The notes under the pieces are model-generated. The model searched no databases. It worked only from the letters and a program-made list of their open reading frames with translations, and was not told where the DNA came from. 64,000 nucleotides of DNA from Bacteroidota bacterium (GTDB lineage: Bacteria > Bacteroidota > Ignavibacteria > Ignavibacteriales > Melioribacteraceae): NCBI GenBank assembly GCA_018818165.1, contig JAHISP010000071.1:248001-312000 (forward strand). The letters run 5' to 3'. Below, piece after piece: positions 1-64,000 of the stretch (position 1 is the first letter of the stretch; each line of letters starts with the position of its first letter). The translations under genes and the position numbers were made by a program.

Positions 1-189
1 ATTTTCAATAAATCCATCGTGCATAATATTTGCATGTTGATGTGGACATATATTATTAAGTGCATAAACTTTGTCATCAACCTTAAAAAGAGCGACATCA
101 ATTTCATTCACTTTGAAATGTTGTCCTTCGTTTTCATTTAATTTTGATACTTTACAAACTTTTTCAAAACCTTTTAATTCATCACTCAT
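1..189 (-). CDS. Rieske-type [2Fe-2S] ferredoxin, C-terminus beyond window
   Basis: The reverse strand reads from an ATG at 189 to the window edge, giving 63 residues that begin MSDELKGFEKVCKV. The motif CPHQHANIMHDG near the end is the first Rieske cluster box (C-x-H); the second box (C-x2-H) would lie outside the window. The family is the small soluble Rieske ferredoxins, like NirD or dioxygenase ferredoxin components, which carry electrons. Its ATG overlaps the stop of the upstream MBL-fold gene by one base (TAATG), so the two are probably translationally coupled. Confidence 0.8.
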   Translation of the reverse strand, partial: MSDELKGFEKVCKVSKLNENEGQHFKVNEIDVALFKVDDKVYALNNICPHQHANIMHDGFIEN

Positions 190-1034
190 TAAATAGTCTC
201 AAATGTTTTATCAAAAACATAACCGCGTTCACTTTGTTTTATTGTCCCAGCAGCGATTAATGGATCATGCTCAAAAAATAAATGCCAATTTTCTTCAACT
301 GCTTGTGGAAGAATTTCTTTTTTTTCATTTAAAGTAACAATTGGCTGCAAGTCATAACCCATTATAAATGGCAACGAAATATGGCTTGCAAGTGGAATTA
401 AATCACCACAATAAAATAGCGTTTTGGAAGTATCGGATATTTTCACTAATTGTTGTGAAGGTGTGTGACCGTTAACCACAATAAGGTTTATATTTTCATT
501 AAACTGAAAATTACCGTTATATTGTTTTAGAATTCCAGCTTCTAATAGAGTAACAAATCTTTCATTAAAATAACTTGCTCTATCACGTTCGCTTGGATTT
601 AGCGCCCACTCAAATTGTTTTTGCTGAACATGATAATTGGCATTTGGAAATGCAGGAATTGGTTTTCCATTTTCAAAAACAACAGCACCTCCAACGTGAT
701 CAAAATGGAGATGTGTTAAAATAACATCTGTAATTTCATCTGGCATAATTCCAATTTGCGCAAGTGCTGGAAACATATCGTGCACAGAATAATCTATTGC
801 ATATATTTTTTCAAATTTCTCATTCCAATTTTTACCCGAACCAGTATCAATTAGAATTTTCTTATCCTCACTAACTAACAATAAATGGCGTGTTTTTAAA
901 TGAATTCTATTTTTTTCGTCTGCTGGACTGCTCCTTTCCCACAAAGGTTTTGGAATAACTCCATACATTGCTCCACCATCTAAAAGCAAATCGCCACTTT
1001 CAATTGTGTGAATTTTATATTTCCCTATTTGCAT
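189..1034 (-). CDS. MBL-fold metallo-hydrolase
   Basis: This 281-residue protein has the metallo-beta-lactamase signature THLHFDHVGG (H108, H110, D112, H113), a later NGHTPSQ histidine, a CGDLIP aspartate and a C-terminal HDPLIAAG histidine, so the full two-metal site is present. Overall layout resembles the N-acyl-homoserine-lactonase-like branch of the family; the substrate cannot be told from sequence. There is no signal peptide, so it is probably cytoplasmic. AGGA precedes the ATG. It is coupled to the downstream Rieske ferredoxin gene by a one-base overlap, which suggests a small redox or hydrolase operon. Confidence 0.85.
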   Translation of the reverse strand: MQIGKYKIHTIESGDLLLDGGAMYGVIPKPLWERSSPADEKNRIHLKTRHLLLVSEDKKILIDTGSGKNWNEKFEKIYAIDYSVHDMFPALAQIGIMPDEITDVILTHLHFDHVGGAVVFENGKPIPAFPNANYHVQQKQFEWALNPSERDRASYFNERFVTLLEAGILKQYNGNFQFNENINLIVVNGHTPSQQLVKISDTSKTLFYCGDLIPLASHISLPFIMGYDLQPIVTLNEKKEILPQAVEENWHLFFEHDPLIAAGTIKQSERGYVFDKTFETI

Positions 1035-1091
1035 ATTATTCCTAATCTTAAAACGGGTTTACTTATAAATATTATTTCTATTTGTTTATTA

Positions 1092-1118
1092 AACACAGAT
1101 TACTAATCTGTGCTACAA
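1092..1118. repeat. Interspersed palindromic repeat, copy 1
   Basis: The segment contains the perfect palindrome CACAGATTACTAATCTGTG (1094-1112) followed by CTACAA. The same element, with one base changed at the centre, recurs at 28057-28083 in another intergenic space. The perfect 9-base arms and shared flank indicate a dispersed repeat rather than two independent terminators. Confidence 0.65.
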
Positions 1119-1140
1119 GATAATAAAATTTACAAATTAA

Positions 1141-1178
1141 ATAAAAAACCCAATTATGCAAATAAACATAATTGGGTT
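1141..1178 (-). terminator. Terminator of the ferredoxin gene
   Basis: Perfect 12-base arms AACCCAATTATG (1147-1158) and CATAATTGGGTT (1167-1178) enclose an 8-base loop. Read on the minus strand the stem is followed by a T-rich run (1146-1141), as in an intrinsic terminator 28 bases after the ferredoxin stop. Confidence 0.8.
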
Positions 1179-1205
1179 GAATTTATTAAAATCTAAAATA
1201 TAGAT

Positions 1206-1487
<282 letters not shown>

Positions 1488-1497
1488 CTAAGTTTTG

Positions 1498-1863
1498 TTA
1501 AGTGTTTAGTTCAATAAAAAGTATTTTTGTTACCTTAAAACTATGATTTTTTTTTGAATAAAAAATAGTTATTTGATTTATAATATAATTTATATCTTGT
1601 CTAAATTGCAATAGTTTAATATTTCCAAAATTATCTGGGTATTTTTCTAGTTTCTCTAAACATTTTGTGTATTGGCTTAATGTACCATAATAGTTCTCGG
1701 TAGTAAGATGATAGCTACCAACTGATGCTTGTATTAAGCCTTTATAAAAATTTTTATAATTTCCAACTGCTTCCATCCACATTTCTTCAAAATAATCATG
1801 TGCTTCAAAGTAAGAGCCATCATTAAACAATTCTATGCCTTCTTTTAAATTCACAATTACCAA
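1498..1863 (-). CDS. DUF309 family protein
   Basis: A 121-residue protein with the DUF309 core: GIELFNDGSYFEAHDYFEEMW near residues 9-30, then an alpha-helical GLIQASVGSYHL segment. The EAHD...E...W motif is the family's conserved part; its function is unknown (small helical proteins of many bacteria). The start overlaps the end of the upstream TPM gene by a few bases, so it is probably co-transcribed with the TPM and LemA genes. The last 20 residues are unlike the family core. Confidence 0.75.
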   Translation of the reverse strand: MVIVNLKEGIELFNDGSYFEAHDYFEEMWMEAVGNYKNFYKGLIQASVGSYHLTTENYYGTLSQYTKCLEKLEKYPDNFGNIKLLQFRQDINYIINQITIFYSKKNHSFKVTKILFIELNT

Positions 1864-2633
1864 CCGCCACTTGAGCCACCACCACCAAAGCTACCACCAC
1901 CGCCACTGAAACCACCACCAGAAAAACCGCCGCCGCCAAATCCACTTCCACCACTTCGACCACTTCCGCCAAGAGCATTTAACAAAAGCAATGCTCCCAA
2001 ACCACCTTTGTTTCTTCCAAAAACAAGAAAAATAATAATGAAAACTATAAGTCCCCAAGGGAAACTAAATTCATCATCCTTATTCTTCTTTTTTCTATCG
2101 TTTACATATTCGCCTTTACTTGCAGCAATTATGGCAGATAATCCAGCAATAACACCTGAATTATAATCGTTTTGCTTAAAATATGGAGCAACTTCATTTC
2201 TAATAATAGAACTTGCTAATGCATCTGGAATTGCGCCTTCTAGTCCGTAGCCAACTTCTATTCGCATTTTTCTATCATTTTTCACAACTAAAAATAGAAT
2301 TCCATTGCTATGTTCTTTTGTTCCAATTTTATTTTTCATTGCAATTTCATTAGCAAACATTTCCAATGGATATCCATCAAGGGTTGGAATAATGAGCAAA
2401 ACTATTTGATTTGATGTTGCATCATCAAATTTTTCGAGTTCACTATTTATTTGATTTAAGTCAGAAGCTGAGATTGTATTTGTATAATCATTAGCATAAC
2501 GAGTTAATTGTGGAACAGTTGGCTGCCCAAAAAGAAGTGAGGCAAATGAAAATATTAGCATAAATGCTATCCTTCTATAAAAGATAGCATTTAATAAATT
2601 ATCATTTTTATATTTAATAATTAACTTATTCAC
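1857..2633 (-). CDS. TPM-domain (YgcG-like) membrane protein
   Basis: 258 residues. An N-terminal hydrophobic segment (FMLIFSFASLLFG) is followed by a TPM domain at about 40-175 (PQLTRYANDYTNTISASDLNQI... RIEVGYGLEGAIPD...), a second membrane segment (WGLIVFIIIFLVFG) and a glycine/serine-rich tail ending in GGW. TPM proteins typically pair with LemA, as here, and are membrane-linked. The first codon is GTG, 3 bases after the LemA stop; an ATG about 24 codons later (MLIFSF) is an alternative. A short inverted repeat ATGCTATC/GATAGCAT (2564-2590) sits within this 5' part and could make the later start the true one. Confidence 0.85.
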   Translation of the reverse strand: MNKLIIKYKNDNLLNAIFYRRIAFMLIFSFASLLFGQPTVPQLTRYANDYTNTISASDLNQINSELEKFDDATSNQIVLLIIPTLDGYPLEMFANEIAMKNKIGTKEHSNGILFLVVKNDRKMRIEVGYGLEGAIPDALASSIIRNEVAPYFKQNDYNSGVIAGLSAIIAASKGEYVNDRKKKNKDDEFSFPWGLIVFIIIFLVFGRNKGGLGALLLLNALGGSGRSGGSGFGGGGFSGGGFSGGGGSFGGGGSSGGW

Positions 2634-2636
2634 GAC

Positions 2637-3242
2637 TTAAAATTCGACTTTTGGAGCTACGTCAGAACCAGCGACTGCTTCAAAATATGCTTTTTGTGAA
2701 AATCCAGCAATGCCTGCAATAAAATTAGCTGGAAATTTTCTAATTGTTGTATTGAATCCTTGAACAGATATATTAAAGTTTCTTCTCTCAACAGAAATTC
2801 TATTTTCAGTTCCTTCCAATTGTGCCTGCAGTTGCAAGAAATTTTCATTGGCTTTTAATTCGGGATATTTTTCAACCGTTACTAACAAGCGTGAAAGTGC
2901 AGAACCAAGATTATCTTGAGCTGCTTGAAATTGTTGAAAAGCTTGAGGATTATTAAGCATGTCAGCATTAACGTTTATTTGATTTACTTTTGAGCGAGCT
3001 TCTGTTACAGCAGTAAATGTTTCCTTTTCAAAGGCAGCCACACCTTTAACAGTACTAACTAAGTTAGGAATTAAATCTGCACGTCGTTGATATTGATTTT
3101 CAACTTGGCTCCATGATTGAGTTACTTGTTCTTCCATAGTAACAAGATTGTTATAATGCCCAATAAACCATGATATTATTATAAACGCAAGAATTACTAT
3201 TCCTGCAAGTACACCCAAACCAATTTTTACACCTTTAGTCAT
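2637..3242 (-). CDS. LemA family protein
   Basis: 201 residues: an N-terminal membrane anchor (IGLGVLAGIVILAFIIISWFIGHYN), then the family signature WSQVENQYQRRADLIPNLVSTVKG and helical coiled regions, ending VAPKVEF. LemA proteins are membrane-anchored helical bundles, almost always next to TPM proteins, and their molecular role is poorly known. The ATG is preceded by AGGAGA. It is first in a likely LemA-TPM-DUF309 transcription unit. Confidence 0.93.
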   Translation of the reverse strand: MTKGVKIGLGVLAGIVILAFIIISWFIGHYNNLVTMEEQVTQSWSQVENQYQRRADLIPNLVSTVKGVAAFEKETFTAVTEARSKVNQINVNADMLNNPQAFQQFQAAQDNLGSALSRLLVTVEKYPELKANENFLQLQAQLEGTENRISVERRNFNISVQGFNTTIRKFPANFIAGIAGFSQKAYFEAVAGSDVAPKVEF

Positions 3243-3305
3243 TTTTTGTTCTCCTAAGTTTTACTATTATTTAATATAAAAATAGGGAATATTTAGATAA
3301 TTATT

Positions 3306-4139
3306 CTATGGTTTTTCACCCAAATACTTATTTGCTAAATATTCGTATGCATTATTTGATATTTCATTATTATTTTTTATTGCAAATTTTTCTGCGTTTT
3401 GAAAATTGCCTCTATAAAATCTTGTCCAAAGTAAACTTCCGACCAAAATTCCTTCCAAAGCACGATCAGTCATAAATGCATTAATCGTTACATATCCCCA
3501 GAGGATATTCCAGCCAAGCGAAAAAACTCCAGATACATAATTGCCAGTATAAAATTGACCCGAACCTGGTAAAACGAACGATATAAATTTTGCAAATCCA
3601 ACTGAATATTTTTTATTGCAAACACCATCCGCAAGTATTTTTAACGGATGAAATTTATCGATTTTTTCAAATTCGTTTGATGCTTGTTCCCAATCGTCAT
3701 TCATCAAATATGCCCAGCCCTTCCAATAGCTAATAGTTGAGAAATCTAAATAGTTTGTATTTGTAATATCCAATTTATTTAGAAGCACTAAAGCTTCTGG
3801 AATTGTTCGTCGTAAAATATTAGTTCTTATTATTTGTAATTCAATTTTCCTGGATTCTTCTGAAGACTTTGCAATTAGCTTGGCTAAATTAAAATATTTT
3901 ATTGCATCGTCATATTTTCCACCAGCTTTATAACACAAAGCAATTTGCATATTTATTTCATAATAATTTTCACTTGCTTCTGAAAAGAACTGTAATCTTT
4001 TATATTCCGTAATTGCATCAAAATAGTTTTCCGAATTGAAAAGAGAATCAGCAAATACTTTTTGCCTTTCCAGATTTTGAGCTTGGTTAATGCATGAAGC
4101 ACCAAATAGAATTATTAATATGTACAAAATTTTGTTCAT
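3306..4139 (-). CDS. TPR protein with DUF5683-like membrane tail (paralogue 2)
   Basis: 277 residues. The N-terminus is an export signal with a possible lipobox (FGASC, C16). TPR-like helices follow (SENYFDAITEYKRL, GGKYDDAIKYFNLAKL). The C-terminal third carries PGSGQFYTGNYVSGVFSLGWNILWG, the 'PGxGQxY' membrane motif of DUF5683-type proteins. It begins one base after the stop of the next gene, its paralogue, and both follow a YidD-like gene. Function unknown; envelope assembly is a guess from the neighbours. Confidence 0.7.
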   Translation of the reverse strand: MNKILYILIILFGASCINQAQNLERQKVFADSLFNSENYFDAITEYKRLQFFSEASENYYEINMQIALCYKAGGKYDDAIKYFNLAKLIAKSSEESRKIELQIIRTNILRRTIPEALVLLNKLDITNTNYLDFSTISYWKGWAYLMNDDWEQASNEFEKIDKFHPLKILADGVCNKKYSVGFAKFISFVLPGSGQFYTGNYVSGVFSLGWNILWGYVTINAFMTDRALEGILVGSLLWTRFYRGNFQNAEKFAIKNNNEISNNAYEYLANKYLGEKP

Positions 4140-5021
4140 CTATTCACACAAGAATTTGGGAGTTGGCAAAAATTGGTTTCTTTCATTTATAAATACTTTA
4201 ATTTCATTATCAAAATTAAATTTAATTCCTGCATTATAATTTTGCACTGCTGCAACTGAACCATAAATATTTCCAGAATAGAAAAAAGCTGCAAAGGCTG
4301 TATAAAGCCAAGCACTTGATTGCTGCTGCTTTTCAAATTTGTTTACAGCCAAATATGTGAATAATCCAGTTAAAATAAATGAGGTAATTCCATCACCAAT
4401 TTCGTTTGCATAAATTTTACCAAGACCTGGAATAATAGACATAATTGCTGCTTTTGTTGGACTTTTATATGGCGGATTTTGTTTCCAATTGTAGAACTCT
4501 GCAATTTTACTTTTATCATCTTCTTCATAAAGATATAAGAAACTAGATTTTGGTGGCAACTGCGCGTTAGATAAAAGCATAGAAGAATTCATCAATCTTA
4601 ATAAGTGAAAATAATTGTTAGAGGAAATCAACTTGGATTTTTCAACTTCTTTTTGTAAACGCGAATAGTTCTCAGATTTAAACAACATTCTTAATTTTTC
4701 ATATTCACCTTGAGTATTTAATGCAGATTTTTCCTCGAGCTTCTGAAACTCAGTATAGGCTTGGTTAAACTGCTGCATTCTTGCATACGATTCCGCAATT
4801 TTAAATTGCAATGTATCATTCCAACTATTTTTTAGAACGGCACTAAATTCATCAACCGCGCGTAAATAGTCGTGCTCACAGAAAAGATAATTTCCAAAAG
4901 CTAATCTATTTTTATCCGAGAAAATATTGCTTTTTTCTGTTTGAGCTAAAAGTTGACTAATTGCAACAATAGAAAACAAAATACTAAGGATTAATAAATT
5001 TACTTTTAGGTATCTTTTCAT
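4140..5021 (-). CDS. TPR protein with DUF5683-like membrane tail (paralogue 1)
   Basis: 293 residues: signal peptide (LLILSILFSIVAISQLLAQ), TPR-like helices at about 35-120 (HDYLRAVDEFSAVLKNS, MQQFNQAYTEFQKLEE), and a C-terminal membrane part containing MSIIPGLGKIYANEIGDG, the counterpart of the PGSGQFY motif in the adjacent gene. The two proteins share the same architecture but differ in sequence, so they are probably an old tandem duplication. Located between the YidD-like gene and its paralogue, same strand. Confidence 0.7.
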   Translation of the reverse strand: MKRYLKVNLLILSILFSIVAISQLLAQTEKSNIFSDKNRLAFGNYLFCEHDYLRAVDEFSAVLKNSWNDTLQFKIAESYARMQQFNQAYTEFQKLEEKSALNTQGEYEKLRMLFKSENYSRLQKEVEKSKLISSNNYFHLLRLMNSSMLLSNAQLPPKSSFLYLYEEDDKSKIAEFYNWKQNPPYKSPTKAAIMSIIPGLGKIYANEIGDGITSFILTGLFTYLAVNKFEKQQQSSAWLYTAFAAFFYSGNIYGSVAAVQNYNAGIKFNFDNEIKVFINERNQFLPTPKFLCE

Positions 5022-5098
5022 TTTTTGTAATTAAATTGTTTATTTCAAACTCTCTGGTTTTGAAAACCGCTAATGTTTTTAAAAATACTTTACAATAT

Positions 5099-5533
5099 TT
5101 ATTTCACAGTTTTTTCTCTGGAATGGAAAATAATTGTGCTGTCGGTTAATAAATAATTTTGTATCGGGTCAAATAATTTTCCAGAAATATGTTTGGGATA
5201 ATGTGACCTCGATTTGAAAATATTGGAATCGCGAGTAAATCTATCCGCAAACATTAGAGTTCCTTTAATAATATTTGTTTCATTAACTGATTGGACAAAA
5301 AAGGAAGAACAAGTAGGATAGAAAGGACAATTATCACCATCTAAATCGGAAATTAAAAATGAGTAGCTCTGTTGCATAAATGACATAATTGAAAAGCCTT
5401 GTGAGTTTTCTATTAAATAAATCTTGTCAACTGGAACTCGAAAATCCATGTTTTTCTTTTCCCACCTTACCCAATCAGTTTGGGCGTGTAAATAAATTGC
5501 CAAAAATAAAATAACTAATATTATTTTTTTCAT
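5099..5533 (-). CDS. YidD-like protein with signal sequence
   Basis: 144 residues. A hydrophobic N-terminus (IILVILFLAIYLHAQ) precedes the YidD-type core CPFYPTCSSFFVQSV...GTLMFADRFTRDSN. YidD assists YidC-dependent inner-membrane protein insertion; the CxxYPTCS box is its hallmark. This form is longer than the usual 70-90 residues, has a cleavable-looking signal and lacks the usual R-C-P cysteine after the box, so its role may differ. ATG at 5533 overlaps the upstream stop (TGATG). An in-frame TTG one codon earlier is less likely. Confidence 0.75.
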   Translation of the reverse strand: MKKIILVILFLAIYLHAQTDWVRWEKKNMDFRVPVDKIYLIENSQGFSIMSFMQQSYSFLISDLDGDNCPFYPTCSSFFVQSVNETNIIKGTLMFADRFTRDSNIFKSRSHYPKHISGKLFDPIQNYLLTDSTIIFHSREKTVK

Positions 5534-5808
5534 CAATCACCCATCGGTAAGCCAAGCGCAAGCATTTGTTTTTTTAGGTCAAATATTCCATACAAAGCTG
5601 TTTTGCAAAGCTCTATATTTCCATTAACAATTATATCTCCCGATTTTGAATCAACGTGAATATCTTCAATAATATCCACATCTCTAAGTCCTGCAAACAG
5701 TTCTCGCTTTGCCAATCTTTCAAGTGAAATTATCCCTTCCATTCCATTGGAATATTTCACGAATATTTTTTTTCCAGGAAGTGATTTTACTTCTATAATT
5801 TTTCTCAT
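5533..5808 (-). CDS. DUF2442 domain protein
   Basis: The 91-residue form starting MRKIIEVKSLPG matches small DUF2442 proteins, with the typical VKSLPGKKIFVKYSNGMEG beginning and the middle FAGLRD. DUF2442 proteins often belong to toxin-antitoxin-like or regulatory pairs but no partner toxin is visible here. The frame stays open to 5886, but that extension would include the palindromic repeat at 5836-5866, so the ATG at 5808 (or 5817) is chosen. Its stop overlaps the start of the YidD-like gene by one base. Confidence 0.7.
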   Translation of the reverse strand: MRKIIEVKSLPGKKIFVKYSNGMEGIISLERLAKRELFAGLRDVDIIEDIHVDSKSGDIIVNGNIELCKTALYGIFDLKKQMLALGLPMGD

Positions 5809-5835
5809 TTTCCACATTAAAATTTTAATTGTTGA

Positions 5836-5866
5836 AACCTTCGAAGTTTTAAAAACCTCGAAGGTT
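5836..5866. repeat. Palindromic repeat AACCTTCGA/TCGAAGGTT
   Basis: Perfect 9-base arms (5836-5844, 5858-5866) enclose a 13-base spacer, between the acyl-CoA dehydrogenase and the DUF2442 gene. It may end the dehydrogenase transcript or be an interspersed palindrome; a partly similar GGTTTTGAAAACC palindrome lies at about 5055-5067 upstream of the second DUF5683 gene. Confidence 0.5.
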
Positions 5867-5913
5867 AAAATATCTTTTGAACACAATATTAAATCAATAA
5901 AATTATTATGGCA

Positions 5914-7056
5914 TTAATCTTTAAGTAATTGACGTCCAATTATAATTCTTTGAATCTCGGATGTACCTTCATAAATTTCTGTTACTTTAGCATCACGCAA
6001 AAATCTTTCAACTTTATATTCTCTTACGTAGCCGTATCCGCCGTGAATTTGAATTGCTTCAAGCGCATTTTTGGTTGCAGCTTCAGAAGCAAATAATTTA
6101 GCCATTGATGCTTCTTTTATGTATGGTTTTCCTTCATCCTTTAGCGCAGCTGCTTGTAGAGTTAACAATTTTGCAGCTTCTGTTCTTGTTGCCATATCAG
6201 CAATTTTAAACTGAATAGCCTGATGATTTGCAATTTCGGTACCAAATGCTTTTCGTACTTTTGCATATTTTATTGCAGCTTCAAGTGAAGCTTGAGCAAT
6301 ACCAACAGCTTGAGATGCAATTCCATAACGTCCACCATTCAAGGTATTCATTGCAAAACTAAATCCTTTTCCAACTTCCCATATTACATTTTCCTCTGGA
6401 ACTCTGCAATCGGTAAAAGTTAACGAACAAGTATCGGAACTTTTAATACCAAGCTTATCTTCATGCACACCGTGTTCAAAACCTGGAGTACCTTTTTCAA
6501 CAAGAAATGCTGTAATTCCATGATGTTTTTTTTCTTTATCAGTTTGTGCCATAACAATGTAATAATCAGCTGATTCACCATTTGTAATCCAATTTTTCAT
6601 TCCATTAATTACCCAATGGTCGCCATCCTTTACTGCATTTGTTTGCTGCTGTGTAGCGTCACTTCCAGCTTCTGGTTCAGAAAGTGCAAATGCACCAAGT
6701 TTTTCGCCACGTGCTAATGGCTTTAAGTATTTTTCCTTTATAAATTCAGAGCCCCATTTTTCAAGGCCAAAAGTAACTAGTGAATTATTTACGGACATAA
6801 TTACACCAACAGAAGCATCAACTTTTGAAATTTCCATCATTGCTAAACAGTAGCTAACAGTATCCATTCCGGCACCGTCATATTTGGGGTCAACCATCAT
6901 TCCCATTAAACCAAGTTCAGCCATTTTTTTTATAATTTCAGTTGGGAATTCTGAGTTCTTATCCCTTTCAACAGCAGATGGTGCAATTTCAGCTTCGGCA
7001 AAATCTCTTGCCATCTCTTGAATCATTGCCTGCTCTTCGGTTAAACTAAATTTCAT
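5914..7056 (-). CDS. Acyl-CoA dehydrogenase (short/branched-chain type)
   Basis: 380 residues, full length for the FAD-dependent acyl-CoA dehydrogenase family. It oxidises an acyl-CoA to the trans-2-enoyl-CoA and passes electrons to ETF. Visible signatures are ALSEPEAGSDA (FAD/substrate loop), the GMKNWITNG strand, QAIQFKIADM, and the C-terminal IYEGTSEIQRIIIGR, whose YEG glutamate is the catalytic base of the butyryl/short-chain branch. Start ATG has AGGAAAG eight bases upstream. No other beta-oxidation gene is adjacent. Confidence 0.93.
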   Translation of the reverse strand: MKFSLTEEQAMIQEMARDFAEAEIAPSAVERDKNSEFPTEIIKKMAELGLMGMMVDPKYDGAGMDTVSYCLAMMEISKVDASVGVIMSVNNSLVTFGLEKWGSEFIKEKYLKPLARGEKLGAFALSEPEAGSDATQQQTNAVKDGDHWVINGMKNWITNGESADYYIVMAQTDKEKKHHGITAFLVEKGTPGFEHGVHEDKLGIKSSDTCSLTFTDCRVPEENVIWEVGKGFSFAMNTLNGGRYGIASQAVGIAQASLEAAIKYAKVRKAFGTEIANHQAIQFKIADMATRTEAAKLLTLQAAALKDEGKPYIKEASMAKLFASEAATKNALEAIQIHGGYGYVREYKVERFLRDAKVTEIYEGTSEIQRIIIGRQLLKD

Positions 7057-7155
7057 AATTCTTTCCTATATAATTATTATACTCAGATTCAAACTAATTA
7101 TTCCAAATAGCAATATCAATATTTGAAAATAAAATGTTTTATTTTAATTATTGTT

Positions 7156-7187
7156 TTTGAAACTAATTAACATGTATATTATATTTG
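7156..7187 (+). promoter_or_regulatory. Bacteroidota-type promoter of rlmN
   Basis: TTTG at 7156-7159, 20 bases, then TATATTTG at 7180-7187 matches the Bacteroidota housekeeping consensus (TTTG, 19-21 bases, TAnnTTTG). Transcription would start about six bases later, at or next to the rlmN ATG at 7193, so the message may be leaderless. Confidence 0.6.
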
Positions 7188-7192
7188 CACTT

Positions 7193-8263
7193 ATGAATAC
7201 AAAGAAAAAAATTGAAATAAAAGGTCTCACCATTTCTGAATTGGAAAAATATTTTCTTTCAATTGGTGATAAAAAATTTAGAGCTTCTCAAGTTTTTAAC
7301 TGGCTTTATAATAATCTTGTTAGCAAGTTTGAAGATATGGGAACACTTCCTAAAGGTTTGCGTAAAAAACTGAGTCAGGATTTCACATTAGAAACCTTAA
7401 CACTTAAAACAACTCAAAGTTCTAATTTAAGTGCTACCAAAAAATTCTTATACTCAACTCAAGATGATTATGCAATAGAAACCGTTTTAATTCCAGGTGG
7501 CGAAAGAAATACTCTTTGCATTTCAACCCAAGTTGGTTGTCCGCTAGATTGCAAATTTTGTGCAACTGGATTAATGGGATTTAAACGCAACCTAACCGTT
7601 GGTGAAATTGTTGACCAATATTTTTTAACAGCCAAGGATGTTGGCAAAAATGTAATTACAAATATTGTATTTATGGGAATGGGCGAACCTCTAATTAATT
7701 TCCAAAATACAATGGCTGCATTGGATATTTTTACAAATCAGCATAATAACAGAATTAGTAGAAATAGAATTACTGTCTCAACTTCTGGAATTCCAGAAAA
7801 TATTAGAGTTTTGGCAGATTCACCATATAGAATTAAACTTGCTTTATCACTTCACTCAACTTTTGATGATATACGAAGTAGAATAATGCCTATCAACAAA
7901 CGATTTCCGCTTGCTGATGTATTGGATGCTATTCGATATTATTCCAGAATTACCGATACGAGAATTACATTTGAATACGTTATGCTAAAAGGAATAAATG
8001 ATAGGGAAGAAGATATTAGAGCGTTAACAAAATTATGCCGCAGCCTTCCATCAAAATTAAATGTAATTCCATTTAACAGCATTGCTCATATGAGTCCAGA
8101 AGGCATTTCAAAAGAATTAGTTCCAACCTCCTTATATGATATTGACAAATTTGTTACAAAACTTAGAGATAACAATATAACCGTTATGGTTCGTGATACA
8201 CAAGGTGATGATATTGCCGCAGCTTGTGGACAGTTGGCAACTCAAAATATTAAATTAACTTAA
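7193..8263 (+). CDS. rlmN: 23S rRNA (adenine-2503-C2)-methyltransferase
   Basis: 356 residues from the ATG at 7193 (MNTKKKIEI). RlmN is a radical-SAM enzyme that methylates C2 of A2503 in 23S rRNA and A37 of some tRNAs. Visible: the N-terminal helical part (FRASQVFNWLYN), the radical-SAM motif CPLDCKFC, GMGEPL, the SAM-contacting LALSLHS region, and the C-terminal catalytic cysteine in AACGQLA. An upstream TTG at 7151 is open but would lie inside the promoter, so it was rejected. Confidence 0.95.
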   Translation: MNTKKKIEIKGLTISELEKYFLSIGDKKFRASQVFNWLYNNLVSKFEDMGTLPKGLRKKLSQDFTLETLTLKTTQSSNLSATKKFLYSTQDDYAIETVLIPGGERNTLCISTQVGCPLDCKFCATGLMGFKRNLTVGEIVDQYFLTAKDVGKNVITNIVFMGMGEPLINFQNTMAALDIFTNQHNNRISRNRITVSTSGIPENIRVLADSPYRIKLALSLHSTFDDIRSRIMPINKRFPLADVLDAIRYYSRITDTRITFEYVMLKGINDREEDIRALTKLCRSLPSKLNVIPFNSIAHMSPEGISKELVPTSLYDIDKFVTKLRDNNITVMVRDTQGDDIAAACGQLATQNIKLT

Positions 8264-8273
8264 TTTGGCATTT

Positions 8274-8303
8274 AAGTGGATGTAAATTTTCGTCCACTTT
8301 TTT
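8274..8303 (+). terminator. Terminator after rlmN
   Basis: Arms AAGTGGA (8274-8280) and TCCACTT (8293-8299) are followed by a T-run. It lies between the rlmN stop and the next start, so it may attenuate read-through into the SpoU methyltransferase gene. Confidence 0.65.
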
Positions 8304-8310
8304 ATAATAA

Positions 8311-8850
8311 ATGAAAAAACTTACACACCAAGAAATCTCTTCAAACAGAAGCACACTCGAAACAATTGATTCGGTTGATAAACTCCCTGTTTATGTTATT
8401 TTAAATAGCATTCGTAGCAGTTATAATGTTGGCTCTATTTTTAGAACTTCTGATGGAGCAATGATTAATAAACTTTTTCTTTGTGGATATACTCCTCATC
8501 CGCCGAATAAGGATATTCTAAAAACAGCATTGGGCTCAACCGAAAGTGTTGAATGGGAATATGCCGAAAATCCGAAAGATGTGATTTTGAAGCTAAAATC
8601 TGAAGGAATTAAAATAGCCGCATTAGAACAAACACAAGATAGTAGAGTTCATTATTCAATTGAAAGCAGCGAGTTACCTATTGCTCTAATTGTTGGAAAT
8701 GAAATTACAGGCGTTTCGCAAGACTTAATTGATCTTTGCGATTTTACAATAGAAATTCCTCAATACGGAATTAAACAATCACTAAATGTTGCAGTAGCTT
8801 ATGGAATTTCAATTTTTGAACTACGCAAAATATACGATACAAGAAAATAG
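8311..8850 (+). CDS. TrmH/SpoU family RNA 2'-O-methyltransferase
   Basis: 179 residues with the three SPOUT motifs: NSIRSSYNVGSIFRTSDG (motif 1), IVGNEITGVSQ (motif 2) and IPQYGIKQSLNVAVAYGI (motif 3), which form the knotted SAM site. Transfers methyl to a ribose 2'-OH in tRNA or rRNA; the target is not predictable here. Lies 48 bases after rlmN on the same strand, a second RNA methyltransferase. The short N-terminus lacks an L30-like substrate domain. Confidence 0.9.
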   Translation: MKKLTHQEISSNRSTLETIDSVDKLPVYVILNSIRSSYNVGSIFRTSDGAMINKLFLCGYTPHPPNKDILKTALGSTESVEWEYAENPKDVILKLKSEGIKIAALEQTQDSRVHYSIESSELPIALIVGNEITGVSQDLIDLCDFTIEIPQYGIKQSLNVAVAYGISIFELRKIYDTRK

Positions 8851-9022
8851 AATTTTTTAGAAAAAATAAATGGTTTTTACTATTTTTCTAATTAAGAATG
8901 CAATTATATTTATTGGGTTCAGAGCATTCAAATTTTATTTTTTTAATTAGTAGATAGAAAAAGAAGTTTAAGGTTATATCAGATTACTTTTATTAAGATA
9001 TTAGTCACAAAATAACAACAAC

Positions 9023-9556
9023 ATGAAAATACAAGTAGATAGAAATTTAGAACTTGAACAATTAAAGCTATCTGATTCGGCAGATATTTTTAATACTGTT
9101 AATAGCCAAAGAGAATACCTTGGAAAATGGCTTCCATTTGTTGAGTACACAAAAAAAACAGAGGATTCGGAAAGTTTTGTTAATTCAGTTGTGAATGCTC
9201 CCGAAGATAGATTTGAATATGTTTTTACAATTAAGCATCAAGATGAATTTATTGGAATCATAGGTTTTAAGGGCACAGATAAAGCAAACAAGAAAACAGA
9301 GATTGGTTATTGGCTTTCAGAAAAATATCAAAAGCAAGGAATAATGACTAAATCAGTTAGCAAACTTTGTGATTTTGCATTTAATGAACTGAGAATAAAT
9401 AGGATTCAAATAAAATGTGCTGTGGGTAATGACCCAAGCAAAAATATTCCAAAACGACTGAAGTTTAAATTTGAGGGAATTGAGCGAGATGGAGAATTAT
9501 TGTCAGGCAATGTTTTTACAGACCTTGAGGTTTATAGTATATTAAAAAGTGATTGA
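9023..9556 (+). CDS. GNAT N-acetyltransferase (RimJ/RimL-like)
   Basis: 177 residues, the normal length for RimL-type GNAT enzymes. Visible: LEQLKLSDSADIFNTVN (N-terminal strand/helix), IGIIGFKGTDK, and the acetyl-CoA loop region IGYWLSEKYQKQGIMTKSVSKL, with the usual [Q/R]-x2-G-x-[G/M] pattern seen as QKQGIM, then IQIKCAVGNDPSKNIPKRLKF. Substrate (protein N-terminus or small amine) unknown. Single gene with no close partner. Confidence 0.88.
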   Translation: MKIQVDRNLELEQLKLSDSADIFNTVNSQREYLGKWLPFVEYTKKTEDSESFVNSVVNAPEDRFEYVFTIKHQDEFIGIIGFKGTDKANKKTEIGYWLSEKYQKQGIMTKSVSKLCDFAFNELRINRIQIKCAVGNDPSKNIPKRLKFKFEGIERDGELLSGNVFTDLEVYSILKSD

Positions 9557-9737
9557 TGAATAATGGAATGATTTTGTATAAAAAACAAAACTAATTTAAA
9601 TTGCTTTAATTTTAGTAAATTTACAGAGTAAAAATAAATATTAAGTCTGCAAACTGGAAACAACCGAAAAATTCGTAACACTTCAAGCCATATTGCATCA
9701 CCTTAGCAACAAATAAAAAAACACAAAGGAATAAATC

Positions 9738-11099
9738 TTGACAAACAAAACTGAATCTGCAATAAAAGTGCAGAAACCAACCATCCAATTTAATTCATTA
9801 AACATAGTTGAACCAATATTAAAAGCTCTAAAAGAAGAGGGTTATAGCATTCCAACACCAATACAAGCCGAATCAATTCCAATAGTTTTGCGGGGCACCG
9901 ATTTACTTGGCTGCGCACAAACTGGAACTGGGAAAACTGCTGCATTTGCAATTCCAATTTTGCAGATATTAGGTGCAAATAGAGCTTATGGCAAAAAGCG
10001 AAAAATCAGAAGTTTAATTGTAACTCCAACTCGCGAATTGGCAATTCAAATTGGTGAAAGTTTTAAGGCTTACGGCAGACATACTGGATTAAATTACACA
10101 GTTATTTTTGGTGGAGTCAATCAAAATCCACAAACAGCTGCTTTACGCAATGGAGTTGATATTTTAGTTGCAACACCAGGAAGATTGCTTGATTTAATGA
10201 ATCAAGGACATTTGAGTTTAAAGGATGTTGAAATTTTTGTTTTGGATGAAGCGGATAGAATGCTGGATATGGGATTTATTCATGATGTAAAAAAAATGAT
10301 TGCTGTGCTTCCTAAAAAGCGCCAGTCTTTATTCTTCTCTGCAACTATGCCTCCAGAAATTGTAAAACTTGCTGGAACTATATTAAGTAATCCTGAACAA
10401 GTTTCTGTAACTCCAGTTTCTTCAACTGTAGATATAATTAAACAAAACATTTATTTTGTTGATAAAGGAAATAAAAGCGCATTGCTTGTAGATATTTTAA
10501 AAGACACAAAAATTAAAACAGCTTTGGTTTTTACACGCACAAAACATGGTGCAGATAAAGTTGTGAAAGTTCTTATTAAACATAAAATAAAAGCGGAAGC
10601 AATACACGGCAACAAAGCGCAGAATGCAAGACAACGTGCATTAACAAATTTTAAAGAGCAAACCACACGCGTATTAGTAGCAACTGATATTGCAGCTCGT
10701 GGAATTGATGTTGACGATTTGGAATATGTTATCAATTATGAAATACCCAATATTGCAGAAACTTATGTTCATCGTATTGGAAGAACTGGAAGAGCTGGCG
10801 CGGAAGGTACAGCATTTTCATTTTGTGATGCCGAAGAAAAAGAATTCTTAAAAGATATTGAAAAACTAATTTCAAAAAATATAACAGTTATTGAAGACCA
10901 TCCATTTCCTTTAATGGATCACAATCCCGTAAAAGCTCCAAAGCAAGTGCAGGGAAAAAGAAATCCAAAAATTGCAGCGCAAAAACAAACTAAGCAAGCA
11001 GCACCTAGAAAAGCTAAATCTGTTAAATCAGCAACACCGAAGCCAACAGAAAATAAGACAAGAAAAAAATGGTTTAATAAAGCTAAATCAACAAGGTAG
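9738..11099 (+). CDS. DEAD-box RNA helicase, RhlE-like
   Basis: 453 residues. All helicase motifs are present: Q motif ([10 protein letters not shown]), [23 protein letters not shown] ([12 protein letters not shown]), SAT, ARGIDV and HRIGRTGR. The C-terminal 75 residues are basic ([21 protein letters not shown]...), as in RhlE proteins that bind structured RNA. The start is TTG at 9738, supported by AAAGGA at 9725-9730 with seven-base spacing and by no ATG in a sensible position. Role: cold adaptation, ribosome assembly or mRNA decay. Confidence 0.93.
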
Positions 11100-11153
11100 T
11101 TTTATTTTTTATTGTTATTTTGTAAGGACCTAAAATTAATTATAAGTAATATT

Positions 11154-12299
11154 ATGAAACCAATATTTAGTAGGAAATCCAAATTCATTTTATCCTTTTT
11201 TACTTTAATTACATTATTTATGCTATGGAGTTTTCATAAAAACAAGGATTATAATATGGAAAAAAACAAAACATATTCCTTATTTTTAGGAACTTATACC
11301 GATACCACAAGTCAGGGTATTTATAAGTATTTACTGCAAGGTGATGGCAAATTAAAACAAATTGGATTGGTCGCCGTTTCTGATAATCCATCATTTTTAG
11401 CAATAAGCCCCGATAGGAAATTTCTTTTGGCGGCAAATGAAATAAATATTGATGGCGTTGGAACAGTTGAATCCTTTTTAATTGTAGACGATAGTCTTGA
11501 GTTTATAAGCAAAAGCTCTTCTGGTGGAGCGCATCCTTGCTTTGTAGCTGTTAATGATGCTGGATTTGTAGCAACTGCCAATTATACTGGCGGTAATGTT
11601 GGTCTCCTTAAGTTGAACGATAATGGCGAATTATCCGATGTGCTTGATCTTCAACAACATTCTGGGAGTGGAACAACGGAAAGACAGAAAGCACCTCACG
11701 CTCACTCGGTCTGGTTTGAGCCAAATAGTGATATTGTTATTTCAATTGATTTAGGAACAAACGAGCTCCTCTTTTCTCATTTGGATGAAACATCACAAAA
11801 ATTATTGCCATCTGATGATTACAAAATTAGTATGAAACCAGGAGCCGGTCCGCGTCATTTAGCTTTTCATCCAAATGAAAAATGGATTTATGTAGCAAAT
11901 GAACTTAATTCCACAGTCACACTTATAAAAAAATCTGATGACAATAAATATATTAAAAGCATTTCAGTTTCATCTTTGCCATATGGATATGCAAAACCAA
12001 ATACTTGTGCGGATATTCGTACATCATCGGATGGAAAGTTTGTTTATGCATCCAACCGTGGGCATAACAGCATTGCAATATTTGAAGTACATTCTGATGG
12101 AACTTTGCGATTGATTGGAAATGAATCCACACGTGGTGACGGTCCGCGCAATTTTTCATTATCACCAAATGAAGAATATGTACTAGTTGCAAATCAACGC
12201 ACACGCAATATTGTTTCATTCAAACGTGATAGAAAAACTGGATTATTAAGTTTTGCGTCGGAAATTAAAGCTCCAACTCCAGTTTGTATTGTATTTTAG
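11154..12299 (+). CDS. Lactonase family beta-propeller protein, membrane-anchored
   Basis: 381 residues from the ATG at 11154. An N-terminal hydrophobic segment (FILSFFTLITLFMLWSF) serves as signal or anchor, then a seven-bladed propeller of the 6-phosphogluconolactonase (YbhE) type: FLGTYTDTTSQGIYKY, PSFLAISPDRKFLLAANE, PHAHSVWFEP, GPRHLAFHPNEKWIYVANEL, GPRNFSLSPNEEYVLVANQ. The exported location makes a role in cytosolic 6-phosphogluconolactone hydrolysis doubtful; an extracytoplasmic lactonase or other hydrolase is likelier. The frame is open to 11112 but the later ATG fits the signal better. Confidence 0.85.
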   Translation: MKPIFSRKSKFILSFFTLITLFMLWSFHKNKDYNMEKNKTYSLFLGTYTDTTSQGIYKYLLQGDGKLKQIGLVAVSDNPSFLAISPDRKFLLAANEINIDGVGTVESFLIVDDSLEFISKSSSGGAHPCFVAVNDAGFVATANYTGGNVGLLKLNDNGELSDVLDLQQHSGSGTTERQKAPHAHSVWFEPNSDIVISIDLGTNELLFSHLDETSQKLLPSDDYKISMKPGAGPRHLAFHPNEKWIYVANELNSTVTLIKKSDDNKYIKSISVSSLPYGYAKPNTCADIRTSSDGKFVYASNRGHNSIAIFEVHSDGTLRLIGNESTRGDGPRNFSLSPNEEYVLVANQRTRNIVSFKRDRKTGLLSFASEIKAPTPVCIVF

Positions 12300-12377
12300 A
12301 TTTTTCCTAAATTAAGAAAAACAGAAAAAAGAGAACAAGTGGTTTGGGAATTTTGGATAAGATAATTAAAATTAAAA

Positions 12378-13619
12378 ATGGCTAATAAAGTAAAATCAAC
12401 CATATCAAATTATAAGATAATTATAATAATTTTTGTACTTTTCGCATTAGCTGCAAGTTTTCAAGCTTTACTCTCCGGAACAAGAACCTACCAGAAAGAT
12501 GGTATAGAATACAACAAATATAACAACTACACAATTTTTGAAAAATCGTTTGAGCATCTTAAAGAAGGCAAAGATTTGTACATGCTTTTTCCCGAAGAAC
12601 ATTGGGATTTATTCAAATACAGTCCAACATTTGCAGTCTTTTTCGGCATTTTTGCAGTTACTCCAGATTGGCTTGGTTTAAATTTATGGAATTTGCTTAA
12701 TGCTTTGCTTCTTGTTGGATCGGTGTATTATTTGCCCAAACTAAATAATTATCAAAAGGGATTAATTCTTATCCTTCTATCAATTGAATTAATGACATCT
12801 CTGCAAAATGCACAATCTAACGGACTAATTGCTGGATTATTAGTCCTAGCATTTGCTCTTTTGGAAAGGGAAAAGTATTCTTTTGCAACACTATTAATAG
12901 TATTTTCTGTGTTTGTTAAATTATTTGGAATAGTTGGTTTTGTGCTATTTCTGTTTTATCCTAAAAAATGGAAATTAGTTCTTTATTCCATACTTTGGTC
13001 AGTTTTACTTTTCGCAATTCCTCTAATTTTTATCGATTATTCACAATATAAATTACTAATCTCAAGTTTTGGAAATTTGTTATTTAGCGATCATACAGTT
13101 TCGCACGGACTTTCTGTTATGGGTTTGCTTAGTTCATGGTTCGGAGTAGAATTAAATAAAATGTACATTGTTTTGGCTGGTATGATAGTTTTTTTAATTC
13201 CATTTGTTAAAATTAAAGAATACAAAAATTATACATTTAGGTTGTTAGCTTTATCTTCACTTTTAATTTGGGTTGTAATATTTAATCACAAAGCAGAATC
13301 CCCAACTTATGTTATTGCCATTACTGGCGCAGCAATTTGGTTTGTAATTAGTGAAAAGAACAAATTAAATATTGCTCTATTTGCACTTGCATTCTTGCTG
13401 ACATCTTTATCCCCAACCGATATATTTCCACGTTTTATTCGCAACGAATACATTAAACCATTTACACTAAAAGCTTTGCCCTGCATTTTTATTTGGTTTA
13501 AAATTATTTACGATATGATAGTTTTTAAAGACCCAGAAATACCCAAAGAAGTTATTGACGTTAAGAAAAATTCTGCCATTATGTCTTTAAAGAGTAACTA
13601 CCTTTTCTTTTTTAGGTAA
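12378..13619 (+). CDS. GT87 (DUF2029) polyprenol-phosphate-sugar transferase
   Basis: 413 residues with about ten hydrophobic segments, beginning IIIIFVLFALAASFQALL. The extracytoplasmic loop after the first segment (GKDLYMLFPEEHWDLFKYSP) carries the acidic and FKYSP features of the DUF2029/GT87 family of integral-membrane glycosyltransferases (mannosyl- or arabinosyl-transferases using polyprenyl donors). The acceptor is unknown. Starts with ATG about 80 bases after the lactonase stop; no other glycan gene is adjacent. Confidence 0.8.
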   Translation: MANKVKSTISNYKIIIIIFVLFALAASFQALLSGTRTYQKDGIEYNKYNNYTIFEKSFEHLKEGKDLYMLFPEEHWDLFKYSPTFAVFFGIFAVTPDWLGLNLWNLLNALLLVGSVYYLPKLNNYQKGLILILLSIELMTSLQNAQSNGLIAGLLVLAFALLEREKYSFATLLIVFSVFVKLFGIVGFVLFLFYPKKWKLVLYSILWSVLLFAIPLIFIDYSQYKLLISSFGNLLFSDHTVSHGLSVMGLLSSWFGVELNKMYIVLAGMIVFLIPFVKIKEYKNYTFRLLALSSLLIWVVIFNHKAESPTYVIAITGAAIWFVISEKNKLNIALFALAFLLTSLSPTDIFPRFIRNEYIKPFTLKALPCIFIWFKIIYDMIVFKDPEIPKEVIDVKKNSAIMSLKSNYLFFFR

Positions 13620-13808
13620 TGCTAACTCACTGAAAACATATTTGAACTCGTGTATTCAAATTAATAGAGATTCAATCAAAAAAAATAGATTTTATACTCA
13701 ATTTTATCATAAATTAGTTTCAATAATTATTTATACATAAGTTTACTTTAAGAATTTTACTTCTGATTATTCTAAATATGAATTTTACAAATTTAAGAAT
13801 AGAAATAT

Positions 13809-14567
13809 ATGTGTAAGCCAACATTCAAAATTATTGCACACCGCGGTTCTTCTTACCTTGCACCAGAAAACACATTATCCTCAGCAAAATTGGCAATGGA
13901 AGAAAATGCAGATGCACTTGAATTAGATATTCATCTTACAAAAGACAATCAAATAGTTGTAATTCATGATTCAAATATAAAGCGAACTTCTGGAATTGAT
14001 AAAAATGTAAAAGACTTAACTTTACAAGAGTTAAAACAATATAATTTTGGATTGTGGAAAAACAGGAAATGGGAAAATGAGATAATTCCAACACTTGAAG
14101 AAATTTTTAACGTTGTTCCAAAAAGTAAAACCGTTTTTGTGGAAATAAAAAGCGGTCCCGAATGCTTAGTAGAAATTAAACAACTAATTGTAGATGGTAA
14201 AATTCAAGAGTCACAAATGGTTTTAATGGATTTCAATTTAGACACTGTTTTAAAAGCTAAATCAATGTTTCCAAATGTGGAAGTCCTTTGGCTTTACGAA
14301 TTTGAAATGTTATCAACTCCAAAAGCAAAACGGATTTTACTCGATAATATTCTCAAAACTGCTGTTGAAAATAAAATTGATGGATTAAATATTGAAAACA
14401 TCAAACAACTGGATTCTGCTTTTATTAAAAAAGTACACAATAATGGCTTAAAATGTTATTGCTGGACAGTTGATAATTGCAAGCGAGCAAAATATTTAAT
14501 GGATTCTGGAATAGACGGAATTGCAACAAATAAACCTGGTTGGATGAAGTTAAAATTAAATATTTAA
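13809..14567 (+). CDS. Glycerophosphodiester phosphodiesterase
   Basis: 252 residues, typical of the cytosolic UgpQ-like GDPD. The signatures IIAHRGSSYLAPENTL, ALELDIHLTKDNQIVVIHD and EIKSGPE give the catalytic histidines and metal-binding Glu/Asp. It hydrolyses glycerophosphodiesters to glycerol-3-phosphate and an alcohol. No signal peptide. GlpD two genes downstream would oxidise the glycerol-3-phosphate. The ATG gives Met-Cys-Lys, and no Shine-Dalgarno is evident. Confidence 0.92.
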   Translation: MCKPTFKIIAHRGSSYLAPENTLSSAKLAMEENADALELDIHLTKDNQIVVIHDSNIKRTSGIDKNVKDLTLQELKQYNFGLWKNRKWENEIIPTLEEIFNVVPKSKTVFVEIKSGPECLVEIKQLIVDGKIQESQMVLMDFNLDTVLKAKSMFPNVEVLWLYEFEMLSTPKAKRILLDNILKTAVENKIDGLNIENIKQLDSAFIKKVHNNGLKCYCWTVDNCKRAKYLMDSGIDGIATNKPGWMKLKLNI

Positions 14568-14610
14568 TCTAATTGTTAGTTTAAATATCACTTAAATTAT
14601 CACTAAATAA

Positions 14611-15612
14611 ATGCGTATGAAACAAATAATTATTGGAATTCACGGACTTGGAAACAAAACATCTGCCGAACAATTAAAAAAATGGTGGATGCAAGCAATT
14701 AACGAAGGATTGAATAATATTGGGAAATCTCGAACAAATATTCCTTTTGAAATGGTTTATTGGGCTGATATTATTCACCAAGAACCACTTGATGTAAATA
14801 TAACTGATAAGTACAATCCTTTATTTGAAGATGAGCCCTACGTGAAAGGTGAATCAAAAGAACGTAAAAACGGCAGCAAAGTTCAAGAAAAAATTCTTAA
14901 ATATATAGAAGAAGAGCTTGATAAAATTTTCTTGAATGACGATTTGACTATTAACTTTAAGGGAATTACTGATATTATAATGCGCAAATATTTTGTGGAT
15001 TTAGATATTTATTACAACGAAAATTCTCTTTCACCGAATAAAAAAAATGGCTTTACAAAACAAAAAATTCAAAACCGACTTCTTTCCATTTTGCAAAAAT
15101 ATAAGGATTACAAAATATTATTAATTGCACACTCAATGGGTTCAATTATTGCATTCGATGTTTTATCTGATCATTCCGATGATATAAACATTAATACTTT
15201 TATTTCAATTGGCTCTGCACTTGGTTTACCAGTAATTATTTCTAGAATATTTGCGGAACAAAAAGCCAAAAACGGAAAAATTAATAAACCAATTACATCA
15301 AATTGTATTTCTGGAAGTTGGTTTAATATGTCTGATAAATATGATAAAATTGCTATTGACCATACTCTAGCAGATGATTTTGCTCCAAATAGTTTTGAAA
15401 TTGGAGCAACAGATATTTCCGTTTATAATAATTATGAAATAAATGGTAAAAAAAATCCTCATAAAGCATATGGATATTTACGAACTCCAGAAATAGCAAC
15501 AATTATTGACGCCTTCCTTGAACAAGAAGGAATAGATACGTTTTATCAGAAGTATAAAGCTTTTGCTAACATTATTTTAGAAGCATTCAATAAAATAAAA
15601 AAACTTTTTTGA
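14611..15612 (+). CDS. Alpha/beta hydrolase, lipase-like
   Basis: 333 residues. IIIGIHGLGNKTS at the N-terminus is an oxyanion-type HGxG strand and LLIAHSMGSIIAFDVLS is the nucleophile elbow (G/A-H-S-M-G), so the alpha/beta-hydrolase fold is well supported. The middle is variable and lysine-rich. No signal peptide. It lies between a glycerophosphodiesterase and GlpD and overlaps the latter's upstream region, so a (lyso)phospholipase-like role is a reasonable inference but not shown. ATG at 14617 is an equal alternative start. Confidence 0.7.
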   Translation: MRMKQIIIGIHGLGNKTSAEQLKKWWMQAINEGLNNIGKSRTNIPFEMVYWADIIHQEPLDVNITDKYNPLFEDEPYVKGESKERKNGSKVQEKILKYIEEELDKIFLNDDLTINFKGITDIIMRKYFVDLDIYYNENSLSPNKKNGFTKQKIQNRLLSILQKYKDYKILLIAHSMGSIIAFDVLSDHSDDININTFISIGSALGLPVIISRIFAEQKAKNGKINKPITSNCISGSWFNMSDKYDKIAIDHTLADDFAPNSFEIGATDISVYNNYEINGKKNPHKAYGYLRTPEIATIIDAFLEQEGIDTFYQKYKAFANIILEAFNKIKKLF

Positions 15613-15623
15613 GAGGCTGCAAA

Positions 15624-17180
15624 ATGAACCGAAGTGAAATGATTTCAAGGATTGATGAAAATAAAATTTGGGATATTATAATAATTGGAGGCGGTGCTAC
15701 TGGAGTTGGTATTGCGCTTGATTCTGCATCGAGAGGCTACAAAACCTTACTTCTTGAAAAAGGCGATTTTGCTCAAGGAACTTCCAGCCGAAGCACAAAG
15801 CTAATACACGGTGGAGTTAGATATTTGCAGCAAGGTAATATTTCACTAGTGTTGGAAGCATTAAAAGAGCGTGGTATTTTGCGTAAAAATGCTCCTCATC
15901 TTGTTCACAATTTGCCATTTATTGTTCCAAATTACGATTGGTGGGAAGGTCCGTTTTATGGTATTGGAATGAAAATTTATGATATGCTTGCAGGCAAAGA
16001 AGGCTTTGGCAAATCGGAATTACTTTCAAAAGAGGAAACTTTGAAACATATTCCAACAATTGAACAAGAAGGATTAAATGGCGGAGTTAGATATTATGAC
16101 GGGCAATTTGATGATGCACGATTAGTAATAAATTTGGCTAAAACTGCCGCTGAACAAGGTGCCACAATCATGAATTATTTTCCAGTTTCTAGCTTAACTA
16201 ATAAATCTGGATTGCTAAAAGGCGTAATTGCAAATGATCTTGAATCGGGGAAAGAATATCAATTAGAAGCTAAAGTTGTTATAAATGCTACTGGACCATT
16301 TACCGATTCAATTAGATTAATGGATGATAAAAATTGCAAACCATTTATTAAGCCAAGTCAAGGAGTTCATATTGTTTTGGATAAATCCTTTTTGCCTGGT
16401 GATAGCGCAATAATGGTTCCTCACACAGATGACGGAAGGGTTCTGTTTGCAATTCCTTGGCATGATAAAATTATTGTTGGAACTACAGACACCCCAATTG
16501 AAAAAGCAGAAATTGAACCTACTCCGATGAAGGAGGAAATTGAATTTTTGCTTAAACACACTGCACGATATTTAACTAAAGATCCAACAAAGGAAGATGT
16601 ACTAAGTATGTTTGCTGGAGTTAGACCTTTGGTAAACAATCCGCAAGCAGAAAACACTGCTGCAATTTCACGCGAACATGTAGTGAGTATTTCAAAATCG
16701 GGACTTGTAACCATTGCTGGCGGTAAATGGACAACTTACAGAAAAATGGCTGCAGACACTATGGAACAAGCTATTTTGGTAGGTGGACTTGAAGACAAGC
16801 CTTGTTTAACAGCTGGAATTCAAATTCATGGATTTCATAAAAATGCTTCAACCTTTGGTGATTTAGAATCATACGGCTCAGATGCTCCAGATATACAGAA
16901 TATCGTTTATAAAAATCCCGAACTTGCTGTTAAATTACACCCAAAAATGGATGCAATTGCTGCCGAAGTTCTTTGGGCTGTTCGTGAAGAAATGGTTGTA
17001 AATATAGACGATTTTTTATCACGCCGAAGACGTTCACTTTTATTAGATACAAAATTATCAATTGAAATGGCACCAGAGGTTGCGGAAATAATGATGAAAG
17101 AACTCGGGAAAAACGAGAAATGGAAGGAAAAGCAAATTGTTAATTACACAAAATTGGCTAAGAATTATATTTTGGTTTAA
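15624..17180 (+). CDS. glpD: FAD-dependent glycerol-3-phosphate dehydrogenase
   Basis: 518 residues from the ATG at 15624, which has GAGAGG seven bases upstream (overlapping the end of the hydrolase gene). Motifs: IIIIGGGATGVGIALDSASRG (FAD dinucleotide fold), GTSSRSTKLIHGGVRYL, IVGTTDTPIE, LVTIAGGKWTTYRKMA. It oxidises glycerol-3-phosphate to DHAP at the membrane, feeding the quinone pool. With the upstream GDPD it forms a route from phospholipid head-group diesters to glycolysis. The frame is open to a TTG at 15609, considered less likely. Confidence 0.94.
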   Translation: MNRSEMISRIDENKIWDIIIIGGGATGVGIALDSASRGYKTLLLEKGDFAQGTSSRSTKLIHGGVRYLQQGNISLVLEALKERGILRKNAPHLVHNLPFIVPNYDWWEGPFYGIGMKIYDMLAGKEGFGKSELLSKEETLKHIPTIEQEGLNGGVRYYDGQFDDARLVINLAKTAAEQGATIMNYFPVSSLTNKSGLLKGVIANDLESGKEYQLEAKVVINATGPFTDSIRLMDDKNCKPFIKPSQGVHIVLDKSFLPGDSAIMVPHTDDGRVLFAIPWHDKIIVGTTDTPIEKAEIEPTPMKEEIEFLLKHTARYLTKDPTKEDVLSMFAGVRPLVNNPQAENTAAISREHVVSISKSGLVTIAGGKWTTYRKMAADTMEQAILVGGLEDKPCLTAGIQIHGFHKNASTFGDLESYGSDAPDIQNIVYKNPELAVKLHPKMDAIAAEVLWAVREEMVVNIDDFLSRRRRSLLLDTKLSIEMAPEVAEIMMKELGKNEKWKEKQIVNYTKLAKNYILV

Positions 17181-17188
17181 AATAAAAA

Positions 17189-17209
17189 AGGAGTGGCAAA
17201 ACCACTCCT
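17189..17209. terminator. Bidirectional terminator hairpin
   Basis: AGGAGTGG (17189-17196), a five-base loop and CCACTCCT (17202-17209) lie between the converging glpD and the minus-strand secreted-protein gene. The minus-strand reading is followed by a run of six T, so it works best for that gene. Confidence 0.75.
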
Positions 17210-17235
17210 AATTATAAACTTACTGTTGAAATAAG

Positions 17236-17610
17236 TTATTTATTTCCTCTTCGTCCACTACCTTTTTGTAATGCTGAAGTACCATCAACACAAACTCCGC
17301 CACCATTCTTTTTACCAAAACCAGTTCCATCTTGAGGTCTAACTCCAGAGCCATCACCTAAACCACTTCCAGTACCATCACAAACACCAGTGCCTTTATT
17401 TACACCTTTGTTCATCCTGCTTTGGCTTCCAACACCTTGTAAATCTGTACCAAAATTGTCACAAATACCATCACCATTTGCATCAACCCAATTAATTTTT
17501 GCTGCATCTGGGTTTCCAGTTCCATCAAGTTTTCTAACTTGTCCAAACATTGTGCTAGTTAATAAAGCTAAAGTAAAAAGTACGAGTGCTACATTCATTA
17601 AGTTTTTCAT
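17236..17610 (-). CDS. Small secreted Gly-rich protein with DxNGDGxCD motif
   Basis: 124 residues: signal peptide (MNVALVLFTLALLTSTMFGQ), then a calcium-loop-like DANGDGICDNFG, and a low-complexity tail rich in Gly, Asp, Lys and Thr with repeated GTG and GSG elements (GTGVCDGTGSGLGDGSGV). Similar small exported proteins with 'NGDGxCD' loops occur in Bacteroidota; no function is known. AAAGGAAAC precedes the ATG. Followed by a strong terminator, so it is probably monocistronic. Confidence 0.75.
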   Translation of the reverse strand: MKNLMNVALVLFTLALLTSTMFGQVRKLDGTGNPDAAKINWVDANGDGICDNFGTDLQGVGSQSRMNKGVNKGTGVCDGTGSGLGDGSGVRPQDGTGFGKKNGGGVCVDGTSALQKGSGRRGNK

Positions 17611-18400
17611 TTTGTTTCCTTTTGTTTGTTGTTAAAAGTTAAAGTTACTACTACTATATGAATTATTGTGCCAAACCATAATTGTTCCTTTTTGAGCTGT
17701 GTTCATCGTTTTTAAGTTTTTGTAACTTTTAATCGCCACTAACAAGTCGTATTAATCGTCAATTATGTCGAAACATAATTTTCACATAAGATTTTACAAA
17801 TTTTTACTCATTTAATTAATCAGCTGATAATTGCATAATACACGCGCTAAATCTTATCTTTTGCTCATCGTATAACAAACCAAACTCCTTTCGGAAATTA
17901 TTATTATTAATTTATATATATTTAGAAACGCATTAATTTATTGTCATTTCCCAAACATAAGTGTTTTAATAAAAGCTCATTTAACGGATTAAAGATGAGG
18001 AATGTTATACTGCACTTACTGATTATATGTTTTATATCTTTGAACAAAAGGATAAATATAATTGGAAAAAATTAAGAGAGTTAGCTTTAAGATTGCTAAA
18101 TGAAATTAGAAATGACATCAATATTAACGATTCGAATATAGTTTATAAAGGTCAAAGGTAAAAGCACCATATAACAATTTTCCAAAGCCGCTCACTTTAA
18201 ATGTTGTGGCATTTGTTGGGGTTAAATTGTGTTACCAAGCTTAGTTGAGGTTATTAAAGAAAAGCAAATTAGCAAATAATTATTGGCGTTGCCTTTTCAG
18301 TGTTGTATTGGGTGATATCTTAAAAAACCACAACCTTATTTTGCTAAAATAAATAAGGTAAAAAATAGATTGTGAATTAAATAAAAAAGGGGATGAAAAC
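17611..18400. other. 790-base intergenic stretch, mostly featureless
   Basis: It holds the upstream region of the small secreted gene (17611-17760), an AT-rich stretch with nothing recognised, a short coding-like relic (17988-18161) and the leader of the LRR lipoprotein gene. No tRNA, small RNA or integron site could be supported. Confidence 0.5.
17988..18161 (+). pseudogene. Possible C-terminal gene fragment
   Basis: One frame is open from a stop near 17985 to TAA at 18159-18161, reading ...DEECYTALTDYMFYIFEQ and KYNWKKLRELALRLLNEI, with amphipathic helix-like composition. The only ATG is internal (18027, giving 44 residues) with no ribosome site. This looks like the tail of a decayed gene; the family is not recognised. 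Confidence 0.3.
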
Positions 18401-19624
18401 ATGAAAAAGAACGTCTTTAAAAATGGTTATCGTTTTTTGTTATTTATTATTCTTATTGGTTCATCAGGTTGTATGGATACAATATTTGGACCGAGTGTTG
18501 ACGTACGTACTAAATTGGATATGAATAATAAAATGGATTTATTTAAAGATCCAATAATAAAAGCAGAAATACTTGAACAAATTATGTCTCAGCGCCCAGA
18601 TAGCACTTTTGTATATTCCGACTTTGAACCTATCTCTGAAAAGGATTTCGAAAAAATATACTACTTAAATTTATACTATAGAAATATTTCAAGTTTAGAG
18701 GGGCTTCAATATTGTACTAATCTGAGGACTCTTTTTATACAAAACAATCCCATCAAAGATTTATCTCCCTTGACAAAGTTAGAACATTTGAGCAGTATAA
18801 ATATTACAACATGCAATTTAAGCGATATATCAGCACTATTTTCAATTAAATCTTTAACACAACTTGAAGCAGGCAATAACAGAATATCAAACGTTGAAGG
18901 AATAGATAATCTTGTGAACCTTCAAGAATTGAATCTTAGTTACAATCAAATAAAAAGTATTTCATTTAGACAAAAATTGCCGGAATTAAGAAAGTTGGTG
19001 ATTGGATCAAATGGACTATCAGAGATAAATGGTGATTTTAGTGATAGCAAAATTGAGGAGCTTTTTCTAACTAGTAATAATTTAGGAAATATATCTTTCA
19101 TTTCAGAACTTAAGAATCTAAAATCACTTTCGTTAGGCTACAATAGTAAAATTACAGATTTTTCTTCTTTATATAATCTTGAAAATCTAGAGTTAATTGA
19201 TTTACGATATGTAAACGTAGGTGATATTAATTTTATTGCTAAAAATACCAACTTAAAAAACGTGGCTATTCGTGGAAATAATATTGACAATATTGACGTT
19301 CTATCTTCATTAAAAGATCTTGAAGTACTACAAATTGAAGACAACAATATTTCGGATATATCTTTAATATCGAATTTTAAGAAGTTAAGATACATTGGTG
19401 CAAGCAATAATAAAATAACAAACATTGATCAAATAAAATTACTTGACTATTTAAATTATCTTGACTTGAGAAATAATAATATTACAGATTTAACTAGTAT
19501 AATAGAGTGTAATGGTATGCGTAATGGTACTTACCTTAATATAAGGGAGAATCCTTTAAGCGAAAAGGCAATAAATGAACAAATACCATCCCTTAAGGCA
19601 AGAGGTGTTTATGTTGATTTTTAA
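18401..19624 (+). CDS. Leucine-rich-repeat lipoprotein (internalin/SDS22 type)
   Basis: 407 residues. Signal peptide with lipobox SSGC (C24), a spacer to about residue 95, then roughly thirteen LRRs of the 22-residue SDS22/internalin pattern (LTQLEAGNNRISNVEGIDNL, LVNLQELNLSYNQIKSI...). Probably surface-exposed and protein-binding. Ribosome site AAAGGGGATG precedes the ATG. Flanked by repeat-rich, gene-poor DNA, so it may be accessory. No sortase or T9SS signal at its C-terminus. Confidence 0.85.
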   Translation: MKKNVFKNGYRFLLFIILIGSSGCMDTIFGPSVDVRTKLDMNNKMDLFKDPIIKAEILEQIMSQRPDSTFVYSDFEPISEKDFEKIYYLNLYYRNISSLEGLQYCTNLRTLFIQNNPIKDLSPLTKLEHLSSINITTCNLSDISALFSIKSLTQLEAGNNRISNVEGIDNLVNLQELNLSYNQIKSISFRQKLPELRKLVIGSNGLSEINGDFSDSKIEELFLTSNNLGNISFISELKNLKSLSLGYNSKITDFSSLYNLENLELIDLRYVNVGDINFIAKNTNLKNVAIRGNNIDNIDVLSSLKDLEVLQIEDNNISDISLISNFKKLRYIGASNNKITNIDQIKLLDYLNYLDLRNNNITDLTSIIECNGMRNGTYLNIRENPLSEKAINEQIPSLKARGVYVDF

Positions 19625-19947
19625 TAAAATGTGTTGTTGTTGAATCTGTTAAAGTTTTTCAAGGGAAAACACCTTAGCAGCAAGTATGTATATTATAAAT
19701 AATAAATTGAGTCACTAAGAATAATAATTTAGAGAACATGATTATAAAAGAAGAAAAAGAAGTAAGTGGATATTAGTTCAGGAAAGATCTTAATGTAGTT
19801 CTTGATGTTCATAAAAAGCGTTTGATTGTTCACTTCTTCTAGAAATAAAATAAACCACTCCAAAAAGGTGGAAAATAAAAAATTAATTAATGGCGACCCC
19901 GATTTATAGGGATAACACGTATTTAGGCATTTTTGAGCGAGAATAAT
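19625..19947. other. Intergenic region before the methyltransferase gene
   Basis: About 320 bases with no open frame of interest. A purine-rich segment (GAAGAAAAAGAAGT, 19750-19763) and its approximate complement (CACTTCTTC, 19831-19839) could pair across 70 bases; CCAC/GTGG near 19855-19878 forms a weak hairpin. Nothing else recognised. Confidence 0.4.
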
Positions 19948-20508
19948 ATGAAAGATGAAAGAACTAGAATTTGCCCAGTTGAGCTTGCAAATTCACTCGA
20001 CAGTAAAATCAGAAGGTGGTTACAAAACCCAAAAAAAATATTAAATCCTTATGTTAAAGAAGGTATGAAGGTTCTTGATGTTGGTTGTGGTCCTGGGTTT
20101 TTTTCAATCGAATTAGCCAAAATGGTTGGTAAAAGTGGAAAAGTATTCTCAGTTGATTTGCAAGAAGGAATGCTTCAAAAAATTAGTAATAAAATTAAGG
20201 GAACACCTCTTGAAGGAATTATTAACCTTATAAAATGTGAACAAGATAAAATCATTGTACCTGAAAAAGTTGATTTTATATTAGCTTTTTATATGGTTCA
20301 CGAAGTTCCAAATAAAGAAATATTGTTTGAAACATTGAAAAATACTTTGAATGAAAAAGGAGAATTTTTAATTGTAGAGCCAAAATTCTTTCATGTTTCT
20401 CAAAAGGAATTTGATTTAACAATAGAAAAAGCAAAGGCTGTAGGATTTAAAGTAACAAAGGGTCCAAAGTTACCTTTTAGTTTTTCAACAATATTAAAAA
20501 ATATTTAA
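19948..20508 (+). CDS. Class I SAM-dependent methyltransferase
   Basis: 186 residues from ATG 19948 (a TTG at 19933 is also open). Motif I is VLDVGCGPGFFSIELAK, followed by VFSVDLQEGML (acidic ribose-binding residue) and FILAFYMVHEVPN, then LIVEPKFFHVS. This is a small-molecule or quinone/sterol-like methyltransferase of the Methyltransf_11/31 group; the N-terminal CPVELANSLDSKIRRWLQNP resembles the corrinoid- or arsenite-type group, but no substrate can be assigned. Alone between two repeat-rich stretches. Confidence 0.88.
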   Translation: MKDERTRICPVELANSLDSKIRRWLQNPKKILNPYVKEGMKVLDVGCGPGFFSIELAKMVGKSGKVFSVDLQEGMLQKISNKIKGTPLEGIINLIKCEQDKIIVPEKVDFILAFYMVHEVPNKEILFETLKNTLNEKGEFLIVEPKFFHVSQKEFDLTIEKAKAVGFKVTKGPKLPFSFSTILKNI

Positions 20509-20532
20509 CGTTATATAGTATTGATACCGAAG

Positions 20533-20556
20533 AAAACTGAGGTATAATTCAGTTTT
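20533..20556 (+). terminator. Hairpin after the methyltransferase gene
   Basis: AAAACTGA (20533-20540) and TCAGTTTT (20549-20556) form a perfect stem 25 bases after the stop, with only a short T-run. It immediately precedes the tandem hairpin array and is not one of its units. Confidence 0.5.
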
Positions 20557-20560
20557 TCGC

Positions 20561-20833
20561 CGTGATGAAATGCTCAAAGCGAGAAATAGTAAAAAGTGGA
20601 GCTTCGGACAAATGTCCAAAGCAAGAAAAAGCAAAAAGTGAAGCAATTATCAAATGATAATTGAGAGAAATATCAAAAAGGGAGTAATTATCAAACGATA
20701 ATTGCAAGACCAACAGAAAAGTGAAGCAATTATCAAATGATAATTGGAAGAAATATCAAAAAGGGAGCAATTATCAAACGATAATTGCAAGACCAAAAGA
20801 AAAGTAAAGCAATTATCAAATGATAATTGAGAA
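20561..20833 (+). repeat. Tandem array of seven hairpin units, period 42/41
   Basis: Seven units have tetraloops starting at 20568, 20610, 20652, 20693, 20735, 20776 and 20818, that is spacings 42, 42, 41, 42, 41, 42. Units 3, 5 and 7 contain CAATTATC-AAAT-GATAATTG; units 4 and 6 contain (C/T)AATTATC-AAAC-GATAATTG, so an 83-base dimer repeats. Unit 2 has a different stem, GCTTCGGAC-AAAT-GTCCAAAGC (8 of 9 pairs), with the same loop and register; unit 1 is degenerate. Purine-rich linkers (GAGAGAAATATCAAAAAG or CAAGACCAACAGAAAAG) join the hairpins. Not coding: the period is not a multiple of three and stops are frequent. Confidence 0.85.
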
Positions 20834-20857
20834 TATACACAAGAAAGGAATGAAGTA

Positions 20858-20947
20858 AGTAATTTGACAAGTAGAATATATTTATAGAAGTTACAAAGTG
20901 GAAATTTTGTTGAAAGTAGGAAAATGATATTATTAAATATGGGCTAA
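20858..20947 (+). pseudogene. Relic of a T9SS type A sorting domain
   Basis: In one frame this reads SNLTSRIYL-stop-KLQSGNFVESRKMILLNMG-stop. It matches the last 30 residues of T9SS sorting domains, for example SNLSSGVYFYRLKSRNFVETKKLILLR at the end of the very next gene. A single in-frame TAG (20885-20887) and a Gly-to-Arg change mark decay. It ends 2 bases before the ATG of the large T9SS cargo gene. No upstream body of the old gene remains: the hairpin array lies where it should be. Confidence 0.75.
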
Positions 20948-20949
20948 AA

Positions 20950-23900
20950 ATGAAGAAGACAATTATTTTATTTGCATTAATTTTTACATCTGTTATGTTT
21001 GGGCAAATTACTGAACAAACCGAAAAATATAGAAGTGATAACTATGGTAACATACAGAATCGAAGAGAATCTTTAATCGATGGTAATTTAGTACGTACAC
21101 TATTTTATAACAATGGCGAAATAGCTCAATGGCCCTTTTCACCATCTGGAGAATGGCCAAGTGGTTCAGGGCATGGCTATATTGATGGTATGACTTTATT
21201 AGTTGCAGCAGAAGTTTTAACTGACGATGGAGTTGTGCATCCATTACAAACATCATACAGAGAATGGATGGATCGAGATCCTGTAACTGGTACACTTTTG
21301 GGGTTTGAGCCTCTGCCTGGTTATTCAAGAATTAATTCTGAAGACTGTGCGATATCTACTAACCCTAATACATGGCCAGAGAGTTGGCCCAAAGTACTAC
21401 CAAATGTTGATGATAGTTGGAATGGTTATTGGTATGGATACTTTGGTCGTGGAGTTAAAAATGCTGATTTTGAGACATTTTATGTTATGGATGATTCAAA
21501 AGATGAGGAGTTTGCAAGGCCACCATATAATTTCCATCCAATAAGTTCTGATCATAATAGGGGAGGACTTGGACTTCGCGTAGAAGTAAGAAATTTTGCT
21601 TGGTCTGAACAAATAGCTGAGGATATTTCATTTTGGCACTATGATATTATAAACATATCAGACTATAGTTATGAAAAGACTATTTTCGGATTTTATATTG
21701 ATTCTGGAGTTGGTGGAAGTAATGATGGTGCAGATGATATGGCATCTTTTGACTCATTCCAAGATATGGTTTATTGTTTTGATTATGATGGGCTTGGTTA
21801 TCCAGGTTCTTGGAAAACTGGATATGTTGGATACGCATATTTAGAGAGTCCAGGTAATAATTATGATGGAATTGATAATGATGATGATGGCATGGTAGAT
21901 GAAAGCAGATCTGATTGGGTTGATAATGATGGAGACTGGGTTGGTTACACTGACTTAAATAACAATGGGAAATGGGATGCAGATGCAAATGAACCGCTAA
22001 ATGATGATGTTGGTGAAGATGGGCTTGGACCCTTAGACGCGCATTATATTTCACCAGATACTGGTGAAGGTGATGGAATCCCTACCGATGGTGAACCTAA
22101 CTTTGATAGAACAGATAAAGATGAATCCGATCAAATTGGTTTAACAAGTTTATCAATCTACCGCTTAGGTGATGGTGGAACTGGTGGTGGTTGGCCCAAA
22201 GATGACGAATCAATGTGGTTAAAGATGCAACCAGGTAATTTTGATACATTACTTCAAAAAGCAAACATAAGTATGGTTATGGGCTCAGGTCTGTTTCCAT
22301 TAAACCTTAATGACAGAGATAGATTATCAACGGCTATAATATTTGGGTATGATTTGGATGATTTGCTGTTGAATAAAATAGTAGCTCAGAATATTTATAA
22401 TAATAATTACAAAATAGATGAGGTTAAATATTTAATTCCAGTTACATTGACTTATCCAGTTTCAGACGATACAGTAAGTGGAATAATTGATGTCAAATGG
22501 AATACTGGTTATTACTCAAATCCGAAGACAATTACAAACATTTATATTTCAAGTGATGGTAGATATTTTGAAAAAATTGGTTCAGAATTAGCTAATTCTG
22601 GAAGTTTTAGCTTAAATACAGAGAACTATTCCGATGGAATATTTTACAAAATTAGAATTAATTGTTATGATGGACACCTCTTTGGCGAAGCAGAAACTGA
22701 AAGTAGGTTTATAATTAATAATGCTGGAAATGGAGTACCTCAAGCGAAATTTTACTCCCCAGCAGAGAAACAAAAAATAGAGGGAGAATATGAAATTATG
22801 TTTGTTGGTGGTGATGCAGACGGAGACAAATCAACTATTTCACTCTATTATGGGACTTCAATAAATTTTGATAACTCAAATCTTATTGTTGAAAATCTTT
22901 CAGACAATATTACATCATATCTTTGGAACACAATGGATGTAGCAAACAATTCACAGTATTATCTCTTTGCAAAAATTCAAAATAGTTTTAATAATGAAGT
23001 TGCTATATCAAAACCGTTTTCAATCGAGAATGATAGAAACCTTACAAAGGGTGAACTACTAACAACTAATAAATCCTCAAGAGGAACTGGTGATTTCTAT
23101 TTTTCATCAATAAACCCAAATGCAATTCTCGCAAATCAATATAGAATAGATTTTGTTGAATTAACAGATTCTACAGATATCGGTTATAATTTGTTTGATC
23201 TAAGCAATAATGAATACGTTTTTGAGAACCAAATAATAGGCTTGAAAAATGAAAGTCCCTTTTTCAATGGTGGAAGACTAACAATTTACAATGATACAGA
23301 AGAAAGAATTATTGATTCGTTAACTTATTGGGAAGTTGGGAATAGTAATTTATTAATATATGTGTTTCCAGATTATACTTCCCCTTCCCGAAATACAATT
23401 TGGGAGGAAGATTTTACACTCACATTTATGGATAGTGATTTATACACTACACCATTTTTTAGGCTTAAAAGTAACATCCAAATTATTTCAATGAGTGATA
23501 GTTCAAACGTTGATTATGAAATATTTGATAACGATTTGAGTGGGGATCTGACTTTCAATGATGAACTTGTAATAATAAAATATATAGGTACTGCATATAG
23601 ACTAACCTGGAGAATTCAGTTCAGTAATAATTTACCCCCAAATATTCAACCAATATTTCCTTCCACTGGAGATGTTTTTAAGATTACAACAACTAAAAAA
23701 TTCAAAGCAGGTGATCAAATATTCTTTAATACTGATATGTTAGTTGGAATACGAAAAAATGGATTAGATATTCCAACAGAATTTTCACTTTCACAAAATT
23801 ATCCAAATCCGTTTAACCCAAGTACGATAATTAAATATTCAATTCCACGTAGTGCAGAATACCACTCTGTGCAACATACAACATTAAAAGTGTTTGATAT

Positions 23901-24057
23901 TCTAGGTCGTGAAGTCGCGACGCTTGTAAATAAACAACAAAATGCGGGGAATTATGAGGTTATTTTTAATGCTTCAAATCTTTCGTCTGGTGTTTATTTT
24001 TATAGATTGAAAAGTAGAAATTTTGTTGAAACAAAGAAATTGATACTCTTGCGGTAA
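20950..24057 (+). CDS. T9SS type A sorting-domain secreted protein
   Basis: 1035 residues. Signal peptide MKKTIILFALIFTSVMFG; a large N-terminal domain; an Asp-rich, probably calcium-binding stretch at about 305-390 (NDDDGMVDES, DLNNNGKWDADANEP); Ig/FN3-like beta domains at about 495-700; and a C-terminal sorting domain from about residue 945 (SLSQNYPNPFNPSTIIKYSIP ... TLKVFDILGREVATLVN ... GVYFYRL). The last segment directs export through PorU-type T9SS and attachment to the surface. The family is common in Ignavibacteria; its activity is unknown. No clear ribosome site; the region upstream is a gene relic. Confidence 0.9.
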   Translation: MKKTIILFALIFTSVMFGQITEQTEKYRSDNYGNIQNRRESLIDGNLVRTLFYNNGEIAQWPFSPSGEWPSGSGHGYIDGMTLLVAAEVLTDDGVVHPLQTSYREWMDRDPVTGTLLGFEPLPGYSRINSEDCAISTNPNTWPESWPKVLPNVDDSWNGYWYGYFGRGVKNADFETFYVMDDSKDEEFARPPYNFHPISSDHNRGGLGLRVEVRNFAWSEQIAEDISFWHYDIINISDYSYEKTIFGFYIDSGVGGSNDGADDMASFDSFQDMVYCFDYDGLGYPGSWKTGYVGYAYLESPGNNYDGIDNDDDGMVDESRSDWVDNDGDWVGYTDLNNNGKWDADANEPLNDDVGEDGLGPLDAHYISPDTGEGDGIPTDGEPNFDRTDKDESDQIGLTSLSIYRLGDGGTGGGWPKDDESMWLKMQPGNFDTLLQKANISMVMGSGLFPLNLNDRDRLSTAIIFGYDLDDLLLNKIVAQNIYNNNYKIDEVKYLIPVTLTYPVSDDTVSGIIDVKWNTGYYSNPKTITNIYISSDGRYFEKIGSELANSGSFSLNTENYSDGIFYKIRINCYDGHLFGEAETESRFIINNAGNGVPQAKFYSPAEKQKIEGEYEIMFVGGDADGDKSTISLYYGTSINFDNSNLIVENLSDNITSYLWNTMDVANNSQYYLFAKIQNSFNNEVAISKPFSIENDRNLTKGELLTTNKSSRGTGDFYFSSINPNAILANQYRIDFVELTDSTDIGYNLFDLSNNEYVFENQIIGLKNESPFFNGGRLTIYNDTEERIIDSLTYWEVGNSNLLIYVFPDYTSPSRNTIWEEDFTLTFMDSDLYTTPFFRLKSNIQIISMSDSSNVDYEIFDNDLSGDLTFNDELVIIKYIGTAYRLTWRIQFSNNLPPNIQPIFPSTGDVFKITTTKKFKAGDQIFFNTDMLVGIRKNGLDIPTEFSLSQNYPNPFNPSTIIKYSIPRSAEYHSVQHTTLKVFDILGREVATLVNKQQNAGNYEVIFNASNLSSGVYFYRLKSRNFVETKKLILLR

Positions 24058-24169
24058 AAAAAAGACAATTCTTTAGCAATGCATAAATGTTGGAGGAGGC
24101 AAGAAAAACCAAAAGAGAAGCTTTTATTAAATATTAACTTTATAAACTTAAAAAAGGAGGAATATTGTC

Positions 24170-24475
24170 ATGTCAGGAAAATTCAAAACTACATGGTTTT
24201 ACTCATCTTTGGATACTTACAAAAAGAAAGTTGGATTATTAAAAAAGAAGGAAGAAGATTTATATTCCGAAAGAAGCGTAAATTTTGAAGAATATGCCTC
24301 AACCCTTCAGCAAAAATATGAAGAATTTGATGCCGATGGCTACGATGTAATTAATGTTGTTCCAATTTCTATGGGTCAATCGGAACAATGCGTGCAAACC
24401 AATAACAATTATGTTGGTGATGTAGGGTTTTCAATTACTCGTGGAGCAGTTGTTATTGGGAAAAAAAAGGATTAA
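24170..24475 (+). CDS. Small hypothetical protein
   Basis: 101 residues (MSGKFKTTWFYSSLDTYKK...), a coiled-coil-prone lysine/glutamate-rich first half (KKKVGLLKKKEEDLYSERS) and a beta-like second half (DGYDVINVVPISMGQSEQC...DVGFSITRGAVVIGKKK). A strong Shine-Dalgarno AAAGGAGG lies nine bases before the ATG, which supports real translation. It has no signal peptide and no recognised family. The DGYDVINVVPI pattern recalls small proteins with a ligand-binding strand but no assignment is made. A MITE-like element begins 28 bases after its stop. Confidence 0.65.
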   Translation: MSGKFKTTWFYSSLDTYKKKVGLLKKKEEDLYSERSVNFEEYASTLQQKYEEFDADGYDVINVVPISMGQSEQCVQTNNNYVGDVGFSITRGAVVIGKKKD

Positions 24476-24502
24476 ACCTTTTCCATTCTGTTGAGGAACA
24501 TT

Positions 24503-24631
24503 GAGTCTGTCTCAAAACTCAATAATTATCATGCTGAATTTATTTCAGCATCTATTTTTATCCCAAATGCGTAGCTTCAGATTCTGATCCCGAAAGCCTT
24601 CGGGACAGAATGACTGTTTTGAGACAGCCTC
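24503..24631. mobile_element. MITE-like element with 6-bp target duplication
   Basis: Terminal inverted repeats GAGTCTGTCTCAAAAC (left) and, reverse-complemented, GAGGCTGTCTCAAAAC (right) differ at one base. The 129-bp element is flanked on both sides by AACATT (24497-24502, 24632-24637), a perfect direct repeat typical of a target-site duplication. Inside are two hairpins, ATGCTGAA/TTCAGCAT and TCCCGAA/TTCGGGA. No transposase is encoded, so it would be moved in trans by an insertion sequence with matching ends. Confidence 0.8.
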
Positions 24632-24787
24632 AACATTCCTTGTCAGAAAAGTGAAATATATTGCATGGGAAGTTTGAGGCAAAAAATGTTCATCATTGAA
24701 CCTCAAAATTGAAAGTGAAAAGGTTGAATTGCAAAGCTAACGGTTGGCAAAATATATAAATTACGGTTGAATTAAATTAGAATAAAA

Positions 24788-24864
24788 GCTCCAAGATTTC
24801 AGAAACCTTGGAGCCTTACTTGATTGTTTACTCAAGTTAATTCTTTGTAACGGTCTTTAAACTT
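24788..24864 (-). pseudogene. Copied 3' tail of a DUF6249 gene plus terminator
   Basis: The stem GCTCCAAG/CTTGGAGC with its ten-base loop region (24788-24814) is the same as the terminator at 26321-26351. Beyond it, the minus strand reads KF-KDRYKE, matching the last residues KFEEKDKDRYKE of the DUF6249 protein at 26372, with a 12-base deletion and one inserted base before the stop. So the 3' end of that gene and its terminator exist twice, 1.5 kb apart; this copy is truncated. Confidence 0.7.
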
Positions 24865-24877
24865 TTACCGGCGAGTA

Positions 24878-25072
24878 ATGGTAATGGTTGACGAGGCAAA
24901 ATATGGTACATTTGTAGGTGTAGTAGCTCAAATAATAGATGATATGAATGTTATAATAAAAAAGAGAAATAAAATGGTGGCACCAGTAAATACTAGAAAT
25001 GGATTTATAAATTTGAAATATCTGTCAAGGAATAGTCTTCGACAGCATGGTAATGAGTGTAATTTATGTTGA
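24878..25072 (+). CDS. Doubtful 64-residue ORF
   Basis: Open frame MVMVDEAKYGTFVGVVAQII... with no ribosome-binding site, starting inside the degenerated region after the DUF6249 tail copy. Composition is protein-like but no family is recognised. It could be a fragment left with the duplicated segment. Low confidence that it is expressed. Confidence 0.2.
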   Translation: MVMVDEAKYGTFVGVVAQIIDDMNVIIKKRNKMVAPVNTRNGFINLKYLSRNSLRQHGNECNLC

Positions 25073-25146
25073 GGAATAATGTTCCTTGGAAGCATAAAAA
25101 TTAGTAACTTTTATTTCAAAATTATTAAGTATGTAGGATACTTTAA

Positions 25147-26274
25147 ATGAAGGCCTCTTTTTATACAGAAATTTTCATAATCCTTTTCTTTTTCTCATTT
25201 GTAACCTCATTTTCACAAAAAAATCAATTACATACAATTTCAGGAACAATAACTGAGAAAGAAACAGGTAACCCGATACCACTAGTAAATGTTTATTTAG
25301 ATGGAACTACTATAGGCACTACCACAAATCTAAATGGACAATACACTATTACTAATATTCCAACTGATACTTATCAAATTATTGCCTCAATGATTGGTTT
25401 CGAGCAAGAAAAGAAAAGCATTCAATTTACTAAGAAATCAACCACTCAAATAAATTTTAGACTTAAAACTCGCAGTTATAAACTTGACGAAATAAGTATT
25501 ATAACCGAAAGAGATTACGTTTGGAATAACAATGCAGACCTTTTTCAAGAGCAATTCCTTGGGACTTCAATAAATTCCGAAGAATGTAAAATTGTTAATA
25601 GAGAGATTCTTGATTTTGTAAAAACTAAGGATGTTCAATTAATAGCTAAAGCCAAATCTCCATTGGTTGTAGTGAATAAGGCTTTAGGGTACAGAGTTTT
25701 TTTCGATTTAAAAGAATTTGAACTCTCAAATAGTAAAGAAATTAATTACAATGGTAATACGCGTTTTGAGGAATTAATTCCAAAAAATAGAAATCAAAAA
25801 ATTGAGTGGGAAGAAAAAAGAAAAGAAGCATACAATGGCTCACAAAGGCACTTCCTAACTTCGCTATGTAAAAACCAACTGATTGAAAACGGATTTTACA
25901 CTTATAAACTCAGTGAACCAAATTGGGGAAATCTTAGACGTCAAGATTATTTAATTCCTAATTTATCAGGGGCTTTACAGAAAGTTTCTGAATCAGAATG
26001 GAGTTTACTATTTGATGATTATATAATGATAAAATACGTAGATGAATGGGAAGAAGAGGGATTCAAGACTTATCGTAATTATTTAGGGAGTAATATTTAC
26101 AAAGTGCTTAATTTCCAAACTTCATGGATTAAACTACTATATGGATATGTGATTTTTGATAATAATGGGAATCTAATTGAGGATTTTAAGAATATTAAAG
26201 TCTTTGGTTATTGGGGTTGGCAAAGAGTCGCTGATTTGTTGCCCACAAATTATCTTCCACAAGAAATAGAGTAA
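25147..26274 (+). CDS. Carboxypeptidase-regulatory-like domain protein, exported
   Basis: 375 residues. Signal peptide IFIILFFFSFVTSFSQ, then a beta-sandwich CarboxypepD_reg-like domain at about 28-112 (TISGTITEKETGNPIPLVNVYLDGTTIGTTTNLNGQYTI), the plug-associated module found at the N-terminus of SusC/TonB-dependent receptors. No barrel or plug follows; the rest is a soluble region rich in aromatic residues. It fits the Bacteroidota family of short CarboxypepD_reg proteins of unknown role, probably periplasmic. Convergent with the DUF6249 gene, sharing the terminator between them. Confidence 0.85.
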   Translation: MKASFYTEIFIILFFFSFVTSFSQKNQLHTISGTITEKETGNPIPLVNVYLDGTTIGTTTNLNGQYTITNIPTDTYQIIASMIGFEQEKKSIQFTKKSTTQINFRLKTRSYKLDEISIITERDYVWNNNADLFQEQFLGTSINSEECKIVNREILDFVKTKDVQLIAKAKSPLVVVNKALGYRVFFDLKEFELSNSKEINYNGNTRFEELIPKNRNQKIEWEEKRKEAYNGSQRHFLTSLCKNQLIENGFYTYKLSEPNWGNLRRQDYLIPNLSGALQKVSESEWSLLFDDYIMIKYVDEWEEEGFKTYRNYLGSNIYKVLNFQTSWIKLLYGYVIFDNNGNLIEDFKNIKVFGYWGWQRVADLLPTNYLPQEIE

Positions 26275-26320
26275 TCTTATAATTTCTTTTACCATTTAGG
26301 AGAAGAACACTTAGAAAAAA

Positions 26321-26351
26321 AAGCTCCAAGATTTCAGAAACCTTGGAGCTT
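26321..26351. terminator. Bidirectional terminator
   Basis: AAGCTCCAAG (26321-26330) and CTTGGAGCTT (26342-26351) pair perfectly. An A-run precedes the stem, giving T-run termination on the minus strand. It lies between two converging genes. A second copy of stem and loop is at 24788-24814. Confidence 0.8.
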
Positions 26352-26371
26352 GTTAGGTTGTTTTCTCAAAT

Positions 26372-26722
26372 TTATTCTTTGTAACGATCTTTATCTTTTT
26401 CTTCAAACTTTCTGCCAGCAAAAAATGCTACAATAAAACCAATTCCAGTGCCAACAAAAATTAGGAAAGGAATCCATTCTTCCACAAGAGTAAACACATT
26501 TATTAACAAACCAATTCCTAAACCAAGACCGAAGAATAAGATAATAATTCCAGCTTTTAGTAAAGCATATGGATATTCTCTTTTTTTAAATATTTCCTTA
26601 ATAAATTCAATATCTAATCCACGCTCAATAACCATTTGTTTTTCACGTGATCGATAATAAATAAATGTTGCAAGAACAGCTCCGGTAACTAAAAACAATA
26701 TTATGGGTATTAAAAATTCCAT
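26372..26722 (-). CDS. DUF6249 membrane protein
   Basis: 116 residues. An N-terminal membrane helix (FLIPIILFLVTGAVLATFIYY), then RSREKQMVIERGLDIEFIKE, the typical DUF6249 juxtamembrane part, then two further helices (LLKAGIIILFFGLGLGIGLLIN; IPFLIFVGTGIGFIVAFFAG) and a charged C-terminus KFEEKDKDRYKE. Small inner-membrane protein of unknown function, often beside ECF sigma genes as here (divergent). AAAGGAG precedes the ATG. Confidence 0.8.
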   Translation of the reverse strand: MEFLIPIILFLVTGAVLATFIYYRSREKQMVIERGLDIEFIKEIFKKREYPYALLKAGIIILFFGLGLGIGLLINVFTLVEEWIPFLIFVGTGIGFIVAFFAGRKFEEKDKDRYKE

Positions 26723-26952
26723 TTTATTTCTCCTTTTGTTATGATTAAAAACTATTTATTTCTATCTTCTGTGCTTAAGACAATGGTCTTTGATGAAAGG
26801 TTACAAGTAAGAAGATAAATAATTAGTGTAACCTTTTATATGTAATTATGTCTAAAGTGCAGTAGAAATTCCAATTGTAAATTGCTTGATACAAAATGAA
26901 TGCAGATTAGGAATTGTCTCAAATTTGGATCAAAAATCTTTAGTTAAACAAA

Positions 26953-27516
26953 ATGAAAAAACTAACAGAATTAGAAATAATTGAATCAGTTAAAAAAGGA
27001 AATCATGGTGATTTTGCTTTGCTTATTGACATTTATAAGGACCGAGCTTTTACTTTATTAAAGAAAATGCTCAAGAATGAAATGGATGCGGAAGAAGCTT
27101 TGCAGGATTCATTTCTAAAAGTGTTTAATTCATTAAGTGATTTTAGAGCAGAATCTAAATTCTCTACATGGTTTTATAGGGTGGTTTATAATACTGCACT
27201 TACAATTATTTCCAGCAAAAAAAGAAAAATTATAATGGAAATGAGTTCGGTTGATGACCATTATGATTTGGGTGATGATGATAAAATATATTCAGAAACT
27301 GAAAATTATCATGAGTATATTTTTAAATTAGTTGATAAATTACCAGTGCGAAATGCGCTAGTTATTATACTTTTTTACATTGATGGATTATCGCTTAATG
27401 AAATTAGCAAAGTATTAGGAATTTCACTTGTGAACACAAAGGTTTTACTGCATCGATCGCGAAATGCTTTACGAGATTTGGTGTTTAAGCACAATTACCA
27501 AGAGGTTTTATTATGA
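26953..27516 (+). CDS. ECF-type RNA polymerase sigma factor
   Basis: 187 residues. Region 2 is at about 20-85 (KDRAFTLLKKMLKNEMDAEEALQDSFLKVFNSLSDF, FSTWFYRVVYNTAL) and region 4 at about 130-180 (GLSLNEISKVLGISLVNTKVLLHRSRNALRDLV, the helix-turn-helix). It directs RNA polymerase to a stress regulon and would be held by the anti-sigma protein whose gene overlaps its stop by four bases (ATGA). The Bat cluster starts about 700 bases downstream, so it could be a target; this is inference. Confidence 0.92.
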   Translation: MKKLTELEIIESVKKGNHGDFALLIDIYKDRAFTLLKKMLKNEMDAEEALQDSFLKVFNSLSDFRAESKFSTWFYRVVYNTALTIISSKKRKIIMEMSSVDDHYDLGDDDKIYSETENYHEYIFKLVDKLPVRNALVIILFYIDGLSLNEISKVLGISLVNTKVLLHRSRNALRDLVFKHNYQEVLL

Positions 27517-28031
27517 AAAATTTAACTGACGAAATGTTAAATAAATTAATTGATAACGAATTAAATACAACAGAAATTGATGAACTTCATAAATTGATTA
27601 AAAATAATGATGAACTATTAAGCAGAACAAAAGCTCATCAGATGGTTGATTCTGTATTAAAGAATTTGAAAATTGAAAATGCTCCAGAGAATACAACAGA
27701 ATTAATAATGGGAAAAATTACTAAATCCATTCTTTATAAAGATAGGAAAAATGGATTTTTCAAATTTATTATAGGCTCTTTTGTTGTTACATTATTTTTA
27801 GTAATTGGGTTTGTTTTTTCGTCTGCTAATGCTGGGCAAGAGAATTCGGGAACTCAGTTTGATGGTATTAGAAACTTTATGTTGGAATTTTTATCCAATC
27901 TTTCAATCCCAATTAATAATGAAATATTATCCATAGTTACTTCAGCTCTTACCGTTATTATTTTAATTTCTGGTTATTTTATAGTTGAACAACATAAATC
28001 GTTTAAGCAAAAGTTGAATAGAATTTTATAA
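27513..28031 (+). CDS. Anti-sigma factor-like membrane protein
   Basis: 172 residues. The N-terminal segment MKNLTDEMLNKLIDNELNTTEIDELHKLI resembles the anti-sigma N-terminal domain (no HCC zinc motif). One membrane helix (FIIGSFVVTLFLVIGFVFSS) and a second near the end (SIVTSALTVIILISGYFIV). It overlaps the sigma gene by four bases, the usual arrangement for a sigma/anti-sigma pair. Assignment rests mainly on this context. Confidence 0.75.
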   Translation: MKNLTDEMLNKLIDNELNTTEIDELHKLIKNNDELLSRTKAHQMVDSVLKNLKIENAPENTTELIMGKITKSILYKDRKNGFFKFIIGSFVVTLFLVIGFVFSSANAGQENSGTQFDGIRNFMLEFLSNLSIPINNEILSIVTSALTVIILISGYFIVEQHKSFKQKLNRIL

Positions 28032-28056
28032 CTTTTATTATAAATTGGTTTTTTAA

Positions 28057-28083
28057 AACACAGATTGCTAATCTGTGCTACAA
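28057..28083. repeat. Interspersed palindromic repeat, copy 2
   Basis: CACAGATTGCTAATCTGTG (28059-28077) plus CTACAA matches the element at 1092-1118 except for the central base. It stands in the 220-base space between the anti-sigma gene and moxR, which otherwise holds nothing recognised. Confidence 0.65.
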
Positions 28084-28252
28084 ATAATTCTATTTATTTC
28101 GCTACCTCAAATAATCTCTTTATATTTACATTCTTTTATAATCTAGTTATCTATTAAAAAACAAAATTATTTGTGAAACTTTTTAGATTGACTAATTGTA
28201 AAAGCAAAGTTGAATTTAAAAATATCATGAACATAAAATAGGGGAATCGAAA

Positions 28253-29236
28253 TTGGAGATTACCGAATTAAATGAAAAAATTAAGCAAGAAAGTCAATTT
28301 GTTGACACCTTGTTTAATGAAATTGGAAAAGTTATTGTTGGACAGAAGCAGATGATTCAACGTCTGGTTATTGGATTACTCGGAAACGGACACATTTTAC
28401 TTGAGGGTCTACCTGGATTAGCAAAAACATTAGCCATCAGTTCACTTGCATCAGCAATGGACGCAAAATTTCAAAGAATACAATTTACACCAGATCTGCT
28501 TCCTGCAGATATACTTGGTACAATGATTTACAATCAAAAAGATGGGGATTTTTCTATAAAGAAAGGACCAATCTTTGCCAACTTTATTCTAGCGGATGAA
28601 ATTAACCGAGCACCAGCAAAGGTTCAATCAGCTTTGTTGGAAGCCATGCAAGAGCGCCAAGTAACAATAGGTTCTGAAACTTACAGACTTGACGAACCAT
28701 TTTTAGTACTAGCTACCCAAAACCCAATTGAGCAAGAAGGAACTTATCCATTGCCAGAAGCACAAGTTGATAGATTTATGCTTAAAGTAAAAATTACATA
28801 TCCAACTCGTGAAGAAGAACAACAGATTATGAAATTAAATGTTGGTGGAACTCTTCCAAAAATAAATAAAGTTGTTACTCCAGCCGATATTTTGAAAGGT
28901 AGAAAACTAGTTCAAGATATTTATGTGGATGAAAAAATTGAACAATATATTTTGGATATTGTTTTTGCAACCCGTAACCCAAGTGATTTTGGATTAAATG
29001 ATTTAACAGATTTAATTAGTTATGGCGGTTCTCCACGTGCTACAATAAATCTTGCTCTAGCAGCTCGAGCAAATGCATTTATTAAAAGACGTGGATATGT
29101 AATTCCAGAAGATGTAAGAGAAGTATGTATGGATGTTTTGCGTCACAGAGTAGCTGTAACATACGAAGCAGAAGCTGAAGATATTACATCAGAAAGTATT
29201 ATTGAAAGAATATTAAACACAGTTGAAGTTCCTTAA
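28253..29236 (+). CDS. MoxR-family AAA+ ATPase
   Basis: 327 residues. Walker A is seen as GLPGLAKT, Walker B as ILADEINRAP, sensor 1 as LATQNPIEQEGTYPLPEAQ and the arginine-finger/lid as YGGSPRATINLALAARANAF, as in MoxR chaperone-like ATPases that activate VWA partners. It leads the Bat operon. Start is TTG at 28253, supported by AGGGGA seven bases upstream; no ATG is available before the conserved helix. Confidence 0.94.
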   Translation: MEITELNEKIKQESQFVDTLFNEIGKVIVGQKQMIQRLVIGLLGNGHILLEGLPGLAKTLAISSLASAMDAKFQRIQFTPDLLPADILGTMIYNQKDGDFSIKKGPIFANFILADEINRAPAKVQSALLEAMQERQVTIGSETYRLDEPFLVLATQNPIEQEGTYPLPEAQVDRFMLKVKITYPTREEEQQIMKLNVGGTLPKINKVVTPADILKGRKLVQDIYVDEKIEQYILDIVFATRNPSDFGLNDLTDLISYGGSPRATINLALAARANAFIKRRGYVIPEDVREVCMDVLRHRVAVTYEAEAEDITSESIIERILNTVEVP

Positions 29237-29240
29237 AAAA

Positions 29241-29272
29241 CTTAATCATAATCTTTCTATTAATTCTTAATC
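29241..29272. repeat. Left inverted repeat of the four-helix-bundle insert
   Basis: CTTAATCATAATC...TTAATTCTTAATC (29241-29272) is roughly the reverse complement of the GATTAAGAATAAGAATTAAG segment after the four-helix-bundle gene (29730-29770). The pair encloses that gene inside the Bat operon. Confidence 0.5.
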
Positions 29273-29300
29273 TGTTTTTATTAAAGTATAACGGAGAAAA

Positions 29301-29735
29301 ATGAACGAGAAAATATTTTTTGATCATGAAAAGCTGATTGTATATCAAAGATCATTGCAATTGATAGAATTTTTTGAAGTAATTTTTGAAAGAAAAATCG
29401 GTTCTTCTTACCAAGCACAATTGGAAAGAGCATCATCTTCAATTATTCACAATATTGCTGAAGGTAATGGAAAGTTTACAGGTAAAGATAGATGTAAGTA
29501 TTTTGATATTGCGCGTGGTTCTGCATCAGAATGTGCTGGTGGTTTAGATATCCAATTTATTAAGAAAAAGATTTCAAAAGAAGAATTATATAATGGGAAA
29601 TCGTTGTTGAAAGAAATTGTATCCATGCTTGTTGGTTTAATTAAAAGTAATTCCAACGATAGAATTTATGAACCAGATGTGAATATAAAGCTGATAATAA
29701 GACGAGAGTGGAAAATGAGTAAAAATTTAGATTAA
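29301..29735 (+). CDS. Four-helix-bundle (S23/IVS-type) protein
   Basis: 144 residues matching the four-helix-bundle family (TIGR02436 type): FDHEKLIVYQRSLQLIEF, QLERASSSIIHNIAEGNGK and YFDIARGSASECAGGLDI. The family was first seen encoded in 23S rRNA intervening sequences; it forms pentamers and its function is unknown. It sits between moxR and the DUF58 gene, where Bat operons normally have nothing, and is bracketed by AT-rich inverted repeats, so it is probably a mobile insertion. Ribosome site GGAGAAAA; the stop lies inside the right repeat. Confidence 0.88.
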   Translation: MNEKIFFDHEKLIVYQRSLQLIEFFEVIFERKIGSSYQAQLERASSSIIHNIAEGNGKFTGKDRCKYFDIARGSASECAGGLDIQFIKKKISKEELYNGKSLLKEIVSMLVGLIKSNSNDRIYEPDVNIKLIIRREWKMSKNLD

Positions 29736-29770
29736 GAATAAGAATTAAGATCAAGAATTAAGAGTAAGAA
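29730..29770. repeat. Right repeat of the four-helix-bundle insert
   Basis: Contains several imperfect copies of AAGAATTAAG in tandem (GATTAAGAATAAGAATTAAG ... CAAGAATTAAG). It is partly complementary to 29241-29272 and overlaps the end of the four-helix-bundle gene. Confidence 0.5.
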
Positions 29771-29792
29771 TTTAAAGCAAAAACTAAAAATT

Positions 29793-30668
29793 ATGTTAAC
29801 AAAAGAATTACTTAAACAAGTAAAACAAATAGAGATAAAGACACGTAATGTTGTCAACGAGGTTTTCTCGGGTGAATATCATTCTGCGTTTAAGGGACGA
29901 GGAATGGAGTTTGCCGAAGTTAGAGAATACCAAATGGGCGATGATATTCGTTCTATTGACTGGAATGTAACTGCTCGCTCTGGTTCACCGTTTGTAAAAG
30001 TATTTGAAGAAGAACGTGAGCTAACAGTAATGCTGGTAGTAGATATGAGTGGTTCTCTTATGTTTGGTAGTGTTGATAAAACTAAACAACAAATTGCAGC
30101 TGAACTTGCAGCTATTCTTGCTTTCTCAGCAATGAAGAATAATGACAAAGTTGGATTAATTCTTTTTACAGATAGAATTGAAAAATTTGTTCCTCCTAAA
30201 AAGGGGAGAAGTCATGGATTGAGAATAATTCGTGATATTCTGTCATTCAAACCAGAAGGAAACTCAACAAACATTAAAAGTGCTTTGGAGTATTTAAATC
30301 ATACAATTAAAAGAAAAAGTATAGCCTTCTTAATCTCAGATTTTATTGATGAAGGATATGAAAAAATATTGAACATTGTTGGTAAAAAGCACGATTTAAT
30401 TGGGGTTGTGCTTCAAGATCCACGTGAATCAGAAATCCCTAAATCGGGAGTAATAAAATTCAAAGATGCCGAGACTGGTCTACTCCGCTACATTGACACA
30501 AATAACAATGATTTAAGAAATAAATTTCGTAAGGCTTTAGAGTTGCAAAACTCGAAACGTAAATCAATTTTTATTAAAAGCAGACTTGACTCAATTGAAG
30601 TAAATACTGCAGAATCGTATGTAAAACCTCTTGCAAACTTTTTTAGAAAACGGGAAAAAATGCTTTGA
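29793..30668 (+). CDS. DUF58 protein of the Bat operon
   Basis: 291 residues. The DUF58 hallmark GMEFAEVREYQMGDDIRSIDWNVTAR is at about 32-57, followed by a VWA-like part with the metal site VDMSGSLMFG. DUF58 proteins are cytoplasmic partners of MoxR ATPases. The stop overlaps the start of the following gene by four bases (TTGA), so they are translated together. Confidence 0.92.
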   Translation: MLTKELLKQVKQIEIKTRNVVNEVFSGEYHSAFKGRGMEFAEVREYQMGDDIRSIDWNVTARSGSPFVKVFEEERELTVMLVVDMSGSLMFGSVDKTKQQIAAELAAILAFSAMKNNDKVGLILFTDRIEKFVPPKKGRSHGLRIIRDILSFKPEGNSTNIKSALEYLNHTIKRKSIAFLISDFIDEGYEKILNIVGKKHDLIGVVLQDPRESEIPKSGVIKFKDAETGLLRYIDTNNNDLRNKFRKALELQNSKRKSIFIKSRLDSIEVNTAESYVKPLANFFRKREKML

Positions 30669-31615
30669 GAAAAATCCATTCTTTAATACTGATTATATTA
30701 TTTATTGTTGCGCAAAACGTATCTGCTCAAGAAGTAAAAGTATTTGCGACAACAGATACAACTGAATATATTGTTGGCGACTACATTGATTATTCTATTG
30801 AATTAAAATATCCAAAGGAATATAACGTTGTAATACCAATGGTGAAGGATAGTATTGATAATCTAATTTTTATCAAAAATGGTGAAACAATTAGAAAAGA
30901 AGAAGCAAATGAAGTTTCCGAAATTCGTCATTTTATTTTTTCTAAATATGATTCATCAGAAGTAACAATACCATCATTCTATATTCCCTATACAGTTAAA
31001 GGCGGCGAACCACAATTTGCTTATGTTAATCCAGTTGATATTTTGGTTCACACAATTGAAGTTGATAAACAAGCTGAAATTCAAGATGTAAAAGATCCTA
31101 AAAGAATTCCACTTGATTGGCTTTTAATATCAATTATTGCGTTGGTGATATTGGCTATAGTTGTGGCGTCATATTTTGGATATAGATATTATCAAAAGAA
31201 GAAATCTGGAAAAGTTATTGAAGTACCAAAAATAATTATTCCACCATTTGAAAAAGCATTAGCAAAATTGCACAATCTGGAAGAACAAAAACTTTGGCAA
31301 CAAGGTATGATTAAGGAATATCACTCCGAAGTGACTGGCATTATCCGCGATTATTTTGAAGATAGATTTAATTTTATGGCTTTGGAAATGACAACAAAAG
31401 AAATTATTGTTAATTTGAAAGCAAAGGAAGTAACAACTGAAGTATTGAATACTACAGAAGAATTTCTTGAAAATGCTGATATGGTAAAATTTGCAAAATT
31501 CCAACCACTGCCTACAATTAATGAAGAAATGATGAAAGAAGCATATTTAATTGTAGATAAAACAAAAACTGAAATAGTTGAAGAAAAAACGGAAGAGGTT
31601 ATGAATGTTGGGTGA
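30665..31615 (+). CDS. BatD-like membrane protein between DUF58 and BatA
   Basis: 316 residues: signal peptide (SLILIILFIVAQNVSAQ), a beta-sandwich 'oxygen-tolerance' type domain (KVFATTDTTEYIVGDYIDYSIELKYP), one membrane helix (LLISIIALVILAIVVASYFGYRYY) and a cytoplasmic helical tail. Similar layout to the DUF4381 and BatD families. Start codon TTG overlapping the DUF58 stop; its last codons overlap batA. An extra gene at this place is common in Ignavibacteria/Bacteroidota Bat clusters. Confidence 0.75.
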   Translation: MRKIHSLILIILFIVAQNVSAQEVKVFATTDTTEYIVGDYIDYSIELKYPKEYNVVIPMVKDSIDNLIFIKNGETIRKEEANEVSEIRHFIFSKYDSSEVTIPSFYIPYTVKGGEPQFAYVNPVDILVHTIEVDKQAEIQDVKDPKRIPLDWLLISIIALVILAIVVASYFGYRYYQKKKSGKVIEVPKIIIPPFEKALAKLHNLEEQKLWQQGMIKEYHSEVTGIIRDYFEDRFNFMALEMTTKEIIVNLKAKEVTTEVLNTTEEFLENADMVKFAKFQPLPTINEEMMKEAYLIVDKTKTEIVEEKTEEVMNVG

Positions 31616-32600
31616 TGTAACATTTAAATATTCTTTTGTGCTTTATTTCCTTTCAATTATTCCAGTAATGATTTTCTGGTATTGGAAAAGGAATAAAAAG
31701 TTAACTCCAGATATTACATTTTCGTCATTAAAAATATTTAGCGAAATTAAGCCTACAATTAAAGAAAGGTTAATACACCTTCCATTTATTCTGCGAACAA
31801 TAGCTGTCGGATTTTTAATTATTGCTCTCGCTCGTCCACAATCATTTTCAACTGGCGAAAATGTTTATACAGAAGGTATTGATATTGCGGTTCTTTTGGA
31901 TATTTCTGGAAGTATGTTGGCAGAGGATTTTAAGCCAAATAGATTAGATGCAGCCAAGGCTGTAATTGATGAATTTATTGCTGGCAGAACATCGGATAAA
32001 ATTGGGCTAGTAGTTTTTGCTGGTAAAAGTTTTACACAATGTCCACTAACTATTGATTACTCAGTACTTCGTGGTCTATTGCGTGAAATTCATAGTGGAA
32101 TGATTGAGGATGGAACTGCTATTGGTTTAGCAATTGCAAATGGTGTTAATAGATTGAAAGACAGTAAAGCCAAAAGTAAAATTCTCATTCTGCTAACCGA
32201 TGGTGTTAATAACGCAGGTGAAGTTGATCCCATAACAGCTGCAAATATTGCTCAAACTTTTGGAATAAGAGTTTATACTGTTGGTGTTGGAACAAGAGGA
32301 AACGCTCCTTATCCATTCCAAACTCCTTTTGGAGTTCAGTATCAAATGGTTCCAGTTGAAATTGATGAAGCTATTTTGCAGCAAGTTGCTGATATAACTG
32401 ACGGACATTACTTTAGAGCAACGAACAACAAAAAATTGGAAGAAATTTATAATGAAATTGATAAGATGGAAAAAACACGTGTGGAAATTACATCTTATAG
32501 AAATGCAGAAGAGCTCTTTTACAAGTGGGCTGCATTCGGACTTTTCCTTTTGTTGCTCGAAATGATTTTATCCAGAACCTACTTAAGAAGGTTACCTTAA
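31605..32600 (+). CDS. batA: BatA, VWA-domain membrane protein
   Basis: 331 residues. N-terminal membrane helix (FVLYFLSIIPVMIFWYW), BatA-type cytoplasmic part, a second helix (LRTIAVGFLIIALARPQ), then a VWA domain with the MIDAS motif DISGS (LLDISGSMLAEDF) and the TDG loop (ILLTDGVNNAGEV), and a C-terminal helix. Bat proteins counter oxidative stress in the envelope. The ATG at 31605 overlaps the preceding gene by eleven bases. Confidence 0.92.
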   Translation: MLGDVTFKYSFVLYFLSIIPVMIFWYWKRNKKLTPDITFSSLKIFSEIKPTIKERLIHLPFILRTIAVGFLIIALARPQSFSTGENVYTEGIDIAVLLDISGSMLAEDFKPNRLDAAKAVIDEFIAGRTSDKIGLVVFAGKSFTQCPLTIDYSVLRGLLREIHSGMIEDGTAIGLAIANGVNRLKDSKAKSKILILLTDGVNNAGEVDPITAANIAQTFGIRVYTVGVGTRGNAPYPFQTPFGVQYQMVPVEIDEAILQQVADITDGHYFRATNNKKLEEIYNEIDKMEKTRVEITSYRNAEELFYKWAAFGLFLLLLEMILSRTYLRRLP

Positions 32601-32630
32601 CTAATTAAAAATTAAAATAAGAATTATTAA

Positions 32631-33662
32631 ATGTTTCGATTTGCACACATAGAATATTTAAATCTATTATATCTGGTTCCAGTTTTAATTTTGATTTATT
32701 GGTTTTCGCATAGACAGAAAAATCAATTACTCAAAAATTTTGCTAGTCATAGTATGCATAAGCTTTTGTTACCATTGCGAAGTGGCATAAAGGGTGGAAT
32801 TAAATTTGGTTTATCACTTTTTGCAATTATTCTTCTTATTGTGGCTATTGCAAATCCACAAGTTGGGTCTAAAATTGAAGAAGTTAAACAAGTAGGAATT
32901 GATGTTTATATTTTACTCGATGTTTCTTTAAGTATGCAAGCTGAGGATATTAAACCAAGCAGACTTGAAAAAGCAAAACATGATATTTCAAAGTTGATTA
33001 ATAAATTGCGTGGAGACAGAATTGGACTGATAGTTTTTTCTGGCGAAGCTTTTGTTCAATTTCCATTAACTACAGATTATGCTGCTGCCAACCTTTTCCT
33101 TTCTGCTGTTGATGTTTCTACAGTTCCTCAACCTGGAACAGCAATTATTCCAGCTATTCAACTTGCAATGAAATCGTTTAAGCAAGACGAAGAGACTAAA
33201 AAAGCAATTGTAATTATTACTGATGGCGAAAATCACGAAGGTAATGTAGTAAAAACTGCTGAAGATGCAGCAAGTAAGGGAATATCAATATTTGCTATCG
33301 GACTTGGTTCTGCAACTGGTTCACCAATTCCTATTAAAAATAGTTCTGGAACTCAAATAGCGTATAAAAAAGATAGATATGGAAATATAGTTTTAACTAA
33401 ACTGGACGAAAATACATTAAAAGAAATTGCTAGTGCAGGACAGGGTAATTATTATCTTGGAACAAATTCCGAAGATGAATTAAATAAAGTCTATCAAGAT
33501 CTTTCAAAATTTGAAGAAACAGAATATGGAACTACAAAGATTACAGATTACGAAGATCGGTTCTATTACTTGTTATTTCCAGCAATACTGTTTTTAATAG
33601 TTGAGTTTTTTATATCAAGCACAAAAAATAAATTGTTAATTAAATTTGATGAAATGAAGTGA
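32631..33662 (+). CDS. batB: BatB, VWA-domain membrane protein
   Basis: 343 residues, paralogous to BatA: two N-terminal helices, VWA domain with MIDAS DVSLS (LLDVSLSMQAEDI) and IITDGENHEG, and a C-terminal helix (YLLFPAILFLIVEFFI). The serine/leucine substitution DVSLS is usual for BatB. Starts 30 bases after batA; its stop overlaps the next start. Confidence 0.92.
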   Translation: MFRFAHIEYLNLLYLVPVLILIYWFSHRQKNQLLKNFASHSMHKLLLPLRSGIKGGIKFGLSLFAIILLIVAIANPQVGSKIEEVKQVGIDVYILLDVSLSMQAEDIKPSRLEKAKHDISKLINKLRGDRIGLIVFSGEAFVQFPLTTDYAAANLFLSAVDVSTVPQPGTAIIPAIQLAMKSFKQDEETKKAIVIITDGENHEGNVVKTAEDAASKGISIFAIGLGSATGSPIPIKNSSGTQIAYKKDRYGNIVLTKLDENTLKEIASAGQGNYYLGTNSEDELNKVYQDLSKFEETEYGTTKITDYEDRFYYLLFPAILFLIVEFFISSTKNKLLIKFDEMK

Positions 33663-34543
33663 TGAATAGTACTAATAAGTTAATAAAAACAGAGGCATTG
33701 CAGACTAGTTTGGGGGATGAAGCAATCCGTTTAAGATTGCCACGTCGCCCAAAAGGGATTGGACTCCTCGCAATGACACGCATTAATTCCTTAATAATTA
33801 TTACTTTATTTTGTGTTAGCACAGCTTTCTCTCAAGACCGTTCAACAATTAATAATGGTGTTGATAAATACGAAAAAAATGATTTTACTGGAGCTACAGA
33901 GAATTTCCAAAAAAGTATAGATGAAAAGTTTGAAAATTATGAGGGGCATTTCAATCTTGGTGACGCTCTGTATAAGCAAGGTAAATACGAAGATGCGCTA
34001 AAATCATACAAAAATGCTTTATCTTTAGCGCAAACCGATGAACAGAAAGCAGAGATTTATCACAATGTTGGAAATTCACTTTTGAAATCGCAAAAATTGG
34101 AAGAATCAATTGGAGCATATACTGAATCTTTGAAATTAAATCCTGATGATTTAGATACAAAGTACAACTTATCTTATGCATTGAAACAGATGCAACAGCA
34201 ACAAAAAGATCAGGACAAGAAGCAAGATAAGAACGATAAAAACAAAGACGATAAAAAAGATCAAGATAAGAATAAGGACGAGAATCAGGATAAGCAGGAC
34301 AAAGATAAAGATAAAAAGGAAGATCAAAATAAAGATCAAGACAAAAAAGATGATCAGCAGAATCAAGATCAAAAAAATGATAAACAAGATGATCAGCAGA
34401 ATCAAGAGAAGCAGCCTCCTCCAGAAATATCTAAAGAGGAAGCACAACGCATTCTTAATGCATTAAAGGATGATGAAAAAGATTTGCAGAAAGAATTACG
34501 AAAGAAAAAGGGAAAAGCAGTAAAAGTTGAGAAAGATTGGTAA
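33662..34543 (+). CDS. batC: BatC, TPR protein with Lys/Asp/Gln-rich tail
   Basis: 293 residues from ATG 33662. Residues about 38-57 are the normal export signal (MTRINSLIIITLFCVSTAFSQ, ATG at 33773). The 37 residues before it (…GDEAIRLRLPRRPKGIGLLA) are translated from an interspersed DNA repeat at about 33718-33780. Three TPRs follow (EKNDFTGATENFQKS, KQGKYEDALKSYKNALSL, LEESIGAYTESLKLNP), then a highly charged K/D/Q/N tail, about residues 180-250. BatC binds other Bat proteins in the periplasm. Actual start may be 33773. Confidence 0.85.
   Translation: MNSTNKLIKTEALQTSLGDEAIRLRLPRRPKGIGLLAMTRINSLIIITLFCVSTAFSQDRSTINNGVDKYEKNDFTGATENFQKSIDEKFENYEGHFNLGDALYKQGKYEDALKSYKNALSLAQTDEQKAEIYHNVGNSLLKSQKLEESIGAYTESLKLNPDDLDTKYNLSYALKQMQQQQKDQDKKQDKNDKNKDDKKDQDKNKDENQDKQDKDKDKKEDQNKDQDKKDDQQNQDQKNDKQDDQQNQEKQPPPEISKEEAQRILNALKDDEKDLQKELRKKKGKAVKVEKDW
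33718..33780 (+). repeat. Interspersed repeat at the 5' end of batC
   Basis: The stretch includes GATTGCCACGTCG and CTCCTCGCAATGAC in the order and spacing of the dispersed repeat seen between genes in many bacterial genomes. It lies between the BatB stop and the batC signal-peptide ATG, is in frame, and supplies that ATG. Confidence 0.6.
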
Positions 34544-34553
34544 TTTTGTTGAT

Positions 34554-36395
34554 ATGGAAAAAATGAATTATAAATATAGTTTACTAGTGTTATTTCTATT
34601 CGTCTTTTTGAGTAGTGTTTTTGCTCAAAAATTTGAAGTATCAGTGGATAAAACTACAGTTCAGCAGAATGAAAGATTCCAAGTCTATTTTACTTTTGAT
34701 GGAGGTGATAGAACTTCGCTTCAAAGTTTTAGACCACCAAATTTTAAGAATTTTAGTGTTTTAAGTGGTCCAAATCAATCATCCAGTATGAGCATTATTA
34801 ATGGAAGTGTTTCATCCACAATTACTTATTCGTACATAGTTATTGGTCCAAATATTGGAGAATTTACTATTGAATCTGCATCAGTTGAACATAAAGGGAA
34901 GGTATATAGAACTGATGAATTAAAAATTAGTGTTGCAAAAGGAGCTACGAAAAGCAATAATGCAAAAACTAATAATCAATCAATGAGTACTGATGAATTA
35001 CAAGAAAATGTTTTTATTAGAGCAATTGCGGATAAGTATAATGTTGTTAAAGGTGAACAAATAACTGTAACTTATAAATTGTATACTAAATTAAATATTT
35101 CATCTCCACAGATTTCCAAATTGCCACAATATAAAGGTTTTTGGGCTGAGGCTTTAGAAACTGGAAATAATATCCAATTTGAAGTTGAAATGTATGATGG
35201 AGTTCGTTATCGTTCGGCTGTGCTTAAAAAGGTTGCACTATTTCCAACAAAATCTGGACAATTAACTGTTACACCTTTTGAGTTGGAAATTCCGGTAATT
35301 GTAAAAAAATCTCAGCGCAACAATGATCCTTTCGATTCTTTTTTTAATGATTCATTTTTTGGCAGAACTGAAACCATACAGTTCAAAGCTATTTCAAATG
35401 ATGTTGTAATTAATGTAAGTGATTTACCTACTATTGGAATGCCAGAATCTTTTGCTGGTGCTGTTGGTGAATTTTCTTTTGAAGCAACTTTGGACAAAAA
35501 CAAAGTTAAAGCAAATGAACCAGTTACTCTTAAATTGGAAGTTAATGGAAAAGGAAATATTGAACTAATTGATTTACCCACAGTTAAACTTCCACCTGGA
35601 TTTGAGCAGTATGATCCTAAATCATTTAAAAATGTTAATAATAAAGGAGTTGTTTCTGGTACAAAAACAGAAGAATATTTAATTGTTCCTCGTGTTCCGG
35701 GAATTAAGGAAATTGAACCTATTAAGTTTAGTTATTTCAATCCAAGATTGAAAAAATATATTGAAGAAACATCCTCCAAATTTATAATTAATGTTGGAAT
35801 TGGAGATAGCGAATATGCTTCTACAAATTCTGGATTTTCGAAAGAGGATGTAAAATTATTAAGCCAAGATATTCGTTTTATTCAAACGTCAAATTTTGAA
35901 TTAGTTCCAAAAGAAACTGGAAATATTATAAAATCGTGGTTTTGGGGAATGTTAATATTTCCATTGTTTGTTATGCTAATTACAATTGGAATTAAAAGAC
36001 GTCAAGATAAATTAAGTGGAAATGTTCAACTTGTTAAATCGAGAAAGGCAGAAAAGAAAGCAAAATTAAGATTAAAATTTGCTCAAAAAGCTTTGGACGA
36101 AAATAATTTAGAAAAATATTACGAAGAAGTTTCAAAAGGCTTATTTGGTTATCTAGAAGATAAACTTCAACTGCAGAAAGCAGAATCATCAATTGAAAAA
36201 GTGTCATCTTTACTTGAGAAAAATGGAGTAAATAATGAACTTATTAAGCATGTTAAAGATATTCTAGAAAAATGTGAATTCTCAAGATTTGCACCACAAG
36301 CTCAAACAACAGAAATAGCTACAGATTTATATAACGAAACTGTTAATATTATTGTAGAAATTGAAAATTTAGTAAATAGTAAAAAGAAAAAATAG
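34554..36395 (+). CDS. batD: BatD, oxygen-tolerance protein
   Basis: 613 residues from ATG 34554 (ATG 34563 equally possible; upstream TTG 34527 rejected because it lies inside batC). Signal peptide (YSLLVLFLFVFLSSVFAQ), BatD beta-sandwich domains (DKTTVQQNERFQVYFTFDGG..., PGFEQYDPKSFKN), one membrane helix (SWFWGMLIFPLFVMLITIGI) and a cytoplasmic coiled segment (KKAKLRLKFAQKALDENNLE). Part of the membrane Bat complex. Located ten bases after batC. Confidence 0.9.
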   Translation: MEKMNYKYSLLVLFLFVFLSSVFAQKFEVSVDKTTVQQNERFQVYFTFDGGDRTSLQSFRPPNFKNFSVLSGPNQSSSMSIINGSVSSTITYSYIVIGPNIGEFTIESASVEHKGKVYRTDELKISVAKGATKSNNAKTNNQSMSTDELQENVFIRAIADKYNVVKGEQITVTYKLYTKLNISSPQISKLPQYKGFWAEALETGNNIQFEVEMYDGVRYRSAVLKKVALFPTKSGQLTVTPFELEIPVIVKKSQRNNDPFDSFFNDSFFGRTETIQFKAISNDVVINVSDLPTIGMPESFAGAVGEFSFEATLDKNKVKANEPVTLKLEVNGKGNIELIDLPTVKLPPGFEQYDPKSFKNVNNKGVVSGTKTEEYLIVPRVPGIKEIEPIKFSYFNPRLKKYIEETSSKFIINVGIGDSEYASTNSGFSKEDVKLLSQDIRFIQTSNFELVPKETGNIIKSWFWGMLIFPLFVMLITIGIKRRQDKLSGNVQLVKSRKAEKKAKLRLKFAQKALDENNLEKYYEEVSKGLFGYLEDKLQLQKAESSIEKVSSLLEKNGVNNELIKHVKDILEKCEFSRFAPQAQTTEIATDLYNETVNIIVEIENLVNSKKKK

Positions 36396-36398
36396 ATT

Positions 36399-37151
36399 AT
36401 GCGATATCTTAGTTTAATAATATTGTTTATTTCCGCTAGCTTTATTTTGGGTTCGCAGACGGATGAAATAATGAATGAAGCAAATAATTTATATCAAAAT
36501 AAACAATACCAGGAAGCAATTGAAAAATATAATTCAATTCTGGAATTGAATTATGAGTCATCTGTGCTTTATTATAATTTAGGAAATGCATATTTCCGTT
36601 CTGCACAAATTGGAAAAGCTATTTTAAATTACGAGCGTGCTTTAAAACTTGATCCAAATAACGAAGATTTATTATATAATTTATCAATTGTAAGATCGCG
36701 AACAACTGATAGAATTAAAGAAGTGCCCAAAATATTTATTGTTGAATGGTGGGAAATTCTAATTTCTTCACTCACTACTACAATGTGGCAAATCCTAGTT
36801 CTAGTTTTTTATCTAGTGTTAATAAGCAGCATTACTCTTTATTTTGTTACAAAATCTGGTACAACTCAGCGAATTACTGTTTTTACTTCGTTAATTGGAT
36901 TTTCTGGAGCAATATTTTTATCACTAATTCTTTTTGCAAATGTTCAAAGAGAAACTTCAACTGAATTTGGAATTATTACAACTAATACAATTTCTGCAAA
37001 ACAATCACCAAACGAATCTAGTGATGACGTGTTTGTAATTCATGAGGGATTAAAAATAGATGTGCAAGATGAATTTAGTGATTGGTATAAAATTAAACTC
37101 TCCGACGGAAAAGTTGGCTGGCTTCCTAAAAATTCAATGGAAATAATCTAA
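36399..37151 (+). CDS. batE: BatE, TPR and SH3-domain protein
   Basis: 250 residues: signal peptide (LSLIILFISASFILGSQ), two TPRs (NKQYQEAIEKYNSILEL, GKAILNYERALKLDPNNED), two membrane helices (MWQILVLVFYLVLISSITLYF; TSLIGFSGAIFLSLILFANV) and a bacterial SH3 domain at the end (ISAKQSPNESSDDVFVIHEGLKIDVQDEFSDWYKIKLSDGKVGWLP). Four bases after batD. Final gene of the Bat set, followed by a terminator. Confidence 0.88.
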   Translation: MRYLSLIILFISASFILGSQTDEIMNEANNLYQNKQYQEAIEKYNSILELNYESSVLYYNLGNAYFRSAQIGKAILNYERALKLDPNNEDLLYNLSIVRSRTTDRIKEVPKIFIVEWWEILISSLTTTMWQILVLVFYLVLISSITLYFVTKSGTTQRITVFTSLIGFSGAIFLSLILFANVQRETSTEFGIITTNTISAKQSPNESSDDVFVIHEGLKIDVQDEFSDWYKIKLSDGKVGWLPKNSMEII

Positions 37152-37190
37152 ATTATATTTTGATGTGCTAGAAATTTTGTGTGAAATTAC

Positions 37191-37282
37191 AAAAGCCCAA
37201 CTTCTGAAGTTGCAATGAATGTAAAAAAATTCCATTTTAATTAAAAATCTCTTGTGCAAGCAAGATTAAAAGTTGGGCTTTT
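37191..37282 (+). terminator. Terminator after batE, apparently interrupted
   Basis: AAAAGCCCAACTT (37191-37203) pairs with AAGTTGGGCTTTT (37270-37282). The expected short loop is followed by AAGTTG and then 58 extra bases before the same AGTTG recurs and the stem completes. The outer arms would still pair around the extra segment. Confidence 0.65.
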
Positions 37283-37306
37283 CAAAAAATGTAAGAGTTG
37301 ACAATT

Positions 37307-38407
37307 ATGAGTAATATTAAAGCAAAAAGATATAACAACATTAAACTGGGAGTAAGTATTGGCAAAGGAATTTTCTCTTTTTTTGCAATAATTGCATTTG
37401 TCTATTTTGGATTTAGTAAACAACTTGAGAATTATTTAACTAGCTACACTGAAAATCAATATCTGCTTTTAATTCTATTTGTAATTGTTCTTGGATTTGC
37501 TTCATCAATAATTGATTTTCCCATTAAATACTATGTTGAGTTTTATCTTGAGCATAAATATGAGCTAAGTAATCAAACAATTCCTAAATGGCTTTGGGAG
37601 GATTTTAAAGGACTTTTGGTTGGCTCAGTTATTGGATTTCCTATTCTTCTGCTGTTTTATTGGGTAATGTTAACTTTTGGCTCCCTTTGGTGGCTTGTGT
37701 TTTCTGCGGCAATGTTTTTAATTTCGGTAGTTCTAGCGCAAATTGTACCAATAATTATTTTGCCAATCTTCTATAAAATTACTCCAATTGAAAATGAAGA
37801 AATAAAAAAACGAGTACTTCGCTTAGCGGAAGATGTTAAAATGAAAGTCGAAAATGTATTTCAGTTTAATATGAGTAAAAACACAAAAAAAGCAAATGCT
37901 GCTTTTACTGGACTTGGAAGGACAAAACGCATTATTCTTGGCGATACTTTAATAGAAAATTATACAGAAGATGAAATAGAAACAGTTTTAGCTCACGAGT
38001 TTGGTCACTACAAACACAAACACATAATTAAAAATCTTTTTATTGGAACTCTTTTCAGTTTTCTAACATTTTTTTTAATTGCCAGTCTTTATAAACTTTC
38101 TCTTAGTTGGTTTGAATTTTCTAAAATAACAGAAGTTTCGGCACTACCAATGCTTTCAATTTGGGCTATGTTAATAGGATTGCTTACAACTCCAATTGGT
38201 AATATAATTTCGCGCAAATTTGAATACCAAGCGGATGAATATGCTATTAAAACTACTGGTAAATCGGAAGCATTTATCAATACTCTAGAAAAGTTAAATG
38301 AACAGAACCTTGGAGACAAAGAACCTCATCCATTTGTTGAATGGTTTTTTTATAGCCATCCTTCAGTGAGGAAACGGAAAGATAGGATTTTGAAATTGGT
38401 TGATTAG
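37307..38407 (+). CDS. M48 family metallopeptidase (Ste24/HtpX type)
   Basis: 366 residues from ATG 37307. Several membrane helices at the N-terminus, then VLAHEFGHYKHKH with the HExxH zinc motif, and the downstream EYQADEYA with the third zinc ligand. The KANAAFTGLGRTKRIILGDTLIENY segment is typical of the CAAX-protease (Ste24) branch. It degrades or processes membrane proteins in envelope stress. Same strand as, and just after, the Bat genes. Confidence 0.92.
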   Translation: MSNIKAKRYNNIKLGVSIGKGIFSFFAIIAFVYFGFSKQLENYLTSYTENQYLLLILFVIVLGFASSIIDFPIKYYVEFYLEHKYELSNQTIPKWLWEDFKGLLVGSVIGFPILLLFYWVMLTFGSLWWLVFSAAMFLISVVLAQIVPIIILPIFYKITPIENEEIKKRVLRLAEDVKMKVENVFQFNMSKNTKKANAAFTGLGRTKRIILGDTLIENYTEDEIETVLAHEFGHYKHKHIIKNLFIGTLFSFLTFFLIASLYKLSLSWFEFSKITEVSALPMLSIWAMLIGLLTTPIGNIISRKFEYQADEYAIKTTGKSEAFINTLEKLNEQNLGDKEPHPFVEWFFYSHPSVRKRKDRILKLVD

Positions 38408-38532
38408 TCCAATTAACTAGATTATTTTCTATAGCATAGCTTATTTTAAGGATTGTGTTATAACTCTTTAAAATGTCAGTAAAAAAAGGCATATTAGTTT
38501 CCACAACGTTGCTACAATATAAGTCAATTTAG

Positions 38533-39648
38533 TTATTCTCTCTTCCTTTCTGCAATAATTTTTCTTGTTTTCTTCAACTCATCAACTAAAACATTTTCAT
38601 GGGGGAGGTTTAGTTTGTATTGTGCTGCTAGTACTTTATTTGGTAATCCATCTAAAGAATATTTTGCAACCGTGTTGTCTTTTTCCGCGCAAAGAATTAA
38701 ACCAACTGGCGGGTTTTCATCTTTGTTAGTCCAATGTTCTTTTGCATAATTTAAGTACATGTGCATTTGCCCAGCATCGGCGTGCGTAAACTTACCAACC
38801 TTTAAGTCAATAACAACAAGGCATCTTAGTTTTCTGTGGAAAAAGAGAAGGTCAATGCGGAACCATTCGTTACCAATTCTTAGTCGTTTTTGGCGCCCTA
38901 TAAAAGCAAAATCGCTTCCTAATTCTAAAAGAAATTTTTCAAGATGAAGAATAAGAGCTTCTTCAAGTTCAGTTTCGGAGTATTCATCTTTAAGACCAAG
39001 AAACTCTAAAATATATGGGTCTTTAATTTCTTCTTCTACGGTTACAATATCTTCTGGTTTTTGTACACTTCCATTTTCTAGCATCTTAGCTTTATTTTTA
39101 GAAAGGAGAGTTCTTTCATAAAATTGTGAGGAGATTTGTCTATCCAACTGCCTAACAGACCAACCATTACGAAGAGCTTCTGCTTCGTAAAACTCTCTTG
39201 CATTATTATCTTTAACTCTTCTGGTGAGAGCCACATAATGAGACCAAGCAAGGGGGAATTTAGTTGTTATATTCTGTAGTTCTAATTTCCGAGACGGTGT
39301 CTCGGATTTTACAACTTCAGAATTCCGAGAAAGTGTCTCGGAATTTCCTATCTCTCTATTATTTAAAAAGAATAAACGCATAGTTTCAAGATTATCAACA
39401 GAAAAACCTTTTCCAAAAAGTTGGTTTAAATCTTTAGATAACATTTTTAATGTCGCATTACCATATTTGGCATAATCTTTACCATGTTGTTCAAACTCAA
39501 CAATTCTGTAACCAATCATCCAGTAAGTAGCTGTTAGGAGAGCATTTACAGTTCTTGCAGTCTCTTTTCGTGCAGATTCAAGCAACTGCGAAATATTACC
39601 AACTAATGATGAATAATTTTGCTGTAAAATGTTTTTATCTACTAGCAT
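38533..39648 (-). CDS. DUF1016/PDDEXK nuclease family protein (YhcG-like)
   Basis: 371 residues: DUF1016 N-terminal helical domain (ATYWMIGYRIVEFEQHGKDYAKYGNATLKMLSKDL) and the C-terminal nuclease-like part (FIGRQKRLRIGNEWFRIDLLFFHRKLRCLVVIDLKVGKFTHADAGQMHMYLNYAKEHW), with D and D-x-K of the PD-(D/E)xK fold. A linker of repeats (SETLSRNSEVVKSETPSRKLE) is coded by two DNA palindromes. Such proteins are found near restriction and defence islands, but no restriction genes are adjacent here. AAGGGGAA precedes the ATG. Confidence 0.88.
   Translation of the reverse strand: MLVDKNILQQNYSSLVGNISQLLESARKETARTVNALLTATYWMIGYRIVEFEQHGKDYAKYGNATLKMLSKDLNQLFGKGFSVDNLETMRLFFLNNREIGNSETLSRNSEVVKSETPSRKLELQNITTKFPLAWSHYVALTRRVKDNNAREFYEAEALRNGWSVRQLDRQISSQFYERTLLSKNKAKMLENGSVQKPEDIVTVEEEIKDPYILEFLGLKDEYSETELEEALILHLEKFLLELGSDFAFIGRQKRLRIGNEWFRIDLLFFHRKLRCLVVIDLKVGKFTHADAGQMHMYLNYAKEHWTNKDENPPVGLILCAEKDNTVAKYSLDGLPNKVLAAQYKLNLPHENVLVDELKKTRKIIAERKRE
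39288..39345. repeat. Two DNA palindromes inside the DUF1016 gene
   Basis: TCCGAGAC-GGT-GTCTCGGA (39288-39306) and AATTCCGAGA-AAGTG-TCTCGGAATT (39321-39345) share the core CCGAGA/TCTCGG. They code a repeated SET(L/P)SR(N/K) linker between the two domains. Perfect arms in coding DNA suggest a palindromic mobile repeat. Confidence 0.75.
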
Positions 39649-39771
39649 ATCTTTTTCCCCTTGTGTTCTTATGTCTTTGTGGCAATGGTCTTGTTTATTT
39701 TTGAGAGGCAGTTGTCAAAAGGAGAGCACAAATTTTGACAACGATAAAAATATCTCTGATAATTCTATATA

Positions 39772-40851
39772 TTACTCAAATAAATGTTTGAAAAATACAT
39801 CCCAAAAAGGATTTGTTTTTTGATTTTCTTTTTTCTTATAAGTAGACCAAAATTTTTGAAAAGTCTGTGATTCCATTATTCCAACAGGTCCTTCATAAAT
39901 TCCACCATCTTTCATGCCATCATAAACTCTAATTGCTATTAAATTATTTTGATTTTCCTTCAAATCATATTTGCTTAAATAATAATACCTAAACTGTGAG
40001 TATTCAGTTCCTTTCAAAACTAAATCTTCCATATCACCAGTTGCTCCAACTAGTTTTCCATTAATAAAAACTTCATCAATATCATCAATTTTACCTACAA
40101 CAAGTACATATTTTTGGTTAGCACTTTTATTGAAATAGAACTCTTTTCGGTACCATGCAAAACCGTCATAATCGGCATATCCAATATCTCTCCAAAATCC
40201 GGGAACCATAATATTTTCCCATGATTCTTTATCGATGTATTTCTTTTTCCAATCTAAATTATCACCTATCTTAAATTTCCAGTTGCCTGCCAAATCAATT
40301 ACTAGCTTATAATCAGAAATATTTTTAAAAATTCCAATATCCCCAGATACTATACCGCCGTTAAGCTGTGAATCGTAAACTCTAATTGAAATCGTGTTTT
40401 TTTTATTAAAATCAATAATGTTTTTGGGAATAGCGTAAATTCTATTAGCATTAAAAGCAGTTAGATAATATGGAGGAAAAACTCCCGAGAACCCAATAAG
40501 AATTCCATTAATATACACTTCATCAACATCATCAATATATCCAAGGCTCAAATAGAGATTTTCCTCCTTGTTATTGGGGGAAATTTCAAACTCAGTTCTA
40601 TACCAGGCAAATCCATCATATCCGTAAAATCCATGATCTTCCCAATTAGAAGGGACAGGAATAGTTTCCCAATCTTTATCATTAAAAGCAGGAGAAGTCC
40701 AATTCATATTATCACCAATTGAAAATTTCCATTCCTTTTTTAGATTTACCACTTTTTCTAAATCCTCTGCAAATAATATTAAGCCATTGCTAAAGCACAT
40801 TATTAAAAACGTTACTGCTAGAATTCTATTTTTATGGTTACTATTTTTCAT
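39772..40851 (-). CDS. Exported protein with two GH2-like sugar-binding domains
   Basis: 359 residues: signal peptide (RILAVTFLIMCFSNGLILFAE) then two homologous jelly-roll domains of about 145 residues. Each starts with the W-K-F-x-I-G-D-N pattern (KEWKFSIGDNMNWTSPAFND; GNWKFKIGDNLDWKKKYID) and contains Y-D-G-F-A-W-Y-R and the Y-I/V-N-G strand. This is the glycoside-hydrolase-2 N-terminal sugar-binding fold, but no catalytic domain follows. Located downstream of a two-component system with a PhoB-like operator; probably induced by it. Confidence 0.85.
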   Translation of the reverse strand: MKNSNHKNRILAVTFLIMCFSNGLILFAEDLEKVVNLKKEWKFSIGDNMNWTSPAFNDKDWETIPVPSNWEDHGFYGYDGFAWYRTEFEISPNNKEENLYLSLGYIDDVDEVYINGILIGFSGVFPPYYLTAFNANRIYAIPKNIIDFNKKNTISIRVYDSQLNGGIVSGDIGIFKNISDYKLVIDLAGNWKFKIGDNLDWKKKYIDKESWENIMVPGFWRDIGYADYDGFAWYRKEFYFNKSANQKYVLVVGKIDDIDEVFINGKLVGATGDMEDLVLKGTEYSQFRYYYLSKYDLKENQNNLIAIRVYDGMKDGGIYEGPVGIMESQTFQKFWSTYKKKENQKTNPFWDVFFKHLFE

Positions 40852-40871
40852 AATAGATATTTTTATGGATA

Positions 40872-41306
40872 TTACTTATTTGATAAATCTTCAAAATGTC
40901 TAAGATTACTTCCAGACTGAAGTTTATAAATATCAACAATCATATTTAATGAAATATTTTCTAATATGCTCTTTTCATCAACATTTATTTCTTCAAGTGC
41001 TTTTTGATCACCAATCATATATAACGCAAATGCTATAAGATTCTTTATGTCATCGTTTTTTTCAACTTTATATTTTGAAACAAGTAGTTCAGAGTTTTCA
41101 CTAATTTGATAAAGAGCTGTAAATTGAATTGCACATATTTTTAATCCAATATTATTAGAGTTTATGCCGTTTTTTAGATTTCCAACATATCTGTCATATT
41201 TTGCCTTTTCAACTGTATTTCTTAATTGGGCGAAATTTTGAGTTGAAAATGCAAATAGTAAAATAACTGTAAAAACTGTAACTAATTTTTTTGATGTCTG
41301 TTTCAT
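40872..41306 (-). CDS. Small exported hypothetical protein
   Basis: 144 residues: signal peptide (KLVTVFTVILLFAFSTQNFAQ) then an all-helical remainder, HEAT-like in appearance (GLKICAIQFTALYQISENSELLVSKY; IKNLIAFALYMIGDQKALEEI). No recognised family. It is the first gene behind the TTGTCA direct repeats and is followed 20 bases later by the sugar-binding gene, so the two are probably an operon. Confidence 0.7.
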   Translation of the reverse strand: MKQTSKKLVTVFTVILLFAFSTQNFAQLRNTVEKAKYDRYVGNLKNGINSNNIGLKICAIQFTALYQISENSELLVSKYKVEKNDDIKNLIAFALYMIGDQKALEEINVDEKSILENISLNMIVDIYKLQSGSNLRHFEDLSNK

Positions 41307-41367
41307 TTTATTTTCTCCTTAATAATTAAAATCTACAATACAAAAGACGGATAATAGTCTGTTATAG

Positions 41368-41404
41368 TTGTCATTGTTAAGTAAGGAGTTGTCATAAATT
41401 GTCA
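41368..41404. promoter_or_regulatory. PhoB/OmpR-like direct-repeat operator
   Basis: TTGTCA at 41368, 41389 and 41399: spacings of 21 and 10 bases, i.e. about two and one DNA turns. TTGTCATAAATTGTCAC (41389-41405) closely resembles the Pho box pattern (direct repeats of CTGTCA spaced by one turn). It lies 62-98 bases upstream of the exported gene at 41306 and next to a response-regulator gene. Confidence 0.55.
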
Positions 41405-41496
41405 CAATAATAAATAAACATAAAAAAGATGCTAAAAAGTGTAGTTTTAATGAAACAAATTTCAATTAATAATTGAATATTATTAGATTTTATTAA

Positions 41497-42180
41497 CTAG
41501 ACAGAAATCAATTTATAACCAATTCCGTGGATGGTTATAATCAATTTAGGGTTATTAGGGTCTGTTTCAATTTTGTTGCGCAATTTAAGAATAAAATTAT
41601 CCACAGTTCTAGCAGTTGTAAAAACATCTTTTCCCCAAATTTTTTCTAAAAGCTGCTCTCGGCTAACTGTGTTATTTTTGTTAATCCACAAATGGTGAAT
41701 AACTTCAAATTCTTTGTACGACATATTAATTGGCTTTTGATTTTCAAAAACACTATAGCTGGTAAAATCGAAAGTAAGTCTTCCAATTTTAATTGTTTCC
41801 GAAAGTTGTTTTTGCATATTATTTCTGCGCAAAATAGCTTTTATTCTGGATAACAATTCTCGAACACTAAATGGTTTAGTAATATAATCATCTGCACCAA
41901 ATTCCAATCCAAGTACCTTATCAAGCTCTTCTCCTTTTGCGGTTAAAAAAATAAGTGGAGTTTCGTTTCCCTCTGCACGTATTTTTTTGCAAACATCCAA
42001 ACCAGAAATTTTAGGCATCATAACGTCAAGTATTATTAAATCAAAATTATTATTCGATATTTTTAATAAGCCTTGTTCACCATCTTCAGCAAGTTCAATT
42101 TCATAACCTTCAAATTCAAGATTATCTTTTAAACCTAACCGCATTGCTGGCTCATCTTCGACTATAAGTATTCTTTTCAT
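41497..42180 (-). CDS. OmpR/PhoB-family response regulator
   Basis: 227 residues from ATG 42180 (the frame is open to 42240 but that would overlap the kinase). Receiver domain with phospho-acceptor in LIILDVMMPK, the T in FLTAKGEE and K in DDYITKPFS; winged-helix DNA-binding domain at about 130-227 (INMSYKEFEVIHHLWINKNNTVSREQLLEKIWG...TARTVDNFILKLRNKI). Begins 19 bases after the stop of the sensor kinase. Confidence 0.95.
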   Translation of the reverse strand: MKRILIVEDEPAMRLGLKDNLEFEGYEIELAEDGEQGLLKISNNNFDLIILDVMMPKISGLDVCKKIRAEGNETPLIFLTAKGEELDKVLGLEFGADDYITKPFSVRELLSRIKAILRRNNMQKQLSETIKIGRLTFDFTSYSVFENQKPINMSYKEFEVIHHLWINKNNTVSREQLLEKIWGKDVFTTARTVDNFILKLRNKIETDPNNPKLIITIHGIGYKLISV

Positions 42181-42199
42181 TGGGTGCCTATTCGTTTTT

Positions 42200-43735
42200 C
42201 TAATTTTTGGGTAATAGTATTCTAAAAATTGATCCTTCATTTATTGTACTAGTAAGAATAATATTTCCATTGTGTGCTTCAATGATACTTTTAACAATTG
42301 ATAATCCCAATCCAGTACCTTTAGTATCATGAATATTTCCAGTGGAAGCACGGAAAAATTTATCAAATATTTTCTTTTGCTCTTCTTTAGAAATACCAAT
42401 TCCATAATCTTCAACTTCAAAGTATATAAAATTATTGTTTGATCCAGTTCTTATAGTTATCATTTTTTTATTGGAGGAATATTTAATTGCGTTATCAATA
42501 AGATTTATAATCGCTTCTGAAATTGCTTCTTTGTCACATTTAATTATGGATAAATCTTGTTTGTCAAATTCGCATGTAAATCCTTTGCTACTAAAATGAT
42601 AATCATAAGTATCAAGAATCTGTTCTATTATTAGATTAATATCATTTCCTGAAAAATTATACTCTCTTTTGCCAGCTTCCATTTTAGAAAAATTTAATAT
42701 AGAAGAAACCATTCGACTTAGCCTATTTGTTTCTTGATGTATTATGGAATAGTATTCTTTCTTTTTCTCTTCCGATTTTATTCTGTCCATTTCTAACGTT
42801 TCCGAAAACATGCTTATTAGCGCAAGGGGAGTTTTTAGTTCGTGAGAAACATTTGACACAAAGTCTGATTTTAATTGGTTTAGTTTAATCTCTCTATTTA
42901 TACTTCTGAAAACAAAAATTCCAGCAATTATTATTATAGCAAATGTTGCCAAAAGTAGAAACACATTATATCCAATTCTTTTGCCTGTTAGCTCGTCTAT
43001 GGTTTCGCCTTTTAGAAGTATTCCCATTTCATAAGAGGGAATTATCCACAGTGCTTTTTTTATAGCCGTACTTTTATTTTCAACATTTTCGCTTTGATAA
43101 ATGGATGTACTATCAAGTCGATTTTTTACAAATAAAACAAATTTATCTTTTATTACTTCTTGAAATTTAGGTGCTAAAGTTTCATTTATAAATTCTTCCT
43201 TATTAAAAATAACACCAAAAATATTTTTCAAGTTTTGTGAATCTGGCAGTAAAAAAATAAGGCATTGTAAAGAATCGGAATAATTTAAATCAATAGGTTG
43301 AATTTTATTGTAACCTTGCTTGTTGTATTTTTTTAGTGACAAGGTAGATTTATTTATTTCTGGTCGTAATATTTCTAAATATTCTGAGTAAAACTCGTTA
43401 TGTTCTATATTCTTTGTTAGTATTAATGGTTTATCATCTGATAACACGAATAGACATTTGATAGTATTATTATTACTAAATAAATTTTCAATTTTTGTTT
43501 TACTACTTTCATTAGTATCTAATGAATTTGAGGCATTAACTTGCCAACCCTTCACTACATCCTGAGAATATTGATTTATTGAAAATAATATGGCATCCAG
43601 CTGGTCATAATAAACATCTTGAATTATTTTTTCATTTTCATTTATTGAAGTAATTTGAAAAATAATAAGTAAAAATGTTGGAAGAATAATGAGAACAGAA
43701 AGTCCAGCAAGTATTTGTTTAAGTGTTCTATTCAT
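42200..43735 (-). CDS. Membrane sensor histidine kinase
   Basis: 511 residues: membrane helix (ILAGLSVLIILPTFLLIIFQ), a periplasmic sensor of about 210 residues with no recognised fold, second helix (VFLLLATFAIIIIAGIFVF), H-box FVSNVSHELKTPLALISMFSE, N-box LIDNAIKYSSN, G1 DYGIGISKEEQ and G2 GTGLGLSIV. It would phosphorylate the following response regulator. Divergent from the VWA lipoprotein gene. Confidence 0.95.
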   Translation of the reverse strand: MNRTLKQILAGLSVLIILPTFLLIIFQITSINENEKIIQDVYYDQLDAILFSINQYSQDVVKGWQVNASNSLDTNESSKTKIENLFSNNNTIKCLFVLSDDKPLILTKNIEHNEFYSEYLEILRPEINKSTLSLKKYNKQGYNKIQPIDLNYSDSLQCLIFLLPDSQNLKNIFGVIFNKEEFINETLAPKFQEVIKDKFVLFVKNRLDSTSIYQSENVENKSTAIKKALWIIPSYEMGILLKGETIDELTGKRIGYNVFLLLATFAIIIIAGIFVFRSINREIKLNQLKSDFVSNVSHELKTPLALISMFSETLEMDRIKSEEKKKEYYSIIHQETNRLSRMVSSILNFSKMEAGKREYNFSGNDINLIIEQILDTYDYHFSSKGFTCEFDKQDLSIIKCDKEAISEAIINLIDNAIKYSSNKKMITIRTGSNNNFIYFEVEDYGIGISKEEQKKIFDKFFRASTGNIHDTKGTGLGLSIVKSIIEAHNGNIILTSTINEGSIFRILLPKN

Positions 43736-43941
43736 TATTATATTTTTTGTTAATAGTTGACGAAGATAAATAAAAATATTGATTTAGGAAAATTATCAAA
43801 AGATTTGAAGCTATATTACTGATGTTTTATAGTAATTTAAAATTGAACACTAATGTTGAAATATCTCACCAAAGCAAAATTGTGTCAAAAATTTATTAAA
43901 AGTAAGCAAACTTGAATATTAGCAATCTTTGTGTTTTCCCC

Positions 43942-43972
43942 TTTATAATTCCCCTATAATTGAATAATTTTG
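43942..43972 (+). promoter_or_regulatory. Possible promoter of the VWA lipoprotein gene
   Basis: TAATTTTG (43965-43972) fits the TAnnTTTG -7 box; the -33 position reads TTTA instead of TTTG at 19-base spacing. The ATG is 32 bases downstream. Weak call. Confidence 0.35.
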
Positions 43973-44004
43973 CAGTAACAAACTTAGAAATAATTAGGTA
44001 AAAA

Positions 44005-45555
44005 ATGAACCGACAAATATTGTGGGTAATTGTATTTTTTATAGGTGTAATCTTAAACTCTTGCTCTTTAGATAATAAAATTACAAATCCAACTACTCCT
44101 GATGATACAACCATACCTTATTTGCCATCACCAGCAAATGGTGTAAATAATATTTCAAGTTACCAACGACTTTCTTGGGAATGTTCCAAAGCGGTAAACT
44201 ATACAATTTATCTGGATAAAGTAACTCCTCCTATGCGAATTATAAAATCGAATACTTCAGATAAGTTTGCAGATATAATTGCCAGTGGAAATGGTGTTGT
44301 TTATTATTGGAAAGTGGTTGCAAAATTTAGTGATGGTTCAACGAAAGAAGGTCCAATTTGGCATTTTACAACTAGCCAATCTGCTTCAACGCAACCTGGA
44401 TATGTTCTTACTAACCATAGTATAACTACAGCTACACCAAATATAGTTAAAATGCTATTTCAGGTAACTGATTTAGAAAATAAGGGTATTGACTATTTAA
44501 CAATAAATGATTTTTTAATTTCCGAAGATGGTTATAGCGTTTCTAAGTATGAATCTAATATGGCTATTACAAAAAGAGAAAATAATCCATATCTAATTAA
44601 AACTGTTTTGATGTTAGATAATAGCACAAGTATTAGTGACGATTTAAATAGTTTACAGCTTTTGAAAGATGCAGCTAAAAACTTTATTAATAATATGGCT
44701 ACACAACAAGAAGTTGCGCTTTATAAATTTTCAAGTAATCCAGAACTAGTTTTAAATTTTACCAATGATAAAAATGCATTGAAAAATGCAATTGATAATA
44801 TAGGAAGGGGATTTGCTTCTACCAATTTATATGGTGCTGTAATTGAAGGCGTTTCGCAATGGACAGATATTATAAAGCCAGATAATATTGTTCAAGGTTC
44901 GCTAGTTTTATTCACAGATGGAAATGATACACAAGGTAGCAAAACTTTGGCAGAAGCCCTTAATGCAATTGGAGAGAAAAAAGTTTATACTGTAGGACTT
45001 GGTTCTGAAATTGAACCCGAAATATTAGCCCAAATTGGAAGGCAAGGTAATTATACAATTACAGAATTGAGCGAATTGAATCAAATATTTTTACAGATTC
45101 AACAAGAAATAGATGCATATGCAAATAGTTTTTATTGGATGAAATACTCAAGTCCTAAACGTGGCAATAGTGAGCACACACTTGATTTATCAATTGTTGA
45201 TAATCCAATTTATTCTGTGGCGGAAGGAACATTTAGTAGTGCCGGTTTCTTTGATCCTGCACCAGGTGTATACATTAACTCATCATTTGTAAAAACACTT
45301 GGAGATTCTGTGTTTACACTCGTTGCTGGTGGATATCCTGTTGAGTTGAACGCATTTTCGTACGGAGGCATTAAAACTCCAATTTATAACTGGGGTACAA
45401 ATCCTATGTTGATTGTTGATGAGATTAATCCTCCAGAAAATTCGCACGTAAAAATATCCGCTATTAATACAGCTACTGCTGGTGACGTAACACTTATAGT
45501 GGATGATATAGAAAATGGTTTTAGCAAAACTTTAAAATTTAAAATTAGCAAGTAA
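44005..45555 (+). CDS. VWA-domain lipoprotein
   Basis: 516 residues. Lipoprotein signal (WVIVFFIGVILNSC, C20), a FN3/Ig-like domain at about 40-125 (PYLPSPANGVNNISSYQRLSWE…WHFTT), then a VWA domain at about 190-370 with MIDAS DNSTS (VLMLDNSTSISDDL) and LFTDGNDTQGS, and a C-terminal beta region. Probably attached to the outer face of a membrane. No neighbours of the Bat type; the following genes are unrelated. Confidence 0.85.
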   Translation: MNRQILWVIVFFIGVILNSCSLDNKITNPTTPDDTTIPYLPSPANGVNNISSYQRLSWECSKAVNYTIYLDKVTPPMRIIKSNTSDKFADIIASGNGVVYYWKVVAKFSDGSTKEGPIWHFTTSQSASTQPGYVLTNHSITTATPNIVKMLFQVTDLENKGIDYLTINDFLISEDGYSVSKYESNMAITKRENNPYLIKTVLMLDNSTSISDDLNSLQLLKDAAKNFINNMATQQEVALYKFSSNPELVLNFTNDKNALKNAIDNIGRGFASTNLYGAVIEGVSQWTDIIKPDNIVQGSLVLFTDGNDTQGSKTLAEALNAIGEKKVYTVGLGSEIEPEILAQIGRQGNYTITELSELNQIFLQIQQEIDAYANSFYWMKYSSPKRGNSEHTLDLSIVDNPIYSVAEGTFSSAGFFDPAPGVYINSSFVKTLGDSVFTLVAGGYPVELNAFSYGGIKTPIYNWGTNPMLIVDEINPPENSHVKISAINTATAGDVTLIVDDIENGFSKTLKFKISK

Positions 45556-45564
45556 GGATTTGAA

Positions 45565-45858
45565 ATGTCGGTTACAAAAAGTGAAGTTGAACATATTGCA
45601 AAATTAGCAAAACTTAAATTTAATGATTATGAAATAGATGAATATACAACTCAATTGAATCAAATTTTAGAATATATAGATAAGTTAAATGAGTTAAACA
45701 CTGAAAATGTTAAGCCTTTATCGCATCCTATAGCTGGTGAAAATGTATTTAGAGAGGATGTACTAAAAGAATCAATTTCAACAGAAGATGCACTTAAAAA
45801 TACATTAAATAAAAATGCTGAATATTTCAAAGTTCCAAAAGTAATTAAATCAAATTAA
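45565..45858 (+). CDS. gatC: Asp/Glu-tRNA amidotransferase subunit C
   Basis: 97 residues, the typical length. Conserved start VTKSEVEHIAKLAKLKF, QLNQILEYIDKLNELNTENV, PLSHP and the C-terminal YFKVPKVI, which wraps around GatA. The complex converts misacylated Glu-tRNA(Gln)/Asp-tRNA(Asn). gatA and gatB are not nearby. AAGGATT precedes the ATG; ten bases after the VWA gene stop. Confidence 0.95.
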   Translation: MSVTKSEVEHIAKLAKLKFNDYEIDEYTTQLNQILEYIDKLNELNTENVKPLSHPIAGENVFREDVLKESISTEDALKNTLNKNAEYFKVPKVIKSN

Positions 45859-45864
45859 TATAAA

Positions 45865-46647
45865 ATGAATATTGTTGGAATAATTCCTGCTCGTTTTGCT
45901 TCTACAAGACTTTTGGGCAAACTCCTAGCTAATATTGGAGGAAAACCTGTAATTCAGCATACGTATGAAAATGCAAAAAAGTCAAAACTAATGAATGATG
46001 TTATTATTGCTGTTGATGATGAAAGGTTATATAAAGTTGTTCGAGGATTTGGAGCTAAAGCGCGCTTAACACCAAAGGAGTTTTTAACAAGTACCGAAAG
46101 AGTTTCTTACATCGCATCTGAAATATCAGCCGATGTATTTCTAAATATCCCAGGTGCTCAACCATTTATAAATTCAAGAATGATAGATCAAGTAATTGAA
46201 CCTCATCTTTTTGACCCGGAAATATCAATAACTACATTGGCAAAAAAGATAAATTCCGTTGATGAACTTAAATCAACATCAATTCCTAAAGTTGTATTTG
46301 ATTATAATAACTTTGCGCTTTATTTTTCTTATTCACCAATTCCGTATGTAAAAGACGCTAAGACAAATCTGGAAAAAATATTGAGTGCGGAAATATATAA
46401 ACACATTGAAGTTTATGCGTATTCAAAAGAAGCAATTGAAATGATTAAAAAATTAACTCCAACTGATTTGGAACGCATCGAAAAACTGGAGCAATTAAGG
46501 TTGCTTGAACATGGATATAAAATTAAGATAGTTGTTACTGAAGAAGATTGTTTATCAATTAATACTCCAAATGATCTTGAAATAGCTCGAAAATATTTTG
46601 ACAACAATATATATGAAGGTCGATATGATTACTCCAAACAAATTTAG
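45865..46647 (+). CDS. KdsB-like cytidylyltransferase, with altered motifs
   Basis: 260 residues aligning with CMP-Kdo synthetase over the whole length: GIIPARFASTRLLGK, GGKPVIQHTYENA, IIAVDDERLYKVV, ..., CLSINTPNDLEIA. However the QGDEP motif (magnesium-binding Asp) is replaced by IPGAQPF, and the SGT(D/E)R motif by LTSTERV. So the enzyme may be catalytically altered or inactive, or use another sugar. It sits between gatC and a PLP-enzyme gene that overlaps it by 23 bases. Confidence 0.8.
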   Translation: MNIVGIIPARFASTRLLGKLLANIGGKPVIQHTYENAKKSKLMNDVIIAVDDERLYKVVRGFGAKARLTPKEFLTSTERVSYIASEISADVFLNIPGAQPFINSRMIDQVIEPHLFDPEISITTLAKKINSVDELKSTSIPKVVFDYNNFALYFSYSPIPYVKDAKTNLEKILSAEIYKHIEVYAYSKEAIEMIKKLTPTDLERIEKLEQLRLLEHGYKIKIVVTEEDCLSINTPNDLEIARKYFDNNIYEGRYDYSKQI

Positions 46648-47584
46648 TATTGCAAATCTTCCTACACCAATTCAAAAAGTAGAATTTCGTGGGACCAAAT
46701 TTTTAATTAAACGAGATGATTATACAGGTACAGAATTATCGGGAAACAAAATTAGAAAATTGGATTACATTCTTGCTGATGTAAAAAAGAAGAAAGCGGA
46801 TTATTTATTCACTTCTGGTGGTGATCAATCAAACCATGCAAGAGCAACAGCTATTGCAGCTAGGCAAATTGGAGTAAAAACAAAATTGTTCCTCTGGGGA
46901 AGCGAGACAAATAACCCTGATGGTAATCTATTTCTAAATCAATTGGTTGGAACTGAAATTGTTTACTTATCTAAAAAAGAATATGGTAATGTAAAAAATA
47001 TTATGTTAGAGGATAGCAAAAAACTCCAAAAAGAAGGACACAAAGTATATATTGCTCCCTCGGGCGGTTCAACTCCACTGGGAATTTGGGGATATATAAA
47101 TTTTATAAAAGAACTTGAGGAACAAAATCATCTATCTAAAGTAAAAGGAATTCTTTCTGCTTATGGAAGCGGTGGAACATCTGCTGGAATGTTGTTAGGC
47201 GCAGCAATGCTTGGTTCAAATGTAAAAATTTATGCAGTCAATGTTTTAGATAATCCCGAATTTGTACGTAATGCAATTATTAATTTAGTTGAAGACGCAA
47301 TTATTGAGTTCAAGATAAATGTTGAGGTTAATTACAACAATCTTATTATATTAGATGGTTATTCCGAGGAAGGATACAAAAATATTTCGGATGAAAAATT
47401 GAAAGTGATAAAAGAGTTTTATCAATCATCTGGAATTTTATTAGACCCAACCTATACCGGAAAAGCATTTTATGCTTATTATAAAAATTTTCTAGAAGGA
47501 AAGAAAAGTAGTAATGTTCTTTTCGTGCATACTGGAGGAATTTTTGGAGTATTTCCAAAACGAAAGAAGTATCTTGAGGCTTAA
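46625..47584 (+). CDS. D-cysteine desulfhydrase/ACC-deaminase family PLP enzyme
   Basis: 319 residues from ATG 46625, which has GAAGG six bases upstream inside the KdsB-like gene. The PLP lysine lies in [12 protein letters not shown], and [17 protein letters not shown] is the cofactor/substrate loop, with [10 protein letters not shown] and [12 protein letters not shown] later. Fold type II; likely activity is D-cysteine to pyruvate, H2S and ammonia, but family members differ. Confidence 0.9.
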
Positions 47585-47586
47585 AC

Positions 47587-48000
47587 GTGAATGAAAAAAT
47601 TAGAGTAATTGTAGCAAAATCTGGATTAGATGGACATGATAGAGGAGCAAAAATTGTAGCTGCAGCTTTACGAGACGCAGGTATGGAAGTTATTTATACA
47701 GGATTGAGACAATCTGCCGAAATGATTGTTGAAGCTGCAATTCAAGAAGATGTGCATGCAATTGGCATTAGCGTGCTTTCTGGTGCGCATAATACAATAT
47801 TTAAAAAAATATTAACTCTTATGAAAGAAAAGGAAATGGATGATGTTCTTTTATTTGGTGGGGGAATTATTCCAGAAGATGATATTGCAAAACTTAAGGA
47901 ATTAGGTGTTGGCGAGTTATTTACTCCTGGAGCTTCAACAACCCAAATTAGTAATTTTGTATTTAATTGGGTTAAAAATCATCCACGTAATTTGGTATAA
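47587..48000 (+). CDS. Cobalamin-binding subunit (mutase C-terminal type)
   Basis: 137 residues, the size of a free-standing B12-binding domain. DGHDRG (DxHxxG motif) supplies the histidine that ligates cobalt, followed by [14 protein letters not shown] and GGGIIPEDD. This is the small subunit form of methylmalonyl-CoA or related acyl-CoA mutases; the large subunit is not in the window. GTG start two bases after the preceding stop. Confidence 0.93.
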
Positions 48001-48002
48001 TT

Positions 48003-49079
48003 GTGAGTGTTTTTTTGAGTAAAACAAATATTAAGAGAATTCTTGCTATTGATTTGATGCGAGCTTTTGCCGTTTTTATGATGGTTCAAGGTCATACTGT
48101 GCATTCACTTTTGAATGTTTCATCAATTAATACTAATTCTTTCGTTTTTCAAACATGGTTATTTTTTCGTGCTTTTACAGCACCCTTATTTATTTTTTCT
48201 TCTGGATTAGTTTTTTCATATTTGCTATTTCAAAAGAAATTTGACTTCAAAGCCAATTCAAGAATTTCTAAAGGAATTAATCGAGGAATAACACTGATTC
48301 TAATAGGTTATCTTCTTAGATTTCCAACAATTAAGATTTTTAACCTTTCGTATACAAGTCATTCACAATGGTTAACATTTTTTACAGTGGATGCTCTTCA
48401 CCTTATTGGTGTTGGATTATTGCTTATTATTTTAATAGCATATTTATCTGCAAAAATTCGAATTAATCCTATTATTTCCTTTGCGATTTTAACAATAATT
48501 GTATTTTTAGTTTCGCCTTTTATTAGTAAAATTGGCTGGAATAATAGCGATAATATTTTAATAGCGTCATATTTTACTTCAAAATTTGGCTCAATCTTTC
48601 CATTATTTCCTTATCTTGAATTTATTTTTTTCGGTGCCATTTTCGGAATTATAATTGCGCAAAACCGTGAGCTCATTACAAAAAAGAAAATTCTTTTTGC
48701 ATTATTTTTAGTTGGCAGTATTTTGTTCTACTTCTCACATTTAGTTGATTATGTTTATTTGGATTCATTTTTAAGATTTGGCGCAATTTTAATACTTTTT
48801 TCAGTATTTGGTTTTATTGGATCACACAGAAATTCATTACCGAGAATAGTTGAATCGTTTTCTAAAAATTCTTTATGGATTTACATTATTCATCTAATCA
48901 TCTTGTATGGATCTCCCACTTCAATTGGGCTAACTCATATTGTGGGTAATTTGTCCGCTGAATTAACAATATTTTTAGCCGTTTTTATGGTAATTTTAAT
49001 GGCAATTATATCACTAGGAATTGATAAATTGAGAGTAGGAAAGTTTAATTATTTTAGAAAGAATTTAGAATTGGAATAG
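48003..49079 (+). CDS. DUF1624 membrane acyltransferase
   Basis: 358 residues with about ten membrane helices. The N-terminal RILAIDLMRAFAVFMMVQGHTVHSLL is the heparan-alpha-glucosaminide N-acetyltransferase-like (DUF1624) motif, with the catalytic histidine in QGHT. It probably acylates a sugar on the outer side of the inner membrane. Starts with GTG two bases after the B12-binding gene stop; RuvB follows after eight bases. Confidence 0.82.
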   Translation: MSVFLSKTNIKRILAIDLMRAFAVFMMVQGHTVHSLLNVSSINTNSFVFQTWLFFRAFTAPLFIFSSGLVFSYLLFQKKFDFKANSRISKGINRGITLILIGYLLRFPTIKIFNLSYTSHSQWLTFFTVDALHLIGVGLLLIILIAYLSAKIRINPIISFAILTIIVFLVSPFISKIGWNNSDNILIASYFTSKFGSIFPLFPYLEFIFFGAIFGIIIAQNRELITKKKILFALFLVGSILFYFSHLVDYVYLDSFLRFGAILILFSVFGFIGSHRNSLPRIVESFSKNSLWIYIIHLIILYGSPTSIGLTHIVGNLSAELTIFLAVFMVILMAIISLGIDKLRVGKFNYFRKNLELE

Positions 49080-49087
49080 GCTAATTA

Positions 49088-50125
49088 ATGCGTGATTTAC
49101 CAATAAGAGATCCAAATAGGTTAGATGAAGAAGTTACCATTGAAAAAGCATTGCGCCCTAAAAGTTTTAGGGAGTTTAGTGGGCAGAAAAAAATTACGGA
49201 TAATTTAAAAGTCTTTATTGGAGCTGCAAGAAAACGAGGTGAAAGCTTGGATCATGTTTTGCTTACTGGTCCTCCTGGATTAGGTAAAACAACACTTGCA
49301 AATATTATTGCTAACGAAATGGGAGTTAATTTAAAATTAACTTCAGGCCCAGTTCTTGAAAAACCTGGAGATTTGGCTGGAATTCTTACAAATTTGGAAG
49401 AAAACTCGGTGCTTTTTATTGATGAAATACACAGATTAAGTCCGGTTGTGGAGGAATATTTATATTCCGCAATGGAAGACTATAAATTGGATATCATGAT
49501 TGATACTGGACCAAACGCTAGAAGTGTTCAAATAAAACTTCCTCAATATACATTAATTGGCGCCACTACTCGGGCAGGTTTACTTACTGCTCCTTTGCGC
49601 GATCGGTTTGGAATAAAATTTAGATTGGACTATTATGATAGTTCACTTCTCAAAAATATTGTTGAGCGTTCTGCTAACTTATTGAATGTGCCTATTGATG
49701 AAAATGCAGCTTTGGAGCTTGCAAAACGTTCCCGTGGAACTCCGAGAATTGCAAATAGGTTGTTAAGACGTACTCGTGATTTTTCAGATTTTGAAGATAA
49801 AACTATCATTGATATTGCTACAACTCAAAAAGCATTAAAAGCTCTGGAAGTTGATGCAGATGGTTTGGATGAAATGGATAAGGAAATTATACTTTCCATA
49901 ATTGAACGCTTTAATGGTGGACCAGTTGGTTTAAGTACTCTTGCAGTTAGTGTTAACGAAGATGCTGGCACAATAGAAGAGGTTTATGAACCATTCTTAA
50001 TCCAACAAGGTTTTATTCAAAGAACACCTCGAGGAAGGGAAGCTACCGATTTAGCTTATAAACGATTTAATAAAAAACGAACAAAGCGTGGACTAAATCA
50101 GGAAGATTTATTTGAGGGAGAATAA
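49088..50125 (+). CDS. ruvB: Holliday junction helicase RuvB
   Basis: 345 residues, full length. N-terminal [11 protein letters not shown], Walker [11 protein letters not shown], Walker [10 protein letters not shown], sensor/arginine finger [19 protein letters not shown], sensor 2 [15 protein letters not shown], and the C-terminal winged helix ([33 protein letters not shown]). Motor for branch migration with RuvA; ruvA is not adjacent. Its 3' end supplies the GAGGGAG ribosome site for the next gene. Confidence 0.97.
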
Positions 50126-50127
50126 TT

Positions 50128-50613
50128 ATTTTACTTGATAAAAACATAAAACATAAAATTAGTGAAATTAAAATATTCCTATTTGATTTAGATGGTGTAT
50201 TAATTCTTCGGAAGGATAGAAACGAAGAAGAACTTCTAAACTGCATGGAAGAATTTACACAAAAACTAAAACTTAAAAATTATTACGCTGGGGTTATTAC
50301 TCAGCGAAAAGATGATGAATTGACAAAAAAATTAGCATCTATTAATAATTGTATTGTTGTTACATGTTCATTTAATAAAGTTGGAAGTGTTGAAAATATT
50401 CTAAAACCACTTAATTTAGAATTTTCTAATGTTTTATATATTGGAGACGATATGCTTGATATTCCATTACTGCAAAAAGCTGGAATTGCTATTGCACCTA
50501 GTAGTGCTAGACGTGAAGTAAAACGTGTTGTGGATTTCACTATTGATATAAATTTGAATGGGAGTATTCTGCATTCTGTTCTTGAAATGATTGACAAGTT
50601 AAGCCATGAATAA
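50128..50613 (+). CDS. HAD phosphatase, KdsC-like, with non-canonical start
   Basis: 161 residues if started at ATT 50128. The HAD motif I FLFDLDGVLILRK is upstream of the first ATG (50245), so that ATG cannot be the start. The frame is open back to a stop at 50113 and contains no ATG, GTG or TTG; GAGGGAG (50114-50120, within ruvB) lies seven bases before ATT 50128. Motif II/III are VITQR and IGDDMLDIPLLQKAG. Location before lptC suggests Kdo-8-phosphate phosphatase (KdsC), though the KdsC loop after motif I is shortened. Confidence 0.7.
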   Translation: MLLDKNIKHKISEIKIFLFDLDGVLILRKDRNEEELLNCMEEFTQKLKLKNYYAGVITQRKDDELTKKLASINNCIVVTCSFNKVGSVENILKPLNLEFSNVLYIGDDMLDIPLLQKAGIAIAPSSARREVKRVVDFTIDINLNGSILHSVLEMIDKLSHE

Positions 50614-51163
50614 ACTCGCAAATAAATACTATTTCTGCTTTCTTATAACAGTCTTAATATTTTCGTGTAATAACGAAAATATTAAACCCAAAGTTGATTT
50701 AACTCTGGAGGAGGAAAATATTCCGATCCTTGAAAGTTGGAACTCAAAAATGTTATTCACTGAGGATGGAAATTTGAAGGCAATTCTTTATACAGATTAT
50801 CTTGAAGCATATAATGAACCAAAAGAAAAATTATTGAAAAATGTTAAGGTTGAGTTCTTTAATTCAAAAGGCAAAAAAACTTCGCAGTTAACATCCAAAA
50901 GAGGCAGAATTGATGAAATTACTAATGATATGTATGCACTTGATAATGTTGTGGCTACAAATGATAGTTCAAATGTGAAGTTAGAAACAGAAGAGTTAAT
51001 GTGGAGAAAATTGGACGAAAAAATTGTAAGTGATAAGTTTGTTCGTATCACAACACCAACTGAATTAATTGAAGGATTTGGATTAGTTTCTGATCAACAT
51101 ATTAGAAATTATGTAATAAAAAATGTAACATACCAAACCACTACATCCAAAGCTCAAAAATGA
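50606..51163 (+). CDS. lptC: LPS export protein LptC
   Basis: 185 residues: an N-terminal membrane helix ending in a cysteine (FCFLITVLIFSC), then the beta-jelly-roll (ILESWNSKMLFTEDGNLKAILYTDYLEAYNE ... VKVEFFNSKGKKTSQLTSKRGRIDE ... YALDNVVATND). LptC links the LptBFG extractor to the LptA bridge. Overlaps the HAD gene by eight bases and the next gene by four. Confidence 0.88.
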   Translation: MNKLANKYYFCFLITVLIFSCNNENIKPKVDLTLEEENIPILESWNSKMLFTEDGNLKAILYTDYLEAYNEPKEKLLKNVKVEFFNSKGKKTSQLTSKRGRIDEITNDMYALDNVVATNDSSNVKLETEELMWRKLDEKIVSDKFVRITTPTELIEGFGLVSDQHIRNYVIKNVTYQTTTSKAQK

Positions 51164-52509
51164 AAAAAATATTTTTAATTGCATTTATATTAACGGCTAC
51201 ACTTTTTGCTCAAGATAAATCTGATATTATAAGAGTTATTGGAGAATCACTTATTGGAAAAACCGAAAATGGAATAAGCTTTCGCGAAGTAATTGGTAAC
51301 GTTGTTATGACTCAAGGAAATGTGCGAGTAACTTGTAATAAAGCAATTCAAAATTTGACTAACAATAATGCAGAACTAATTGGAAATGTTGTTGTAATGC
51401 AAGATTCAATTACTATTCACTCAGAAAAGGGTTACTACTTTGGTAACGAAAAGTATGTTTATTCTAATAAACATTTAACACTTGAAGATGGACATGTTGA
51501 ACTTACTGCGGATTCTGGTTACTATTACTTTGATTTGAAAAAATCAATTTTTAATTCAAATGTTAAACTGGTTGATTCAGTAAATATATTAAATTCAAAC
51601 AAACTGACATATTTTAATGATAATCAAAAAGTAATTGCTGTTGGAAAAGTAAATATATCTGATGAGGAATCATCTATATTTTGTGATAGTTTAATTCACT
51701 TTAGAGAGCAAAAAAAATCTAATGCTTATAACAATGTTAAAATTGTTAACGAAAAACAACAGCTTACTATAATTGGAGAAGAGTTAGTTGATGAAGGAAT
51801 GAACAATTATACTCGTATTACTGGAAATCCACTTCTAACAAAAATTGATACTACCGAAAGCGGAAAAGAAGATACGCTTTTTATACGAGCTAAAGTCTTT
51901 GAGGCAAAAGAGGATTCTGTTAAAACGCTTTTGGCAATTGATTCTGTTAAAATTATTAGAGGTGATTTATTTTCTGTTAACAATTATGCAATACTTTATA
52001 GAGACGAAAATAGATTGATGACAAAGAAAATGAAAGGTGATAAAAATTCCCCAATTCTTTGGTTTACAAATTCTCAACTTGTTGGTGATTCAATAAATAT
52101 ATTTTTATCAAACAGTAAACTTGATTCAATACAGATTAGAAATGATGCGACAATTCTTTCAAAGAATAAAAATTATGAATATCGTTACGAGCAAATTTCG
52201 GGCGATAAAATAAATATGTATTTTAGAGATGGAAAATTGAAATTAACCAATGTAGATGGTGGAGTTTTAAGCATTTATTTTATGTATGAAAAAAATGAAC
52301 CAAATGGGCTTATAAAATCGAGCTCAAACAAAGCCAAAATGATGTTTGAAAATAATGAGGTGGTAAATGTTTCTATGTATGAAGCTGTTCAAAGTGAATA
52401 TCATCCAGAAAAATTAGTAAAGGGGAATGAGCTAGATTTTACTATCCCTACATTTATTATTTATAAAAATAAACCTATGAAAGCAGAATTGATTCAGAGG
52501 AGTAAATAG
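51160..52509 (+). CDS. lptA: OstA/LptA-family LPS transport protein
   Basis: 449 residues, longer than classical LptA. Signal peptide IFLIAFILTATLFAQ, then OstA-type beta strands: VIGNVVMTQGNVRVTCNKAIQNL, AELIGNVVVMQDSITIHSEKGYYF, YSNKHLTLEDGHVELTADSGYYYF, repeated through the protein. The start overlaps lptC (ATGA); lptB follows directly. The long form could span more of the periplasm. Symbol rests on context as well as the domain. Confidence 0.85.
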   Translation: MKKIFLIAFILTATLFAQDKSDIIRVIGESLIGKTENGISFREVIGNVVMTQGNVRVTCNKAIQNLTNNNAELIGNVVVMQDSITIHSEKGYYFGNEKYVYSNKHLTLEDGHVELTADSGYYYFDLKKSIFNSNVKLVDSVNILNSNKLTYFNDNQKVIAVGKVNISDEESSIFCDSLIHFREQKKSNAYNNVKIVNEKQQLTIIGEELVDEGMNNYTRITGNPLLTKIDTTESGKEDTLFIRAKVFEAKEDSVKTLLAIDSVKIIRGDLFSVNNYAILYRDENRLMTKKMKGDKNSPILWFTNSQLVGDSINIFLSNSKLDSIQIRNDATILSKNKNYEYRYEQISGDKINMYFRDGKLKLTNVDGGVLSIYFMYEKNEPNGLIKSSSNKAKMMFENNEVVNVSMYEAVQSEYHPEKLVKGNELDFTIPTFIIYKNKPMKAELIQRSK

Positions 52510-53250
52510 ATGTCCAAAATATTAACATTAAGAAGTGAAGATTTAGTTAAGGCATATAAAAAAAGGACAGTTGTTGATAAAGTTTCAGTAAGTGTTAACC
52601 AAGGTGAAGTTGTGGGTTTACTAGGACCAAATGGTGCTGGAAAAACAACAACATTTTATATGATTGTTGGAATGATAAAACCTAAAAGTGGTAAAGTCTT
52701 TTTAGATGAAACGGAAATATCTTCAGAGCCAATGTACAAAAGAGCAAAAATGGGTATTGGATATTTACCCCAAGAAGCATCGGTGTTTAGAAGATTAACA
52801 GTTGAAGATAATATTATGGCAATCCTTCAACTTATAAAAATGGACGATTCCAAACGAAAAGAGAAAATGGAATCTCTTCTGGAAGAACTAAACATTACTC
52901 ATATTCGCAAAAGTAAAGGATTTCAACTAAGTGGCGGTGAAAGAAGGAGAACAGAAATTGCTCGCGCTTTAGCTAGTGACCCAAAATTTATTCTTCTTGA
53001 TGAACCATTTGCTGGTGTTGACCCAATTGCTGTGGAAGATATTATGACGATTGTTGCAAACCTAAAACATAAAGGCATTGGAATTTTAATAACCGATCAT
53101 AATGTTCACGAAACACTTGGCATTGTTGACCGTGGTTATATTCTGATAAATGGAAAATTATTTAGAGATGGAACAGCTAGTACTTTAGCTGAAGATGAAG
53201 ATGTAAGAAAGCTTTATCTTGGCGAAAATTTTAAGCTAGAAAGATATTAG
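52510..53250 (+). CDS. lptB: LPS export ABC ATPase LptB
   Basis: 246 residues. Walker [11 protein letters not shown]-loop [12 protein letters not shown], signature [15 protein letters not shown], Walker [20 protein letters not shown] and the [12 protein letters not shown]-loop, all characteristic of LptB. ATG abuts the preceding stop codon (TAG-ATG). lptF and lptG are not here. Confidence 0.96.
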
Positions 53251-53274
53251 TAACAATAACAAAAAAGGAAAAAC

Positions 53275-53736
53275 ATGAATCTATACTCAATATATATAAC
53301 ATTACATATAATTTTTGCTGGCATTTGGCTTGCATTTTTTGCAGTGGAATTTATTCTGCGGGGAAAAATAAATAAAGGAATTGCTGTAAAAGAAAATGTT
53401 TCAAATTACTTAATGTTTACAAATGTTTTTGGAATAGCCGGTTCAATAGGTATTTTAATTACAGGAATACTGCTTGTCCTAAATTCTGGATACGGATTTT
53501 TTGACATGACAAGCAATCATTGGTTAGCAGCAAAGCAAATTATCTTAGTTGCTATATTAGGATTTACTGGTGGAATGGTTATTCCTGCTGCAAAAAAAAT
53601 AAGAAAAGAGCTTGAAAATAATGTTGATACCTTGTCACAAGGAAATCTTAATAAAATATTTAAGGTTAATTTGATAATAAACATTTTGGTTCTTATAAAT
53701 ATTCTATTTGCAATCACTCATAGGTTCTATTCTTAA
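53275..53736 (+). CDS. Four-helix membrane protein (DUF2269-like)
   Basis: 153 residues with four hydrophobic helices: LYSIYITLHIIFAGIWLAFFAVEFIL, NVFGIAGSIGILITGILLVLN, AAKQIILVAILGFTGGMVIPA, VNLIINILVLINILFAI. The early LHIIFAGIW and mid-protein GILITGI pattern is like DUF2269/CopD-type proteins, where the histidine may bind a metal or haem. AAAAGGAAAA precedes the ATG. Possibly the last gene of the lpt unit; a strong terminator follows. Confidence 0.7.
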   Translation: MNLYSIYITLHIIFAGIWLAFFAVEFILRGKINKGIAVKENVSNYLMFTNVFGIAGSIGILITGILLVLNSGYGFFDMTSNHWLAAKQIILVAILGFTGGMVIPAAKKIRKELENNVDTLSQGNLNKIFKVNLIINILVLINILFAITHRFYS

Positions 53737-53776
53737 TATTTATTGGGAATATATTTAGGTAATCTATTTAAATTTT

Positions 53777-53811
53777 CTATTTGGGATAAAATTTGTTTTT
53801 ATCCCAAATAG
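53777..53811 (+). terminator. Terminator after the membrane-protein gene
   Basis: CTATTTGGGAT (53777-53787) and ATCCCAAATAG (53801-53811) form a perfect 11-base stem; the intervening bases can extend it. No T-run follows on either strand, so this may instead work as a structural barrier. Confidence 0.6.
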
Positions 53812-54120
53812 AATTCGGGGTTTAGCGTTTTCCATTTTTTATTAAAGTTAGTGTGGTTTATAATCACTTGCCAAACAATCCAAAAGAAGTTTTCCTTTTT
53901 ATTTAGTTTTAAAATTGAAGTTAAAAATGAAATTATATCCCAGTAATGCGTTTTCGTGTAAATTCATTTTCAATTAAATGCGCTAAACGTTTCTAATTCT
54001 TTCGCTCACATCAAATAAAGGTTTAGTGAATTTTCCCACAACAAATAAATTGAACCAAAAAATTTGGGCATAAATATTTTTGCTACCATTATTTTATTTA
54101 CTTGGTTTACAATATTCCAA

Positions 54121-54290
54121 TTATTTTGTACTCATGCATGAAGCATATAATCGACCAATCAAAGCACCGATGCAATAATATTAATTGGAATTATATTTTC
54201 TTCTAATACCTTTATAGCTCCAATATGAGCAAGATCTCTGGCACCATCTATCCCAAGGACTAATGCAATTTTCTCTTTATTGATATCCAT
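54121..54290 (-). pseudogene. Relic of a patatin-like phospholipase
   Basis: From ATG 54290 the minus strand reads DINKEKIALVLGIDGARDLAHIG... and AIKVLEENIIPINIIAS, matching the RssA/patatin start ([25 protein letters not shown].GIP...). The glycine-rich oxyanion loop is changed (GGGGARG to GIDGARD), and the frame is lost exactly where the G-x-S-x-G nucleophile should be; ALIGRLYAS resumes in another frame. The remaining 300 bases to 53812 may hold further decayed remains but show no readable motif. Confidence 0.75.
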
Positions 54291-54296
54291 TTTTTA

Positions 54297-55643
54297 CTAT
54301 CTTCCAGTAACTTGTAAATAAGTTGTTTTCTTAACAATGTAATTTGCTTTTGCATCAATCAACTGATCCTCTGTTTGCTGGAGCAGAGCCTGCGCTTCAA
54401 GTAAATCAGAAGTCGTGATTAGTCCATTTTTATAGCTATCATTATTTACTTTATAATTTTCTTCAGCCTGTACTTTTGATTCTTCGCTCAACAAATATTG
54501 CTTGTAAGAGTCGGTTAAATCCTGCCATGCTTTTTCCATCTGGAGAACTAACAGTTCAGAATTGTTTTTGAAATTGTTTTCCGCAATCTCCTCTTTGATG
54601 CTGCGCTCTTCAAGCTCGTGGGAGCCGCCCCACCAATTGGAGATTGGAATTGATACGGTACCGAAAACCATTCCGAGTGTTCTGCCTTTGCCTTCATCAA
54701 ATTTCATGTACATCCCGTTTACACCGATTCCAGCCTGCGGTAAATATTCACCGAGTTTCATATTCGTTTTAAGTTCTTCTGCTCTAACGGATAATTCGAG
54801 AAGACTGTATTCATTCCGGTTTTTCAAAGCATCCGTGTTATCAATAAGAAGACTCTGCGGAAGCTCGCCGATTGCCAGTTCATCCCGCAAAACCAAAGTG
54901 GAATCGTAAGGAATACCGATATGCTGGCAGAAAGCCATCGTAGCAAGTTTAGTCCCGTTTTCGAGTTTGGATTTGTTTAGAAGTACCTCGCTCAATTTCA
55001 ATTTTACTTTCAACAAATCGTTTTTCATTACAAGTCCGGATTTGAATGCATCTTCAACCTGGATTAATAAACGGTTCAACAGAGCTTCATACTTTTCAAT
55101 TGTAATGTGTTTTTCTTCGAGCGAAACAATCTGCCAATATTGCTCTTCGGTTTTTTGAAGGATTTCATTTTGTGTCATTTTACCTTTTAACTCGCTCGCT
55201 TCTTCGCCGAGTGAGGCAAGTTTATTTCCATTGATTATTCTGCCGCCGGCAAATATAGGCTGCATAACATTGATATAACCAATTGTTCCTTTCTTAAGCA
55301 GTTCCATTGTTCCGCCGGGGAAATATGCAAACTGAGTTGCGGTAGCAAGATTTGCCGGATTACCATCATAGACGGGAAGGTTCCCGCCGGGAGTTTCCAT
55401 TTCCATTAAACTTTTTTGAGCTTCGAACATAAATCCGCCTGCACTTATATTCGGGAAGTAGTATGTGAAAGCGGAATTTTTTATTTGACGAGAAGCATCA
55501 ACTTCTAATTTGCTGTTCTTACTTTCCGTATTGTTCTGCAAAGCAAACTGCTTGCTTTCTTCGAGCGTTATTACTTTTTGCGCAGAAACATAATTGATAC
55601 TTAAGAGTATCATCACGAGAATAAATAGATTTATATTTTTCAT
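54297..55643 (-). CDS. TolC-family outer-membrane efflux protein
   Basis: 448 residues: signal peptide (FILVMILLSINYVSAQ), then the two helical-hairpin repeats of TolC-type channels (ITLEESKQFALQNNTESKNSKLEVDASRQ; VNNDSYKNGLITTSDLLEAQALLQQ). Outer-membrane end of the RND/MFP pump whose genes follow in order upstream. The start overlaps the permease stop by four bases. Codon use is less AT-biased than most of the window. Confidence 0.93.
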   Translation of the reverse strand: MKNINLFILVMILLSINYVSAQKVITLEESKQFALQNNTESKNSKLEVDASRQIKNSAFTYYFPNISAGGFMFEAQKSLMEMETPGGNLPVYDGNPANLATATQFAYFPGGTMELLKKGTIGYINVMQPIFAGGRIINGNKLASLGEEASELKGKMTQNEILQKTEEQYWQIVSLEEKHITIEKYEALLNRLLIQVEDAFKSGLVMKNDLLKVKLKLSEVLLNKSKLENGTKLATMAFCQHIGIPYDSTLVLRDELAIGELPQSLLIDNTDALKNRNEYSLLELSVRAEELKTNMKLGEYLPQAGIGVNGMYMKFDEGKGRTLGMVFGTVSIPISNWWGGSHELEERSIKEEIAENNFKNNSELLVLQMEKAWQDLTDSYKQYLLSEESKVQAEENYKVNNDSYKNGLITTSDLLEAQALLQQTEDQLIDAKANYIVKKTTYLQVTGR

Positions 55644-58600
55644 GCTAATTCAGCCTCCTCAACTTTGTCAAAATCTTTTCTGTGGAATAAATAATAAAGA
55701 ACCGGAAGAACTATAAGCGAGAGTATCAATCCGAAGGTCAACCCAAAACAAATTACAGCACCAAGCGGACCCCATAGCGGTGAGCCGCTTATAATCATTG
55801 GGATAACGCCAACTGCCGCAGCCGCGGATGTTAAAAATATTGGGCGCATTCTTCTTTTTGCCGATGAGATTGCCGCTTCTTCAAGTGAATGACCGTGTTC
55901 TCTGCGAAGTTCCTCGGCATACGAGACATAAATAATTCCGTTACGCACTACAATTCCCATCAAACTGATTATCCCAATTAATGCAGTTACACCGAAAGGA
56001 TAGCCGGTTATCTTCACTCCCAGTGCCGCACCGAAAATACTTAGCGGCATCGTCATCATAATAAGAAGAGATGTTTTTGTGTTTCTGAATTGGACTAACA
56101 AAATGATGAAAATGATTGCAATAGTAATTCCCATTGCATAATAAATTGGCGTCACTTCCTCATTGTTCATTTCATATTCGCCACCATAATTTATTTCAAC
56201 GCCATGCGGCAATTTCATATTTTCAATTATCGGTTTTGCTTTGCTAAATATATCGGCTGCATAAATACCTCTCTCGACATCTACCATCACAGTTATCGTG
56301 CGGACTCCGTTTCGTCTGGCTATTTCTCCTTCAGTCCATTCTTGTTTTAAATCAGCCAGCTGTCTTACTTGCACTGATGAAACCAAAAACGGCGAGGTTA
56401 CATATTGATTCATAATATCATCAACACTGGTTTTTACTTTTTTATCAACTCTTAAATTCACATTTACCGGATAATCATTTTCCCAAATAGTTGAAACCGG
56501 AAAACCTTTTGTTCCAACCATCAGCGAATAATCAAGAATTGTTTTTGAATAACCGAGCCGGCTTGCTTCGTCTTGTTTAATATCTAATCTTACTGATTGA
56601 AGCGGCTGTTCATAATCAGTTCTAACCCATTTAGCACCTTCAATTTCGCGCATTATACCCGAGACTTGTGCAGCAACTGTTTTTATTGTGGAAATACTAT
56701 CACCAGAAATTTTAATTTCAATTGGCGCTTTACTGGAAGCCATTTCAAGCTGTTTCCATTTAATATGCGCATTCGGATTTGAGTCGCTGTATTTATTACT
56801 GTATTCATCAAGTATTTCTTTTGTTGCTTCACTTGATTCCGTTATTACAAGTAACTGCCCAAAATGTTTTGCCGGAAAATTAGGCGCGTAAAGTGAGTTG
56901 AATCTTGGCGAGCTTGTTCCTACAAATGCGGCTACTTCTTTTACACGTGAATCTTTACTTAACATATTTTCAATTTCTTTCAATACCGAGTCGGTTTGCT
57001 TTAATGAACTTCCAACCGGCAGCGAAACTTCAACCGCGAATTGATTGCGTTCAAAAAACGGAAATGGCTGTTGTGGAGTTATCATCATTATTAATAAGCC
57101 AAATAAAAATGACGCGGCTCCAACAATTACAACAGTCTTTTTCTTCTTGAATGATTTTTCTAAAGCTTTATCATAAAAAGATTGAAGCCATTTTAAGAAC
57201 GCCGCCTTTTTACCTTTGTTATTTTCTGAATTGATGCCTTGTTTAATAAAGATAAAACACATTAATGGAACCAAAACTACAGCTACTATAAGCGAGACTA
57301 AAAGAGCAAAAGCAACTGTTTGAGGTAATGATTTAATAAAATCGCCCGCAAGACCGGTCATCATCATTGCCATTGGCGCAAAAGAGAATATAAGAATTAA
57401 GGTTGCAGAAAAAACCGAGCCAAAAAGATCAGTCACGCTTTGCGAAGCGGCATCGTGAGGCGATATGCCGTGATCAAGTTTTTCTACATAATTATCTATT
57501 ATAACTATAGCGTTATCTACCACCATTCCAAGAACAATTATTAAACCGGCAAGCGATACAGTTTGAAGATCCATTCCGGTTGCCCACATTATTCCTAGTG
57601 TAATTAATATGGATATAGGAATTGCGGAGGCAGCAACTAGAGCTACTCTTCTTGGCAGCAAAAGAATTGTTACCAAGATAACCGAGAATATTGCAAGACC
57701 GAATTCTTTAAGAAAATTTAGAATTGATTTTGAAACGAAACTCGGCATATCGGAAATTAGTCCAACATGAACATCGGAAGGAATCTCAGACTGAAATTTT
57801 TCTATTTCTTTTTTTACTTCATCGCCGTATTGAACAATGTTATTACCGGGAAGCATCTCTAACGAGACGATTAAACATTTTTTACCGTTAAGCCGTATGT
57901 ATGAATCCGGCTCTGCATATTCACGAACAACTTTTCCAACATCTTTAACCCGGACAACATTTCCCATTGGATCAGAATAAATAATTTGATTTGCTATATC
58001 ACTTTCTGTTTTGTAACCAGATGGAATGTGAATCGGGCGAATAAATCTTCCATCATCAATATCGCCGGTATAGTTTATCATTCCCTGTGGTTTTAATGCG
58101 GTTAAAACCATCAATGGTTTGATCCCGTAATTTGTAAGCTTAGAGTCGTCTATGTAAACATTGATTTCTTCTTTCTGCAGACCAAAATGTTTTACTCTTG
58201 ATGTCGCCTGTATCTTGCGAACATTGTCTTCAAATTTTTCGACATATCTTTCAAGTTCTTTATATGTTTTCGTTTCAGATTCAACTGCAAGCAACACGGC
58301 AGATGTGTTTCCAAAATCATCATTCGCGTATAAAGACATTACTCCGGATGGAAGTTCTCCCTTAAATTCATCTAACCCGTGCTTAAGTTTTGCCCAGAAC
58401 GCTTTTGGATCTTTTTCCTTTTTATTTACTTCTACATAAATAACCATCACATTTTCTTTAGAGATGGAATGGGTTTTCTTTTTATCAACGGATTCAAACT
58501 GGAATAAATAGTTTTCAATCTTTTTGGTTAGCTGTTCTTCCACTTGCTCGGAAGTTGCGCCCGGGAATATTCCAATTATTAATCCCTGCCGTATTTTAAA

Positions 58601-58729
58601 TTCCGGAAACTCATCACGCGGCATTTCTATCAGTGCCGCTACTCCAAATAATACCAGTATACTTGTGGTAACAATTATTAATTGTTTATACCGGAGAATT
58701 ATTTCTATTAGAGACCTTTTCGTTTTCAT
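55640..58729 (-). CDS. RND efflux permease (HAE1-like)
   Basis: 1029 residues from ATG 58729, with GGGGA eight bases before; a GTG at 58744 is the alternative. Twelve membrane helices in two halves: SFFKE/FAL..FSVILVTILLLPRR, PISILITLGIMWATGMDLQTVSLAGLIIVLGMVVDNAIVIIDNY (motif with conserved Asp), then FFERNQFAVEVSLPVGSS in the second porter domain and IIFIILLVQFRNTKTSLLIMMTMPLSIFG. Proton-driven export of drugs or lipophilic compounds, with the MFP and TolC proteins. Confidence 0.95.
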   Translation of the reverse strand: MKTKRSLIEIILRYKQLIIVTTSILVLFGVAALIEMPRDEFPEFKIRQGLIIGIFPGATSEQVEEQLTKKIENYLFQFESVDKKKTHSISKENVMVIYVEVNKKEKDPKAFWAKLKHGLDEFKGELPSGVMSLYANDDFGNTSAVLLAVESETKTYKELERYVEKFEDNVRKIQATSRVKHFGLQKEEINVYIDDSKLTNYGIKPLMVLTALKPQGMINYTGDIDDGRFIRPIHIPSGYKTESDIANQIIYSDPMGNVVRVKDVGKVVREYAEPDSYIRLNGKKCLIVSLEMLPGNNIVQYGDEVKKEIEKFQSEIPSDVHVGLISDMPSFVSKSILNFLKEFGLAIFSVILVTILLLPRRVALVAASAIPISILITLGIMWATGMDLQTVSLAGLIIVLGMVVDNAIVIIDNYVEKLDHGISPHDAASQSVTDLFGSVFSATLILIFSFAPMAMMMTGLAGDFIKSLPQTVAFALLVSLIVAVVLVPLMCFIFIKQGINSENNKGKKAAFLKWLQSFYDKALEKSFKKKKTVVIVGAASFLFGLLIMMITPQQPFPFFERNQFAVEVSLPVGSSLKQTDSVLKEIENMLSKDSRVKEVAAFVGTSSPRFNSLYAPNFPAKHFGQLLVITESSEATKEILDEYSNKYSDSNPNAHIKWKQLEMASSKAPIEIKISGDSISTIKTVAAQVSGIMREIEGAKWVRTDYEQPLQSVRLDIKQDEASRLGYSKTILDYSLMVGTKGFPVSTIWENDYPVNVNLRVDKKVKTSVDDIMNQYVTSPFLVSSVQVRQLADLKQEWTEGEIARRNGVRTITVMVDVERGIYAADIFSKAKPIIENMKLPHGVEINYGGEYEMNNEEVTPIYYAMGITIAIIFIILLVQFRNTKTSLLIMMTMPLSIFGAALGVKITGYPFGVTALIGIISLMGIVVRNGIIYVSYAEELRREHGHSLEEAAISSAKRRMRPIFLTSAAAAVGVIPMIISGSPLWGPLGAVICFGLTFGLILSLIVLPVLYYLFHRKDFDKVEEAELA

Positions 58730-58743
58730 AAATATATTCCCCA

Positions 58744-59790
58744 CTAATTACTTTTAACTATTTGTATTAAAGAATTATCAACAAGTTTCTGCTGACCCGT
58801 AACCACAATTTGTTCTCCTTCATTTAATCCGCTTGTCACTTCTACACCATTTCTTAAAAGTCTTCCGGTCATTACATGTTTTCTTACAGCTTTATTTTGA
58901 TTTACCACGTAAACAAAATTGTTCCCCTTTTCATCAACCAATACTGCTCTGCTTGGGACCAACAATCCCGAAGCTACATTTTGCTTATTAATTAAAACGT
59001 TACAAATCATTCCCGGTTTCATTTCATAGTTTCTATTTACAATACCTATTTTGATTTTATATGTGTGAGCTAGTGGATCAGCCATAACACCTATCTCCTC
59101 AACCGTTCCAGTGAACTCAGCATTATTCAATGCTGCGATTGTAATATTCGCTTTCTCTCCCTTTTTAATTGATGCGATTTCGTTTTCGGCTACCGGCACA
59201 CGTGCAAATACTTTTTCTATCTTTACAATATTGATAGATGTTAAATTCGGTATCGCAGCCATTCCCGGTTCTATTGCTCGTTTACCCACAACACCATCAA
59301 CCGGCGAGTAAAGGTTACAATCGTCTAAATTCTTTTTCGCAATTAATGTTGCAGATTTAGCTTGTTGAAGTCCGGTTTCAACTTCCACTAATTTTATTTC
59401 CGGAAGGTTGCCGTTTTTATACATCGGCAATAAGCGTTTATATGCGTCCTCAGCTTGTTTCTGAGTTGCCAAAGACATTTCGTAAGCGTTTTTATAGCTC
59501 TCATTATTTATTACTGCAAGAATCTGTCCCTTCTTAACAAAGTCTCCTTCCGAAACGAGAACTTTTGATACACTTCCAATTGTTGAAAAACTTAATGGAA
59601 TCGATTCGGATTCTTCGATTGTTCCGCTATAGGCAATTGCTTCACTTCCATTTATTTTTTTTGCTTGTTCAACTTCTACTTTAATTTCGGTATTATTTAG
59701 TGTGCTTTCTGTTTTACCATCAGAACAGCTCTGTAAAAAATAGCCAGTGCATGCAATGAGTAGATAAGTTAAGATTTTGTTTGTTTTCAT
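58744..59790 (-). CDS. RND efflux periplasmic adaptor (MFP), lipoprotein
   Basis: 348 residues: lipoprotein signal (ILTYLLIACTGYFLQSC, C22), beta-barrel and lipoyl segments (VSKVLVSEGDFVKKGQILAVINNE ... LYSPVDGVVGKRAIEPGMAAI), alpha-hairpin (ATQKQAEDAYKRLLPMYKNG), and the C-terminal NFVYVVNQNKAVRKHVMTGRL. Adaptor of the tripartite pump; first gene of the operon, 20-45 bases behind an operator-like motif. Confidence 0.95.
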   Translation of the reverse strand: MKTNKILTYLLIACTGYFLQSCSDGKTESTLNNTEIKVEVEQAKKINGSEAIAYSGTIEESESIPLSFSTIGSVSKVLVSEGDFVKKGQILAVINNESYKNAYEMSLATQKQAEDAYKRLLPMYKNGNLPEIKLVEVETGLQQAKSATLIAKKNLDDCNLYSPVDGVVGKRAIEPGMAAIPNLTSINIVKIEKVFARVPVAENEIASIKKGEKANITIAALNNAEFTGTVEEIGVMADPLAHTYKIKIGIVNRNYEMKPGMICNVLINKQNVASGLLVPSRAVLVDEKGNNFVYVVNQNKAVRKHVMTGRLLRNGVEVTSGLNEGEQIVVTGQQKLVDNSLIQIVKSN

Positions 59791-59858
59791 TTTATTCCTT
59801 TTAGTTAATTAGACAATATTTGTTTTTGGGTCGAAATCAGTTTAAAAAATTTTACATC
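59771..59858. repeat. Promoter/start-codon segment, copy A
   Basis: Contains the first codons of the adaptor gene (MKTNK) and its upstream operator. It is repeated imperfectly at 59901-59985 (offset 130, then 127 after an indel), so the regulatory segment has been duplicated. Confidence 0.7.
59809..59836. promoter_or_regulatory. TetR-type operator motif, site 1 (adaptor promoter)
   Basis: TTAGAC, 15 bases, GTCGAA. Half-sites TTAGAC and TTCGAC (reverse complement of GTCGAA) are near-palindromic. About 20 bases upstream of the adaptor ATG. Identical layout at sites 2 and 3. Confidence 0.65.
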
Positions 59859-59900
59859 ATATTGGAAATGAATCTTGTACCAACTATGAGTGGACAATTT

Positions 59901-59985
59901 GAGATTCTGTTTGTTTTCATTTTTTGTTTAGCCTATTAGACGATATATGTTTTTTAGTCGATTCCCGCATAAAAAATTTTAGAAT
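59901..59985. repeat. Promoter/start-codon segment, copy B
   Basis: Second copy of the segment at 59771-59858. It still begins ATGAAAACAAAC (minus strand) but then reads MKTNRISNCPL... for 22 codons to a stop, so it is a truncated start of the adaptor gene. It ends at the TetR stop codon. Confidence 0.65.
59936..59963. promoter_or_regulatory. TetR-type operator motif, site 2 (in the duplicate)
   Basis: TTAGAC, 15 bases, GTCGAT. Same spacing as sites 1 and 3. It lies in the duplicated segment between the TetR stop and the adaptor gene; it may help regulation or be a relic. Confidence 0.6.
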
Positions 59986-60551
59986 CCTTCAGCTATCACT
60001 CTTGTTGCAATATCTATCATTTCGTTATCATCATTATCAAAGAAGAGATATATAGATAATCCGCTGATCATTCCAACAATTACACTTGCAAATTTATTTA
60101 TCTCTGTATCTTTGATATAATTAAATTCTCCTGCTATATGTCCTTCTTTCAGAATTTCAATAATAATTGCTTTTTCTCTATCATTTAGTAGTTTAGAGGT
60201 TCTTGCGATAAACTCTTGATTTCCTTTTATCTCCCCGGAAACTAAAGAATAGAGACTAACAGATTTTTTTATTTCTTTCAACATTGTTTCTATATACTTT
60301 TTTAATTTCTCTTTCGAAGAAATTAAATCAACAGTAGAAGATTTTGCTTTGTGAATAATGTTACTAAGTTCAACTTGTACCAATAATTCAAAAATCTCAT
60401 CTTTACTTTTAAAATAATAATAAAGCGTACTTTTTCCTTTTCCGGCTTCATGAGCTATGTCTTCCATAGTTGTCTTATTTAAACCCCATTTTTGAAAGAC
60501 TCGCTTTGCAGCCTCAAGGATTGCGCTTTTTACTTCTTCATCTTTATTCAT
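59979..60551 (-). CDS. TetR-family regulator of the efflux operon
   Basis: 190 residues. N-terminal helix-turn-helix KSAILEAAKRVFQKWGLNKTTMEDIAHEAGKGKSTLYYYFKSKDEIF, then an all-helical ligand domain, ending in MIDIATRVIAEGF. It probably represses the MFP-RND-TolC genes downstream on the same strand and itself, since the same 28-base motif stands before both. No ribosome site is obvious beyond GGATAAATATT. Confidence 0.92.
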   Translation of the reverse strand: MNKDEEVKSAILEAAKRVFQKWGLNKTTMEDIAHEAGKGKSTLYYYFKSKDEIFELLVQVELSNIIHKAKSSTVDLISSKEKLKKYIETMLKEIKKSVSLYSLVSGEIKGNQEFIARTSKLLNDREKAIIIEILKEGHIAGEFNYIKDTEINKFASVIVGMISGLSIYLFFDNDDNEMIDIATRVIAEGF

Positions 60552-60565
60552 AATATTTATCCTTA

Positions 60566-60593
60566 TTAGACGTTTTTCGTTTTACGGTCGAAA
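60566..60593. promoter_or_regulatory. TetR-type operator motif, site 3 (tetR promoter)
   Basis: TTAGAC, 15 bases, GTCGAA, fifteen bases upstream of the tetR ATG. The best symmetrical of the three copies; suggests autoregulation. Confidence 0.65.
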
Positions 60594-60721
60594 CATAATA
60601 TATTTTTAAATATGATGCAAGCAAAAAAATATATGGATTAAATATTTTGGTATGTTACTAATGTATTTAATCCTAATCTGTTCAATTTGACCGAATAAAA
60701 ATATTTATACTTTCTTGAATT

Positions 60722-61498
60722 TTATCTCATCATAAATTCAGATTCTAAATCCAAATACTCATTTAGCGAATTTTTATAACGATATAACAATTTTTTTGTG
60801 CTTTGCACAACATTTAGACTTACTTTACAAATTTGAGTAGCTTCATCTTTTGCTCTCTCTATAAATTCGGAGTCATCATAAAAATCATTTATCAATCCTA
60901 ATTTTTTAAGTTCTGTTGCTGGTAACTTTGTACCTCTGAATAGAAGTTCTGCTACTTTAGACTGGCCGAGATAATTTGGCAGAAAGAAGGGTAATGCTCC
61001 ACTTGGGTGAAGTCTGTATTTTATATGTGAGAGAATAAAATTTGTATTAGCTGAAGCAAAACGAAAATCAGCAGCAAGTGAAAGTCCAAAAAATGGTGAA
61101 ACAATATCTCCATTTATTGCAATTACTATTATTTTCCTAAAAGAAATAACTTTTCGTATTAAGTTACCCAAAATAGTTATTTCACGTGCACGTATTTCAT
61201 TTTTAACAAATCGAGAAATTTCTTTTGGATTTTCACTGTCAAATTCATCGCCAATGATATCTTTCAAAAAATTGACATAAGCATTTTCAGACATAGCTTC
61301 TTTTTCATTTAAAACTAAAACGCCCCTTACTTCCAATGATTTTTCAACTTTATCAAACCATGGAATAATATCTAGATTTCTGGTTATTGAAGAAACACTA
61401 TTAAAGGCATTTCCTTTAATGGTTAAAACAGCTATATCATTTTCAACAATACATTGGAATTCATTATTACTGAATTCGATGTCTTTTAATCCATTCAT
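60722..61498 (-). CDS. Enoyl-CoA hydratase/isomerase-like protein
   Basis: 258 residues with the crotonase fold: IAVLTIKGNAFNSVSSI, KIIVIAINGDIVSPFFGLSLAADFRFAS (second oxyanion region), IKYRLHPSGALPFFLPNYLGQSKVAELLFRGTKLPATELKKLGLIND. The usual catalytic Glu positions (GxxG..E) are not clear: the residue after NGDIVSPFFG is replaced, so hydratase activity is doubtful. AGGAGA precedes the ATG. Located between TetR and a second RND gene. Confidence 0.8.
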   Translation of the reverse strand: MNGLKDIEFSNNEFQCIVENDIAVLTIKGNAFNSVSSITRNLDIIPWFDKVEKSLEVRGVLVLNEKEAMSENAYVNFLKDIIGDEFDSENPKEISRFVKNEIRAREITILGNLIRKVISFRKIIVIAINGDIVSPFFGLSLAADFRFASANTNFILSHIKYRLHPSGALPFFLPNYLGQSKVAELLFRGTKLPATELKKLGLINDFYDDSEFIERAKDEATQICKVSLNVVQSTKKLLYRYKNSLNEYLDLESEFMMR

Positions 61499-61521
61499 TG
61501 TGTTCTCCTATTTTTTAATTA

Positions 61522-61547
61522 GAGGTGCCATTATAATAAGGCACCTC
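61522..61547. terminator. Hairpin between the RND pump and the crotonase gene
   Basis: GAGGTGCC (61522-61529) and GGCACCTC (61540-61547) make a perfect stem. It lies 26 bases downstream of the pump stop on the minus strand and upstream of the crotonase ribosome site. T-richness after it on the minus strand is weak. Confidence 0.6.
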
Positions 61548-61572
61548 AAAAAATATTTAACTATTCATTGAC

Positions 61573-64000
61573 TTACTTCTTTTTTCTATCTTCAAATATG
61601 TAGTAGAATGCTGGAATAACAAATAGTGTTAACACTGTGGATACAAGTAAACCTCCAATGGAAACAACGCCAAGTGGTTGTCGCATTTCAACACCAGAAG
61701 AACCAATACCAATTGCTAGAGGTAACATACCTAAAATAATTGCTAATGTTGACATAATAATTGGCTTCAATTTTTGTGGACACGCTTCAATAAGTGCATC
61801 TTTTACACTCATATTTTGTTCGCGCACAAGTTGATTTGTATAATCAAGCATTAGAATTGCGTTATTCACAACAATACCAATAAGCATTATTATAGCCATC
61901 AATGATGTTATTGCAAAAGAAATATCAGTGTAGTATAAGGAAGCAAGTACACCAATAATAGCAAGCGGAACAGTAAGCAAAATAAATATTGGTTGAACAA
62001 AACTTTCAAGAATAGCTGCCAAAAGCATATACGTTAAAAGCATAGCTAACATAAATGCAAAAGACATATCACTTACCATTTCATTCATCATTTCTGCTGT
62101 ACCAGACCATTTAATTTTGTATCCAGCAGGGAAGTCAATATCTTCCATCCGTTTATCAATTTCACTTGTAATATTTCCCATTGGTACACCAGGAGCAGGG
62201 GAGCCGGTAAATTGAATTGTTACGTATTTATCACGATGTAAAATTTTTGAATAACTCTTTGTAAAATTAATTTCTGCTAATTGTGCAATTCTATAAACAT
62301 TTCCATTTCTTGATGGTATTGAAATTTTACCAATTTTTTCTGGAGTATCAACAGAAGCATCATTCATTGTTACAGTTATATCGTACTCTTCACCATTTTC
62401 CAAATATTTTGAAGCTGTAATTCCTTCAAGAGCAGAACGCACAGTAATCGCAATTTCTTGTGCTGTAATTCCGCTTTCGCTTAGTTTTTTTCTGTCGGGA
62501 ATTATTGTTATTTCAGGTTTTCCTTCTCGTGAACTCTGATCTAGATTTATGAGTCCTGGAATATCTTTTATTTTAGCAAAAATTTCATTTTTTAGTTTAT
62601 CTAACTCTTCTAAATCTTGTCCCATTAAAAAGAACTGAATTGGTGAACCACCACCTCCAAATGATTTGTAATCCACAGTTATCAATCGGGCATTTGGAAT
62701 TTCAGAAAGATCTTTTACGAAAGCAGAAATATAATAATTTAGGTCATTCTCTCTTTGATCAGCCAATACAAAATTTATATCCATACGTGCAACATTTGTT
62801 CCAGTATTAACATCAGTTATTTTACCAAGCTCTGTAACAATGCTTTTTATTCCAGGATAGTTTTTAATTTTATCTTCCATAGATTTAAGCACATCTCCAG
62901 TTTCATGAAGATTATATTCTTGAGGAAGTTCAACAGTAATTTGTAACAATCCATTATCTGATTGAGGCATCATATCAAAACCAATTTTAGGTCCATAATA
63001 CATAACAGAAAGAATAAAAAGCACAAATGATATTACAATAATTCCAAAACTTACAAATTTGTTTTTTAATGATTTAGTAAGAATACTTCTATAAAAGTTA
63101 TCCCATATCAAATAAAATTTGTCAGCTTTCATAGCAAGTTTATTAACTTTTCCATCTTTTCTAATCATTAAGGAAGCTAGCATTGGTGTTAAAGTAAAAG
63201 AAAACAATAGTGAAAATAATGTTGAAAAAGCAGCAGCAAGTGCCATTTCCTTCATAAACATTCCAACCATAGAAGACATATTTGCAATTGGGAGAAATAC
63301 CACAACGTTTGTTAAAGTAGCAGCAATTACTGCAATAGAAACTTCAGTTGTACCTTTTAGTGAGGCTTCTTTTGGAGAATTTCCCATATCCTTGTGTCTA
63401 AAAATATTTTCCAGAACAACAACAGAGTTTGAAACAAGCACACCAACCGAAACAGATATTCCCATAAGTGACATCATATTCAAACTCATATCAAACCACT
63501 GGAATAAAAGAAAAGTAGAAATTATAGATGCAGGCATTGAAAGAGCTACAATAATTGTTGAGCGAATATTGAACAAAAACAAGAAAAGTATAAGTGAAGT
63601 TAAAAGAACACCAAGTGAAATATTGCTAGTTGTATCTTCAACAGAGCTGCGAGTAAAAACTGAGTTATCACTTACTATTTTAAGTGTTAGTCCTTCTGGT
63701 AATGATTTAATAATATCTGGCAATGCGGCATTTACAGCATCCGACACTTCAACCTCATTGCCATCAGAACTTTTAATAATTGAAAGACGAACCGCATTTG
63801 AATCTGAAATACCAGATTCGCTATCAAAAAATACCACTCGTTTACGAATTTCTTTTCCACCATCGTCAACATTTGCTATTTGAGCAAGTCTTTTATCACC
63901 AAAAGCTGTTGGTATTTCAAGATTTTTTAGTTCATTAATATTTTGGAATTTACCTTTAACGCGAACCGAATATTCCTGATCAGATAATTTAAATGTACCA
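61573..64000 (-). CDS. RND multidrug efflux permease (AcrB-like), N-terminus outside window
   Basis: The coding frame continues to the window edge (the GTG at 63837 is not the start: upstream codons read VRVKGKFQNINELKNLEI, PTAFGDKRLAQIAN, the usual porter-domain sequence). At least 809 residues: VSVGVLVSNSVVVLENIFR and MIIGIVVNNAILMLDYTNQLV-type motifs, porter segments, C-terminal MRQPLGVVSIGGLLVSTVLTLFVIPAFYYI. HAE1-type drug or hydrophobic-compound pump, independent of the higher-GC pump to its left. Partner adaptor lies beyond the edge. Confidence 0.93.
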   Translation of the reverse strand, partial: GTFKLSDQEYSVRVKGKFQNINELKNLEIPTAFGDKRLAQIANVDDGGKEIRKRVVFFDSESGISDSNAVRLSIIKSSDGNEVEVSDAVNAALPDIIKSLPEGLTLKIVSDNSVFTRSSVEDTTSNISLGVLLTSLILFLFLFNIRSTIIVALSMPASIISTFLLFQWFDMSLNMMSLMGISVSVGVLVSNSVVVLENIFRHKDMGNSPKEASLKGTTEVSIAVIAATLTNVVVFLPIANMSSMVGMFMKEMALAAAFSTLFSLLFSFTLTPMLASLMIRKDGKVNKLAMKADKFYLIWDNFYRSILTKSLKNKFVSFGIIVISFVLFILSVMYYGPKIGFDMMPQSDNGLLQITVELPQEYNLHETGDVLKSMEDKIKNYPGIKSIVTELGKITDVNTGTNVARMDINFVLADQRENDLNYYISAFVKDLSEIPNARLITVDYKSFGGGGSPIQFFLMGQDLEELDKLKNEIFAKIKDIPGLINLDQSSREGKPEITIIPDRKKLSESGITAQEIAITVRSALEGITASKYLENGEEYDITVTMNDASVDTPEKIGKISIPSRNGNVYRIAQLAEINFTKSYSKILHRDKYVTIQFTGSPAPGVPMGNITSEIDKRMEDIDFPAGYKIKWSGTAEMMNEMVSDMSFAFMLAMLLTYMLLAAILESFVQPIFILLTVPLAIIGVLASLYYTDISFAITSLMAIIMLIGIVVNNAILMLDYTNQLVREQNMSVKDALIEACPQKLKPIIMSTLAIILGMLPLAIGIGSSGVEMRQPLGVVSIGGLLVSTVLTLFVIPAFYYIFEDRKKK

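Follow-up and report, generated by a model that had tools for sequence, protein, structure and literature searches.

The window analysed here, a 64,000-nucleotide stretch of the genome designated G000, carries a tandem array of short palindromes on its forward strand at positions 20561–20833. The array is flanked by two genes on the same strand, a small methyltransferase gene upstream (19933–20508) and a gene encoding a 1035-residue secreted protein downstream (20950–24057), both of which are probably bystanders. The secreted protein bears a Por_Secre_tail domain, the C-terminal signal of type IX secretion (T9SS), as expected from the initial annotation, which had placed the array upstream of a T9SS cargo gene. 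Directly after the stop codon of the methyltransferase gene, a conserved attC-like leader of the form TAACGTTATA...GATACCGAA...GAGGTATAATTC (20506–20560, forward strand) precedes the array. Elsewhere in the window, Tandem Repeats Finder (TRF) detects a 127-bp tandem repeat of 1.9 copies at 59756–60005.

The array consists of seven forward-strand units with a mean spacing of 41.7 bp, to which TRF assigns periods of 42 and 83. The tetraloops lie exactly where they had been placed, at 20568, 20610, 20652, 20693, 20735, 20776 and 20818, giving spacings of 42, 42, 41, 42, 41 and 42 bp, and the reported assignment of AAAT or AAAC to each loop agrees with the sequence. An 83-bp dimer, defined by the linkers, fits the array more closely than a 42-bp unit does (93% versus 77% matches in TRF), as had been proposed. 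Units 3 (20644–20663), 5 (20727–20746) and 7 (20810–20829) have the form CAATTATC-AAAT-GATAATTG. Unit 6 (20768–20787) carries the same arms around the other loop, CAATTATC-AAAC-GATAATTG, and unit 4 (20685–20704) reads TAATTATC-AAAC-GATAATTG, with one G-T pair, so that the common stem reported for units 3–7 holds. The unrelated stem described for unit 2 (20602–20621) is also present in an unchanged register, as CTTCGGAC-AAAT-GTCCAAAG, and belongs to a stem family common to arrays on contig C32 and in the genome G002. The count of seven hairpins stood only in part. Six units pair, but unit 1 (20560–20579; CCGTGATG-AAAT-GCTCAAAG) is a degenerate palindrome that by pairing score retains 4 of 8 pairs, and the array therefore comprises six intact hairpins and one degenerate relic.

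The 441-nt intergenic stretch at 20509–20949, folded as RNA, has a z-score of −6.8 against 100 dinucleotide-preserving shuffles, none of which folds as well, and the array folded as single-stranded DNA has a z-score of −7.9 against shuffles. No Rfam family matches within the window at the gathering score, with only chance-level matches near the array. The array resembles a CRISPR in its tandem layout but lacks variable spacers between constant repeats, and TRF describes it as head-to-tail copies, in agreement with the initial annotation that it is not a CRISPR.

About ten further arrays, a lower bound, are found in G000, on contigs C26, C32 (two), C35 (three places), C36, C43 and C54, with the linkers and loop of the window array and different stems. 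G002, from the same genus, has arrays on at least C95, C121, C134 and C150, and others occur in G014, of another genus, and in G056, of another family of the order. Related genomes hold homologous arrays: a unit-model search of 146 of them found convincing arrays in G000, G002 and G056 only, among the matches listed; the G014 array was recognised by BLAST and inspection. The unit follows the pattern AAAAAGTGRAG, an 8-nt arm, AAAY, a second 8-nt arm and CAAGAAAAAGC, with constant flanks and loop. The arms come in three unrelated versions that occupy one register, namely CAATTATC/GATAATTG, CTTCGGAC/GTCCAAAG and CTTTGACT/AGTCAAGG. Selection on pairing, proposed initially from the stem of unit 2, is supported by double-sided changes at 7 of 8 pairs across 26 units from these three stem families. 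Over the same 26 units, the covariation score is 0.605 versus 0.247 in shuffles, and 82% of cells pair, compared with 62% in shuffles and 29–43% after a slide of one to three columns.

Arrays in G056, G014, G002 and two places in G000 lie upstream of genes that start like MEKINKLLSHARNTEVDTVS, all of which match Pfam PF19775 (DUF6261) with E-values near 1e-20. The family is rare, being present in 7 of 295 related genomes, and the genomes with convincing arrays (G000, G002, G056 and G014) all carry it. The relationship also holds in reverse, when upstream regions are read at DUF6261 genes picked without regard to arrays. Specifically, each of the four DUF6261 genes of G000 has an array, the two most similar genes using one palindrome type, and the two DUF6261 genes of G014 have two unrelated arrays. 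Outside the window's class, G563 and the genus around G530 have DUF6261 arrays of very different base composition. Units of linked and orphan arrays (those of L126 and L127 included, those of L123 excluded) were combined into a model, R1, which matches the window array and the DUF6261-linked arrays L126, L127 and L123; these have linker and loop in common.

We measured periodicity at 53 DUF6261 loci, some in Ignavibacteria and the rest elsewhere in Bacteroidota, by taking the strongest autocorrelation lag in the range 20–79 on each side of the gene (900 nt upstream and 900 nt downstream). The best upstream lag is 41 or 42 at 48 of the 53 loci, which within a genus are related and not independent. 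The same lags are found downstream at 3 of 53 (about 2 expected by chance), in 3 of 60 flanks of RAYT genes and in 2 of 68 tiles of the window. A stricter threshold is passed by 39 of the 53 DUF6261 loci, by two RAYT flanks and by one window tile. Five loci depart from the 41–42 lag: L130, where the array is irregular with units of 40–42 bp, and L139, L140, L174 and L175, which show no array. Several families show the association, and the arrays of different groups look unrelated in sequence: each is private to a locus or a group of close paralogues, and the period is fixed. Some loci in one genus share both the array and the flanking genes, indicating vertical descent. At L156, L158, L159 and L161, a conserved short reading frame around ACGATGAAAAAA, possibly a leader peptide, lies just before the array.

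The window array has no DUF6261 gene beside it, the nearest PF19775 gene on the contig being about 177 kb away, and is thus an orphan. Arrays without DUF6261, counted in a census that is a lower bound, occur in G000 (the window array and others), in G002 and in G700, of an unrelated genus, where two extra arrays share the palindrome type of a linked array and lie in unrelated intergenic regions, one of them upstream of mutL. The T9SS association suggested at the window is not general, as other orphan arrays precede unrelated genes, for example proB, tnaA and mutL (names read off the sequence). Since the neighbours of orphan arrays have no obvious common feature, the T9SS gene is likely to be a bystander, or else a target that was recruited; the true partner of the arrays is DUF6261.

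The attC-like leader precedes five arrays in G000 and one in G002 and is also found without arrays. An integron attC origin of the arrays was considered, given an attC-like leader and a genome with integrase remnants, and was rejected because leader and arrays each also occur without the other. Leader copies (TAACGTTATAAGGATTGATACC...GGTATAATCC) are present near the ends of unrelated genes at L036 (positions 7863, 9204 and 11217; G000:C61), L037 and L040, and on C61 at least three copies within 4 kb resemble gene cassettes. Broken integron-integrase remnants lie at L049 (G000:C85:105619), L051/L046 (C35:386211), L050 (C69) and L052 (C43), the C85 remnant being split by GIY-YIG-like reading frames with repeated C-terminal pieces.

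Across the arrays, the dyad-to-dyad spacing averages 41.38 bp (sd 0.56). With 10.4–10.5 bp per turn of B-DNA, consecutive dyads are about four helical turns apart. Within arrays, conservation mirrors itself around the dyad: a core lies at ±2–6 and a second pair of boxes at ±14–17, the latter being found in 27 of 35 arrays (p = 6e-5). In the mean conservation profile, the strongest harmonic is four cycles per unit, about one box per helical turn. Some arrays, such as L170, hold two dyads per unit.

The nature of the mismatches should tell DNA from RNA. A selected sense-strand RNA hairpin would tolerate G-U and not A-C, whereas selected DNA would tolerate both equally, and in RNA helices G-U is far commoner than A-C. 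With the arms placed by Watson-Crick pairs only, imperfect pairs on the sense strand of linked and orphan arrays amount to 63 G-U and 66 A-C, to be read against this general expectation for RNA; linked arrays contribute 48 and 52, and orphan arrays 15 and 14, respectively. In the L141, L149 and L177 group, a canonical Bacteroidota promoter, TTTG-19-TATATTTG, lies downstream of the array, which would place the array outside the mRNA there, and the retained −7 element at L148 indicates that the promoter is probably downstream of the array at this locus too. Other loci have promoter-like sequence before the array, so that the placement relative to transcription, as read from sequence, varies; in several of them the array probably lies downstream of the promoter and may hence be transcribed too. 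The palindromes resemble features of DNA more than hairpins of RNA. The RNA-protein platform put forward in the initial annotation is not supported, in light of the missing G-U excess and the downstream promoter, and its alternative of a DNA binding array is the better supported of the two.

An RNA system would have the array give rise to 41–42-nt hairpin RNAs that bind DUF6261, either as TIGR-Tas-like guides or as an RNA antitoxin resembling those of type III toxin-antitoxin systems. Its appeal lies in a tandem array adjoining a small protein gene, with locus-private repeats of constant unit length, and in the several arrays that seem to sit downstream of promoter-like sequence. TIGR-Tas, which produces processed 36-nt RNAs and includes tandem stem-loop array variants, is on paper the closest architecture, and the TasA arrays look alike (PMC12045711): the unit length is similar, one edge is constant, the loop is short and A-rich, and a single small protein gene adjoins. 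However, TIGR-Tas has two variable spacers per unit, whereas the arms here are mutually complementary and near-identical between units, which are near-copies; no Nop domain was matched in a Pfam scan of 12 DUF6261 members, no PADLOC family scored above chance, and the arrays bear no RNA-level signature. The type III systems ToxIN and CptIN, in which the repeat RNA neutralises the toxin, likewise have repeats specific to the locus immediately ahead of a protein gene, but the repeats here act as DNA palindromes at a fixed period of 41–42. As a toxin of this type DUF6261 was rejected, with no match to ToxN/AbiQ, CptN or TenpN families and only PF19775 found across Pfam, NCBIfam and PADLOC. The balanced mismatches and the promoter downstream of the array in one gene group also speak against an RNA system, which we consider unlikely.

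The balanced mismatches would also fit an explanation without function, in which slippage creates the tandem copies and templated quasi-palindrome correction keeps the arms complementary. Palindrome correction would also produce G-U and A-C in equal measure and double-sided changes in related units, and orphan arrays can combine several stem types. This explanation accounts neither for arrays at 48 of 53 DUF6261 genes and not in control regions, nor for the outer conserved boxes and a 41–42 bp period that stays fixed despite unrelated sequences, and we regard it as very improbable.

In the DUF6261 proteins, PF19775 is the only Pfam family above cut-off, and nothing significant was found in NCBIfam or PADLOC. 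The searches revealed no transposase motif or family match and no recognisable DNA-binding domain, and a sequence search of the PDB gave no match. DUF6261 is absent from the phage and plasmid collections searched and from four viral-contig scans. An AlphaFold2 model of a 188-residue stretch of L122, computed without an alignment, reached a pLDDT of 44 and was not used. In some DUF6261 loci of the G530 genus (L135, L170 and similar ones), the array comes immediately after a helix-turn-helix-like gene, whose product could be an alternative binder.

The arrays also recall REP/BIME elements and their RAYT transposases, in which a gene-linked palindrome family is accompanied by dispersed orphan copies in one genome. 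DUF6261 would then mobilise or amplify cognate single-stranded hairpins as selfish palindromes, the orphans being non-autonomous copies. Such a role would fit the scattering of orphan arrays over unrelated loci of G000, G002 and G700, the possession of an own palindrome type by each DUF6261 locus, as each RAYT has its own REP, and the two orphan arrays on C32, which share distinctive units in a different order, indicative of recombination between arrays. It would also fit the change of arm sequence with pairing kept, seen within single arrays at window unit 2, L149 and L177, which agrees better with recognition of a hairpin or cruciform shape, or with palindrome correction, than with sequence-specific binding. 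For this reason a REP-like origin keeps a substantial share of our belief, although on balance we think it rather improbable. The arrays here are direct tandem repeats with a strict helical period, without GTAG-tagged hairpins, and DUF6261 has neither a Y1 transposase motif nor a transposase family match; vertical descent of some arrays with their flanking genes also speaks against it, and the helical period and symmetric conservation are left unexplained. Some arrays of the G530 genus start with CGTC, like the CGTC-tagged REPs without a known transposase (PMC3733652), but differ from these in their stems and direct tandem arrangement.

True REP/RAYT pairs exist in these genomes and are separate from the DUF6261 arrays. 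In G000, four RAYT-like Y1 transposase genes (L058–L061) lie beside other palindromes, for example ACCTCGGAGGT and CACAGATTAGTAATCTGTG, in apparent REP/RAYT pairs. The G014 array adjoins a RAYT gene, but a RAYT partnership was rejected: this RAYT family comes with palindromes of its own, of the GTAGAGACG type, at the majority of 30 loci, and its presence beside the G014 array is therefore probably due to chance. The family occurs in 124 of 196 relatives (L062–L091), and many members carry a GTAGAGACG...CGTCTCTAC palindrome inside their own coding sequence.

We give roughly even credence to the following reading. A DNA binding array, acting as an operator- or iteron-like strip, would normally be situated ahead of a DUF6261 gene, and the window array would be an orphan copy of one, acting in trans. 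A symmetric protein would bind the palindromes along one face of the helix, and the simplest choice of binder would be DUF6261 itself. Units spaced four turns apart would be bound cooperatively, generating an iteron- or operator-like nucleoprotein strip, and the bound array would control its DUF6261 gene. Orphan arrays, including that of the window, would serve as trans sites that mark or regulate distant loci.

Iterons, centromeres (parC/parS) and multi-operator arrays are bound by a protein encoded next door. The DUF6261 arrays resemble them in having even repeats next to the gene that presumably encodes the binder, with extra sites in trans, and in the helical phasing evident from the spacing of 41.38 bp (sd 0.56) and the four conserved cycles per unit. 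They differ in a unit that spans four turns and contains an internal dyad, in a repeat sequence that changes at almost every locus, and in a partner without a known DNA-binding domain. More tentatively, DUF6261 and its array may form a new class of two-part bacterial system, the small helical protein polymerising or docking along its own ladder of palindromes at four-turn intervals, with orphan ladders as extra docking sites. If true, such a system could serve in organising the genome, in segregation or in defence, or could be a new mobile element.

The presence of evenly spaced palindromes every ~41.5 base pairs before almost every examined DUF6261 gene suggests an undiscovered protein-DNA system across Bacteroidota. 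As far as our literature search shows, the phylum-wide and statistically strong pairing of an uncharacterised family with a DNA array of fixed geometry and free sequence is unreported, and DUF6261 is mentioned in one of 5.39 million papers searched. The simple count of wobble asymmetry used here can reveal an RNA-looking hairpin array as a DNA feature. DUF6261 gains a first testable function, with the prediction that its paralogues, dozens in number, are each specific for their own array, which would make the family a natural set for the study of co-change in protein-DNA specificity.
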